Part shown: positions 1 to 64,000 of the stretch, piece by piece
How positions within the stretch are numbered: position 1 is the stretch's first letter
Layout of the letters: the number at the start of each line of letters is the position of its first letter
DNA from: Larus michahellis
Lineage: Eukaryota > Chordata > Aves > Charadriiformes > Laridae
Assembly (NCBI RefSeq): GCF_964199755.1
Contig: NC_133901.1
Location: forward strand, 51,681,324-51,745,323
Direction: 5' to 3'
Length of the DNA stretch: 64,000 bases
The notes under the pieces: model-generated
Seen by the model: only the letters and a program-made list of their open reading frames with translations
What the model was told of the DNA's origin: nothing
Databases searched by the model: none
Translations under genes and position numbers: made by a program

Positions 1-2633
1 CGGGAATCTCTCATTTTTTTTCCATGGGAAAATGATTGCTTTTTTCCTGATTAATACTATATTGTAATGATTACAAAAAGTGAAGGGAGTGGTTACTATT
101 TCTGCACGCGTGCTAATACTTACACCACAGGCAGTTAGACCTAAGAGTCAGTGGTAAAAATTACTGCAGACCCTACATCCTGCAGATCAGCTAAAACAGT
201 CTTTACCCATGTACATTACTCATTAGCTGAAATAAAAGATTCTCTTCCTCTTCTCGTGTGAAACTAAGGAACAGACAACATTTTTCATCTAAATTTTTTT
301 ATGAAATATTGTTTGCTAGCAAGAAATGAATGCTAAAAAGCTCAGTTAAAGCCTGATTGAGAAACTCTACTACAGCTGATCTTGGAAGGGATTTGTAAGG
401 CTCCCCTGTGACTTAAGTAGTCCTTTGTTAACTGAATTTCCTGATCAAGCTGTATCTTCTATAACACAATAAGATTTATCCATTACTGGGTAAGTACTGA
501 GAGAGTGGAGTCATAAATAGAGATATACATAAATACAGATTGTCATTGGATCAGATGTTCACTTCCTGGCTTTCGTTGTTTAAGATATGCTCTTCAGAGA
601 TGTTGTTGGGTCTTCAGGTCAGAATTGGCATCTCCCCCGGCCTGTGTAAAACATCTCTCTTTTAAGGAAACTGGCACAGTTATTCTAGTTTGTCAGCTGA
701 CCGGTGGTGCTATAAGGTGGTTGTGGAGTTGTGATCTTGGAAGATCTGGGTTCTTGCCTCTGGGATAGGGATGGGTGCAAGGGAGCAGTCTAGGATACCC
801 CTCCAAAGGGTCCTCCAAGCTTTGGAAGGATCTGACTGGTAGCTCCAAATCAGGAGGGTAAGTTTTGTAGTTTGTGGCATTAAACTAAATCTAATATGTC
901 ATCTGATGTGCTGGAGGGTCTGCCGGAACTGCTAGGTCTCTTCTCCCCTCTGTGTACCGTGATAGGCAGGGCAAGGATTTCTTGCCTCTTTAAAGTGGAC
1001 CATGGTGGGGTTGGGAGTGGGAAAGGCAGCAGCTTTTTGCCAAGATAAAACTGCAGTGATTCACTGGCTCAGACTTCTGCTGTAGTTTGTGTGTCCCTAT
1101 TGTGTTGATAAGCATGGAGGGACAGGCGTGTATTTAGAGAGACATCTGCAGAAGAAATGCACTTAAGCTTCATATTTGAACACTCCCAAAGGTTGGGACA
1201 ATCCAGACCAGGAATCCAAAACTTTGAAGTATAGCTCTGTGTCTCCGGGTGCCAGAGTAAATAATGTGCGGACCGAAGTGTTCCAACACTGCAGTTCTTC
1301 ACTAGTATTCATGTGTGGTGGAAAAGATGTTTCTTCTTCAGTAGGCCACTTGAATCAGCAGAGTTGCTAGTGGGAGGCCTAAACTCTGCAGTGTGCCCCT
1401 GATAGTGGTGCAATATCACCACTCCCAGGATTTCTTTGCATTCTTCAGCTTTTACATGGAGGATGAAGTTTTGGTTCTGCTGACCCAATTGGAAAATACA
1501 CGTTGTATTGGATTAAACCAGAATGCATCCCATTCTTTTCTAACCAGACAAGAGAATGTGAAAAGCAGCCCATGCATCATTTGTAGTCTCTGCCATATGG
1601 TAGAGACACGTTTCTGTCTCTTGTTTAAAGGTGGAGATGTATCTCAGGGCCTGGCTTGATGTTTTCTGTGGGGGAAGTGTGTGTTTTCAAATCTTAAAGC
1701 CACAACAGGGTATAGAGGGGAATAAAGTAGTGGAGCGCTGGGGTAGATTGCTTAGGGAGGTTGTGTAACCTTCATTGTTGTTCTTAAAAACAGGCTAGAC
1801 AAAAAGGTTTAGAAGTACTTTAATGATGATTGATCCTGCCTTGGCAGAAGCTTGGTCTTGACAATCTCCGACAGTCAACTCCAGCATAATTTTCCATGAT
1901 TCTTTAAAAGGATAGAATTGTTGTTGTTGTTTCTGTTACTACCATTCGAGGAGCAGTTCTTAGGGATCAGAACCTGGCGTTGCCCGGCGCTGTACTCGCA
2001 TGCTGGAGAAAGATGGTCCTGCCCTCAGAGCTTACAAGTATGAGTCAAGAAGCAGTGGCTAGCATGGACAGCTGAGGGAATACAGTAAGGAGCAATGAGA
2101 CGCTATTGATCAGCGGGATAGGCAGTACTCATAATACATCAGCAGCCTAACTGCTGTCAGATTTTTGCAGGCATCACGGCTAAGGAGAATGCGAAGGAGG
2201 ATAATGAGGAAGCTTTGCAAATGAAATCTCTAGGCTCCCACCACCTCTGCCTCAGAGCTGGGCAGCAGCAGGATAATGGTTTGCCTCCCGCTTCTGACTG
2301 TTCTTGTGTCCCTGCCTGCCACTGCCCACTCTCACCAAGGGCACAGGTGGTGCTCTTGCAAACTTGCTTCTAGCCTGTATTGTGGCAGGATGGCAGAAGA
2401 CAGAGCCAGGATAAGGCCTGGCCCTCTATCCCACATGCTGTGGGATCTCTTCCAGTGACAAGAAGTAAAGTTGATGAGTCTGTATCAAGACAGTGAAGTG
2501 ACCCCCGTGCTGCTCCACATAATTAATAAATAAAGCACTGGGGGAGTTTTTGCCATGCTGGCTGCTATGACAGGGCTGTCTACGGTGCACTTAAGCATTA
2601 AATGACCAATTTCTGTCAGACTAACTTCCCAAG
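1..2633. other. non-coding flank
   Basis: No exon, RNA gene or recognisable repeat was seen apart from simple words. 2030-2240 is complex, non-repetitive sequence (ATGAGACGCTATTGATCAGC) that might be conserved, but there is nothing decisive. Confidence 0.6.
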
Positions 2634-2685
<52 letters not shown>

Positions 2686-2690
2686 ACTCA
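2634..2690. repeat. (TC)n microsatellite
   Basis: A nearly pure CT dinucleotide run of more than 40 bp continues into CACTCTCACTCAC. It explains the Glu/Arg-repeat open frame on the minus strand. Confidence 0.95.
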
Positions 2691-4754
2691 CAAAGCTAGC
2701 TTCCTCGCTCCCTGCACTTGGAGTTTTTCAGCAACTGATGGCTCCTGGTTCATTTCTGTGGAATTAATTGGTCCCTGAATGAATTCTGTTGACAGGGCAA
2801 TTTATCATGTGTTTGGGTTGACAGTGTTGGATACCGGTAAAGGGGGGGAGTGGTGTGTGAGTGGGATGAGGGGAGATGGACAGGGTGGGGGTGGGTGGGA
2901 GGATGAAGAAGAGGAGGAGTAGAAGAAAGGGGAGGTGAAGGAGGAGATTGTTTGAAAAAAATAAAATGAAAGAGAGAGGAAAAATTCTGTTCCTCTTTGG
3001 CTCCCTCCAGTCCAACTCAGTGTGATGGATAATGCACAAGAGGGATGGGGAGAGAGTGGCACTTGTCTCGTGACGGGAGTCAGGATGCTGCTTTTCCACA
3101 ATTTGCACCATGGCTTGGGGAAAAAAAGGAAGGAAAAAAAAAATAAAGAAAAAAAATCCCAAAAGTAAAAGCCAGTAGTTGTGTGGTGTCTCTGGGGCTC
3201 AGCCAGAAGTCTCCATATGTAATACTCACATCTCTGCTTCTCCCTATACCGAAGTGAGTGGGAAGCTAGGGACAAGTCCGGTTAACCCTCAAAATGCTGA
3301 TACATGCCCAAATACTGTTTCAGTAGGTACTGAGTGGTGTCCACCACCTCACAATGCATGGGTATCTGCCATTGTGTCTACTCATCAGGGACACCCAAGA
3401 AGGAATCACATCTTGCAAAACAACGTCAGTGATTTGGGTTCCCAGTTTCCCCTCAGTATGGGTGAGAAAGAGGTGCCTAATCACATATGTGCTTTTGGAC
3501 GATCTCAGGTTACATCATTTCACATTGTCCAAGACAGGGACAATGAGGAACTCCCCAATATAATTAAAATTACATTGTAATTACATTGTCATTAAAATGT
3601 CATGACTCTGGCTTAGGGATTCAGTCTCTAGTCTTGGTGATCATTTTAGTCCCTCTGGCTTCACAACTACCAAATGCAGAAGTGTGGGTATGTGTGCACA
3701 TACATGTCCTAGAGCATGGATAATGTTAAAACCAACCAAAGCCAGAAATAATTTAAATTTGAATAAAACAAAAGTATTTGAATAAAGATTAAATAAATAT
3801 TAAGTGGGACGTTCCAAAATTCTCAATGTTGAGCTCAGTGGAAGAGTTACTAGTAGTTTTCCTGCTACTCTCCCTGGGAGCAGCATTAAGTCAGAGCTCA
3901 ACATTTCTGAAATTGCTATCCTGAGCCTTTAGCTGCAGGCTAGAGGGACCTGCCTTTGTTTCTTGGAGCACTGTGGCTCAGTTTACCAGCATTCAGTCAT
4001 CATCTTTGTCTTGGGACCAAAGGTTTCATCCATCCAGCTGACAAAACAAGTACCCGTGTTGTAAACAGCCTAGAGACAGAGCTGAATTGAAGTGGCAAAC
4101 CCCAAAATGAGGGTGGTGAAACACAAGTGGGGTGGTGTTAGATGGTTCGTTCAGGTATAATGCAAATATATTTCTCATCTGGTAAAAATAGTGCAACTGA
4201 GCATCAAGGAGACTGACTGTTTGTTTATGGTTGTCTTTATGTTGTTGTTTTTACACAGAGTTGGGTGTAGACTGCATCCTACCTGAGAACATCTGAGCAT
4301 CAGATTTTCTAGAGTGCTAAAATGGAGCAGGCAGGGTCAGGAGATGTGGGAAGCAGGGAGCTAGCACAGTCAAACTGCAGAGGAGAACTTGAGAGACTTT
4401 TTGTAGGGCCCCAAGTTTCCTGCCAATTACAAAGCCAGTTCAAGTTACTGCCCTCAGAGCAAGTGTACATGAAAAGACATCCACGCAAAGGAATAGTGGG
4501 TAGAGGGAAGATTTATTTTCAAACATTTTTATTTTCTTCTCTTGATATGATCACTACAAGGAAGTGGTGCAGGCAGCTCCTTCTCAAGGCTTTTGTAACA
4601 GGTTTCCATGGTAGGTACTCAGGTAAGTAAAGCTGAGATTCATCTGTAGTGCAGGGGATCAAACCTAGATATACTCCCATTAGAGGCGAGCAGATCCAAA
4701 GTAACAGTTGTGACTTGAGGTAGTGGGTTTAAGGAGGAAACACGTTAATGTAGC

Positions 4755-4850
4755 AATTTTTTATGTGAGATCCTAAAGTGTAAGCTGTTTGGGGTGAGGA
4801 CCCGTTCTTTGTTGCAGTTTAAGACAACAAACAAAAATACGTATAGGAAC
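4755..4850 (+). mobile_element. possible decayed SINE fragment
   Basis: GTAAGCTGTTTGGGGTGAGG followed by ACCCGTTCTTTG resembles the AAGCTCTTTGGGGCAGGGACC segment of common sauropsid repeats. It is short and diverged, so this is a weak call. Confidence 0.3.
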
Positions 4851-5597
4851 TAATATACACAAAAAGACAGTTGTGGCAATAACAACTGAGCAGCGGTTTT
4901 TGTGCATAGAAGTCATGAAAACAGACAGATTTTAATCAGAAAATTTGGGAGATGTATGCGGTGCCTGGAAAGAACTGGTTGAATGGGAGGTGTCTGTGAA
5001 GGGAGAACCTGGTTGGTTACAATCCCACAGAACAGAAACATTGATTGTTAATGAGAAGGTGCTTGTATAGGAGTTGAGTGTCTGAATAAAGAGAGCCTCC
5101 ACGCAGAGATATGAAGCCTATATGCAGATTATTTATAAAGGTGTTTTTTTTTCTCATTAAATACAAGATTAGTAGTATTACAGTTTATAAATATGAATCA
5201 AAATGAAGAACATACAGTTTGGTAGCAAAGGCTCTGCAGCATAGTATACAAAGATCTGACAAGCTCCAGCATCTATAAGTTGATAGTAGGTAAATTCAAC
5301 CAGAAATGATGTGCGTATTTCCAACAGTGCAGGTAATCGCCTGTCAAAATATTTTAGCTAGGGTTCACTGTATTTTCCAGCACTAGAACCTTTATACTTG
5401 GTAGCAAATGTTCCTCAGAAACAGATTGCCCTAGCTCAACCCCAGCTATTGGACCCGCAGCAGGAATTAATTCAAAGCAGCGCTTTGGGTATCTCGTATC
5501 AGAGGCCAGACAAGATGATCACAGTGCGCTAAGAGTCTCCTCTGGGGTAGCTGTAGCAATGAACTTGAAAACAGCTATCTTAAAAGTCAATGCCTGA

Positions 5598-5700
5598 TTC
5601 CAGTTTCACTTACACACTGTTTACATGAGTGTAACTCCTTTGACTTCAGACTTCTGATTGACAGTGATGGATGCAAAACGCAAATCAAGATTCTGAGAAA
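5598..5700. repeat. relic of a palindromic sauropsid repeat
   Basis: TTACACACTGTTTACATGAG, then TGTAACTCCTTTGACTTCAG echo the palindromic repeat built from TTACACYGGTGTAAAT and GAGTAACTCCATTGACTTCA units that I know from turtles, crocodilians and birds. It is heavily mutated. Confidence 0.4.
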
Positions 5701-7370
5701 AATGGTTATGATCAGGCTGTCCTGAGCCAGTCAGGTGAACATGATATAGGACACATTAGTGGAGTAAATAGGTATATTATATTTTCACTTATGTCACTGA
5801 ACATTTGGGACAGAAACACAAACATTTATCTCTAAATATTGAAACGGTAGAGTGAAACAATACAAATCTTTCTGTATTGTGAAATGGAGATGAAAAACCC
5901 CTTGTGGTTGAAAAGATAATGATTTAAAACTGGAGTCTGCATAAAATAGTGGAGACAAACTGGACCAACGTAAGCTCCAAGCAGGTTGCGTATAGAACTA
6001 ACAGGGATACAACAGGTAGCTATCCAAGATGGCAAGACAGATGACTTACAAATTATTCAATATGCAGCTCCTGCAACAACCGCTACGATTGGAATTGTAT
6101 TCCAGAGTTGCAGGCTGAGTTTGCTTGCTTTTAATGCTAAACCTGTGGATTTAGGAACGTAGGATTTGTAAGACTGGGCCAGGCTCATGTTTTGTCTGGT
6201 CTGCCATGTCTAGCAGTAGTCTCAACAGATTCTTAAGAGGAAGGCAGAAGAACTGTGCAATGGGCAGATGTAGAAAGAATCTGCAGTTTGTTGGATCTCA
6301 AGTAATCTACGGGTTGGCTTAATCCCAGAAATGTTCATATCTTTCCGGAATGCTCGTTGAATGCTAATAACTCTGGATTTATTTTTTTTTTAATCTATAA
6401 AACTGTCCAGTCTTTTCTGGAGTCTTAGTAACTTCCTGTGGTTACAAATTCACTTGGTCAAAACCACAAACTGTTGAAGAAAAATTTTTAATCAGCTTTG
6501 AATTTGTTACTTTGTAATCTAATCAAGTGTCATCTTTATCTTGTGTTTTTGTGACCTGCAGGGTCTGGTTCTGCTAAGGAAGCCTCTGGCTTGGCTTCTG
6601 GGGAGTGTTCAAGAACCATTTTGATGAATTCCAATTAAGAGCCTTCCTGACACCAGGGAATGCAGAGGTCAAAGAATGCCCTGAGCAGCACAGCAACAGA
6701 CCACATGGAGCACAGATAAAGGTAAGAAAATGGCATAACTGTAAAACAGAACAGAAAATTCCTGAAGATATAAAAGGGATTTGAATTTGGAAGGATCTTT
6801 GAGTGAATGGTTCAGCTACAACTTCTGTGTGGAGCCCAGAACTTGATAACGATTCTTGTATATTTGGTGGAGAAAATAACGGTCATAATAATGCTTTACC
6901 TCATTATGTGGTGTTTAATCTGGAATGGACGTTTACAGAAAGTTGTAGACAGTCTGATCAGAAACAAGAGCTTTTTGTACTCATGTGAGGCTTGTAAGGA
7001 AGAATTATTGTGGTCGCATAACATAAGAGATCCCTGAGTGCCTTGTATGTGCTTGTGACTCCAGTTGAAGCTGAGGGAAGTCTGTTGCTCCTAAAGATTC
7101 TTACAGAGGGGTTCTAAGACACACCACCAGTGCCTGAGCTTGGGAGAGAAGCAGGAGACCTTGATACGTTGCTAGAGATGGCATAGGTCTGCATAGCGAT
7201 TTGTCTTTAACCAACTCTATCTATGGCTAGTAAAAGGAAATTCAGGGGACTGACCAGCCAGCCAAGCAGATATTCAGTCATGAGCAGAGCTGACAAATTC
7301 TCGCTGATGTTTGTAGAGTCAATCTCTGTCTTTAGCACAGCACAAGTTACTTGTCATACCGTAACTGTAT

Positions 7371-7397
7371 GGTATGTTGTATGTATGTATGTATGCT
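7371..7397. repeat. (TATG)n microsatellite
   Basis: Several consecutive TATG units (GTATGTATGTATGTATG) are preceded by two imperfect ones. Confidence 0.85.
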
Positions 7398-10300
7398 CCG
7401 CATACTGTAGCATTAACGGAGCTAGGTAGGAGCTCTCCAACGAGTCTGAGGGACTCAACTTCAGTGAAGATAAACATCAATCTGGCTGCAGGACTGAAAA
7501 AGCTGGTGATCTTGGACAGAAAGGTAAAATCTCATTGCTCGAGTTGAGGACCATAATTGACGGCATAAACAAGTTGGTTGTCGTCAGTATCGTGCATTTT
7601 CAAACACTGGAGTCATGCTGGAATTCACAGCAGAAACTACTATGAATAGTCGTCTACTACTTTGGCAGCTCAGTGAGTAGCATGAAGGAGCTCTTTTGCA
7701 CCATGTTTATTCCAGGGACATGAAATCCTCCATGGAGGAGGTGTGGGTCATGTTCACAAAAAGGTGACGACTAGTGCATTTGTTTTCAGGCTGTTTCCAT
7801 CTCTGCATCTAATGACCATTTTCTTCTCTCTTTGGCCTCTTCAGTCTGGGCTGTATCTTAGGTGATTTGTTCAGCATTTGAGAAAAGCTCACTTTGGGGG
7901 AAAAATATAATCCAACGGAGATAGATGGCAGAAACAATAGTTGTTATTATTTTGGCCCTGCTAACCAAAAACTAGAAACCCACCATTTTTTTTATCAGTT
8001 TAGAAACAAGCCATGTTAGACCACTGGCTGGTTTTGGGTGCCTAGGGAGAAACAGTGTCAGTAAGAATACTCTCCATCTTTGCTGAGCAAACCACATGAT
8101 CAGTGGTTTACAGATTCACCACACTTTTGTCACTTTGAAACTGGGGTAATGGGACAAAGCGAGAGGACCTGCAATCACAACACTTATGTCTGAGGAGAAG
8201 GAGCCTAAGGAAGTTTGCAGCTGTATGATTTTGTAAGTATATATCTTCTCTGTTATCAGAATGGGAATTTCAAACTGAGAGGTGTCTGTTTTGGCAAATT
8301 AAGAGCCTGAGAACCCTTCTGCTGTTCTGGAGCATAAACCAAATTCAGCAGTAAGATTACAGCTGCCTTTTGAGGCTTTTGGTTGGCCATTTAATACAGG
8401 CTCTGATGATCATTGTTACACTACACAGATATGTATTGCAGAAAAAACACATGTGCAGTTCTGTGCATATGTAACCAAATAATCCAGGCTCGACTTCTCT
8501 GTATTCTGAAGGGCTGCACAAGGGAAGAGATGTATCAAAGATCTTGCTTTTCCTGTATTAAAGCCCTCGTAATCCAGTGGTGCCACAAATCTAGTACCTT
8601 TGCTGATGTATGACTCACTCAGAAGGAAGGGCTCTAAAAAGCCTCGCCTCCTTTCCTGCCAGTCACCTTTGAATGGAACACAAAAATGATGAAGCCCAGC
8701 CCTGTGATATAACCACACAAACATCTGTCTTCCCCTGCCACATCCTTTACCATGGGTCCCAGATGTTCTGGTGTCTCCTTATCTTCTGAGAGAACAGGTG
8801 ATGTCTGTGCTCAGTCTCAGCTTGTGAAGGCAAACAGGTCTCCGAGGAAATCAAAATGTTACTGATTTTTTGCTGTATCAGCCAAGCCAAATACATATGA
8901 AGCGGTAAAACACATGAATAAACAAAAAATAATGGATCAAAATAGGCAATCCATACTCAAAGACAAAAATAGAAAGGCACACAGGAAAATATTGGAGATA
9001 TCGATAAAGACTGTGCCAGGTTTCCAGAATCAAAGACTGTTCTGAGTTCCCTTTAGTTTTGTTTTCAGTCTCTCACACCTCCTTTTGGTGGGAATTTCTC
9101 ATGTGGCACCTTGACCCAGAGCAGGATTTTCTGGGAAGTCAGTAATGGCAGAGAAGTTGCCTCCAAGGAGAAATGTTCGACATCACTGGGATGTTTGCAA
9201 GGAATGGTACTTTATGGCCTTTCTCAAAAAAATAGTTTGCTGTTTATTTTGTGATTTCTCTTTGAGACCTCTGGTGTGGGCCAGGAGACCACTATGTTAC
9301 CTGCTGTGCAAACACAGGTAAGAAAATTCCTGCTACAGACAGTAATAACCTTAATCTAGTGAGAGTGATCACCTGATATAGACAGAAGAGGGAGCCCAAT
9401 GAAATAGTTGGAGCAGAGGGTATAATTTAAGTCCCTTCTGATTTAGAGTAAAACTTAAAAAGAAGTTGGATGGTGAATATGTATCCTAGCTGGTAGAAGA
9501 ACCAAGGGAAGATTTTCCTAATGAATTTATAGAAAAGAATTTTCAAAGAAGGGCATGTTAAAAGTAAATTAATTAATTAAAGCCCAGGTCTGATTAGACA
9601 CAGAAAAAATTATGGATAGATTTTCAGGGATCTTTAGCAACTGTTGTTACAAAAATTTTCAAAAAAAGCTCAGTGTGTCATGTACAGCTGAGCGTCCCAA
9701 ACACTCCTCAAAGTCTTCTAGTAAAAAATACCGGTCTGTACATATTTACATGCCTAGCTCACATTTGGACCCTTTTGAGGAGCTGGTCACAACTGTAGAA
9801 ACTGAGCCTTTGGAATATTGTGACAAAGGTGAAACCAGATAATAAAAGATTATACAGTTCAGGATACTGGCCAGCTTCTTATGGTTACTACCCAATGAAT
9901 CCTCAAAGTAAAGTACTGGGATGGGAATAAATCATGGAAGAAAATCTCATTCTGCTCCTGATTGCATCTGCAACAAGCACAGATGGCTCATGACCTGGGA
10001 AAGTGCTGGGCTGTTGGTGATTAGGGAAAGTTGTGGTGTTTGGTAAGATCCCTGAATATGGGTTACATTTTAGAGAGCTGCTTTTGGCAACTTCAGCCAA
10101 GCGTCTCCGTGTATTAATATTGTTATGGCTGTTGTTTGGACTATCAGTGTGCTTCTGTGAGCTATCTGTTCGCACTTCCTTTCCACTATGTAATATCCTG
10201 AAGTTTCTCTTCTATTTTGTAACAGCATTTTCCAGATTATTTGCTTAGACTTTCTTTACATTAGATGTATCTATTCCCCTGCCAGAAAAGTATGCAGCAG

Positions 10301-11517
10301 GGAGAAAACCTGTGCTGAAGAGTCATTATCTTTTCTTGCATTTACTCTCTCAAGAATCTGACAAACCTTTCAAAGTACATCAGTGAGGTGGGTCTAAGCA
10401 GCCACCTCTTGTCTTTTCCCAGAACGTGATCGCTTCCCAGCATACTTCTGCTAGGGCTAATTGGTGGTGGCCCCCTTTGCTTTTAGTCATACCTACATAA
10501 AGGGCCAGAGGATCCAGCGTGCTCACACAGATGGTGAGATTTGTGTGTCGCTCCTTTTCTGGCAATGATCAGGTGGGCAACGCTGAATGACTCACTTCCC
10601 CTCTCTCTCTGTTTTGTGCAATGATAAGTAGGTTGGTCAGGACAGGAACGATGTCTTACTTTGTACAGTCCATAACACACACAGTCATTGTCTTGGTATC
10701 TCTAGGTGCTATTGTAATATGGTTCATAATCACAATATGTAGGGACTGTAATATTTGTTTCCATGACTGTAGCCTGTGGCTGTGCTACTTTGTGTACTCA
10801 CCCTCTAAGCGGCCTGCTATAAGCAATATTTCGGCGGACTTTTCAAGACCCCAAACAATGATGTACAGATTGTATTTTGACCTTATACGTGTAGCCCAGC
10901 AAACGTGTATGTGAATGCTAACTAGCATCATCTGGTCAATGTTTTACCAGATTCATCTCTCACACGAAAATCGGTACTTTGTATGCCCAGTTTGGCAAGT
11001 CTCAAAACACTCAGTAAGCAAGAATTGCTTTCCTCCACCTGCAAGAATAATTACATGAGCTTAAATGTCATAAAGAGCTTTTTTGCTGTTTGCTTTCAAG
11101 CTATTTCTCTTGTCTTTTTGAGCCTGTAATTGAAGCAGGACAGTGGAACCACATGGACTCACAACTGGTTTAGGAAAGTTGAGATTTTCATCTTATATCA
11201 TATATCCTGTAACTGCAGCAAAAGCACAAAACTTTCACGAGACCTGTGAGGCAGCTGTGAGAATTAGTAATGTTCCATATTCTGGTTTTGAGAGAACTGA
11301 CTGGCTACTGCACTGCCAAGACAATTACATCGATACTTGCAAACAACGTAGGTGACATATGATGGCAGAGCTGTTCTGAGCAAAACAAAGTAGAAAGAGA
11401 AGGTACAGGTGCCTGAGATGAGATTTGTGATGGTGTGTTTAGGAGGCAACATAAATCCATCATCAAGCAGGAGCTCTGTGGAAGAACAAGTTTCTTGAAC
11501 GGTTCAGTGGCAACCTA

Positions 11518-11533
11518 ATGCAAATATGCAAAT
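11518..11533 (+). promoter_or_regulatory. tandem POU octamers
   Basis: ATGCAAATATGCAAAT consists of two perfect octamers head to tail, followed directly by GATTACA. It lies in the PAX2 downstream flank. Occupancy is unknown. Confidence 0.4.
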
Positions 11534-12379
11534 GATTACACTTTGAAAAATTAGGTTAAATTCTCTTTTTGAATGCAAAAGAAATGATTAATAAAAATTT
11601 GGCACCCTTTTGTGGGGTACCCAGCAGAGTTCAGAATTTTCCAGTGAAAACTGGGCAAGTTGAGATGTCCCCTGAAGTATGATCTCTCTAGGGATCATTC
11701 CCGCAAGTATCATCAGCTCCTAAGTGCCCCAGCTCCTCTCAAGCACCATGGTGGGAGCCATTGCTCTTTGCTGCCATTTTTCTTCCTTTTTTTATGCCTT
11801 TATAAAAAATGCTTCCCTTGACATGCAAGGCCTCATTCAATCAGTCTGCGATCCCCTCCTTTCCTAGCAGAGAGGTAGAAATACCCTCTCTGGGTCTCCT
11901 CCTCAGTGGGTGACCAGAAGGCAGGGTGCACACAGCAGCTTTGGAAAGGGGTTTGGAATACGTCCTCTCTCTCCTCTGTGGTATTGTGGCTCGGTGGCGC
12001 ATGTCACTTTTACTGCTCCTGCTACGTCCTTTTAGCCACCAGAAAACCTGCATAGTTTAAGAAATCAAAGCTTTCACTTAAGATGTGAAAAAAACACGTC
12101 CAGAATAAAAGGTGGTGCCAGTTCCTTGCCTCTGACCAGAGCCATGAGGAAAGAGCCAAGCTGCGGATCGCATTGAAAGTGAGGAGGGTAAACTCCCCCT
12201 TCCTCCTTTTCTATCCCGGCCACAACCCAGCCCCCAATGAGGCTTCATCTCCCCGTGAATGGAGTCCCTCTGAGCACGATGCTGAGCCAGAGGAGTGACA
12301 GGTGCCTCCTGATATGCCTAAATGAGAAGAACCAATCGGAGGAGCCTGCCCAGCTTTTGTTGTCATCTGGCTTTGCTCA

Positions 12380-12720
12380 CGAAAGATGGGTTTGATTGAC
12401 AGATGCATCAAGGTTCACAGTTTATTGGTTTTTGCAAAAGAGCCAGATCTGCCAATTTAGACAGGGGAGTGACACAAAACTTTCCATCTAAATGGACTAA
12501 TTTTACCACAGGGAATTCCCAGGCAGAGCGCGCCAAGGCAGGCGCAGTCCTGTTTTATTTTTTAACAAGGACTGAATGACAAATATAAACGACAGTTCTA
12601 GGCTGACGGAACATCAGCATTTGACACTTCACAGGGGAGCGGTGAAATAAACAATAGGCAGAGAAATTGAATTAGAATCAGATGAGAGTCAGCTAGAGAG
12701 GGAGAGGAGGGCCTGTTTCT
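12380..12720. promoter_or_regulatory. candidate downstream enhancer with PBX-MEIS site
   Basis: A perfect TGATTGACAG (PBX-MEIS composite) at 12393-12402 is followed by ATGCATCA. The block continues with TAATTTTACCAC, CAATAGGCAGAG and GAATTAGAATC in non-repetitive sequence about 10 kb beyond the PAX2 stop. Function is inferred. Confidence 0.35.
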
Positions 12721-15700
12721 CTACCAAATCATTTATAAAAGAGCAAACTGAATACTAAGTAGGTATAACATGCTCACATCCTGCTTTATTAACGAATTTA
12801 ACCTACTAGCATATTACACTTGCGTGATATAAATGGACTGTTGGACAAAGGTGGTTGGTAGGGGGAGACCAGTGCACAGGGAGTGAGGGGTTTCTATTCG
12901 TGGTGATGCAAGCCTCTTGTGATAATCTTACTCTGTTACTAATAGACTCTATAAGGTTAGAGAGCAAAAAGTATGACAAGTTCATTTAATTTCTCTCCTT
13001 TTTCCTCTGGCACATTGCCTGCAGAGTTCTGTCCGATCTTCCTGTATTCTGGCACTTGCTAACTTTTGGGTACCCAGCTTTGCAGCCTTGGCTCAATTCT
13101 TTTACAGCTATTTTTTTCTCTAGGACTTTTCAATTTAAAACAGGCAATCCATGACATTTAAGAGGAATGATTCTACGCGGAGTCAGTCTGGGACTTCTGA
13201 GTGTGGACCGTGTCTGCTGGAGATAAAAGGTTGTCTCAGCTGATAGCGTTAGCAAGCTATTATCCTATTTCTACTCAGCTTTAACAGAGGCATAGGATAT
13301 ATAAACTTTCCCGATGGGTTAGACAGCTAACTGTTTGTTAGCTAGACATTGCTTGGTAGAAATTTGGATTCCTGGATTTTATGTCATGCTCTGAGATTTG
13401 AAGCGTATCTAGAGAAGTGATTTTCAATCTTTTTCAATTAGCAAACAGTAAGAACAAAAAACAATCAGTAGAAGAATAGCTGCCAGTATAGTGCATCTAA
13501 GTCCATAAGCTCATTTTTCCCAGTTACATTAAGAGCAGTTTCCTTAAAAATAAACCAGAGATTTTAAAGACTGCTGGTCTTGATGTTAGAGAAAGGGGCA
13601 TGAAAATAAGGGGCTTTGGATTGATTTGCTTGTTAATGATGATTTGACTTTCATATATGAGTCTGAAAAGTGCATATGTGGAAGCTGCCTTATTAGCTAG
13701 GCGCTATAACTAACCATTGCTGGCGTATTGAGGAGGTGCCAAATGCAGGTCTGTAGTTAAAACTGCATTCTGATGGAAGCTGACATGGAGGAAAAATGCT
13801 TCCTCCTCCTGTGCACAGAAGTACTATATCTGTGTGAAATTTCACACTGTTCAATCTTATATGCTTTGGGTTTTTTGTGTAGGTTTTGTTTGTCTTCCTT
13901 TCGTAAGTGTTCAACAGGGTGTGTTTCAGGCTGAAAGTCATTATGTTTGTAATATTTCATTGTCGGGGTGTTCCTTTAAAACAGAATTATTTGTCTGCTT
14001 TTGAACAGGCACAGGGGCAAAGCCAGGGTAATTCTGATGCAAATAATATGTTTTTAAAGGGAGACAATTTAGAAGTGAAGCCATTTTTGTTATGTTTCAT
14101 AATGGAAAGCTTATCCTATCCTTCAGCACAGCATAGCTCTTGGTGAAACCACAGCCACACATTGCATCAAGACAGTCCCTTACAGTTTTTTTCCCGGGCA
14201 TGGAAGCCACAGGCAGTTTCAGTTTCAGCTGGTCAGTATTTACTTACAAAGCAGCAGAAAGTGAGGCTGCCTGTAGTAAAGATGGATGTTACCTCTGTCC
14301 TGAAACCTGGTGTTCCTGTCAGACTAGTAAAGGGAACTGTGGAGAGCAGCAGAAAAAAGTAAGAATAGAGAAGGTCCTCTGAATGTGCAGGGGAAAGGAG
14401 TGTGTGGAGAAGCCAATAGTGCCTGAGCAGGGGTTGTGGGGTGGAGGATGGTCTCCCCAGTGTGCACCACAAGGAACGTGGGAGGGTTTATACCTGAGAG
14501 GGTAGGGGGCAGAGAACAAGGAAGGGGGATTACAGAGAATCCACGTTTTCCACGAGGGGCAATGCTGAGGGACAACATGTCTGGGGCAGGAGAACTGTCA
14601 AGGCACTGAAAGGGATTTTGAAGGAAAGGGCAGAAGAGGTGGCAGGAGGCAGGGGTTGCAAGAAGCATCCAGGGTTGACAAGGAGGGTTCTCCTGCTACA
14701 GGGACAGAGAACAGTGGAAAAATGTCTTCTCCAAGCAGCTGCCATGGAATGAATTTGCAGGTAGAGTTTTGAACGCGAAATGATCAAACATGCTTTGGAT
14801 GGGCAGCTTCCACCAAAATGTCACACAGCAGAAGGCAGGAAAAAACCCAAGTCTTTGACAAGCTTTGGTACCAGACCAGCTCTGTCAGCCTTGCCAGGAG
14901 TTACAGGGCATTTCCATGTCTTGTGACATTTGAGCTGCTTCCTAAAGCAGTATACCATGGGGTCCCTGCCATGTGGTGAGATGCTCACTTTTCACTAGAA
15001 GTGGTGAATTTCTGACTCTCACAGTAGAAGAGGCACAATTAATAATGTAGCTATAGATGTTTTGAGAACACTAAAATTAGAAGTCAAATATAAGTTCTTT
15101 TGTTTTTATTTTATATACATGTATGATATCTGGTGTTATATACAAATTACATGATTTCCAGCCAATCTTGTGATTTTTGTGTGTACTTTGTTCATGATTT
15201 TCAAGTATGAGGGGCTGGCAATACAGGCTCTAATAAACTTTCTTCGCTTCACAGCAGACAGCTCCTGAATCACATAAGTTAACTGTCCTGAGGATATTCC
15301 CAGCTTTTTTTCTAAAGCAGACAAGAATTTATGTACAGACTATGAATATCTTCATTAACTGCTACTTGTTTAGTGAGCTGATCCTTCCCTTAATATTTTA
15401 AAGTATTTTCCTTTGGATTCAAACATCGTTGTCTCCTCTTACTAGATGATAGTTTTCAGGATAAATTTTTTCCTTTAAAGCATTGGTGCCATGTTTGCTG
15501 TTTTTCCATTTTTGCCACTCCCCAGGTCCTTACAGTTTTTCAGTACTGATTGTGTCCAATAAATTCATCCGCTAGCTCAATTAATACCTTCAGATGTGTA
15601 TTATCTTTCCTTGTCTACACCTCATTAAAGAACATATTTATTTTTAAAGAAGGTTGTCATCATCTCAGAATGTTCAAACTTTTCTTTATTTTTCTTGTCA

Positions 15701-18700
15701 GAATAATTATAAAGAGGATTTCTTCACTTAGTGTTGCATAATCTCTTACAATATCGTTTTCCTCATTAGGAGACAGACTGTGGTGCTCTTTTTAGTTTTA
15801 TCACACAACATTTTCACACTGAGAACTCCCATTGATTATGCAGGATTATTAAAGGAACATAATACTAGTTGGAATGGTAGAAAAAGCTCTTTCATGCAAG
15901 TATTTCTTTTTGCAAGATATATAAGTTCTTGGAAGTTGCAAAAGTTTTGCTATAGTTCAACTATCAGTTATGGAGACTTATGTAGGAATGTCAGGGTGCA
16001 GTTCTCTGGGCTGTATTAAGTGGAATACAAATGAGATGATGATGCTAGCTTCTAAATCTTTCTTCTAAGACTATTTTACCAGGATGAATTTTGAAAACCC
16101 ATTTTGCTTTCTTCTGGTCCATCTGTCTGTTGATTCCTCCCCTGTCTTTCACCTCTGACAGCAGATGTACATTAGTAATTTCCTTTGATTCTAGTCACTT
16201 TAACATCCAGGATCTCATCTATTAATCCACTGTTTGATTCTTATAATCTAAGCTTTGGCAGAGAAAGATAATTCTGATGGACAAAAGATTTCAGAATTTT
16301 GGAATCCGTTTCTGTTCGGATTTCGAGCACAAGCCTATCCCTGCGTCACATCCCGGGCCAGTCTGTCTCGCAGGCGGCGGACCCTGGAAACCCAGGGTCT
16401 CCGACTGCAGGATAGTTGCCAGGCAGTTTTACTGCAGTGCTGTGGAAATTGAATTGCTTTTACAGACTGTTTGGATTTCAACAAATTGACTTTCACTTAT
16501 GGAAAATGCCCTGTTGGAGGATTTTCAGCCTATTCTATTAATACTGCAAGGGAAAAACATAAACTGAAACAAAAGGAAATGTTTTAACTCTGACGAGCAA
16601 AAGCTCCATGAAAGCATTTGATTTCATGACAGCACTTCTGCACAGGCTTTCCTTAAGATACATAAGCACAAGCAAAAAAATGTGGCCCACTGGCTTCCAT
16701 GAGCTGTTGTGAAAATATTTTTAAATGAATAAAAATTGTAGAAGCAAAATTGATTTAGCCTGGCCTGACTCCTTGCTACATTTTTGCTCCGCCTCTGTGA
16801 CCTTAAACTGCATCTGACTTCCTGGAGAATTAATGCTTGACTGAGGAAAAATTGAGTGAATACCTCAGTATTTGGTATGTTTATAGCATACCTTAATACA
16901 ATGCCTAGCTCTTTGTTAGGCGGACGATGAATAGCTTGGAGAATGGGTTATTAATGATTTTGCATTTGGTTTTGCCCCCCGATTGACCAAGACAGATAGA
17001 GATTAAAAGCAAGCAAGCTATAATAAAACATCAGGCTAACAGAATTCCTCTTGTGAAACTGAACCCAGGGTAGCAGAGAAGTGGAGGGTAAGACCCGAGA
17101 CCTGTCAGCCACCTTCCCTTTACTGAGACCTTCCACACAGTCCCCACAGCTCTCTGATGGAGCATCAGGGCTGATTGTGGAACACTTTAAATCCTCTGAG
17201 AGGCACGCTGAGCAGGTGTTGCCCGTCCCCAGTTGGGGCTATGAGGAAACAGGCGTAGAGGGAAAGGGGACTCTGGGTTACCCCACCTCTTTCTGATGTT
17301 GCGGCTACCCAACAGCCTTTTGATTTTTTTGAACTACCTGGGGACACCTGATGTGTTATGGATCATTGGGAGTCAATTGAGTGAGATCGATAGACGAGGG
17401 AGTCCTGCTGGCAATGAATAGGAGAGGGGTGGTGGCAGGTGGGGTCTCAGACGCTGAATTGCAAGCATGCGCAGTGCCTTCTATCACCAGCATGGTGGTT
17501 GTTAGCAGTCATAGTGGTGTTTACATGGTGCCTGAAGGGTGCTAGGTGCAAGAAACGTAACATCCTGGAGACCTCAAGGGGAATTCACTGGAGAGAGAAG
17601 CACTGAGGAAGAGAGAGAGAGAAGAGGAGAGGGAAAGAGAAACAAGCCAGAAGCCACAAAAATGACATACCAAAAAAAAATTGTTTTTATTTCTCATGTG
17701 CACAAAAAGAGAAAAGAAAAGAGTCAAACAGAACTGAAGCGATGAGGAAAAGCCAAGAGTGGCCGCAGCAGCCTAGAATGGATGTGACCCTGCACCTGGC
17801 ACTGGCCCCCTCCCCTCCACGGTCTCATGTCTAGCTTAGCCTGGAGAGCATTGGCAGAGCAGCTTACGGTTGGATTTGTCGTCAGTTCTGTAACTGTCAT
17901 TGTTTGGTCCCTCCTTCCTGCTTTGCAAGTTTGCCACCGTCCTGGGCCCAGCCAAGGAGCACATTGTGGTGTTTGTGGGGTCCCTCAGAAGCCCTCGTTC
18001 TGTCAGTGCCAAAGGGGGCAGCTATGATTCTTATTTCTTTTCCCAGAGGGGTGCTTTTCCTTAGGGACAAAAGGCTGGGGATTTTCCAACAGTTCAGCAA
18101 ACCAAAAATTCCTTTAGGAAAATGTTTATGTGCATATATGATTATATACTCAAGAGGAGAAAGAGGTGCAGGTTTTTTTTGTTTTCCTTTTGTTGTTTAA
18201 CATCCTCATGTTCATGTTGTGATTAATTCTGAAGTCTTACTCTGAATTTGAATCATCGCTACCGATGGGTCAGAAAGCATGCAGACTTCTCCCTGTTTCC
18301 ACAGCAGGGCTCATTGCCACCAACCCTCCCCAACAGATTTACAGGTCACAAGGGTGCCAGCTTTAATGCATCCACCCCGCGCAAACTTCCCTCCTCCTTG
18401 CCCCACATCCCATTGGGCCAAAAGGACGTGGGAGCTTCAGAGAACAGACCTTGAAAGTGCTGCCTGGTTTTAAATGCCATGGTCCCAGTTGCTGCCAGCG
18501 AAGCATGGCATTTGAAAACTCATGAGATTCTTCCCCCACAAAAAAAATGGTGAGAGAAGGAGATCCAGTCACACAACATTTCTGCTTGGTCCGTTAGATA
18601 AAGCAAATGTAGCAGCAGATCTAAGAATGACAGGAGAAGAAAAAAGTGAAAGGAGAGCTAAGGAAGAAAAATAAAGAAACAAAGAATGATTTGTGAGAAA

Positions 18701-18749
18701 AAGGAAGAGAGAAATGTAATGGAAACATTCATTATTATTCAGAATAATA
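12721..18749. other. non-coding flank
   Basis: No gene was recognised. A local CpG-containing patch with two small hairpins lies at 16300-16410. A C/T-rich open frame on the minus strand at 14324-14787 appears compositional rather than coding. A GA tract is at 17590. Confidence 0.6.
17590..17645. repeat. GA-rich purine tract
   Basis: GAGGAAGAGAGAGAGAGAAG and following purines run about 50 bp almost without pyrimidines. This is simple sequence. Confidence 0.8.
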
Positions 18750-18975
18750 CTTAACACTTTGATAGAATTTTCTTTCCAGGATCTCAAAGCACTGAGCCGA
18801 TGCTAATTAATTCAGCTGCGCAATCCCCCTGTGAACTAGGAACTATTGTTACCCCATTTTACAGAAGATTGGAATTGAGGCATAGGGGGTAAATTGGACT
18901 TGACAAAGGTTCTCTAGAGCCAAAGGAGAATTGGGGAGTTTGAGTTCCCAGATACCTGCTCTCATATCAGTAACG
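18750..18975 (+). mobile_element. ancient L3/CR1-like or MIR-like relic
   Basis: GGATCTCAAAGCAC, CCCCTGTGAACTAGG, ACCCCATTTTACAGA and a decayed GAGGCATAGGGGG follow in the order seen in the widespread amniote L3/CR1-derived repeat, which carries ATTTTACAGATGRGGAAACTGAGGC. Divergence is high. Family assignment is from memory. Confidence 0.6.
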
Positions 18976-19849
18976 CTGTTCCCTCTCTGGATAGAAGAGT
19001 GCATTGGGAATAAAGAAGAATAAAGGAGAGATAGAAATGGAATGGAAAGAGGGTGTGAGAAAGAAATGAGAGAAAGGGAAGAGACAGCAGAATGGTGGAG
19101 AGAGATGCAAGTCATAGACTTCACTGGATTTTGCATAGTGATTTCTTCCTCCAATTCTTTTTCATTTTTTCCTGTAAAACTTTTTAAAGAAAAATGAAAA
19201 AATAATAATCCACCTGTAACAAAGCAACTGTTGGCCTGTTGGGGAAGGGGCCCTTCCAAGGTTTGGCTGTTCCCTCAGGTTCTAGATTTGTGCTGTGCTT
19301 TATTGAACACATCGTTTTGTTTTCAGTGAGCACAACGAGACTTGCACAGTACAGACAGTGTGTTCCTTATCTACAGGATGAGACGAGGCTGTTTTAATAA
19401 CTACCATGATGAAGATGGAGATGAACTTATATACAAGAGGAATTGCCTTCACATTACACACATTATCTTCCTACAAAGCAGCAATTGTTTTTGCAAATAA
19501 CATAATATTAAATAATTGGTAGAATTTTTGCGTTTCCTGCATAGTCCAGTCTAATGGAATCTATATGAATATTGATGGTTTTCTTCTGCGTAATATCACC
19601 ACATAAATCCCCATGTCAGCTACTAGACTTTAGCTATAATACTGCTTTACAATGCATCCACCGACTGTAAATCAAAACAACCAACACAAGAAACTCTTTG
19701 GCAAATGTAATTCAGTACATTCGCATGGGGGTCTACAGATGGTGGTGGAAGAGGATTAGACTGCCCAGTCCTTTGCATAATTCTGCTTTCCTTTTAATTT
19801 TCCTGGTTGAACTACATGCTGTACTTATGAACTTTCCAGACCAATCCAA

Positions 19850-19925
19850 TGCCTGGTGGAAATCCTCTTTTATCAGTGGAGTTACACCAACAATGGATTT
19901 GTCCCTCCGAGGGTCAAATCAAGCC
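19850..19925. repeat. end fragment of a palindromic sauropsid repeat
   Basis: ATCAGTGGAGTTACACCAAC followed by AATGGATTTG resembles the CAGTGGAGTTACACCAGNGATGAATTTGGC end of the same class of repeats. Assignment is by memory only. Confidence 0.4.
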
Positions 19926-20329
19926 AGCCATGAGTGAGCCAACCAAATCCTGCTTTCATACCCTAGCTCATGTCTCAAGTTTAGTGAAACACCATTATAA
20001 AACTAAGCATTTCTGAGCTGCTAGCTTCTCTTGAGGTGGCCCCTGGGCTGCAGGTTGCCAAGTGTGAGGCGTGACAGTCTCCTTTTCTCTAGCCTCCTCG
20101 GGAGGTTCCCCTTGCTGGTCCTGGGATTTACCGCCTCCGCCCCGACCACCTGCTGAGTGAAACTGGGTGGTGCATAAATAGAGCAAAGGCTGGACCGGGA
20201 GACTAAAAGGGAGACTACTAAGAGGGTCCAGCATCTATCCAGTGTCCATGGAGGAAAACTGAAGGAGTGGTGAAAGTAAATTTTTAGAAATTACTCTGAA
20301 TTTTCTTCTCATATAGAATAAAATGAGAT

Positions 20330-20400
20330 AACGGGCCAAATTCTGGTCTCGGTGACAGTGTAACAACTCTGGTATTTGCAGCAGGTTACTCAGAGGTAAG
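20330..20400. repeat. end fragment of a palindromic sauropsid repeat
   Basis: GGGCCAAATTCTGGTCTCGG, then TGACAGTGTAACAACTCTGG resemble the GGGCCAAATTCTGCTCTCAGTTACAC terminus of the palindromic element. Its interior is lost. Confidence 0.45.
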
Positions 20401-21059
20401 ACATGCGGAATAACACTTTTAATAGATCAGGAGTAACCTCTTTGATTTTATTCTGTACAGGAACAGATTTTAGCTCTATATCTTCTATGTAAAGATCCCC
20501 CCCCCTCCCAATACCCTTATCATTTGGGCATCCCATTAAAGAAGACACAGACCTATAATCAGCTAGAGCCATGCAAGGGCTAAAAGTGTTAGGTGAAAGG
20601 GGCCTTTGGGATCAACACAGCTGTTTACTGATGATGGATTTCATACATACAAGTTAAAATTGTAGACAGAATACCGAGTCCACAACCACATCTCCTCTGA
20701 GGCTGGGGGCTCTGGACTTTATACATAATGTTGGCTGTACAGATTGCTCCGCTGTTCACTTTTATGCCCTTCGGGGGTTTGACTCTCAATCCTGTCTTTG
20801 TCCATGGACAGTAGCCCACGAGTTTTATCTGAAACCTCTCTAAAACAACAAGGATCTATTTTGGCAGACTTGATGCCCTGGGGACAGGCTATAGCTGCCT
20901 TCATGTTTTCTTTGAGTATTTTTTAGGAAGTGTCAGTGCAAGGAACAGTTTATGAGTTTGCTGACGATACAGGAGTAATAAGCATTTCTATTGACAGTTA
21001 GCCTTTTGCAGAACAGTGTTTGCCAGTCACTTGGGAACCAAAAAGAGTAGAGAATCATC

Positions 21060-21430
21060 AGGTGAGCATTTGGGATAAGGGGTGAATATTAGGGTGCACA
21101 ATATAGGATTGAAGATGAAAAGATGGGGCTTTATGTTGGGACTGGCTGGTAGGATGCAGGCGTAAGGATTTGAATAGAGGCCTATAAATTAGTAGGTGTA
21201 TGAGCAGATGGACTGGGGATCAAAGGGGGCCCATATAGCAAGGCTGTAGTGGTTAGGAAATTGGGTGTTGGGGACAGATAATGAGGCTGTTGTCACCGGC
21301 TGTGGGGATCTGGAGAATGGGTGTTGGACATATCTAAAATTGCGAAAGTTGGGATGTGGGTGAACTGAAGTCGTCATGGGTAGAGGGGTTAAGGTAAAAG
21401 GAGCGGCGGCTAAGGGCTAGGGAACCAAGC
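21060..21430. repeat. G-rich, C-poor strand-asymmetric tract
   Basis: Variants of GGGATTTGGG, GGGTGTTGG, GGTTAGG and GGATGTGGG repeat through about 370 bp with very few C residues. No unit is sharp. It lies just beyond the likely PAX2 3'UTR, or inside a longer form of it. Confidence 0.4.
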
Positions 21431-21844
21431 AATAATCCCAGCCAATCCTGAATTTGTCCATCTCAGTCTCAGCTGTCCGGAGGGCAATCAGATGGGCCCA
21501 CATGAAGCCCCACACTTTCCTTTCCACCACGCAGCGCAGTTAGAGCGCAGCTGGGCTTGTTTTCTTTGTTTGCCAACCAGTGACATGGAAAACGTTTGTT
21601 GACTCAGTGCTTTTTTGTCGACTGATGTGTTTGGTAACTTTGTCAGATGTGACTTGTCCACACTGCTCCCCAGAGACAGGATTTGGGAAAGGGGGAGGAG
21701 GAGGAGGCGACAGGGGTGGAGCTGGCATCCAATCCTCTCCAATACCACCATCCCATTGTAGTGCAAAACAGAAAGGAAACAAAACCCTAGAGTGAAAGAG
21801 GAGCATCAAACGTCAGAGGAACTCGTCTGCCATTCAGGTGGCGG

Positions 21845-22836
21845 GGAGGGATGGGACTTGGAGTTTTATTTTTGTAGGGTTTTTTAATTATTATTTTGGT
21901 TTTTTTGTTGTTTTTGTTTGCTTGGGTTTTTTAGAAAATTGGGGATTTGTTCTTTTTTTTTTTCCTTTTTACAGACCTTCATGACAAAGCATAAAAACAC
22001 AGTTATATTTATATATCTATTTATATATTTCTTCATTTCGTCGGTTGGTTTGTAAATGTTGCTCCTTCCTCCTGTCTGAGCTGATTGTGTGTCACAGAAA
22101 TTGTGGGTGTATGTGTGAGGTGCCTCCCAACTCTGGCCTGCAAAGTCACCACGCGTAGGGGTGCAACCAACTATGGGGGAAGCCACGCTGGAGAGTGGGG
22201 ATGAGGTGCACAGAGAACCCCTTGTGGGGTGCAGATAGCTACTTGGTCCTTTTCTCCATTGACAGATGGGCCAGGTCTCTGTACTGCCATCTCTGCTCTA
22301 GCCAGGCTGTTCCCTCTGTCCTGGCAAACAGGGTGAGCGTCACAGGTGTTACCCATGTTGAAGAGTCCACCACAGAAGAACATATCTTTGGGGAACAGTG
22401 TTTCATGAGCGTTGGTTCTCCCCTGCTTCCCCTGGCCCTTACCGCTCCCAGAAGAAGGGGGTCCTGTAAGGCAATGGTTGCCAGCTGCATTGCTTCCCAG
22501 TCCCCCCGAAGTCCTGGAAGCCAAGGGGACTTCTCGTGGCTGAGCTTTGCCCAGGCGCGGTGGAGGGCTCCCACAGGAGAGGCCAGTTGGCCACAGGCTC
22601 TTCCCGGTGTGGGGGGAGCGGTGGGGGCGGAGGACAGGGGGAGGGCAGGGGGGGTCTCAGTCTCGAGTGGTGAGCGCTTGGTCCGGTGCCTTCGTGGCGA
22701 AGAGGAAGGAACTGGACTGTGGGGAAGAACGGAGAAGGTCTCTTCACCCTTCCCAGGGATGGAGGGAGGTGATCAGACAGGTACAATGTGGAGGCCTAAG
22801 CTGTCGCCCTGCAGTTTCATGTGGTTTCCATGGTAA
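21845..22836 (-). other. PAX2: PAX2 3' untranslated region (probable)
   Basis: This follows the TAG stop on the minus strand. The first 400 nt are C-rich in the mRNA sense. The next several hundred are A/T-rich, with runs of A and AATAATAATT-like sequence, ending near a TTTATT (AATAAA on the minus strand) at 21865-21870. The length of about 1 kb is an inference. Another AATAAA equivalent at 20447-20452 would give a 2.4-kb 3'UTR, and alternative ends are common in PAX genes. A plus-strand open frame across 22195-22836 is treated as antisense shadow. Confidence 0.55.
21865..21870 (-). terminator. candidate PAX2 polyadenylation signal
   Basis: Plus-strand TTTATT here reads AATAAA on the PAX2 strand, about 970 nt beyond the stop codon. 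A moderately T/G-bearing stretch follows 40-60 nt downstream. A second candidate lies at 20447-20452. Which is used cannot be decided from sequence. Confidence 0.4.
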
Positions 22837-22913
22837 CTAGTGGCGGTCATAGGCAGCGGCAGCAGTGGGAGGTGCGGAGCCCCGGGATGTGGCACTATAA
22901 TAATAAGGGGAAC
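22837..22913 (-). CDS. PAX2: PAX2 terminal coding exon and stop
   Basis: These 77 coding nucleotides follow a TTTCAG acceptor. The first two bases complete a Ser codon, then the frame reads SPYYYSATSRGSAPPTAAAA and ends YDRH with a TAG stop at 22839-22837. The SSPYYYSA...YDRH ending is the conserved C-terminus of PAX2 and PAX5. The preceding exons decide for PAX2. A human-type Ala-rich run is partly replaced by PPT. The exon continues into the 3'UTR. A very long pyrimidine-rich tract lies upstream in the intron. Confidence 0.95.
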
Positions 22914-24250
22914 CTGAAAGTTAACACAGGAGAAGAATGGACTGGTTGAAAGGACAAACAGTAAAAAAAAATAAAATAAAATAAAAAATAAAACAATCAA
23001 ACGAAGAAAAGAAACAAAGGAGAACTGAAAAGGAAAGGAAGAAAGAAAAGGAAAGGAACCAAAAGAACAAACTTGGGGACTCAGCTCTTGATGGGATTAG
23101 GGAAAGGCAATTAGTGGAAGCCAACCAAGAGCCACATTTCAGTGGAGAGATACTATTGTGCCTCTGGCTCTGAAGCCCCTTTCCGGGAAGGAGATCCTTT
23201 TGCTCCTTCTGACCATCAATAAGTCGCCGAGAGGGAAGCCCATGAGCATTGCAGCACAAATCCGCCATGCCTGATCTGCGGCCACAAGGAAAGCATCAGG
23301 GACAGATGTTCTGAGCATACCTGACAAAGTACAGCAGGTCACTTTTAAAACCAGGAGGGGAGAAAAGAAACAAAATTACAATGTTTTATTGTTTGGGATT
23401 TTGGTCACAGTTGGCATGAAAGCTCTCTAGATGGTTATTGAATGTGTGTTAAATAGTGATTGATTATTAAGATCACATTTACTGAGGTTTAACAACACTG
23501 GAATAAAATGTGCATCTATTACCCAGTTGTTAAACCTCAGTAAATACGTAGCTAATAATCACAGCTGATTTATTTTACATATAATAAATCTCTTCCTATT
23601 CCCTTGCAAAGAAATGTTGTGTTAGAATATATGGTCTTATGGGAGGTTTTTTCCCCTCTGAAAAAAACCTGACTATTTATGTGCATATTAGAGTCACTGG
23701 AGATGGATATATCCCTGCAAGAAAACTCTGCTGGCTATTGTAAACCTAGTGGTGCAGCCTGTCTCCTGCTCTGGCCACTGTTCCAATGGGTCCGATAGGA
23801 AGAACTTCTATTGGATTTCCAGATCCTCAGGAACTGACTGTGGGTTTAGCTTGGGAGAGGAGTGAAGCCTCATCTGGATTTTTTAATCAGACCTTGAATG
23901 GATGCTGCTTGCAGCCTAAGAGAGTATCAGAACCTGAATTTAACTTCTGATTTCATCTGGAATAAAATGTGGTTGCAGGCCATGGAGAGGACAGAGCTGA
24001 ACTGGAATTCTGATCCATCTCACACGGATCACACAAGAGGAATCGGTTTCAGAACAGTTACAAAAAACGTGTGAGGTATATATCCACCTAGACACTGGAC
24101 TGAAGAGTTAGGAAAAAGGCCTTTCACCTGGCCAAATACTTGAAAGCCCTCTTCAGAAACAAACAAAAAAAACAACAAAAGAAAAGAAAACAAAGAGACA
24201 AACAGAAGGAGCGCGAGGCTGGGGGTGTGCTGTGGGAAAGAGGTACTCAC
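22914..24250 (-). other. PAX2 last intron
   Basis: This 1.34-kb intron lies between the 87-nt exon and the terminal exon. About 22925-23070 is purine-rich on the plus strand, so the transcript carries a long polypyrimidine region ahead of the last acceptor. 23462-23560 forms a strong hairpin, listed separately. No further exon was recognised. Confidence 0.85.
23462..23560. repeat. 99-nt inverted repeat / hairpin
   Basis: The left arm ATTTACTGAGGTTTAACAAC (23477-23496) and right arm (23526-23545) are exact reverse complements over 20 nt, with a 29-nt loop. Beyond a symmetric 7-nt mismatch on each side the arms pair again over 8 nt (GATTATTA at 23462-23469 with TAATAATC at 23553-23560). It could be a structured intronic RNA or an old palindromic transposon; the sequence alone does not decide. 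Confidence 0.9.
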
Positions 24251-24337
24251 TTAGTAATGCAGGGTTGCTGAACCGCCAGGCCTCGTTGTAGGTCGTGTAC
24301 TGAGGGTGGCTGTAGGGGTTCCCTGAGAACTCGCTCC
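24251..24337 (-). CDS. PAX2: PAX2 exon: C-terminal GSEFSGN segment (human exon 11 equivalent), dual-frame
   Basis: This 87-nt exon runs from a TTCCAG acceptor to a CTAA|GTGAGT donor, phase 1 in and phase 1 out. In the main frame it encodes [14 protein letters not shown], then [15 protein letters not shown], part of the PAX2 C-terminal regulatory region. The remembered human form has TAY where this has TTY. The +1 frame is also open across the exon ([20 protein letters not shown]...) and ends in a TAA made of the exon's last three bases. In humans that frame is used when the 83-nt alternative exon is included. Confidence 0.95.
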
Positions 24338-26369
24338 CTGGAAGAAAGCAAGAAAGGTGTGGAATACAGTTAAGAATGAAGATTTGTGTCTGCTATTCCA
24401 TCAATCCAGTGCTCGTGTTGAATCTGTATGCCAGCAGGAAAACTAGTGTATCTAGCTGCCTTGCCCAGCTGGACTGTGCCCTTCAGGACACTAGTGTTTT
24501 TCAGTGCAGTGTTGCTTACCCATACAGTTAAAAATCACAAGATTGACCTCTTCAGAATCGAAAATTAGTTTAAAATGATGAAATTCTGTAATAAAAATAA
24601 ATAATTAAACTGGTTTATTTTTCGTTGCCTTCTTACTTCTGATTCTCAGGTTGCAGTAGGATTGCATATGCAATCTTTTCCTGCAATTAAGCATCAGCTT
24701 TCTTTTAAATAAAATCTAAGGTTCTCTAGTAGTGTCAAGACAGCAGGCATGGAAGTTTGATGGGACAAGCTCACAATAAACTCATTGGAACTCGCAGTGC
24801 TGTTAAGTTTTGTTTGTAGGGTACTGAGGGTGATGATGTATTTGTGGAAAGGAGTATCATTTGTTATTGAAAATGTTCTGACAGTAGAGTGGACTTAAAC
24901 ATAAAACAAAATGAAAAACCTATTAATCGCTCTTTCTTACTCCATATGGTGGTGTTAGGCAGAAAAGTGATTCATATATGATGAACTCCACCTCTGTGCT
25001 TAGTTAGTGAGTTAGTTCCAGAAAAATAATTTTCTAGTGATTAGTGCTTTAGGTGCTACTCTGAGTCTGAAGGACAATCTGGGCTACAGCTCTTTTTCAC
25101 ATTCAGTAAAATGGGCCCAAACCAAAATACTTGTGAACTTTATGATCTAATCAGCCTCTGACCCAAGATCTGAATGTTGTAGAGTCTTCTTAAATATTAT
25201 TTTATTGTGCATAAGGAGCTGACTGTCCTTATTTTCTAGAAGGCTGTGCAGGCATTATATTTGGTAACCGAGGAGATATGGTGCTGCATTCAAAATAAAT
25301 AAAGCTCCCCAAACTTAAAAATATATTATTCTGTTAAGTAAAAACATGCCATTATCTGATTGTAACCTCAATCTAATGCAGTAGCAACAGGCAGAGGACG
25401 AGTAGTGCCATCTGAAAGGCACTGTCTGCATAGAAGACGGTGAAAGAACAGCCTATTATCTTCTGGTCTGCTCTGAGGCGGAGGTGGAGTTGTTACAGCA
25501 AAAGTATTTGGAAAGAACCTAGAGTTCCTGATAGATACCATAGAATAGGGAAAGAAGGCAAGGCAAGAGGCGCTGTATGCCTGTGATACAATTATCAAAG
25601 AAATGTCAATTAATTATACTGTAATCTCTGCAAATCTCCCTTCACTGGAGAGTTAAAGCCAAAATCGCAGATTCTCAGATGGTGGAAATGAAGTTTGTTG
25701 AAGTTGGGGATTTGCACTGGTTTAAACTCGAGGAGAGTCTGTCCAGCCAGGTTTTTTAAAGACGTTCAGGGTAATAACCAAAGTAGTCGGTAGAAAAATG
25801 TGTATGTATCAAAACCAATCACCGTCCAAAGGTATTTTAGTCACAGTAGTTTTCAGTTTCAGCATAAAACCTCATTTTGAGTGGCAGACCTTGGTAAATA
25901 CTATTTTAATGATAGTAACTCCACATGTGTCCATATCTAGAAACATCCTGCACTAAAAATTCTGACAGTTAGCTGGGAAGGAATACGTGAAACCTGCCAA
26001 GGTGACCAAGATGCTGTGGGATAGGATACAATGTCAAAAAGCAATGCGTAGTCCAGATTTATCTCTACTGAACTGATTTATCTGTGGGATATACTGGAAT
26101 GAGTTTGCCTCCCAAAGAGGGAAGAAACCTATCCAGATGAGAATTTCTGCTTTGAAATGCCTCATACAAGCATCACTTCTCTGCATGGAGAGAAGTTCTG
26201 ATATTTCAAGGCTTCTCTCTCACCCTCCTCTGAGTTGTCACCCTAAACTGTTTATAGTGTTTCTAAAGCACGGGTTAAGTAGAGGAGAAGGAGCCCCGGC
26301 TATGGAGAGCTGGGGAGGAGGGAGGGCAGCCACTGGAAACAGTGTTTATTGACGAGGAGTGAAAGCATG

Positions 26370-26600
26370 CATGCAGCAGGATAATGAGCTTTTGAGCTCA
26401 ACTGTGACCAAGAGGAACTGAGCTATCGCCTTCCCCGATCACTAATGAAACAAGTGTAATTTCCTCATCAACATTGGATTCTGTTTAACGACTCCCTGCC
26501 GTTGCCATCACCAGCCCTCTGCAGGCTCTAGGCTCCTCTGTGTAAACTGCAGTTCCCTTCAGCGGATGCTCACTTCACCAAATCAGTTTGCAGAAACTTG
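26370..26600. promoter_or_regulatory. candidate intronic CNE
   Basis: ATAATGAGCTTTTGAGCTCA, GATCACTAATGAAACAAGTG and GTTTAACGACTCCC lie in complex sequence without repeats, in the PAX2 5.9-kb intron. Weak call. Confidence 0.25.
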
Positions 26601-29600
26601 ATGGCCTTTCTGGGAAAGAGGAAGAATTGGGACAGGGATCAAAGGTGTTGTTACCTGTGCAGGAAACATCTCTCAGCCGCATAGGTTAAGTGTAGCACAA
26701 TACCTGATTCATCCTTCTTTGAGTGACTAACCCCTGCTTTTTCAAGAGTGTGCTGAGACTACTGGCTTTCATCCACATCTACAGCCTGGGACCTGAAGTT
26801 ACAGGCAAGGGCAAATGCAGGATATATATCTTACCACATCATCCGCATAAACCTCAGCGATATTTGCGTGCATGACTGACCACGTTGCGTGGACGTACGG
26901 CTACTGGAGACAAGCTCTTCGCTAGACTATACAAGTAGAAGTCTAGTGAAAGGTTGTCACGGATAGAACAGAGCAGCTTTGGTTAGCACTGGTCAAACAA
27001 TCTTCTCAGAAACAGTTTTCCACTGGAAAACGCTGTCTCATCAAAATGGAAATGTTTTGCACGAGCTTGTCGGCTTCAATAGAGTTTTGGAAAGAAAAGT
27101 TCTGAAATGATCGCAAATTGAAACAAAGTATTATGTTTCACTTTCTTGTTTTGTTTCATTTTGCCTTTCTCATCTCATTTAATTTCCTTTCAACTCTTTT
27201 ATTATTTTAATATGCCTTGACATCTAGAACATGTTGACGTTATTGAAATGTTTCATCCTGATGTTTGCAAATTGAACTATTTCAAGATTCTGGCTCCTCA
27301 TCCCAATGCAAGTTGAAAACAAATGTCAAAAAATCTGAGTTTTGCATGGGTTGGAAATCCTGCTTTCTGACCAGTTCTATTTTTAGCTCTGCACCTTTAT
27401 TTAGAGAAGACAGATCCTCGTTCTCATATTCACTCGCATCTGGACATAAGGTTTGTTTGCCTGTCAGTGTGTTTCTGAAAGATACTCCCTGAGTGGTCAT
27501 CTTGCTGGCTTCTTGTTTCCAATGTAGTTAAAGCATTGACCTCTGATCTTTCTTGGCCTGGGGATGTGTAACAAACCATTGGCAACATCATATTTGTTTT
27601 CTCTGTTCAACCTGGACTCTTAACAGAGGTTGCAGCAAGCACAGAGGATCGATCTCGTGAGGCCTATATTCTGTGCAATCTGTGCTCTGGGAACCTTTAC
27701 TAACAGTATTTCTTGGTATCTGTATTTAAATCTTGGCACGTTTAGTCTTCTAATACAGAAACCATGAAGCATGAAGTGAGCCTAGCAGGTGGCAGGTTCA
27801 GAACAAATAAGGGAGGTAGTTTTCACACAATATGTAGTTAAGCTACAGAACTTCTTGCCATAGGTTACTACAGATGTTAAAGGCTTATATTCCCCTCCAC
27901 TGTTTTAAGTTTGTGGAGGTGAAACCTATTGACGGTGTTTGATATTAAATAGAACGATACTAAGTCTGGCTGAGGAAGTCTCTGAGCTGCAACTTGTTGG
28001 AGGCTGGGAGATCTTTTGAGAAAGTACCGATACATGCTTACTCTACTCTTACACCCTTCCTCAGGCTTTCACTTTTGGCCCCTGACAGAGAGTAGTGGCT
28101 GCAGAGATCTGCAGTGTGACCCATTAAAGCCAAGTCTTATGTTCCTTCCCAGGAAGCCTCTTTATCTCTAGCTTGTTGGCTTCAGTCACATTAGAAGACA
28201 GGAATAGAAGGGCTGCCAGGCTGGGTCTGACCAGTGGGGTATGACTGAAACAGCCAGAACTTGATGCTCTGTGGAAAGATGCAGTAACTACTGCAGGATG
28301 CCCAAGTAGGCCCCCAGAAAAACTTCCTCTAATTGAATGTTGACATCAGATTTAATGTAAAGATATCCATTTGACTTGCATTATGTTTTTTTTTGAAGTA
28401 TAACTCAACTTTTTTCTTTATCATCCTGTTCCTTTCCTTTTGGGGTGTATTTGTGTGGTTTTGGAGACACTGCTGTCTAATGGATAAGTAGTCTCCACAT
28501 CAAGGAGCTGAAATACCCTGTTCTTGGATAAGTGACCCCTGTGTTTAGTGGTCTTAAAATCTTTGTCCCAGTTTAGATGTCAGTATCATCCTTGTGAAGA
28601 GGATGTTAAACTTACATATCAGTCCCTGAACGGTTAAAAAGTTGAGAACAGTTAGAAGTTGAGAGGAGCCTGGTCTTTAGAAGTACCTATTCAAAAAGCC
28701 AGCCTTTTTAGTGTTATTCATCATTTCTATATGCCATGATGTTCTGTAAGTTTTAACCTGTAACTGACTTAGATGTTGACAACTGAGTCTACCTACTGTT
28801 ACTGGGGGGGAGAGTGGGTAGTTGATTTATATTGTCTTAGTGCTTCTCTGATTCTGGAGCCAAACCATCTCCCTGAAAAATTTAGTGTAGAAGGAGATGC
28901 CCTACAATTTGCCAACTCTGCACCACCCCAGAAGTTCAGCAAGCTGGTCAGCTATACCGAGGGACTGAAGTGGGGGTGAGGAGGGGACCAATCCACTATC
29001 TTTTCCTGATCTGGAGGTCAATCATCTTCACAGCATAGCCTGAGATTTTGTTGTGCCTTAGGATCATAAGTGGTAGGTAGCGTGTTAGCTCTGGAATGTG
29101 GCCATAGGTATTAGCCAGTACTTCATGGTATAAGCAGTGGTTTGTCATTTAAGGATGTTAAGACTCTGATATGCAAACATTTCCTGTCAGTGATGTTTTC
29201 ACTGTCGTCACTGCAGTGTATGTTCGTTTAGCTAGCTGTTCTGAGATTTGGATGAGGGTTAAGCTAGGCTTTTCACTCATAAGGCCTGGCAAATAATATC
29301 ATTGTGATTTAAGAGCTTTCTGTTCTCAGCTCTGTGCTGCTTCAGTTCTGGAGTCATCCCTCCAGTAGCAGAGGTTGCAGAATGGACTGTGTGCCTGCTC
29401 ATTAGCCATCACAACTCACAACCCAGGGTGGCAACATAAACAGTAATCAGTGGCAGATGAAGGAAGTTCTGAGTTCCGAGCTACCATGGCGGAGAAACTA
29501 AAATCCTGCCTTTTCATTTATGGGCTGGGGATAACTGTCATCAGAGGAGTGCGGAATAGAGCCTGGGGAAATAAGCTCTTCAATTGCCCTAGGTAAATGG

Positions 29601-29689
29601 TTCTCTCTTCTCCCTAAACACTGGGAGAATCCATTTGCCAAGATAAGGTATTTCTCCAAAGGCATCGGGTAGCAAAGAAACAGTTTGCC

Positions 29690-30165
29690 TTTGGATGTAG
29701 GATTAGGTAGATAGTTTCTTCGATTGGAAGCACTATCTTACAAACAAGAGGTGGGTAAGTAGTTGGTTGTTGAAAGTGAATAGTTAGTTTCTCCTGAAAT
29801 GCTGTTAATCATTGCTGAGTTCTTAGCTAGTTCAGGCTATGGACAGTAGGTGTCCAAAAACTGCAGGTATTAAATTACCATTGGTGATTTTCAGTTTGAC
29901 GCCCTGGCTTTTGATAGAAGGTAAGTTGTTACCCTAAGTTAGTAGATAGCTGAATATCCTGAGCCACGAGCAGTACATAATAATCTGCATGGGTCATTGG
30001 AGAATAATTACATTAGTTAATGAATACTAAGGTTAATTAATTACCAATTAATTGCCACAGGTTATAGATAGCTAGTTGCCCATAGCAGCAGTGAATCAGT
30101 TACTAGGGGGAAAGAGATATGTTACAGAAAGGGTTGTTAGCTACATTGGTTACAGGCACCTGATA
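29690..30165. repeat. degenerate TTAGTTA/GATAGCTAG-rich tract
   Basis: AGGTAGATAGTTTC, AATAGTTAGTTTC, AAGTTAGTAGATAGCTG, AGGTTAATTAATTACC and GTTATAGATAGCTAGTTG recur irregularly, with T and G favoured on the plus strand. It ends about 110 bp from the 102-nt PAX2 exon. Confidence 0.4.
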
Positions 30166-30252
30166 ATTTTTTTATTAAATTAATAGACCTTTATATCAGC
30201 AAAGGCAACGGTGAAAGCTCTTACAATGCTAGTATACGTGTTTGCACCATTA

Positions 30253-30393
<141 letters not shown>

Positions 30394-30814
30394 TCAGGAC
30401 AGGTGATCAATAGGGATAAGATCTTTCAATATCGATTTGATATCACCTTTTGTCCCACTGTGACACGACTAGCAGCTCGATAGGCAAGTGCTGTGCAGCC
30501 TTCTCTTACATAAGTGCTGTCCATCTGCTGAAAATTTTGGGGGAAGATTGTGGCACTTTTGATCTCACACTGTAAGGATGGATGTTAAAACTTAGCTTTG
30601 TGAGGCTCAAAAGAATTTGTTTTGTTTCATTGTAGATTTTGGATCTATTTTAACTAAATCAAAATGGCCCTGAGCTGCTCAGAGAATGGCAGCATATTCA
30701 TTGCCAGAGTAGCTGAGGTCCTGTCTATATGCAGTGGATGCAGTTCCAAAACTGTGGTGATGTTGCTTTAGGGCGTGATCAATGTGCAAAGCATTGGAAA
30801 GCGATCCAAGAGGT

Positions 30815-31015
30815 TTCTGTGCCTGTCTCTCTTCCCACCTCTGCCATTCACCTGCTGATGATTTTAGGCAAGTCACTTCACCTCTCTGTGCTTCTTTTTA
30901 TGCTGCAAACTCTTTGGTGCAAGGGCACACTTTTAGTATATTTGCACAGTGCTTAGCATGAGATTGATACTGGTTGGACTCCTTCCAAGTGCTGGTATTA
31001 TATATATAATAATAC
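30815..31015 (+). mobile_element. decayed CORE-SINE/MIR-like copy
   Basis: ACCTCTGCCATTCACCTGCT, AGGCAAGTCACTTCACCTCT and CTGTGCTTC follow in the same order as the common SINE text containing GGGCAAGTCACTTCACCTCTC. The tail runs into TATTATATATATAATAATA. It lies in a PAX2 intron, opposite in orientation to the gene. Confidence 0.6.
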
Positions 31016-32023
31016 AATCGTACGAATTAGTTTGAGTCGCACTTCATTTTTATCACAGGTGCAACTTTTTATTAGTAATATTTAAAGTTGTGATATCTTT
31101 TCTCCACCGAAGAAGTAGAGAGGGGTGTGGACTGGGTGGATGATTGTAGTTTATTTTTCATCTCTTAGGAAGTGCAGCTGGAGGCCTCTCGGTTGATGCC
31201 AGAGGCATTTCCTCATTTGGACTGGTTAGCCTGAAAATGGGCCAGCCAGAAGGGCATTTGCTGTTAGTGCTTATTGCATTTAAATGAACTGAAATCATCT
31301 CAGAAGCTGCTGGGAGTTTCAAGCCAAAACCAAAAAAAAAAAAAAAAGCTAAATAAATTAAGATAATCTTTCCCCCACAGCTGCTGGGAGATTTACAGCT
31401 CAACCTCCAATGCTGCCTACCGAGATCTCAGCCTGTTCCAGACATCCACAGCCTTCCACATTCCCTAGGTGAACTGTAAAGCTTGCGCCATTTGTTGTTC
31501 TTTTCTTAAATTTTGTCTTCCCTGTCTGTTCTAATTGGAGGGCTGGAGTCTGGTTCACCTTTAGAAGTGACAGCGTAAGTATGGCCCATTAACAACACTG
31601 GAGTCACCGGAACTGTCCTGGGATATGCCAATGAAAGAAGAACAAGAGTTGCTTTAGCTCTACTAGCGTCAGAATGATAACAGATACAGCAGGCCCTGCA
31701 ACAAGCATGAACCTTGGCTTGGGGATCAGGAATAAATAACAGTTACACAGCAAAGCAAAAACTAATCAACATGGAGCATTAATCTGAAGAGAGTATGTTT
31801 CTCTGGGATGAGGTAGGCTAAACCAGTGTCATTGCCTTCATAGGTCTTGACTAAAGATTACTGAGATGATTTGCTCAAGCAAAAAGAAGTGCAAATTCAT
31901 TCTTTTTCCCTGAAGAGGTACCTGATCAGTGGCTGATGTTCCTAACTCACCTCTCTTAGTTAATGGCACAGAACTACCAGTCAACGGCTGAGCCGTTTTC
32001 CAGCCACTCCCCAATATTGATAA

Positions 32024-32042
32024 AATATATATATATATATAA
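32024..32042. repeat. (TA)n microsatellite
   Basis: A pure AT alternation of about 18 bp within a PAX2 intron. Confidence 0.9.
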
Positions 32043-34098
32043 TGCCTCAGGGATTTATATTCTACACTCTTCTACTCTTTTATTACCATCATTCCTTTAG
32101 TGATTTGCAGCTGTGTGTTAAGTGTGTTAATCTGTATGATTAACACCTACTAGATGTAGTTCTTTTTTTTTCTCTCACATTCTTTTAAGGCAAGAAAGTT
32201 TTATGCTTAAAATTCATGTTCTTTTGGTTTCATTTATCGACTAGCCTGAGAAATAACAACAGGTGATGAGTGAGAAAACAGTGTCACTGAAAAGTTAGAG
32301 AGAACATTATGTAGCAGCAGGCAAAATTAATTCATTTTGACACTTCCATTCAGGTGGGAACACATACACACTCACTCTGCTACTTCATCTACGCACATAC
32401 ACCCCTGTGTTTTTATTCAGACATGAGCGCACGGAGGCTGATGTTCAAAACTTGGTGTGGAAAATTTGTTGGCAAGTGATAATCTTTCAAAATCCCAATC
32501 TTGAAAAAGAAGGTAACAAACAAATACAGTATCAGCAATATGAATAAGAGTCCCACAGAGAGACTCTTAAAATGCTGTTACATACAAGCAGGCCCCTCCC
32601 ATTACCTCCTCTCATTACCAACAGCTAGACAGGATTATTAAATTCTTGTACTCCAGGGCTATGGCAAAGCTATCACCTATTCTGCTCATAACATGCTTCC
32701 AACTCCAGCCATTCTCCCTTCTCCAAGAGCCTTCTGAGTAAGGAACAGCACTTTCATCACTGTGTCATTGTTTGAGCTTTTGAACACTTTCTCCCATGTC
32801 TCATTCTCCATAAGGGTCCTAAGGCAGGTGCCTCTCCTGAAACACAGTGCCTTCTAGAGGGTGCACCCCTAGAGAACTATATTGTCGGAGAGAGTCTGTC
32901 AGGAGACTCCTTGGCTTAGGAAGTGCCCAGAGCTCAGAGGCTCTTATTGGCTGCGGTAAGATTGGACCAATACACTGTTATGAACGCAAAAGTCTTTCCT
33001 GATGTGACTTGATGCTTTCCTACAGGGAGGTTTAGAAATGCAAATCTTGCCTGACAAGACAAAGGGAGGATGTTAGGTCAAAAGAGAAATAAACATGAGG
33101 GAGGCAGAGGTAAGTTGTGTTTCTTGAGCATTAGGAACTGTGGTCTGCGCTAAGACTTCGTCTGTTCTGAAAAAGCCCAGATTACATTCTTTGACAGTGG
33201 AGTGACAACAGCCTCAGTGGTCACCTAAAATGATATCCACTATTTCATCCAAGTGACCCCTGAGCTTCTGCAGCAATATTGCTTCAATCACCTTGCACAG
33301 GAGTTTCCCCTAGTACCTACCTGAAACTTGTCCTTCCTCCCCATCCTCCCCTCCAGCCTGCTGCTCCTAAGTGCTGCCATCTTCTGCAACCTATTTCTTC
33401 ACTTCTCTTCTACCCTTAAAGGTCACCTAGCTCAGGTCTGTATTCCTTTGTCTGTAAGACATTATAGTCTCTCACCCACCCTTCCTGGTCTTGACATTCA
33501 GACGTGATGCCCTGTTTCTTAACTACTTGGTCTGCTGTGTGAAGGCGCCACTCACATTGACACTCCCAAACCAGGTGACTCAAATATTGCTCACAACATA
33601 GCTATGGCAGTGCTCACCAGCCGCCTATGTATTTATCTAACTTAGTAATTTGTACAACCCATGCTGAACAGCCCTATCAGTCCTGGAGCTGGGCTAGGTT
33701 ATTGAAGCTGCTATCCCCTACCTTAGGCTAGCACACAGTACCCTTGCGGGGCCTACAGTACTCAGGGGCATTACAGATATTGAGGCAACACAGGATTTTG
33801 CTGTACAAATATTTCTATACTAAGTCCCAGACCCATCCAACTGGGACACCCAGTTCACTTCTAGGTAGTTACAGCTTCTTTTCACATTTTATTCTAAAAA
33901 AGGAAGGACAGGCATGAAATCTTTTTGTGACTCTCCATGGAGCTGAGAACACGTGCTGCATACGCAGAATTGGAACATGGTTGCTCTGGTTCCCACTTGC
34001 ACTCAAAGAGCTTGCAGCATTTACAGGTCTCCCCGTCAGACGAAACTGAACCCCTTGCCTGCAGCATCCCCGCTGAGTTTGTGGCCAAGGCTGGTTAC

Positions 34099-34308
34099 CT
34101 GCTATCAGAGGCTGGCTGCTGGACTGCCCAAAGTGGGCACCATGATGAAGGAAGGCACTGTAGCAAGGCGTGGACGCATCGTCTGAAAGGGCCATGTGGA
34201 AGGGCTGAAGATCAGCCTGCCCAGAGCCGACCGGCGTGGTGGGGGTGAAAGGGGTGAGAGAGGCTCCATGAGGCTCTTGCTTTATACTGAGGGGAGAGGA
34301 GAGGTTTT
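34099..34308 (-). CDS. PAX2: PAX2 PAX8-like cassette exon, 70 codons
   Basis: This 210-nt open segment has an ACCACAG acceptor, a roughly 100-nt C/T-rich tract upstream on the minus strand, and a GCAG|GTAACC donor. It is phase 1 on both sides, so it can be included or skipped without breaking the PAX2 frame: TYPVVT-E...LIA-GRDMAST when included, TYPVVT-GRDMAST when skipped. The product starts ENLSSPLSIKQEPHGASL, continues through a Thr/Pro-rich stretch (TPFTPTTPVGSG) and ends HHGAHFGQSSSQPLIA. The SPxxIKQE core, the aromatic/Gly/Gln-rich end and the insertion point recall the alternatively spliced exon that distinguishes the long form of PAX8. The IKQE fits the SUMO-acceptor consensus. No equivalent is in the standard mammalian PAX2 protein as I know it. 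The exon structure is direct observation; use in mature mRNA is inferred. Confidence 0.85.
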
Positions 34309-37300
34309 CTGTGGTAGGGTAAGGGATGGACACAGACAGACAAAGGGAACAGGGGGAGGAAGAGGAGGGTGGGGAAGGGAGGAGAGGAAGAACAAAATGG
34401 GTAAATGAAAATGGAGTGGTTAAAATCTACAGGGAAATTAATTTAAAAAAACAAAAATAAAAATAAAAAGGTTAGGAGTAGATCAGAGGAGCCAATGCTG
34501 AGACAACAGCAGTAAATGCACCCGGGGGCTAGGCTCTGACTGCAGGGATGCCTCTGCAGGGGAAGCAGGAGATGAGGAGAATGGAGTGCAGTGGCAGATG
34601 GGAGGAATGGGATGCAGGAAAAGGAGAGGTGAGGGAGGGAACATGCAGGAGACGGAGGACAGGAAGAAGCGTAGGGTTGGGAAGGAGAAGAATGCACTGA
34701 AGCTTCTGTGCTCCCTTTCCTGCTGCTTTCTCTTGCTGGCTGCGGGCGCATGAAGATGCTACACTTACACAGTTTGGCCCAGGGAATGATACCGCTTTGT
34801 CTCTTCAGAACCAAGGTAACCTTCCGCAGGAGAGCAGTGTGGTTATGAGCATCTATTAAACAGGATGCCCGGTTTAATGGCCAAAGCTTCTCAAGCAAAA
34901 CTCCATAAAAGCTTTGACAAAAAAGGTGTAGCTGAAGTTTGAGATGGTTAAAATAAAAATGGGACTGTATAATTAATAGGTGGCTAGACAGATCAACCAA
35001 TTGATCTTGTTCACAGTGGCACACTTTGGAGCTTTAACCATAAAAGTAGTGAGTACTGACTCTGGTTGTTCCCAGAGTATAGTGTTGCCAGACAGATGCC
35101 TTGACAGAGAGATATAATGGACGAGAGGAAACGTGGGGGACTTATAAAAGGTCTCATTTTCATTGTTGTTTGCATTGAGCCTCCATTTCTGATGTGCAGA
35201 TTTGCAACTGCTCCTAACTTGGCTGTCAAGTAAGAGGTTTGGGAATTGGAGAACTCTGACCTAAAGCATGGGTACTCCAGAACACCCACTGTTGTTGGGT
35301 CAGCAGTAATAGAGTCCTGTATTTGAACACCTGAAAGAGAAGTATGGATGATGTGATCAGATCTGATCCAAATCATCTAGCAAACCATCCACCCTCAGGT
35401 AAACAAATTAAAGCCAATAAATGAAAGCCATCTCTCTGCCATGATGGCAAGTGTTTCCAATGGCCTATGAAATAAGTTAGTTCTGGTGGTTTTGATTTAT
35501 ACAGAGAAATATAAATGTGACATATAACTAGGTCATAAATCTGACTTCATCAACGTAGAACTGGCTTAATTAACTCTAGGCACCTTATTGTGAGGGTGCA
35601 ATGCTCACCTAGACAATAAAGGGCTGGTCAGTTTCTATCTGTGAATGCTGTTTAACCTGAGGCATTTGTTTCCTAAAGGTTTGCTACCTGGCAAAAATGA
35701 TACTTTGCCATCTGTGTTCTCCTCCAAGTACCTCTAACCTGGATGGCCAGCAAAGGTCTCTGATCACAGAGACGCCTTTGCGGCAAAGACATATGTTTAT
35801 GGTTCAGTTGATTGGGAAGGATCAGTCCTTGCCAAAAGGTGTACAGTTCCTCTTTATTTAGTTTACTTATGTGAAGTCTCTGGTATGCTAAGTGAGGATT
35901 CTCACCTCTTCTCCCTTTTTGCTATAGGAAGCTCTGTTTGGCAGTGACCTTTTGTGGAGGATAGAAGCTGGAGTATCTGGTTCTTGTTGCACAGTTAAAG
36001 TCACCAGAGTAGGCAGCACATCAGCACCCAGCTTCTGATTTTTACAACTATATACTGTCCTACAATCCTACCAGTGAGCCTTCACATGCCAGTGCCAGTC
36101 TCAGTAGATGGAGAACCCCCAAAGCTATTTTTCTCCTGCATCTTCTGTCATCAGATCGTAAGGGCTGCACAGATTTACCTTTAGACCAGACAGGCAGAGT
36201 CACCTCCAGCAGTCTGGGAGTGCTGAAGCCTTTATCCGAATAAAGTTGATAGTAGATAATCTGGATGAATAGATTTATCTGCAGGCAGAGGGCCAAAAGT
36301 TCCCCTGGCTTTCAGGGGCTCCACGTGAAGTGATATTTTTTCAAGGAAGCCATTTCACAGTCATACTTAAATAAGCTTGGGACACTTTGGTCCTGGGAAT
36401 TTTCCAGGCTCCTTTTTCAGCTCTCCGTACTGTGCAAGAGAGAGCAGGTGCAGGGAGCCGCTGGGGAGGAAAGGGCAGAGAAGAAGATGGACTCAGGTAG
36501 CATGGGGGGGCAGAAGCAAGAGGTGCTGTGGGCAGAGGTTAATCCTGTTTGCACAGCCCCCAGGCACATTGGGTTTCCTAGTCCCTCCCCTGCTTTATTT
36601 CTCTTTTAAAGCATGGAATTTTCAGCTATAATCCTTCCTAAACCGCAGCATTTTTCAGGCACTCTGTGTAAGTGAAACCATAATCTCTGGTAAAACAGAC
36701 CGCTTAAGCTGCTGTAGCATTAGGCCAATCTGATCCAGCCCCTGGATTTCCGCTCTGCCCAGCCACCACGGAGGGGATTTTAGTCTGAAAGACTGTCTAA
36801 AGCCCTTGCAATGGGAACAACAGTGCTAGGCCTTGCCTTGCAAAGCTGAGAAGGGTTAAGGGACCAGGAGCTATTTGTCCCGGTGTTGTGAGGCTGTTAA
36901 AGCCCCTGTCGGGCTCACAGCGGAGATGAGCCCAGCCCTCTCTTGAACACATCAAGGCTTATGAAGAAAAATTCCTCGCGCCTTCCAGAGGCAGCACCAC
37001 TTTCTCAGTGCAGGGGGGGGATAAAGAAGTCAACAGTAACATGGCAAAGAGACTGGGACACAATCATGCTAAACACTCTTCTCTCTAACAGTAGTGGAGT
37101 GGAGGCGAGGATAAGGTCAGACAGCGAATGATTGCACAAACAAAACTCAGACTTTTATGTGTCTATTTATCTATCTGTCTGTCTTTTCCTCTATGCTGTG
37201 CAACTGCACAGACATAACTTATATTCCGTGTATTACTGGTGGATGCCATTTACCAATTTAACTCCTTTGTTGTCCAACTCTCCCCAGACTAAAAGTACCT

Positions 37301-40300
37301 GAATTCTGTCTCCTGCCACTGCTATGCTGGAATAATTGCCCCAGCAGTGAATTATAGCTCCAAAGTGTGTCAGTGTAGACGGGATCAATTGATTGATCTA
37401 TTTATCCACCTGTGAATGGCACAGTTCCATTTTTCATTTTAACCACCTCAAACGTCAGCTGCACCTTTTTTGTTTTCACTTATGATTTTCTCCATTCTCT
37501 AATTCTTCTGTATTTTTGATGGAGAACTTGGCCCTTCCTATCCCAAGTCCTGCAAGTGCCAGCAAGCTGTGGAGCAGTGCCATACTGGCCTCTCTGTGTC
37601 GTGGGGGGTGTCCCTCAGTAAGGCTGCATCAGGGAACCCCCACGTATCTGTCAGTGTCTTATTCCTGAGGCTGGAATACCACCCTGTAATCAAAGGGCAG
37701 GTGGAATAAGTTTGCAATCCCCCCAAAGCAGCAGAAATCTATCCCTGTCCAGGTTCCTTTCTTCTTCTAAATGGCAAATGATATCCTTGTTTATAAGCAA
37801 CAAAAAAATACCACCCAATGTCACGGTGGGGGAAATTTGGAAGGGTCAGCAAGGTGGGGATATAGCTAGAAACATAGCAGAGGACTACATATTTTCTGCA
37901 TCTCCTGCTCCACACTTTCTGACTGTACTTGCTGAGTTATGGATGTTTTTCTTCCTTTCTAACCCTCTCCTCTGTTATTCTGGCGGAGAGCTAGAACTGG
38001 TGATCTCCGGCCTAAATTCCCCCTGTGCATGAAGGGATTTTGGCCAGACAGGGTGAGAGGAAGATTCACAGCTTTGGGTTCCTACAGAGACTCATCTCAG
38101 CTTTTATCGTGCTCTCTGCTGCTGAAGGGAAGGGAAGCGGGGGGGGTTTGCAAGACTAGATAAGCTGCTTGTTTTTCACTGCTGACTTCCTGGAGGATAA
38201 GCTACCTGCATCCAGTGCTCCTTTTCTTTTCAGTAAACAAAGAATATCAAGATGGCACATCCCTGCGTAAGGTATGGCTTGTACACACCCACTTAACAAC
38301 ACCGCTCACCATCTTGACAAAGTTTAGCGTTCTTCGTCTTTTCCTGGGGTCTCTATCAAATATTTATGACCCCACTGCCTAATTCTTTAGAACACATATC
38401 CTTACAGCATCCCTTAGGGATCACTGTTTCATCTGTGAGGAGTTGAGCTCAAAGAAGAAGTATCCACGTTCGTGTAGGAACCCTGTGCCAAAGCTGAATC
38501 TTGGCTCAGGTGTTTTGAATCCTATGCTTGTGCCTACCATTGAAACATCTTTTTCTGTATCTGCGTTCTCCATTCCTTAGGAAGGTTTCATTCACCTTGC
38601 TTGATCCCACGTGAGAATCCTGCCTCAGAAATTCTAGAAGTCATGCAAAAGATGAAACTGGACTGACACAGCATATCTTTTACTTTTGCTTTCTGTCATG
38701 TCAAAAGAACCACGTTTTCTTTCATTTCTTAGCTTTCTAGCTTCTCGTTTGCAAGAGTATTATGCAAGTCGCGCTGAAGATAAAGATCATCTTATTTTTC
38801 TTCCCTGGTCTGTGATCATAACAGACCTTTGCTAGGACAACTGAAAAGTGTGCCAAGACTAATCTGCTTCTCATTGTACCTTCACAGAATCACAGAATGT
38901 TAGGGGTTGGAAGGGACCTTTGGAGATCATCTAGTCTAACCCCCCTGCCAAAGCAGGTTTACCCAGAGCAGGCTGGACACAGATGCATCCAGGCGGGTTG
39001 TGAATATCTCCAGAGAAGGAGACTCCGCCTTTCTTGTATTCTCTTTGTATTCTTGCTGACTGGGGAGTGAGTCTTGCATCTTCAGGTTTATTTTCTGTTT
39101 CTGCACAGATCCATCCATGTTCTTAGCCCAATACTTTACTTGTGGGTTGTTGAAATACATGTTTATAGAAACAACCTTGGATTGCTGACCCCTGAGAGTC
39201 AAAACTGTTGTGACATCACTGATGTCAAGTTTTGAAATCTATTTGCCCCTTTTTTTATAAAACTGAATTTTATAAATCTAGATTTTGTGTCTGATCTAAT
39301 TAACTGCTGCTCTCAAAGTAAACTGATCTGATAACTCTTCATGTTACTTTGGAGAGAAAAAGTTTTATAGTCTTTGTACAGAGTAAAATGTGGAGCTTCC
39401 AGTAGACCTGCAATCTGGACTTACTCTTTGGAGCTAGTTGAGTACTGTTAGTGTTAATCACTTGAGAACCCCACTGAAGTCAACTTCATGTGGCTCTAAG
39501 TACATCTGTTTGCAGATGGAGCTGATGAAGAAAGATGTGCTTTAAAGTCTTTGGGGGAAAAAAAGACGTGCAACTTGTGCACTTGGCAAACAGAGAAGTT
39601 CAGTGGAGTTTGGATTCTTGTGCCTTTTCTGGAACCCCAGCCCATCAGGTTGGGGAATTACTTCCTGCCTTAAAGTGTAGTGTATGCTTATTCCTTGGTG
39701 GGATGGGACTTGAACCTACGCTTAACAGGACAGATCTCCCTGGGTAGCCCACTGCAATCCTAAACCTGCAAAGAAGGGCCAACAATTTCCGTAAGTTCTC
39801 CATTTCTCTGATTGGCTGCAGTGGGCAATTTCAATTGTACAAGCAGCTGGCCTGGTTAAATCCAGTACAGCTGATGGAGATCAAAAGTTATGAACACCCG
39901 CTGACAGGTGTTGCTTAACTCAGATATAAAGCACAGTCTTTGCTGTCACTGGGCAAATATCTACATCACAAAAATTTTCATCGTAGCCATACTTATTGGA
40001 TCCTTCATTTAGCCTCAAAACAAAAAGCAAAAGCTGAATTCTTGGGAAGATGATATAATTATTTCCTCTAAAAAAGTCCCTTTTTGTCTGGCAGCATAGA
40101 GTGTGGCAGCCTGCAATGCTGTCCCCTTGCTGAGGGAAATCAGACTGGGAATGCCAATTCACTGCTATTGTCATTACATGACATTATTGCATTTGCTGCT
40201 ATTGTTCACTTAAATGCTAATTTAAGGAAGGTGAAAACATTATTTCTTTCGGGCCCATCCATTTCTGGATTCCCCACTTCAACACGTCTTTCAAGCCCAA

Positions 40301-43300
40301 GAGCCACCTTCTTCAGCATCATAAAATTACGGTCAGTGAAACTTCCCTTGGATGCATGGAAATGGTTTATGTGATTCCTTTCCCCCCTGCTATTCCTGAC
40401 TGTTGTAGGGATCGTTCATCTGACCATCTATCACCCTCAGCCATTTGGTCCTGGAGAAGAGTAGTAACACCTTTTGCCTTTCCAAATTCCTTGACTAGAT
40501 AAGAAGACATTATCTCTTCTTAGGGATGGGAAAGAGTTGATGAAATCTGGAGGTCCTGTGGACTTCTACTTTTGCCGATTCCTCATCTTCAATAGAGGAG
40601 AGGCTTGCTTACAGAAAACACCTCCTTAATTTTGATGAGGCTGGATAGTAACAACCTTGTAGCAGCCACATGAATGATTATCATTTGATTTTCAGGGCAC
40701 TGGGGCACCCAGAGGTGTGCCCCACAGGCTGCCTGACTGCTGGCGGCGGCAGCCGTGATGCTGTGCCGCAGAGCGCACGTCTGCAACTGCAGGATTTGCT
40801 GTTGCCAAAGCCAGTCCAGGGCTCCCAGCAGTTTGTTAAAGAGGTTTTCTTAAATCAGCTCAGTCAAGCCCTGACCAGGGCCACTGCTCACTGGTGGCAG
40901 AGGCTAAAGTAGGTTGGAGCAAGACAGGAAATTTTCACCAGTACAAACAAGGAAAAGGGGAAGGAAATGCTCCCCCTCTCAGCATAATGATCTAAGTACA
41001 ACTGCATGTAATGGTCAGTTTTAATCATGATTTAAACCAGCAAGCTGGATCAACTCATTTTACATTTGCACTATGAGGTTGTTTTCTAAAAGGTTGACTT
41101 TTATGGGTGGTAACAAATATTTTGACAAATACAAAATTTACACTAAATGTGGTTATTTCAATTTTTGCTAAGTAGATGAACTGCATCTGTGCACATTTAT
41201 TTAAGCAATTATGTTTAATATAATTTGTCTTTACATATTATTATATGAGAAAATAGTGAACGATGAGTCCATATTATTATTTTATTAGATTATTAACTTT
41301 TTACTTGTGATCTGTGTCAAGTTATATTTGGATGGAAATTAGAACTAAATTAAAACCAGTATTTGTAATTATTCATGCTAATTAAATAAAATGACCACAA
41401 GTTCCCTGACTTCCTAAATATACTAGAACAGAAAAAGCAAGCTTTTCTAAGCAGGTTTTGCATTAAAAATGTCTTATTAAATGAAGGAAAGGACATATAT
41501 ATGTAGGAAATTGAACTGATTTTAGAACCTGATTTTAGAACTAATACATCTCATCCTTTCACACCAAGCTTAATTCACTCACTGACAGAGGAAAACAAAT
41601 GTTCCTGCTTTTTCAAATACTAGTTTGTTTCTCAGTTTTGAATGACCTGGTTATTGAACTGAACAAAATTCTCTTCAGTTCACTCACTAAGCTGAAACGA
41701 AGGAAATAATATCTTTTCACCTTGCAGGAGCCTAAAGTTCTCAAAAGATTTTTTATCATTTCAGAAAAACTTTGGATCCAGGTGTCTAGCCAGTGATTTC
41801 TCCGTGCTTAGCATCACAACTTTCTTGAAAATTTTCATAAAATGCTGTTTAAGTACTACTTTTATATATCTTTCAGACGTAGCAAGTACTAGCTTTAATG
41901 TCAGTAATTATAAATTATTTTTTTACATTTTATGTAATTAAAATAATAAATATTTAATTACAATTTTTAATATTTTTTTTTTTTTGCATACATTCATGTA
42001 TGAATTTAAGCAATTAACTTAAACTGAAAAATAATCTGTCCCCATGCCGGAGACGGGAGGTCTGGAGTAGGAGAGATTGATGAGGTTTGTGCTATTTTGG
42101 TGCCTTTGTTTGACACATTGGGAGTTGTCACAATTTCTCACCCTGGATGATGCTTATTACCTTGGAAATTATTTTTTTTTCCAGGGAGAAGGAAACATTT
42201 TCTATAAAGGACCTGGTAGCTGTTTTGGTGGGTGATGATGATTTTAAAAGTTACCTGTTCCTGTTAATAGGTGCTAACCATAACACAGAAACACTCAGAA
42301 ACCTCCTCACAGCAAAAGGAGACACAGACTCCCATTTCAGTCAATGACAGAAGTTGCTGAAGTGCTTTTTTTGCCCTTTTTTTCTTGGGCTTGTCTTTTA
42401 CCTTTACTTTTCTTTGTAGATCTCACTGATTGCAGTGGCCTGGCAAACAAGGTCTATTTAGTTAAAAGTGCCAGGTTCAATTAAGGGAGGTTTTTCTTTA
42501 CCTTTGCTGTAATTTTATGATCCATCTAGTAGGTAAATCCTTGCCTTTAGTAGTCTGTTAATAAGCAAGTTTCAAGCCATACGTGAAAAGTCCATTGTGT
42601 TTTATTTCCCATAGTGCTGCCTCTCTGCTGGGTAACTTCTGGGCTAGATAATTGGGTTGGAAAGGATTCTGCTCCCAAACTATTCATCTAAGTCCCTAGA
42701 ACTCAGAACCTGGTTTGAAGACACACCACTTCTTTCATGGATGCCTATTCCAAAAGATGTGACTTTAGATGGCACTTAAAGAAGGATCTTAACTTTTGTT
42801 CTTGAAGGAGTTGAGCCTTATTTGAACAACCTTGTGCTTTTAAAGTACTCCTGTTGCTAGTGCCAAAATCTTGAGGTTCTCCTCTGCTCACCTCTCAGGT
42901 GTTAGCTACTAAAAATTAGTTAGTACCTTCCAAAATCAAAGACCTGTGGAAACTACTGAATAAAATAAAGCTCTTGAGATTTTCTGTGTTTACTTATCCC
43001 TCCACAGATTCGTACTCATTTGCCTGGGCTGTTTGCTTTCAATAGAAATAACTGAAGTAGAACATCTCTGAACAACAGAATTCTTGTCTTGGTGTTCAAC
43101 TGCATGTACTCGTCATATCTTGGTATGTTCAAGTTTGGATCTTTGCTTCTAGGAAATCTGATTGGTGTCCAAAGATACTGTCAGGGATGTACGCCAGTCT
43201 AGCTATGATGGGCATGCAACATCGAGGCAAGATGTAGCTGGCCCGTTGACCTGTGTCTGTGAAGGAAGAGGTGAGATGGTGTTCTCAGGCAGCTCTTAAG

Positions 43301-46300
43301 AGCTTTCTCTCTCTGACACTTCACAAGGAAGTTGAAAATTTCTACATTTTCTGTTCTATATGAAGGACAGCAGGAGCATCTTTCCTAGCCTAGTGCCCAG
43401 CCAGCCCCTAAGTGTCAGCTCGTTCATGGAACGTTCTTGAAGATACTTAATGGGGAGAAATGAGGTTGTCCTGTCTGCTCTATAGTAAGCAAATGTTTCT
43501 GTTTATTTGCTTTAGGAGAAGTGAGTGATAAACGGACCATCTAAGATGCATTAGATAGAATAATTGTCTGAAAGGAAGTGTTTGATACTGGCAGTACTAG
43601 GCAAGGCTGTGCTGTATGGAATTGTGGTGCTAAGCTGTGTTTTTGAATAGTTGCCCAGGACTTTCAGGAAGGCCTTCCTGCACATTGGGGAGGTGGCTGC
43701 CTGTTTTGCAGTATTTTTAGCTCTTCAATTCTAGGAAGCTCACAGACAGATAGAGAGACTTCAGCAACATCTGTACTTAACTATCGCACTACATTCCAAG
43801 ATTTTAGGTAGTTACATATTGCTGAGGTTTTGATGGCTTTTGGAGGGATGTATTCTCAGAACCGTGTTTGCTGAGAGAGCTTGCTGAGGCAAGCTAGTCA
43901 TGAGCCAAAGAGAGAAGGACTTTCTCTGAAGTCTTCAGAAAGGGCAAGAATCCAATGCCAGAAAGCTTTGGTTTGGAAAGAGCTAGTGATACTTTTTTCT
44001 GCCTGGGAAGCCTGAGCTGGGGAGACTTTCTTGTAGACTAAAGCTAAATCTTACATCCTGAAGTGACTGCACAAAGAATTTGTACCCTGCGTGGGTGGAT
44101 TAGTTTCACGTTTGTTTCAGATATCACCTGGGTTCACAGACTGCCCTGGGACAAGAGCAAAGAGGCATTTCAAACATGACAAATCATATCAGCAAAACAG
44201 GCAGATAGCAATTCCGTACTTGCTATTACTCCAGTATCCCTCTTGGGAGAGGGATCTGGGTGACACCAAAGAAATCTGCATGCTCCCAGCCTCTTCCTTA
44301 ATTTCCTGGCCAGGGTAGATCAGGAAGCAGCACTGAGTTCCTCACCTCTCTGGTCCTTCCAGAAAGCACTGCCCAGCCCCATAGCAAACATATAATGAAT
44401 CATTCATCTTTAATAGATTATGCAAATTGAGGACATCAGATCAATGAAGATCAATAACTGCAACCATTTAATTGCCAGCAAAAACATTTTAAGAATGAGC
44501 ATTATCTGAAGTCCTTTCTTGGGTAATGGCACCATTAATCCAAACATTGGATCCTGGCCTAAGTGTAGAGGAAAAATTCTCCGCCCCTCTTCCCCTGCTG
44601 CCTTTCAGGGTGTTCAGGGGTTTTTTTCCCTTCTCATTTCCAGTTTCTGAGTTTCCCCATCATTACCACCAGTGAACAGCTCCCAACGCTAATAGTTCTG
44701 CTTTTGTTACTCTGCACTGATTGAAATGTCGCATACAGATTGAGATGTTAGTGCTAAGTTGCCACCTGGGAATGTCAAGCTGGGTCTGAAATGAACTTTT
44801 CTCACTCTTGGATCCAGATGGATCAGATGGGGATGTTCTCGAGCTGAGCTGGGAGTGTTGCAGGGAACAGAATGGGGATGGCACAGGGTTGGGGGGACGT
44901 GAAGATTTTACGCCCCAGCCCACAGCCTCTTCTGTGAGGCCAAATCTATCTCCTGCTGTTCCCTTGTGACAGTCATGTCCAAAGCTTGTGCAGCGTACCC
45001 AATCTTCAGGAATTCTGCTCTCATATTAATGGGCTGGGATGCACCATCTTCACTTAGGCAGAAGGACTAAAAATAATGATTTTAATGGCCCCTTTGAATC
45101 TTAAACTCTGATTTTAGGCATCTCACCTTTACATCCTGCTATGGGGATCTGACTTCCATGAAGGAAGGACAGTGCTGCTCTCCTACTGGCTTTGCCCCCC
45201 AAAGACAGGAAAGTGTTTCCTGTAAGAGATGTAGATTTGCTAAATGGTAGATGGACACCAGCTGAGTTTTGCCTTGCCTATGCAAATACAATGAAAGCTG
45301 GAACAATTTTGCCATAGCTGAACCATTTTGTTATGTTTGGCTAAGAAACTGCATGGCTACAAGGAGCCTGGATCAAGCCTGATAGCAGTAAAAGCCACAA
45401 AAAAAGTCTGGGTATGTCATGCTTTCTAGACACTCCCTAAATATGCAGTTCACCTCCCCATGGTTCTCCATAACATTTTGCAGACCTCACACTGGATCTC
45501 CTGATCTCCTCTGTAGTTAGGGTAACTGTTACTAATCTTGCCCAGTCCCAAAGTTCCTGGTAGTCAAAAGTTGCATGCAACAATATGCCTTTGCTCAGCA
45601 TTTGCTGAACAGGCAATGACTGCCTGCCTCAACCATGAGCTGCTTTGACCTCAGGGGCTATTAGCTGGGCTTCTGCAAGAAAATGTTGAGGTACAAACTC
45701 CAGCGCTCTTGATTTTGTGCCATCAGAGGGCAGCTTTTTGGCCAAGAGGCAACAGCTCCTTCCCTTGCTAATAGGACTTACACCTCTTTGTCGTGAGTTA
45801 TTACTCAACTTACACTACAAGGCTTCTAGAGGGGCCACAGAAGTTGTAGGGCAAGGGGGGACATACTAAACAGGTATAAATCACTTGGGCCTCGCCAGCT
45901 GCTCTAGCTACCCAGGAGATGTGCTAATCTATGGTAGCTGTGAGAGCAGGGAGAGGTGGCAACTAAAGCCTGAGAAGGGCTGTGGCACCAGAATGTGTCC
46001 TTATGGCTCTAGACACACACAGGGCAGGCAGTCTAGCACTGGTATCAGGATGGTGTGCCCCGTGGCCCCAGGACAGCCCTGTGCCACTCAGGTCCTGCAC
46101 GTGCCACCAGCAAAGAGGAAGGAGCAGCTGCTGCAGAAATTGCCTCCTACTTCTGTGCATCCTGATTTCTCTACTGTCTTGCACTTATTCTTATTTCCTA
46201 CTCTCCCAGTCACAACTGAGTTTAATGGGCCCACACATGAGGGAAGGGGAAAGGCTGTGAACAAATTTCTTTTGCCAGCTGCCGTTAGAGACTCTTAAGG

Positions 46301-46760
46301 AAGAGGGAGTTTAGCAATCACAGTTCAGCAGACCTCAGTATTTAGTTTGCAAATGCCCCTTCCAAATGCCAGAGCTGAATAAAACTTAACTTATTATTTA
46401 TCCCCAAGAAAACCAGTGCAGAACATGGGTAAGCCATGACCCTCTTGTTCTCAGACACAAAGGAAAAATCACAGGGCGCATTTGGACATACCTGTCCTCT
46501 ACCAACACCCATCCCTAAGCCCCACCTGGGCACACAAGTTCCTGACTCATGCCTGGGTTTCTCTGTCTTTGAGTCACACCTGGGCACCTTTAGGTGTACC
46601 CAAAGCTGCCAGTACTCTGAATTTCAAGCCCTTATGTCCTCCACAGTCTTTCTGTCTCTTTCCATGAGGGATATCTTGCATTAGCAGAAAAAGCAGAAGC
46701 TAATGGTGATGAGGGAAATAAATAAAAAGCTTGGTTCTGCTGTTTGGTCAGGCAGCTTAC
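34309..46760 (-). other. PAX2 intron, 12.5 kb
   Basis: This opens (transcript 3' side) with a polypyrimidine tract serving the cassette exon (34309-34440). It contains the CR1 tail at 38882-39028 and a strongly A/T-rich kilobase at about 41000-42010 with a T-run near 41965-41985. No exon was recognised. Several 100-190-residue open frames here lack any family resemblance. Confidence 0.8.
38882..39028 (-). mobile_element. CR1 LINE 3' tail, 5'-truncated
   Basis: The plus strand reads TCACAGAATCACAGAATG, then GGTTGGAAGGGACCTTTGGA, ATCATCTAGTCTAACCCCCC and AATATCTCCAGAGAAGGAGA. This is the reverse complement of the CR1 3' end, with its short terminal ATTCTGTGA-type repeat. It is about 147 bp and breaks off abruptly at its 5' side, as most CR1 copies do. 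It lies in the same orientation as PAX2, within an intron. This is the clearest sign of a bird or related sauropsid genome. Confidence 0.9.
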
Positions 46761-46887
46761 CGGTCACCACAGGGTACGTCTGGGGTCCTGACACATTTGT
46801 CCCCAGGTCTGGGTTAGCAGAGGTGGATAGACTTGATTTGACTTCATCGAGACCAGGGGTCAGAGCTGGGAGGGAGTACTCATTACC
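46761..46887 (-). CDS. PAX2: PAX2 exon: transactivation domain, first part (human exon 8 equivalent)
   Basis: This 127-nt exon is read from a pyrimidine-rich CCCCAG acceptor to an ACCG|GTAAGC donor, phase 0 in and phase 1 out. It encodes 42 residues starting [20 protein letters not shown] and ending QTYPVVT, plus the first base of the next codon. This is the Ser/Thr/Pro-rich start of the PAX2 transactivation domain. It joins in frame to the upstream SEHIKSEQ exon. Downstream its final G can complete either the Glu codon of the 210-nt cassette exon or the Gly codon of the GRDMAST exon. Compared with remembered human PAX2, the changes are conservative (for example NPDLG for NPELG). Confidence 0.96.
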
Positions 46888-48957
<2,070 letters not shown>

Positions 48958-49389
48958 TCAGATCAGCAAGGGATGCGGGACAAGGACAGAATGGGAAAGA
49001 CCGGGGCCCTCTGCCTCCACCCAGGGAGCTGTGCCACTCCTGCAGGAAGGGGACACTGCAGGGACCCAAGGGAAGCCCCCTCCTGACTGCTGGAGTGGCC
49101 AAGCTGCTCCCACAGGCTCCACTGGGACTCTCCTGCCCAAGGTGAGCGAGGCTGTGGAGAATGGTGCTCGGCTCAGAGATGAGTTTCGGTTCTGCTGATT
49201 TTCAGTGTTAAAAATCGCCAAATCTCCATTGCTGAGCATAAAATGGGAGCAAAGCACAGCGATTAGCATCGCTAGAAGGCTACTGGAGAGGCAGCTCACA
49301 GAGAAACCAGAGTGCTGAGGGTGGACCTGTACTGGGGAGGGCTGAGGAAGCCTGGAATGGAGAAAGGTCTCTCTTGCAGCTTGGAAGGG

Positions 49390-50460
49390 AGTCAGTCTCT
49401 GTTGTAGCTCCCCAGTCCCAATAGAAGTTATATCTCTATTATAATTTCCTTCTCATCTCAACTTGTCCTGTCATACCCCAGATGAGTCTTTCATCCCTCT
49501 CAGATAACAGGAATGATCCTGTTTCTGACTCCATGTTTCAGCAGAGACAAGTCTCTCTCCCTGTGGAGTGTCTGTTGGTTTCTGTTATGATCTCTGTCCC
49601 ACTCTCCTACACGTAGCTTGTGATTTATCACTACCCGTATCTCTGTTATAAAACTCCCTCCAAAATGCGATGAATCTTTGTCTGTGTCGGTCCCCCTTCC
49701 TACCCAAAATGAATTATTATATTACAAAACCTATCCCTGCTCAGCAGGAATCGGCCTTCCTGGTATTGCTTTGTTCTGACTAGGAAAAAAGCCTTTTTCT
49801 GGTAGAAGCATCACCAGAAGTGCATCTCTACCTGCAACAGCCCTCTGACAGAGTCCAATCTACTGCAGTGCCTCCTGCCACGTTCCAGGTGTCTCTATAT
49901 CTGTTGCACCATCCAATGTCTCTTACAGCCCACTCATCCTCTCCAAGGTGAGTCCATTATAAATGCTCTGCCCCATCCTAAGTGAATCTTTCCCTGTGAT
50001 AAACCATCTTATCACCCACCTGTTGTTTTTTTTTTTTCCCCTGTTATCCCCCAACTCAAATGAGGTGCATTTATCTCGGTTATAACCCCTTTTTATCTGA
50101 AGTGAGTGAGTCTCCTGCTATTAGCATCTGTCACATCCAAGGTGAGTCTGTCTGTTATAACCTCCTGTCCCAGCTGAAGTGAATCTTCCTTTGTCATAAT
50201 CCTTCATCTCATCTGAGGCAAGTCTGCTCATTATAATCTTCTCCAACTGTGCTGAGTATCTTTCTGCTGTCACCTCTCAGCCTAACTTTGGTGAGACTGG
50301 CTATAATCCCCTGTCTCATCTGTGCTGATATACCTCCATACCCTTCATGCCGAATCTCTACCTACTGTGCTTCATCAGACACAAGTCTGACTGTCTGATC
50401 ACCCTGTCTAACCTAAAGTCAGGTTCTCCCTCTTACACTGCGATTACCTTCCTGCTTTTT
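49390..50460. repeat. degenerate ~40-bp minisatellite
   Basis: A pyrimidine-rich motif close to AAGTGAGTCTNTCTGTTATAA, followed by CYCCTGTCYCATCTG, recurs about every 35-45 bp. The clearest copies are near 49945, 49980, 50100, 50139, 50178 and 50217, with older copies before and after. No open frame runs through it. It lies in the PAX2 upstream intron. Confidence 0.75.
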
Positions 50461-52106
50461 CACTATTATTCCTCATACCTCAGCCTTTCTCAGTAGCTTC
50501 CAGGCTGGGAATCTCAGAAATGTGCTGCCTCTCAAGAAAGTGGATGGGGGATCTGTATAGACCTTTTCCCTCCTCCATGTGATTGCAAGAGTGCTTATGG
50601 GCAGATGATGCTCCCAGGAGCCAGGAGTGGCATTCACTGTGCAATTCTGCAACATGCCACTCCGCCGCTTCATCTTTTAGCTCATAGATGGTGCCAAGAT
50701 GGGTATTTTCCTGGCACAGTTAATGCCCAACTGGTGGCCCAGAGTTATAACTGAGCCTGCTGCCTTCTGACTATGAGATATATCCGTTTATAGGTGATTA
50801 TGTGATATGATATAATCAATAGTACATTATATACAGTAACGTAGTACAGTACCACTCGCAAGACCATAGAAAATATTACATATTGATTTGTCCCAGCCAG
50901 CAGCCTTCCCTCGAGCAGCCCCTTCTCTCTTTCTTTTCCACCCCTAGCCAGAGCAAGGCTGTTTAGTGGCACTGATCCATGGCATTTTCTCCTTTCCTTG
51001 TGCTTTTTCACTCAAGGGAAAATTCTCGAGTTCCTGAAAGCTGGAGTTCAGGGCAGATTTGACTAAGAGAAAACAAAGCAAAGACGAGGCTTGATGGACT
51101 GCACACTGTGTGTGACAGTGCAGTCTTCATGTTTTAGGTGGACTGGGCTGTCACCTCAGGGGGTAGCTTTCAGGAGGAATAGGGGAGCTCGAGGCTCATG
51201 CTCCCAATTCCAGTAGGCACTTCTCTCTGGTCCTCCCCACAGAAAGCTGGCATAAAACTCCAGGGCCCAGGCTCAGCAAAACAAATGTGTGTTTCTGTAT
51301 CAGCACTTGTCTCAACCTGTCTGTAGCCTGTAAAGCTGTTTGCCTTTGAGGATTTTTCCACATGTGTCAGTCCGTGTGCATGACTGTGCACACCATGACG
51401 CTAATACACATGGGTATTTTTGCAGTAGATCATTAATCTGGTATTCTTTAGATTCTGCATCACCGTAAATGCCTGCGCAGCTGTTTGTCTGTGGTGGCTG
51501 GTTTAGGATATATTTGATTTTCAAGGATGGCAGCCCTACACTCTGCATGGTGTTTGGTGTGAGTGGACAGGGGTTCACGTATACAGTACAACTTCCATTG
51601 ATGGTCATTAAACTGGATTTTACCCTTAGTGAGGTGCCCTGGGTGGTTACACAAATTAGTGCACACATGCACATATATTTACAATTCCTGCCTGCCTGCA
51701 AAGCCCTGTGCACGTGTGTCCCCCATGTGTGCACAGGCCATGCCTTTGTGTGAAGAAGCTGAAACCACAGCTTTCCCAAGTCGCTGTAGGAGTCTCTTTT
51801 CCTTCATTTATTCAGGGGCCCTTCAGATCTTGACAAATCTGTCACTCTAAATTTGCGAGAGATTATGGTGCTCTCTCCCTAGCACGGAGAGAGGTGATAT
51901 ATGATATCTGCTGCCCCTATTGATTGCCTGATCTGGTGGCAGAGGGCTGGCGAAATGAACTTGAAATGAACATCATGCCTCAACTCATTGTGCGTATAAT
52001 ACACTACTTAATCCCACATTTTTCAGCCGCTATGGAATTCAATTGATCAATCATGTCCCTCTGATAGTACTGTTTTAGGGGTTATTGCTGCTCTGCTCAC
52101 TGACCT

Positions 52107-52153
52107 TTTTATTTATTTATTTATTTGTGTCAGCGCGTGTGTGTGTGTGTGTG
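52107..52153. repeat. (TTTA)n and (TG)n compound microsatellite
   Basis: Five TTTA-type units are followed, after GTGTCAGCGC, by a TG run of about 18 bp. A shorter TG run is at 52383-52400. Confidence 0.9.
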
Positions 52154-54329
52154 CACGTTAAGTGCGTATGTGTATTTAGGAAACTCAGAACCAGCTGATA
52201 AGAAAGGACCTGTATAGTCAGTGGGAAATGAAAGAAAAGCATGAAGGGAGGAGAAAGGGAAGGTACGGAGTTAGATAAGAAATTGGAATGATCAAAGCAA
52301 GCAAATAGATAGGGAGAGGTGGAAAAGTTGTATGGAGAAAGGCGATGCTTTAGTTTAGGTGGGAGTTCTGAATGGGGGGTGTGAGTGTGTGTGTGTGTGC
52401 GCACTCTGCCAGGGCCTAGGCTTTAAAATCTACAAAAGAAAGGAAACTTTTGACAGAGGCCTGTAGGCTACCTGGAGATGGACCTTGTCTAAACAGCTTG
52501 CAGTAGTATTGCACTTAAAGCAGTAACACAAGCTGTGCCTATGGATTTTACTTGTGAAGTGGAGAAAGTTTCACTGAGATGATCTTGAAAGACAGATTTA
52601 TATGTCTTGTGTTGCTAACACTGATACATTCACAGTTATGGATCATTATATTTTCTTCAAAACCAATGGATTGGAAATTCTCTGTGTTTGTTTCCTGGTG
52701 TCAAAACCTGTGGAGGATGCATTTTCATTTTGTCCCTGAAACTGCAAGGGACAGACACATATCTGGTTTTAGGTCAAAGTTGCAATTCTCATCTAAGCAT
52801 ATGGCTCTGTGAGCTGGCCTATCAGGAGAAGCCTCAAATATTGTAATACGCAAGTAAGGGAGCTGACAACTGCATGGGTATGAGCAAAGGTGGCAGTAAG
52901 GAGCAGAGAGGACTTTGGGGAAGAGATAGGGTCCATCAAAGGGTTGTGGGTGAAAGTGAAGGGAGAGCTCATGGGGAAAATTTGGCTTGGGAACGACTAG
53001 CAGATCCCATGAGGAATGGCACTGTCGTGGGCAACAGTCACTTCAACTGATGGAGAACAGTGCTAGGAGTAAAAGCTTAAGGGACGGGGATTTGCCAAGA
53101 AAGCAGCACTTGGAGGGGGTGCTGTGGTGAAGCAAGGCTTCAGCTGCAGGATGAGTCTGGGGATGCCACCTAGGTAACTGCACTAGCTGTACCATTAGGA
53201 AGCATCATCACCTCTCCCAGTTCCCTTTTTACTGGCGAGGGAAACTCTGTGGTATTGTGACACAGGGACACCTCCCTCTTAAATCAGAAGGATCTTAACA
53301 AAGAGCTTGAGAGGTGAACCATGGCCTCAGTCACTGTGTCCCTCACAAGAGCACACAGTTGCTGTCAGCGTGATCAGGACTGGCCTTGCACATGTGACAG
53401 GAAACATCTCTCCTCCCGAGGGGGCGCTGGGGGAGCGCATACAGCCAATGTTCAGCACAGACCCTCGACACAAGACACAGAAAGGCTCCACGGGTGTCAC
53501 AGAAGTATCCTGACAGATAACAAGGAAATGCTGTGCCAGAGGACACAGGAACAACCTTAACTACATCTGACACGGAATATGTCCATTAAATAGCTCCAAA
53601 ACAAACACACGTTCCCAGGTCTGGAAGCTGCAAGGACACCATCATGTACAAGTAGCACAAAGCAGCGTAATACAGTTACTTCCCTGGCTACAGGTGACAG
53701 AGAGCACCCTTGCTCAAGGTGGGTCAGGGCCATCTCAATAAATAATTCAGAAGCATTGCGGACGTAGAAGATCTTTGTGGCACAGAAACATGTAGGAGGG
53801 TCATGAGAAGCTGTGCAGCTGGCACACAAACATGGAGATACTGTTCTCTTTTGGGGCAGGGGCTATTACTGCCCCATGGCGTGTCTGCCCACTGCCTCGT
53901 GGCGCCCCGATCTCAGCTGGGGCCTTGCAGCACTACTGATAAAAATCACAGTCATAATAAATGCGAATGTGACTGGCATGAGAACTGCCAGCCAGGTGAC
54001 ACAGCAGAACCCATCTAATTGCCAAAGCCTCCAAGGGAAACGCATCTGTCCAATGCAGCGGTGCTGAGCCGGTTGCTGAAATGCCATCCCTCTGTGCCAG
54101 CAAGGCAACCCTGTCCTCCCCAGCAGCCTGCCTTTGTCACCGTCCCTGCTGGGGTGCTTAACCCAGAGCAGTCCCGTCCCACTCTCTGGGCACTTGCGAC
54201 TACACGTGCTGCCCTTTCCCAAGTCACCCTTTGTGTTAAGACTGCTCTTTCCCTTTATCTGATTTCCCTTCTCTTTTTTCCCCCTCTGATGTGTTCCCGT
54301 GTCCCCGCACAGCCCGGGCCTGTCAGGCA

Positions 54330-54570
54330 GCTTTCCTGGACGTCCCGGGGGGCCTTTCGCCGCACTGCCAGTTGTTGCAGTTTCAAACTCAATTGTTCTC
54401 CTCGGTACTGAGGCAAATGGAGTCATTAATTACCTTCTATCGGCTGGGCCGAGTTCAGAACGCGATCAATAGCCAGCGCTTGTCATTCATGGCAGCCAGC
54501 CCTGCGCAGACCCTCACACTGCATTCGGCGCGGGTCCAGGAAGGAGCCCAGCGCTATCAGACCTGGGCTT
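54330..54570. promoter_or_regulatory. candidate enhancer/CNE in PAX2 upstream intron
   Basis: This GC-rich, CpG-containing complex sequence carries CATTAATTACC near 54424 and a GATCAATAGC near 54464 (Onecut/HNF6-like ATCAATA). No reading frame of a known family is present. The call rests on base composition and motif clustering only. Confidence 0.35.
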
Positions 54571-55319
54571 CAAACCCTGGCATGGAGCTTCTGCTGGGAA
54601 TAGCAGACCTCCTGCATCTGTGTCTGAGCTGACCCCCAACCAAGGGAGAGATCGGGGACAAAGACCTGGGCTGAGGGAGCAGATCACACATTTTCACATG
54701 GTTAGAAGTGTCTGATACCGGTGTCCTGGTCTGCACAAGCAGATCCAGTCTGGCTGTCGTGATGTTTCTAGAGACTCTGTTTGCATCCTCGATGATTATT
54801 AAAGTAATACTGTACTCCCCACACCAGGGACAAGGGCAAGGACTGGCAGCCCTAATCTGGCGATTTTTTCACCTGTGTAACTTTCTTGCCTTGCTCAGTA
54901 GGGTTTGAAAAAGGGAGACTATAAAATTTGGTTTACATTTCTTTCCAGGAGAATTTTTGCAGCCTTCTGAGTAATGTGAGAGAAGGTGTCATCTTCTGAC
55001 CCGTCTCTAGATGGGTCAGTTCTGTATTTCAGCACGTAGTGGTGCTGCAAGAATTGTCAGGGCTTTTATCGTCATAATACAACTGGTGGGGAGAAAGACG
55101 AACCTGAAATGCAGCTGGAAAGGATCCCAAGTGAGGGCAGGATAGAGATGACAGAGCATGGAAGGGGCTGGTAAGGTCCAGCAGTGCATAGAGAAGGAAA
55201 GTTATCAGGGATCTACACTGTGATAGTGAAAGAAGATACGGTACAAGTTCAGGTTATATACAGTATCCTGTAAAAATAGGGATAGTGGGAGATGAGTGCT
55301 GGCAAGCACTCATCAAGAG

Positions 55320-56140
55320 GTATATCAGCCTTTGTGAACTCTGCAGTTGTTCAGATTCCTGTGTCCGTTTGTGTCAAGGGAATCCACAAGCCTGAATCTA
55401 AGTATGCTAATTGATGGTACTGTGCTGGTCTATGTGCCTCTGTAATTTGTGTCACTGACACATAAACTGCGTGTATTTGTTACTTACATGCTCAGGCTCA
55501 GAGCAGAAAGGGTCAGAAACAAAGGGATTTTTACGTTTTGAAATGAGAGTATAGCTCAAATGAGGAATCGGTGAGCAAGCAAGGCTGCTCATGCAGGGAA
55601 GTGTGCGTGCCTGACTGAGGAAGAGTGAGATGTGTGCCGGTGCCTGACAGCTGGGGGGCTGCAGTGCTTCTAACACAGGGGCTGTGGATGACAGAGTAAC
55701 TCAGATGGAGCAGGGATGGGCAGTGCAGCTTTAATGCAGGGCTTACATGAGCAAAATGGCAATGCTCAATGAGAATGTAAATGAAATGAATTGTGTGTGC
55801 AAATGTGTAATGAACTGTGTACTCAGATCTGTCTTGGATTATCATGGGAGCATGCAAATGTGCATTTAAGGAAGTGAGTGTGTGTATGCGTATGAAAATC
55901 ATATGTATTTACTACAGCATCTAAGTGTATGATTGCAAATTCAGACCAGAGCATCTGTGAAACTAAGTCTGTTCAGACTTAGGTTTGTGCGTTAGATAGT
56001 AATAATCAGCACATCCAGCCTTACTGAATACACCAGTAAAGGCCTTTCAGGTGTTAGGCTGCAAGCAGCTGCCTCAGATGTGTGTACAACATGTACTACA
56101 GCGTGTATGGGCGTGTGTGCAGATGGGGTGTGTTAGCCTG
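55320..56140. repeat. G/T-rich degenerate tract with TGTGTGC-type words
   Basis: Words such as GTGTGCAAATGTGTAATG, GTGAGTGTGTGTATGCGTATG and GTGTGCGTGCC are scattered along the plus strand, with G/T excess. Similar but shorter tracts occur at 48350-48620 and 51360-51750. They may be old (TG)n arrays. Confidence 0.4.
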
Positions 56141-56444
56141 GGTAGTCAAAGCTGGTGACTTCTGTGCGAGCGGTCACTGTAGCTTTGTGAACTTTGGGTA
56201 TGCCGGAGGGGAGTGGACATATTCTGCTCTCAGTCAGGTTGTTGCAAACCCACAACAATTCCCTTACCTCAGAGGAGGCACTGGGGATTTATACCATTGT
56301 AATGAGCGACAGAGTGTAGGTCCAGTATCTCTTACTAGCACTATTAGGCTTGACTGTTAACCAGATAGAAATGCAGCTGCCTCCAGGACTGGGTACACTT
56401 GCTTTGTTTATGTTGGCGGAGTAGCAAGTAGCACTATCACAGAG

Positions 56445-56545
56445 TCAGCCAGATCCTCTAGTTAGTGTAAATCTGCAAGTCTCTTGCATTCAGTGGTTAT
56501 GATGATTTACACATCCTGAAAGTTATCAGAAGGGTTATCCTGATT
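56445..56545. repeat. relic of a palindromic sauropsid repeat
   Basis: CCAGATCCTCTAGTTAGTGT, then AAATCTGCAA and, after about 40 nt, ATGATTTACACATCCTGAAA match a palindromic element of the form CCAGATCCTCAGCTGGTGTAAATC...GATTTACACC. The TGTAAATC / GATTTACA inverted pair is still visible. Confidence 0.45.
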
Positions 56546-56759
56546 TATGCTGTTGTGGTGTCCACAACATTGCCTTTAGTGCAGAGCCCTCAGGGAGAGC
56601 TGCTGCCGCAGGAAAGCAAGGCACCGGCAGCTGTGCTGTTCCCTCTGCCAGGGCAGAAGATGTTCTTAACATCCTTGGCATGACTTAGCTCCCTCCTCTC
56701 ATCTTCCTAAGGCCATTTGTTGTGGAGCTACTTCTTGGCAGGATCCCCCCTTGGTGAGC

Positions 56760-57080
56760 ACATTAAAAAGGGTGGCTTTTGTTAGCTCCAAAGAACAGAA
56801 GCAACGCAAAAAATTACATCGCGTGCAGCCCTAACTATGCTTGTTTAGAGAAACTGCTTGCATTTATGAAGTCTTTGGTGCGGAAAGCAGGGTTGCAAAT
56901 GACTGCATCAGAGCGACAGTAAAGGCCATTAATTTCCTGTTATGTTTTCCTGTGTTGGGGGCTTTATTAATTTAATTTTACACTGTCGAACAACAGCGAG
57001 CGCTGACACCGCCACACTCGGAGGGTTGTTTTTTTTCTCAAGCAGTGCTTTGCCTGACATGCAAATCAACACTGCTATCA
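56760..57080. promoter_or_regulatory. candidate enhancer/CNE with octamer
   Basis: GGCCATTAATTTCCTG (near 56924), CTTTATTAATTTAATTTTA (near 56962) and a perfect POU octamer ATGCAAAT at 57059-57066 lie within complex sequence with several CpGs. PAX2 introns are known to contain conserved developmental enhancers; this block's membership is inferred. Confidence 0.4.
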
Positions 57081-57439
57081 GGACCGCTAGAGACAAGGAA
57101 GGGAGCAGAGAGCTGGGCTGTCCCCATCCAGCCCCATCTCCCAGTTTCTGGGAGATCCCTGACATTCAGTGGAGCACACTGACACTGGCACCTGAGAGGC
57201 CACCAATTCTAGGGCTCAGCAGATCTGGATCAGGCCATGGACACCTCTAATGCACAGTGTAGAAAATATGAATTCCTTTTTAGCCCGCTGGGTTCCATTG
57301 GCTTGGTCCCACACTAACATGCCTCTTAGTACCGCCTTTCCTTCCATTTCCCTTGTTCTAGACTCTCCCTTCGTTTCATTCCACTTTATTTTCCCCTCAT
57401 ACACACTTTTACCTTAACCTCGCAAGTCAAAGAAGGCTG

Positions 57440-57960
57440 TGCCTGCCCCTGAGCCAGATGCTAGTGAATCATGTTATTGGAAGCCCTTCTGAGTCAGCAC
57501 TAAACCAGTGCTCAAGCAGAGTGTTTTTAGAGCTGCCATTTTTGACATGCCATAAAACAAAGGCTCCAATCACTCAGAGTCATTAAAATTCCCATGGCAT
57601 TTTTTGCAAGAGTGCAGACATTAACCTGGCTGTCCTGAACAAAATCCAGCCTGAGTGATTACCCACAGCATATCTTAATTCTCCTGTGGTTTCATTTGGA
57701 CATGGCACAGCAAAATTTCACTGTTGATGCTCTGTATTGTTCAACATCTGCCATGGTCCACCCGAGAGTCAGCCACGTTTCAGCAGTAAATGAGATCTTC
57801 AGAATGGGAAGGTTAATAAACAATGTATTATACAGGATGGGTAATTGGAAAATGCCATGCAATGAAAGAGCTACAGGCTTGTGATATGCTGCAGTCTGCT
57901 TGGACTGTCACCATGCAAACTCTTTTTTTGAATGCTCATTCCTATAATAACTGTAAGGCA
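57440..57960. promoter_or_regulatory. candidate CNE
   Basis: This long non-repetitive, balanced-composition block contains AGTCATTAAAATTCCCATGG, GGTTAATAAACAATG (forkhead/SOX-like AACAATG) and GGGTAATTGG. It is a weak call based on texture. Confidence 0.3.
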
Positions 57961-60433
57961 TTAGTAGAGTAATTTGGACTCTTTCTGCATGAACTCATGT
58001 AGAGGCCCTTACTGATATATGAAGGATCCTATACTGATATGACATCTATATGTCGGAGGTATGTTCCGAACTGTAAGAGGGTCATCCCGAAACAAGAGGT
58101 GTCCCAGTCATGGGTAGCAATCAATTTCACAAACAAGAGAGGGCTGTGCAGACAAGAGCCATAAGCATCTTTGAGGCTTAGCTAGTAGGGTATTTTTTTA
58201 ATTCATTGGGATTTAGTAAAGTTGTCCCAAACTCTATGATAGTTCTGATCTGCTTGCAAGGTCAACTCTTCTGTTCAAGGCCTACCTCTTCCCACACTAG
58301 GTGCCAAAAGCCAAAGCAAAAAAGCAACAGCTCCTTTGGGAAACCAAGCACGGAAGTGTACCTGTCCTTTGTAACAGCCTTTTCTAAAGCATCTGAGAGA
58401 GGACTAGAAGGCACTCAAGACTTGATGGACATTTCATACATAAATGCCTACAAACCTGTTCCGATGCAGATCCCCTACCTTAAAAGCAGAATAACACCTC
58501 TAAGCTCTCAAAAAAGCAGAGCCAGTGAAAGAAATCCTGACCTACTCCACATCCAAATGGAAACAGCAATATCCATGACCTAGCTCCTGTTCTGGCACTG
58601 TGCTCCTGTGTCTTTTCCTGTAGCTGTTGACCTGTCTGGGAAGAGGACTTCGTACCTTGAACCTGATGGGATGTAATCAGTAGGATGCTTAGATGAATGA
58701 AGGAAAAGCAAAGGAGAAATATGGACCTAGGCATTATTTTTAGGCCCCTTGACAAAATTCTGATATTTTAAAGGGCCTTAAAATGTTCATGAATTGCATT
58801 TGACACCTAGTCAAAGTGCCCTTTATTTTATCTGACTGATGCATGAAAAAATCACCTTTAAAGAATTATCAGTGGAGACAGACAGAAGACAGACAGACAT
58901 GTCTGCAGTGTCTTGACAGACAGGTATCTGTAACTCCTTCTTTCAGGCCATCTACTGTTAACAGAGCTGTCCCCATATACAAGGTCTTAGCGCTTAGCCT
59001 ACCCTCTGCAGGCCAACACCAAACGCTGTTCATTTCAGGTCTTGCTTGGCAGCCGCAGAGGTAGCTGGAGGAAATCCAGTATTCCCTGAAAGGGTCTTAA
59101 AATGTTCACAAACAGCATTTTTCTTTAATGCAAGTTCTTGTGGCAAAATTAAGAATACTGTTTTTTCTGTCTCTCTCCCCTCCTCTCTAGTCACCTCCTT
59201 GCCCCTCACCTATCCAGCCAGGATTCTCACAAACTAATCACTTGGTGAGATGTTACAGGGATCCCGTGAAACAAGGCTGGAGGATCTGATGCTATCACTT
59301 GGGGAAGCAAAGAGCTCCTGCTTTCCTTCCAAACAGCAGCAGCCCACATTTTGGGAGGAGGAGGGGTTTCTCTCTGGCCCTGACTGAGAACAAGGTGCTC
59401 AGTGTTTTCCTTTAGCACAAGAAGACACCCCTCTATAGGAATGATTTCCATCTACGAACAGCAAGCGATGCTTAACATTACATTGATATAGACTTGGGAG
59501 TGCAGAGATAGCCAAATTAGGAGCTAATTGGTGCACTGGGGATTGTCTGTTGGGCTCCCTTGGCTGCCGGGATGTGATTGGAACGAGGAAGAGAGAGTAA
59601 GAAAGGGAGAGAGCAGGAGCCATCCTCTGCTAAAGGTTGGGATTCCTGAGGCCGCTGCTGTCTAGTGCTGTCAAGGTCAGCAGGTTCGGGTTCACTGAAC
59701 GGTCAGGATGGTTTGAATTACTGGCACTGCCTGCCGATTCCTTCGCTCATCGTGATCTGTCTTCCAGCCCCGGCTGCGGGATGCTGCTCCCCAGCCATGT
59801 GCTGCGCTCGGTGTGGGGCACAGGGAATGTCAGAGAGGCAGATGCTCTTGTTAAGAGGATAAGTTTTTAGGAAGATTTAAGGAGCCAAGGCAAAGCCGAA
59901 GAAAGACACATACTCCATGCCCTGAGCATGTGGAGGACAGGCTTCCAGAAACAGCAGTTCTGATCCATTTTTCTTTCACCTGGAGAACTGTCCCCTGCAA
60001 GCTTCTGCCTTTCATGAAAGTTAGGAGAATGGCTTGAACAGGGCCTATCAAACCCTTATGGGGTGAAAAACCTGTTGGTGAAGATTTTTGTCCAATTCTA
60101 TATAGGTAGAATGTTCAGTGAGCAAAGACTAATATGTGAGTCGTTATGTAAACCACACTGCTGGGACGTTTTCTCCCCAAACACATATAGCTGTGTGACC
60201 AGGGGTCACACAGGGCTGTTCCTACAGGCCTGTCTGTAGAGAGCACCTCAAGGTGCTCAGAAAGCTGCCTGCCAGTGTGTACCCCAGCAGGCAGGCTTGA
60301 AGCCACTGAAAGGGACCTCACCAGAGCAGGTGGGGACAAGCCATGTCTGCAAGGCTGTGAGTATGCACAGGTAGGCTGCTAGTGTCACAGACGTGTGCCT
60401 GGGGTGGCATCAGCTTGCGGCTGAGTGCCTCTG

Positions 60434-60453
60434 TCTGTGTGTGTGTGTGTATA
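60434..60453. repeat. (TG)n microsatellite
   Basis: A short TGTGTGTGTGTGTGT run follows CTGTCTG. Confidence 0.85.
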
Positions 60454-61384
60454 CTGTACCCATGTGCTGTCCAAGCATCCATAGCAGCAGTGCCAGCAGA
60501 AGTAAGCACGTGAGAAAGAGCATGGCAGGAGAGAGTAACAAAAGGGAATCATAAGAGAACTGGGGGCTGTGTGGAAGTAGTGTCCAGTGTTTGTCTGACA
60601 AAAACTTCTCCACAGGCATCATTGACTGGCTTTCAGTGGAGTTGCACTACAGAGAAATCTGGCCCTCTCAGTCCATAAGCTAGAGTGCTTATTTTTGCTT
60701 CTTATTCTGAGGTTTGTCATGTACCTCTGTGAGTCAGTTACCTCCTAGGTACAGTCAGCTACATCTGCCCACAGCTATGTATATGTAGCTTTCGTACTTA
60801 CTCCTCTACATCTGCCTACCATGCACATTTTTACACCTGGAGGAAACTCAGAGTAACGTTGAGAATGGAGCTGCAAGGCACTGCCCATACCTGCTGCCTT
60901 ACGTGAGGCCTCTTGCACAGCACTCTCAGTGCTCACCAAGACATGGAAGAGATCAGGGTTGCAGTCTCCTCTGTAAAAGTGAAGCCCCCATCTCCTGTAA
61001 GCTCGGCACAGGTATTCTAAGCAGGTTCTCTGTGTGGCCTGGTCCCTATGCATTAGGAAGTACATTGTGCCTACCATCACCTCTGCTCTTGACTCCTCTC
61101 CCAGTTCCCTCTTCCATTGCAGAGCAATGGACTCTGGCAAGAAGGGTCAGGGACAGTGCCCAGTATCGTGCTGGTTTACATTAATGAGATACACACAGTG
61201 TAATCCAGCAATGGAGTCAGCTCTACAAAAGGGGGTAATAGCAGGCTGCCATGAACAGAGCAGCTCAGGTAATTGGTTTATCTATCTAGAAGCAGTAGTT
61301 GCAATCTCTGCACAGACAGAGTAGCAGTAAAGTCTCTTCCTTAAGGCTATTTCCTTTGTCTTTTCAATTGCTTGCACATCCATG

Positions 61385-61442
61385 TGTGAGAGAGAGAGAG
61401 AGAGCGAGGAAGAGAGAGAGAGCTAGAGAGAGAGAGAGGGAG
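61385..61442. repeat. (GA)n microsatellite, interrupted
   Basis: GAGAGAGAGAG blocks are interrupted by CGAGGA and CTAG over about 55 bp. It borders a conserved-looking block on its right. Confidence 0.9.
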
Positions 61443-62190
61443 AAATGTTAATTTGTGAATTAATGGCTTTTCTCAGCGGAATTGTAAATTCAAATGTCAC
61501 CTCACAGGGTGACACTACGCTGGGCTGCTGAAGAAGCAATGATAAGATTCCCCCCCCATCCCTATGCCGACATATACCCATGCCCCTCCCCTCCCTGAAA
61601 GATAGCTACGGAGTGGAACATGCTACTTTTAATTTGCAGTAACACCACAGCAGAGGGATGCAAGAATGACTGCTTTCCGGCCCTCCCTTCCACAACAAGC
61701 CGGGCCACATCTTTCCCTTTCCACCTCTACCTCCTTCCACCCCCTCTTCAACCCCTCCCATTTTAAACTGAGTCCAAGACAACACATTATCTCAACTCCC
61801 CCCACCCCAAACTAATCAAAGGATGAGCTAAGGGAGGGCTCTTTAGAACGGATGCCTCTGCAACCCTCTCCTCTCCTGCAATAATCAGGTGAATTAATGA
61901 CCCTGAAGTTAAAGTGAGCGCTGATACTCAGGCGTTGTGCAGCGTAGGGGAGAAAGCCTTCATTGTTTTCGAGCAGGAGGCGGGCAGCAGCAAGGGAGAT
62001 TCATGGATGGAGATTGAATATGCAATTTTCTTTCACCTTGCCAAGAGCTGCCCCTGGGCTGTGCCTGGCCTAAATTTTTTTTTCGTCTTGCCATCTCTGC
62101 CTTATCCGGCCCTCCCACCTCCCTTCCATTCTTTCCAGAAAATTACCTTCAAAATTGATTTCCACTTTTACAAACAAATATAATGGGAAC
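61440..62190. promoter_or_regulatory. candidate CNE block
   Basis: TTAATTTGTGAATTAATGGC (61448-61467), the inverted pair TGTCACC / GGTGACA at 61495-61514, and GTGAATTAATGACCC near 61889 sit in complex sequence between a GA microsatellite and the 62.6-kb repeat. C-rich simple stretches interrupt it at 61540-61800. Confidence 0.35.
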
Positions 62191-62639
62191 ATGAGGGGGA
62201 AAAAAAAATCTTGGGCTGTGATGAATTAGGGCTGTCAGGTGCTTCCAAGTCTCCTTTGTTTTTGTTTTACTGCCCGTTAGGTTCTTTGTTTTTCCAGCAA
62301 CTGGGAATAGTGCCCCTGCCCATACAGTCCCTACGGTCCATGGCTACCGTCACAGGCAATGTCCATCACCTGATGTCATCACTGTGTTATCCCTGCTCTC
62401 CATCACTGTGATGCAAACAGACACTGCTAACAGACTGCCCCAGCCCTTTACACCAGGATGCAACTGATCTCCTCATGGAGACACTGTATGTCCCACACTG
62501 CTGGTGACCTGGCTTCTGCAGCCACTGTACACGTCCGTTGAGTTGCCTCAGATCTCCTTCACCCTGCCCCTCCAGTTCTCCTTTGCCTTATTCAACTGAT
62601 TCTTGGTGGAGGTTTCCCAGCCCTCCCTGTTCCATAGAT

Positions 62640-62830
62640 CAGCCTGGGTCAACGGCATGTCACCTTGATCCCTGTTGTGCCTCAGTGCCATGTCACCTGG
62701 ATTCCATAGCAGTATTGCCCTTAAGTCTCAGTGCCTTGTCACTTGACCCCAAAATAGTGTCATCCCTATCTCCTACTGTCATGGCACCCTGATCCACCAG
62801 TCTCATGTCCCATTGCCAAGTCACCGACAA
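62640..62830. repeat. possible degenerate repeat, GTCACCTTGATCC motif
   Basis: ATGTCACCTTGATCCC, ATGTCACCTGGATTCC, TTGTCACTTGACCCC and CATGGCACCCTGATCC recur at 35-50 bp spacing, with CAGTGCCATGTC between them. There are few units, so this is modestly supported. Confidence 0.45.
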
Positions 62831-63189
62831 CCCTCTAAAATAGCATTTGCCTGGACATTGCCAGCTACTCCTGATCCCTTTTGCAGTTTATTCTGTCATC
62901 CACTGTGCATTAACCTGAGATCCTCATGGATCCAGGCACCATGCTCCCTCTGACTCCCATACTCTACAACCATGAAAAAATATAGCAGTCACTTCCCTGA
63001 ATGCGGGCAGAACCAGTCCACAACTCATCTAGAGCAAGCAAGAAAATCCTGAGACAGGCACCAGCAAAGCAATGGAGCAGCCTCTGCACCGGTGGACACA
63101 GGGCACAGGCAGAGACACTGGGAGGAATTGTAGCTGTCTGACTCCTGCTGACGCATTAGCTGCAACAGCCCCTCCCAGGAGTGAGTCAA

Positions 63190-63930
63190 AAAGTGGAAGG
63201 AGAAGATCTAACCACAAACTAAATACCCATAAATAAACAGTCAGACAAGCACACATTCACAGCACTCACACAAATAAACTTAAAGAAAAGCTCTACACAT
63301 AAGTAAGACTCACAAAACGTAGCCAATAACATTTAGAGACACAAGAATGCAAACTGGGACACAGGAAGTACTAAAGCAGGTGCATGTCAATTAAATGTAA
63401 TTTCTGCATAAACAAGTAACTTACAAAAATGTACATACACTAACTAAACGAAAACCTGAAACTCAAGAGAATTTCCTTAAATTCACATATACAAAATTAA
63501 GTCATGTAAACAAATACAAACTATTTACATATATAAACAACCTTCACACAGGCAAAAACAACTGAGATATATATACAACATACACACAAATATATAACCC
63601 CAATGCAAATACACATCTGTACAAACTATATACAGAAGTGCACAGCACTAACAGGCTACATATTCATATCCAGCAACCACAAAGATACAGTGATACTCCA
63701 AGTATGTAACAACACATACACACAGAATATACATACAAATATACAACATTCACATATATGCTCAAAATGTGAATACAAATACCTGGCATTCATAGAAATA
63801 CATAGGACTAATGCTGAGCTGTACATGCCCAGACATCCATATGATCCACAGTATGCATACTCCTACTAGGCAATATTATACACAGCTTAACATACACATT
63901 TTCCAGGTCTGCATAGGCATGCACAAAAAT
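63190..63930. repeat. A/C-rich, T/G-poor degenerate repeat region
   Basis: Short related words (ACATACACA, ATATACAAC, ACAAATATACAACATTCACA) recur with strong A-over-T and C-over-G bias on the plus strand across about 740 bp. This looks like a mutated tandem array rather than a clean microsatellite. It continues to about 70 bp from the window edge. Confidence 0.6.
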
Positions 63931-64000
63931 ACGGGTCCAACCTGCCACTCACCCCAGTAGATAAGCACAGATGTGAAACCAGTGATCCTAACACAGAAAT

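Follow-up and report, generated by a model that had tools for sequence, protein, structure and literature searches.

PAX2 exons in the window

The window analyzed here, a 64,000-nt stretch of the Larus michahellis genome, contains the 3′ half of PAX2, encoded on its minus strand. PAX2 exons were located with a human PAX2 sequence as query, and their borders were then set on the DNA; they are numbered here as exons 7, 8, and 9. The host gene was identified as PAX2 since human PAX2 is 75–95% identical over exons 7–9 and PAX8 scores lower, and it is not PAX5, which sits on a different contig of the same assembly.

Read along the minus strand, the window contains exon 7 (48911–48736, 176 nt), which includes a second SUMO-type motif (IKSE), exon 8 (46887–46761, 127 nt), which ends in QTYPVVT at phase 1, a cassette exon of PAX8 type (34308–34099, 210 nt, phase 1-1; identified by frame, database matches, and PAX8 homology), exon 9 (30377–30276, 102 nt), a further coding exon (24337–24251, 87 nt), and the final coding exon up to the stop (22913–22837, 77 nt). 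A preliminary description of this DNA had placed the cassette at these coordinates with AG/GT borders, and had all three exons joining in one frame with or without it. Position, length, borders, and phase all agree on the minus strand, and exon 8, the cassette, and exon 9 are open in both joins. From exon 7 to the stop, the coding sequence spans 259 residues with the cassette and 189 without, and the protein that includes it reads ...QTYPVVT-ENLSSPLSIKQEP...SQPLIAG-RDMAST... A Pfam scan of three proteins (the cassette itself, the longer open frame that holds it, and the frame of exon 8) returned no family at E ≤ 10. Across the last PAX2 exon, an alternative C-terminal frame (PHPGAPHLPLLPLPMTATSYHGNHMKLQGDSLGLHIVPV; 22895–22776, minus strand) is also open, with 39 of 40 residues matching bird models.

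The cassette in other PAX2 proteins

A protein search scored on the cassette returned 48 of 67 candidates at E ≤ 0.01, all of them vertebrate, of which 44 are named Pax-2 and four are hypothetical proteins. Birds account for 22 of these records, from 20 species, and the others come from crocodilians (4), amphibians (6), the coelacanth (1), and ray-finned fishes (15); several of the bird records are identical to the window across all 82 scored residues. The cassette follows exon 8 in 39 of the 48 (by pattern search) and continues into exon 9 in 46. Public databases, then, already include it in PAX2 entries from many non-mammals; most of these are gene models, in which exons can be transferred by homology. 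Among the 48 matches, no named record comes from a mammal, turtle, squamate, or shark, although with 90% clusters and a shared-word search this is weak evidence of absence. When the longer frame of the cassette was used instead, 3 of 235 candidates passed E ≤ 0.01: one metagenome ORF (P0001) and two frog proteins bearing the Pax2 C-terminal domain.

The preliminary description had proposed that sauropsid PAX2 kept this exon. Birds and crocodilians do have it, but it is not restricted to sauropsids, since Pax2 proteins of amphibians, the coelacanth, and ray-finned fishes have it as well.

Homology to the PAX8 exon

The same description had matched the cassette to the alternatively spliced transactivation exon of PAX8, and this match is borne out by both sequence and place. 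In a tblastn search, human PAX8 matched the cassette with an E-value of 1.3e-7 in an alignment that extends into both introns. Against each of five PAX8 exons, the score of the window cassette was reached by 0 of 1000 shuffles. Profiles of the Pax2 exon (14 chosen sequences) and the PAX8 exon (22 extracted sequences, identical ones removed) could be aligned in 68 of 71 columns, with 35% identity and a score of 77.4, compared to 11.7 for the reversed control and 18.8 for the best of 200 column shuffles. Placement is also the same, between an exon ending in YPVV and an exon starting with GR[DE]M, as read from DNA in the window and from proteins for PAX8.

Searching with the PAX8 exon yielded 41 matches among 159 candidates. 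Their sources are mammals, the tuatara, a turtle (Emydura), and two frogs, with nine further records unnamed; birds, crocodilians, and squamates are absent from the named ones. The tuatara PAX8 (Sphenodon, P0075) has the exon, at 81% identity to the human one. When 14 Pax2 and 9 PAX8 exons were placed in an unrooted tree, the PAX8 exons formed one clade with a support of 100, while deep Pax2 nodes were weak (23, 35, and 44). The PAX8 exon, of the form DPHSPFAIKQE...QALLSG, shares with the Pax2 cassette the psi-K-Q-E motif, a T-P, Gln, and the final Gly. However, it belongs to a separate gene, is only ~35% identical, reads KQETP-E-SSSSSTP where Pax2 reads KQEPH-EAS-APFTP, and has a shorter middle part in several PAX8 records. 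The PAX8 exon is among those that are used differently by isoforms a–f of the gene.

Within the gull assembly itself (1.405 Gb, 616 contigs), the cassette has one strong match (E 7.4e-42), the next being at E 1.72. It is homology that raises the cassette above chance, through the database proteins, the PAX8 shuffles, and this single genome match, and on that homology the segment 34308–34099 is a real exon of PAX2 in birds.

A candidate SUMO motif in a predicted disordered segment

The motif psi-K-Q-E fits the consensus for SUMO attachment. It occurs in all 50 Pax2 sequences that could be scored (P0002–P0051; P0001, which is without that half, was left out) and in 40 of 41 PAX8 sequences. In a set of 23 Pax2 and PAX8 exons, eight positions never vary, and K-Q-E accounts for three of these. 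In the window the motif reads P-L-S-I-K-Q-E-P, i.e., a psi-K-x-E with nearby prolines, and this proline-flanked form is found in 33 of 48 Pax2 matches and 38 of 40 PAX8 sequences, so that it is common and not universal. A further motif, IK[SPA]E, is encoded by exon 7 in 42 of the 48 Pax2 matches.

The SUMO-acceptor lysine of PAX8 lies at about residue 309. The PAX8 SUMO site lies very probably within the exon homologous to the cassette, because psi-K-Q-E is the sole [VILMF]KxE of the protein in 27 of 28 full-length-like PAX8 proteins and because Pax8 stability is reported, in a passage of PMC3485284 citing de Cristofaro 2009, to need sumoylation. The window motif also fits the description in PMC3554661 of a synergy-control motif, in which proline or glycine residues flank the SUMO motif, Nurr1 being an example; in PAX2 it is a candidate motif identified by sequence.

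A structure model of P0005, built from a 26-row alignment, gave pLDDT values of 33–38 over the cassette (mean 45.6), with only the paired-domain part confident and low pLDDT covering most of the protein outside it. As modeled, the cassette is probably a 70-residue disordered segment of the activation region, located just before the conserved Pax2 C-terminus. Skipping it would yield the standard PAX2, while inclusion would provide a longer activation region and a second SUMO-acceptor motif (psi-K-Q-E-P). Splicing could thereby set whether PAX2 bears SUMO control of stability or synergy, much as PAX8 very probably does through its homologous exon. We infer from sequence that splicing is switched in this bird, that PAX2 is sumoylated, and that transcription is affected. 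Overall, we consider it likely that an ancestral exon of PAX8 type was kept in PAX2 and acts as a splice-controlled activation/SUMO module.

Less probable, although deserving of weight, is that the ancestral exon is real and yet encodes a simple spacer or activation stretch, or a Ser/Thr-Pro phosphorylation region, with K-Q-E kept for a reason other than SUMO. A Thr-Pro is as invariant as K-Q-E over the 23 exons, Pax2 shows little or no variation in DAS-P and PFTP, and PAX8 splice forms with differing transcription properties are described in PMC9266416. Against this stand the invariance of K-Q-E itself over the same exons and its status as the only SUMO-type motif in nearly all PAX8 proteins (27/28), together with the reported sumoylation of Pax8 cited above.

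Origin of the exon and fate of PAX8

Given that homologous sequences occupy the same place in PAX2 and PAX8, a single ancestral exon is indicated, and by these alignments the cassette predates the PAX2/PAX8 split. The preliminary description had gone further and assigned the exon to the common ancestor of PAX2, PAX5, and PAX8. Homology to PAX8 upholds an age greater than the PAX2/PAX8 split, and PAX5 of this genome was found without the exon: 60 kb around PAX5 (contig C41), including the 29.4-kb intron between the matching exons, contained no copy of the cassette. The best score in this region was 6.2 bits vs 118.1 for the window cassette, which rules out a PAX5 copy here. The common ancestor of PAX2 and PAX8 would have had the exon, which was then kept in Pax2 by ray-finned fishes, the coelacanth, amphibians, crocodilians, and birds, with PAX5 of this genome being without it. 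Its distribution fits a loss from mammalian PAX2, and such a loss is probable.

PAX8 was not found in the assembly, taken to be complete, by searches with tuatara PAX8 and with a PAX5 tail. The tuatara query had 19 matches, of which just two fell in the GR[DE] exon, namely those of PAX2 (contig C10) and PAX5 (C41), and its paired-domain matches were all at ≤91% identity. With the PAX5 tail, C41 and C10 each had three matches, and a third contig, C39, had two weak ones (E 0.06). We conclude that the assembly has no PAX8 because only PAX2 and PAX5 carry a well-scoring GR[DE] exon and no paired-domain match exceeds 91%. This agrees with the loss of PAX8 in birds reported in PMC3759438, PMC2946559, and PMC3207924. 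As the tuatara retains PAX8, the losses reported for squamates and birds look independent.

One alternative account of why the exon persists, possible though somewhat doubtful, is that bird PAX2 kept it as a substitute for the lost PAX8, each amniote line keeping the exon in one gene. This is in line with the lack of a detectable PAX8 in this genome and the PAX8 loss reported for birds, and with mammals, a turtle, and the tuatara having the exon in PAX8 while none of them is a named record among the PAX2 matches. Conversely, fishes and amphibians have the exon in Pax2, and frogs have it in PAX8 too, so that loss of PAX8 is not required for its retention. Squamates, for their part, are reportedly without PAX8, and no squamate is among the PAX2 cassette matches; moreover, absence from shared-word lists of 90% clusters is weak evidence.

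Phrased as a rule, reciprocal retention would mean that amniote lines each kept this splice-controlled SUMO/activation module in one gene only, a proposal that we advance tentatively. Its specific form, with the exon in PAX8 in mammals, turtles, and tuatara and in PAX2 in archosaurs after PAX8 loss, is the same reading and is put forward with the same reserve. If it were true, the conserved thing would be the availability of one exon and no particular paralogue, and squamates, with PAX8 reported lost and no PAX2 exon seen, would provide its test or its exception.

Both PAX2 and PAX8 act as master regulators in kidney and ear, with a further such role in eye for PAX2 and in thyroid for PAX8. 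An ancient exon in bird PAX2 that is apparently absent from mammalian PAX2 provides a testable reason why bird PAX2 might do the job of PAX8, and through splicing this master gene of kidney, eye, and ear may gain a site for protein modification. One paper proposes that the chick otic placode depends on Pax2 alone for its specification and lists mouse Pax2 constructs for work in chick; such constructs would be without the cassette segment. A literature search found no paper on the PAX2 cassette, the likeliest older papers being outside its reach, and we do not claim that the exon is unpublished; the connection to PAX8 in birds and the interpretation of the cassette as SUMO-related are what we did not find in print.

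Splice sites and further splice forms

The cassette borders are CACAG/AAAACC at the start and GCAG/GTAACC at the end. Its acceptor tract has pyrimidines at 16 of 20 positions, and its donor (CAG/GTAACC) has no G at +5. With a simple frequency matrix, this donor scored 3.41, compared to 7.17, 4.96, 6.61, and 3.68 for exons 7, 8, 9, and 10, making it the weakest scored, and it still ranks in the top 2.1% of all GTs of that strand. Between exons 8 and 9, the intron of 16,383 nt contains 538 segments of 60–300 nt that are open in phase 1 and bounded by AG..GT, of which 18 are ≥180 nt with a tract of ≥65% pyrimidine, and because of these 18 comparable segments the cassette is not beyond chance by frame and splice sites alone. 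These segments and the donor without G at +5 leave room for a pseudo-exon, i.e., a chance open frame with cryptic splice sites, but that reading is refuted by homology, with sequence and position kept from fishes to birds and in PAX8, and we assign it a negligible probability.

Judging from database gene models, the cassette looks like a splicing hub. A shorter form (34099–34286, minus strand) would use an acceptor 22 nt inside (CCCCTCAG/TATAAAG), as in the Pluvialis model P0029. A possible 70-nt alternative exon lies before the cassette (35261–35330, minus strand) with AG/GT borders; its product, GVQIQDSITADPTTVGVLEYPCF, matches P0029 at all 23 residues, and only splicing to the inner acceptor at 34286 puts this exon in frame. 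Past the cassette donor, a possible read-through ending (33869–34098, minus strand) has a stop at 33869–33871 and an AATAAA at 33893; the Oxyura models P0020 and P0022 end in this way, and a PAX2 of this kind is without the conserved C-terminus.

Residue differences, which served in place of dN/dS, were compared between the cassette and this read-through. Relative to the duck Oxyura models, 1 of 70 cassette residues differed vs 10 of 68 residues in the read-through that follows (Fisher p 0.004, for P0020). Relative to the metagenome ORF P0001, 1 of 33 cassette residues differed vs 12 of 68 (p 0.055, not significant). Since differences are fewer in the cassette than in the read-through, sequence constraint appears to fall off at the cassette donor.

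Mammalian PAX2 has alternative exons of its own, namely a 69-nt exon 6 and an alternative C-terminal frame. The gene is the same, and the alternative C-terminal frame is open in the window too, but these exons are other than the cassette, and exon 6 has no convincing match within the window. In two amphibian orders (Rhinatrema P0039, Ambystoma P0044), an extra segment, ASxxFRND...ACYR.P, precedes the cassette; it has no match in the window. Exon 5 (KRKRD.) is joined directly to the cassette in the birds P0021 and P0024 and in the cyprinid fishes P0046 and P0047, an unusual join that keeps the frame because exons 7 and 8 together measure 303 nt. In a whale PAX8 record (P0079), KRKLDD is likewise joined directly to the exon, the intervening exons being skipped.
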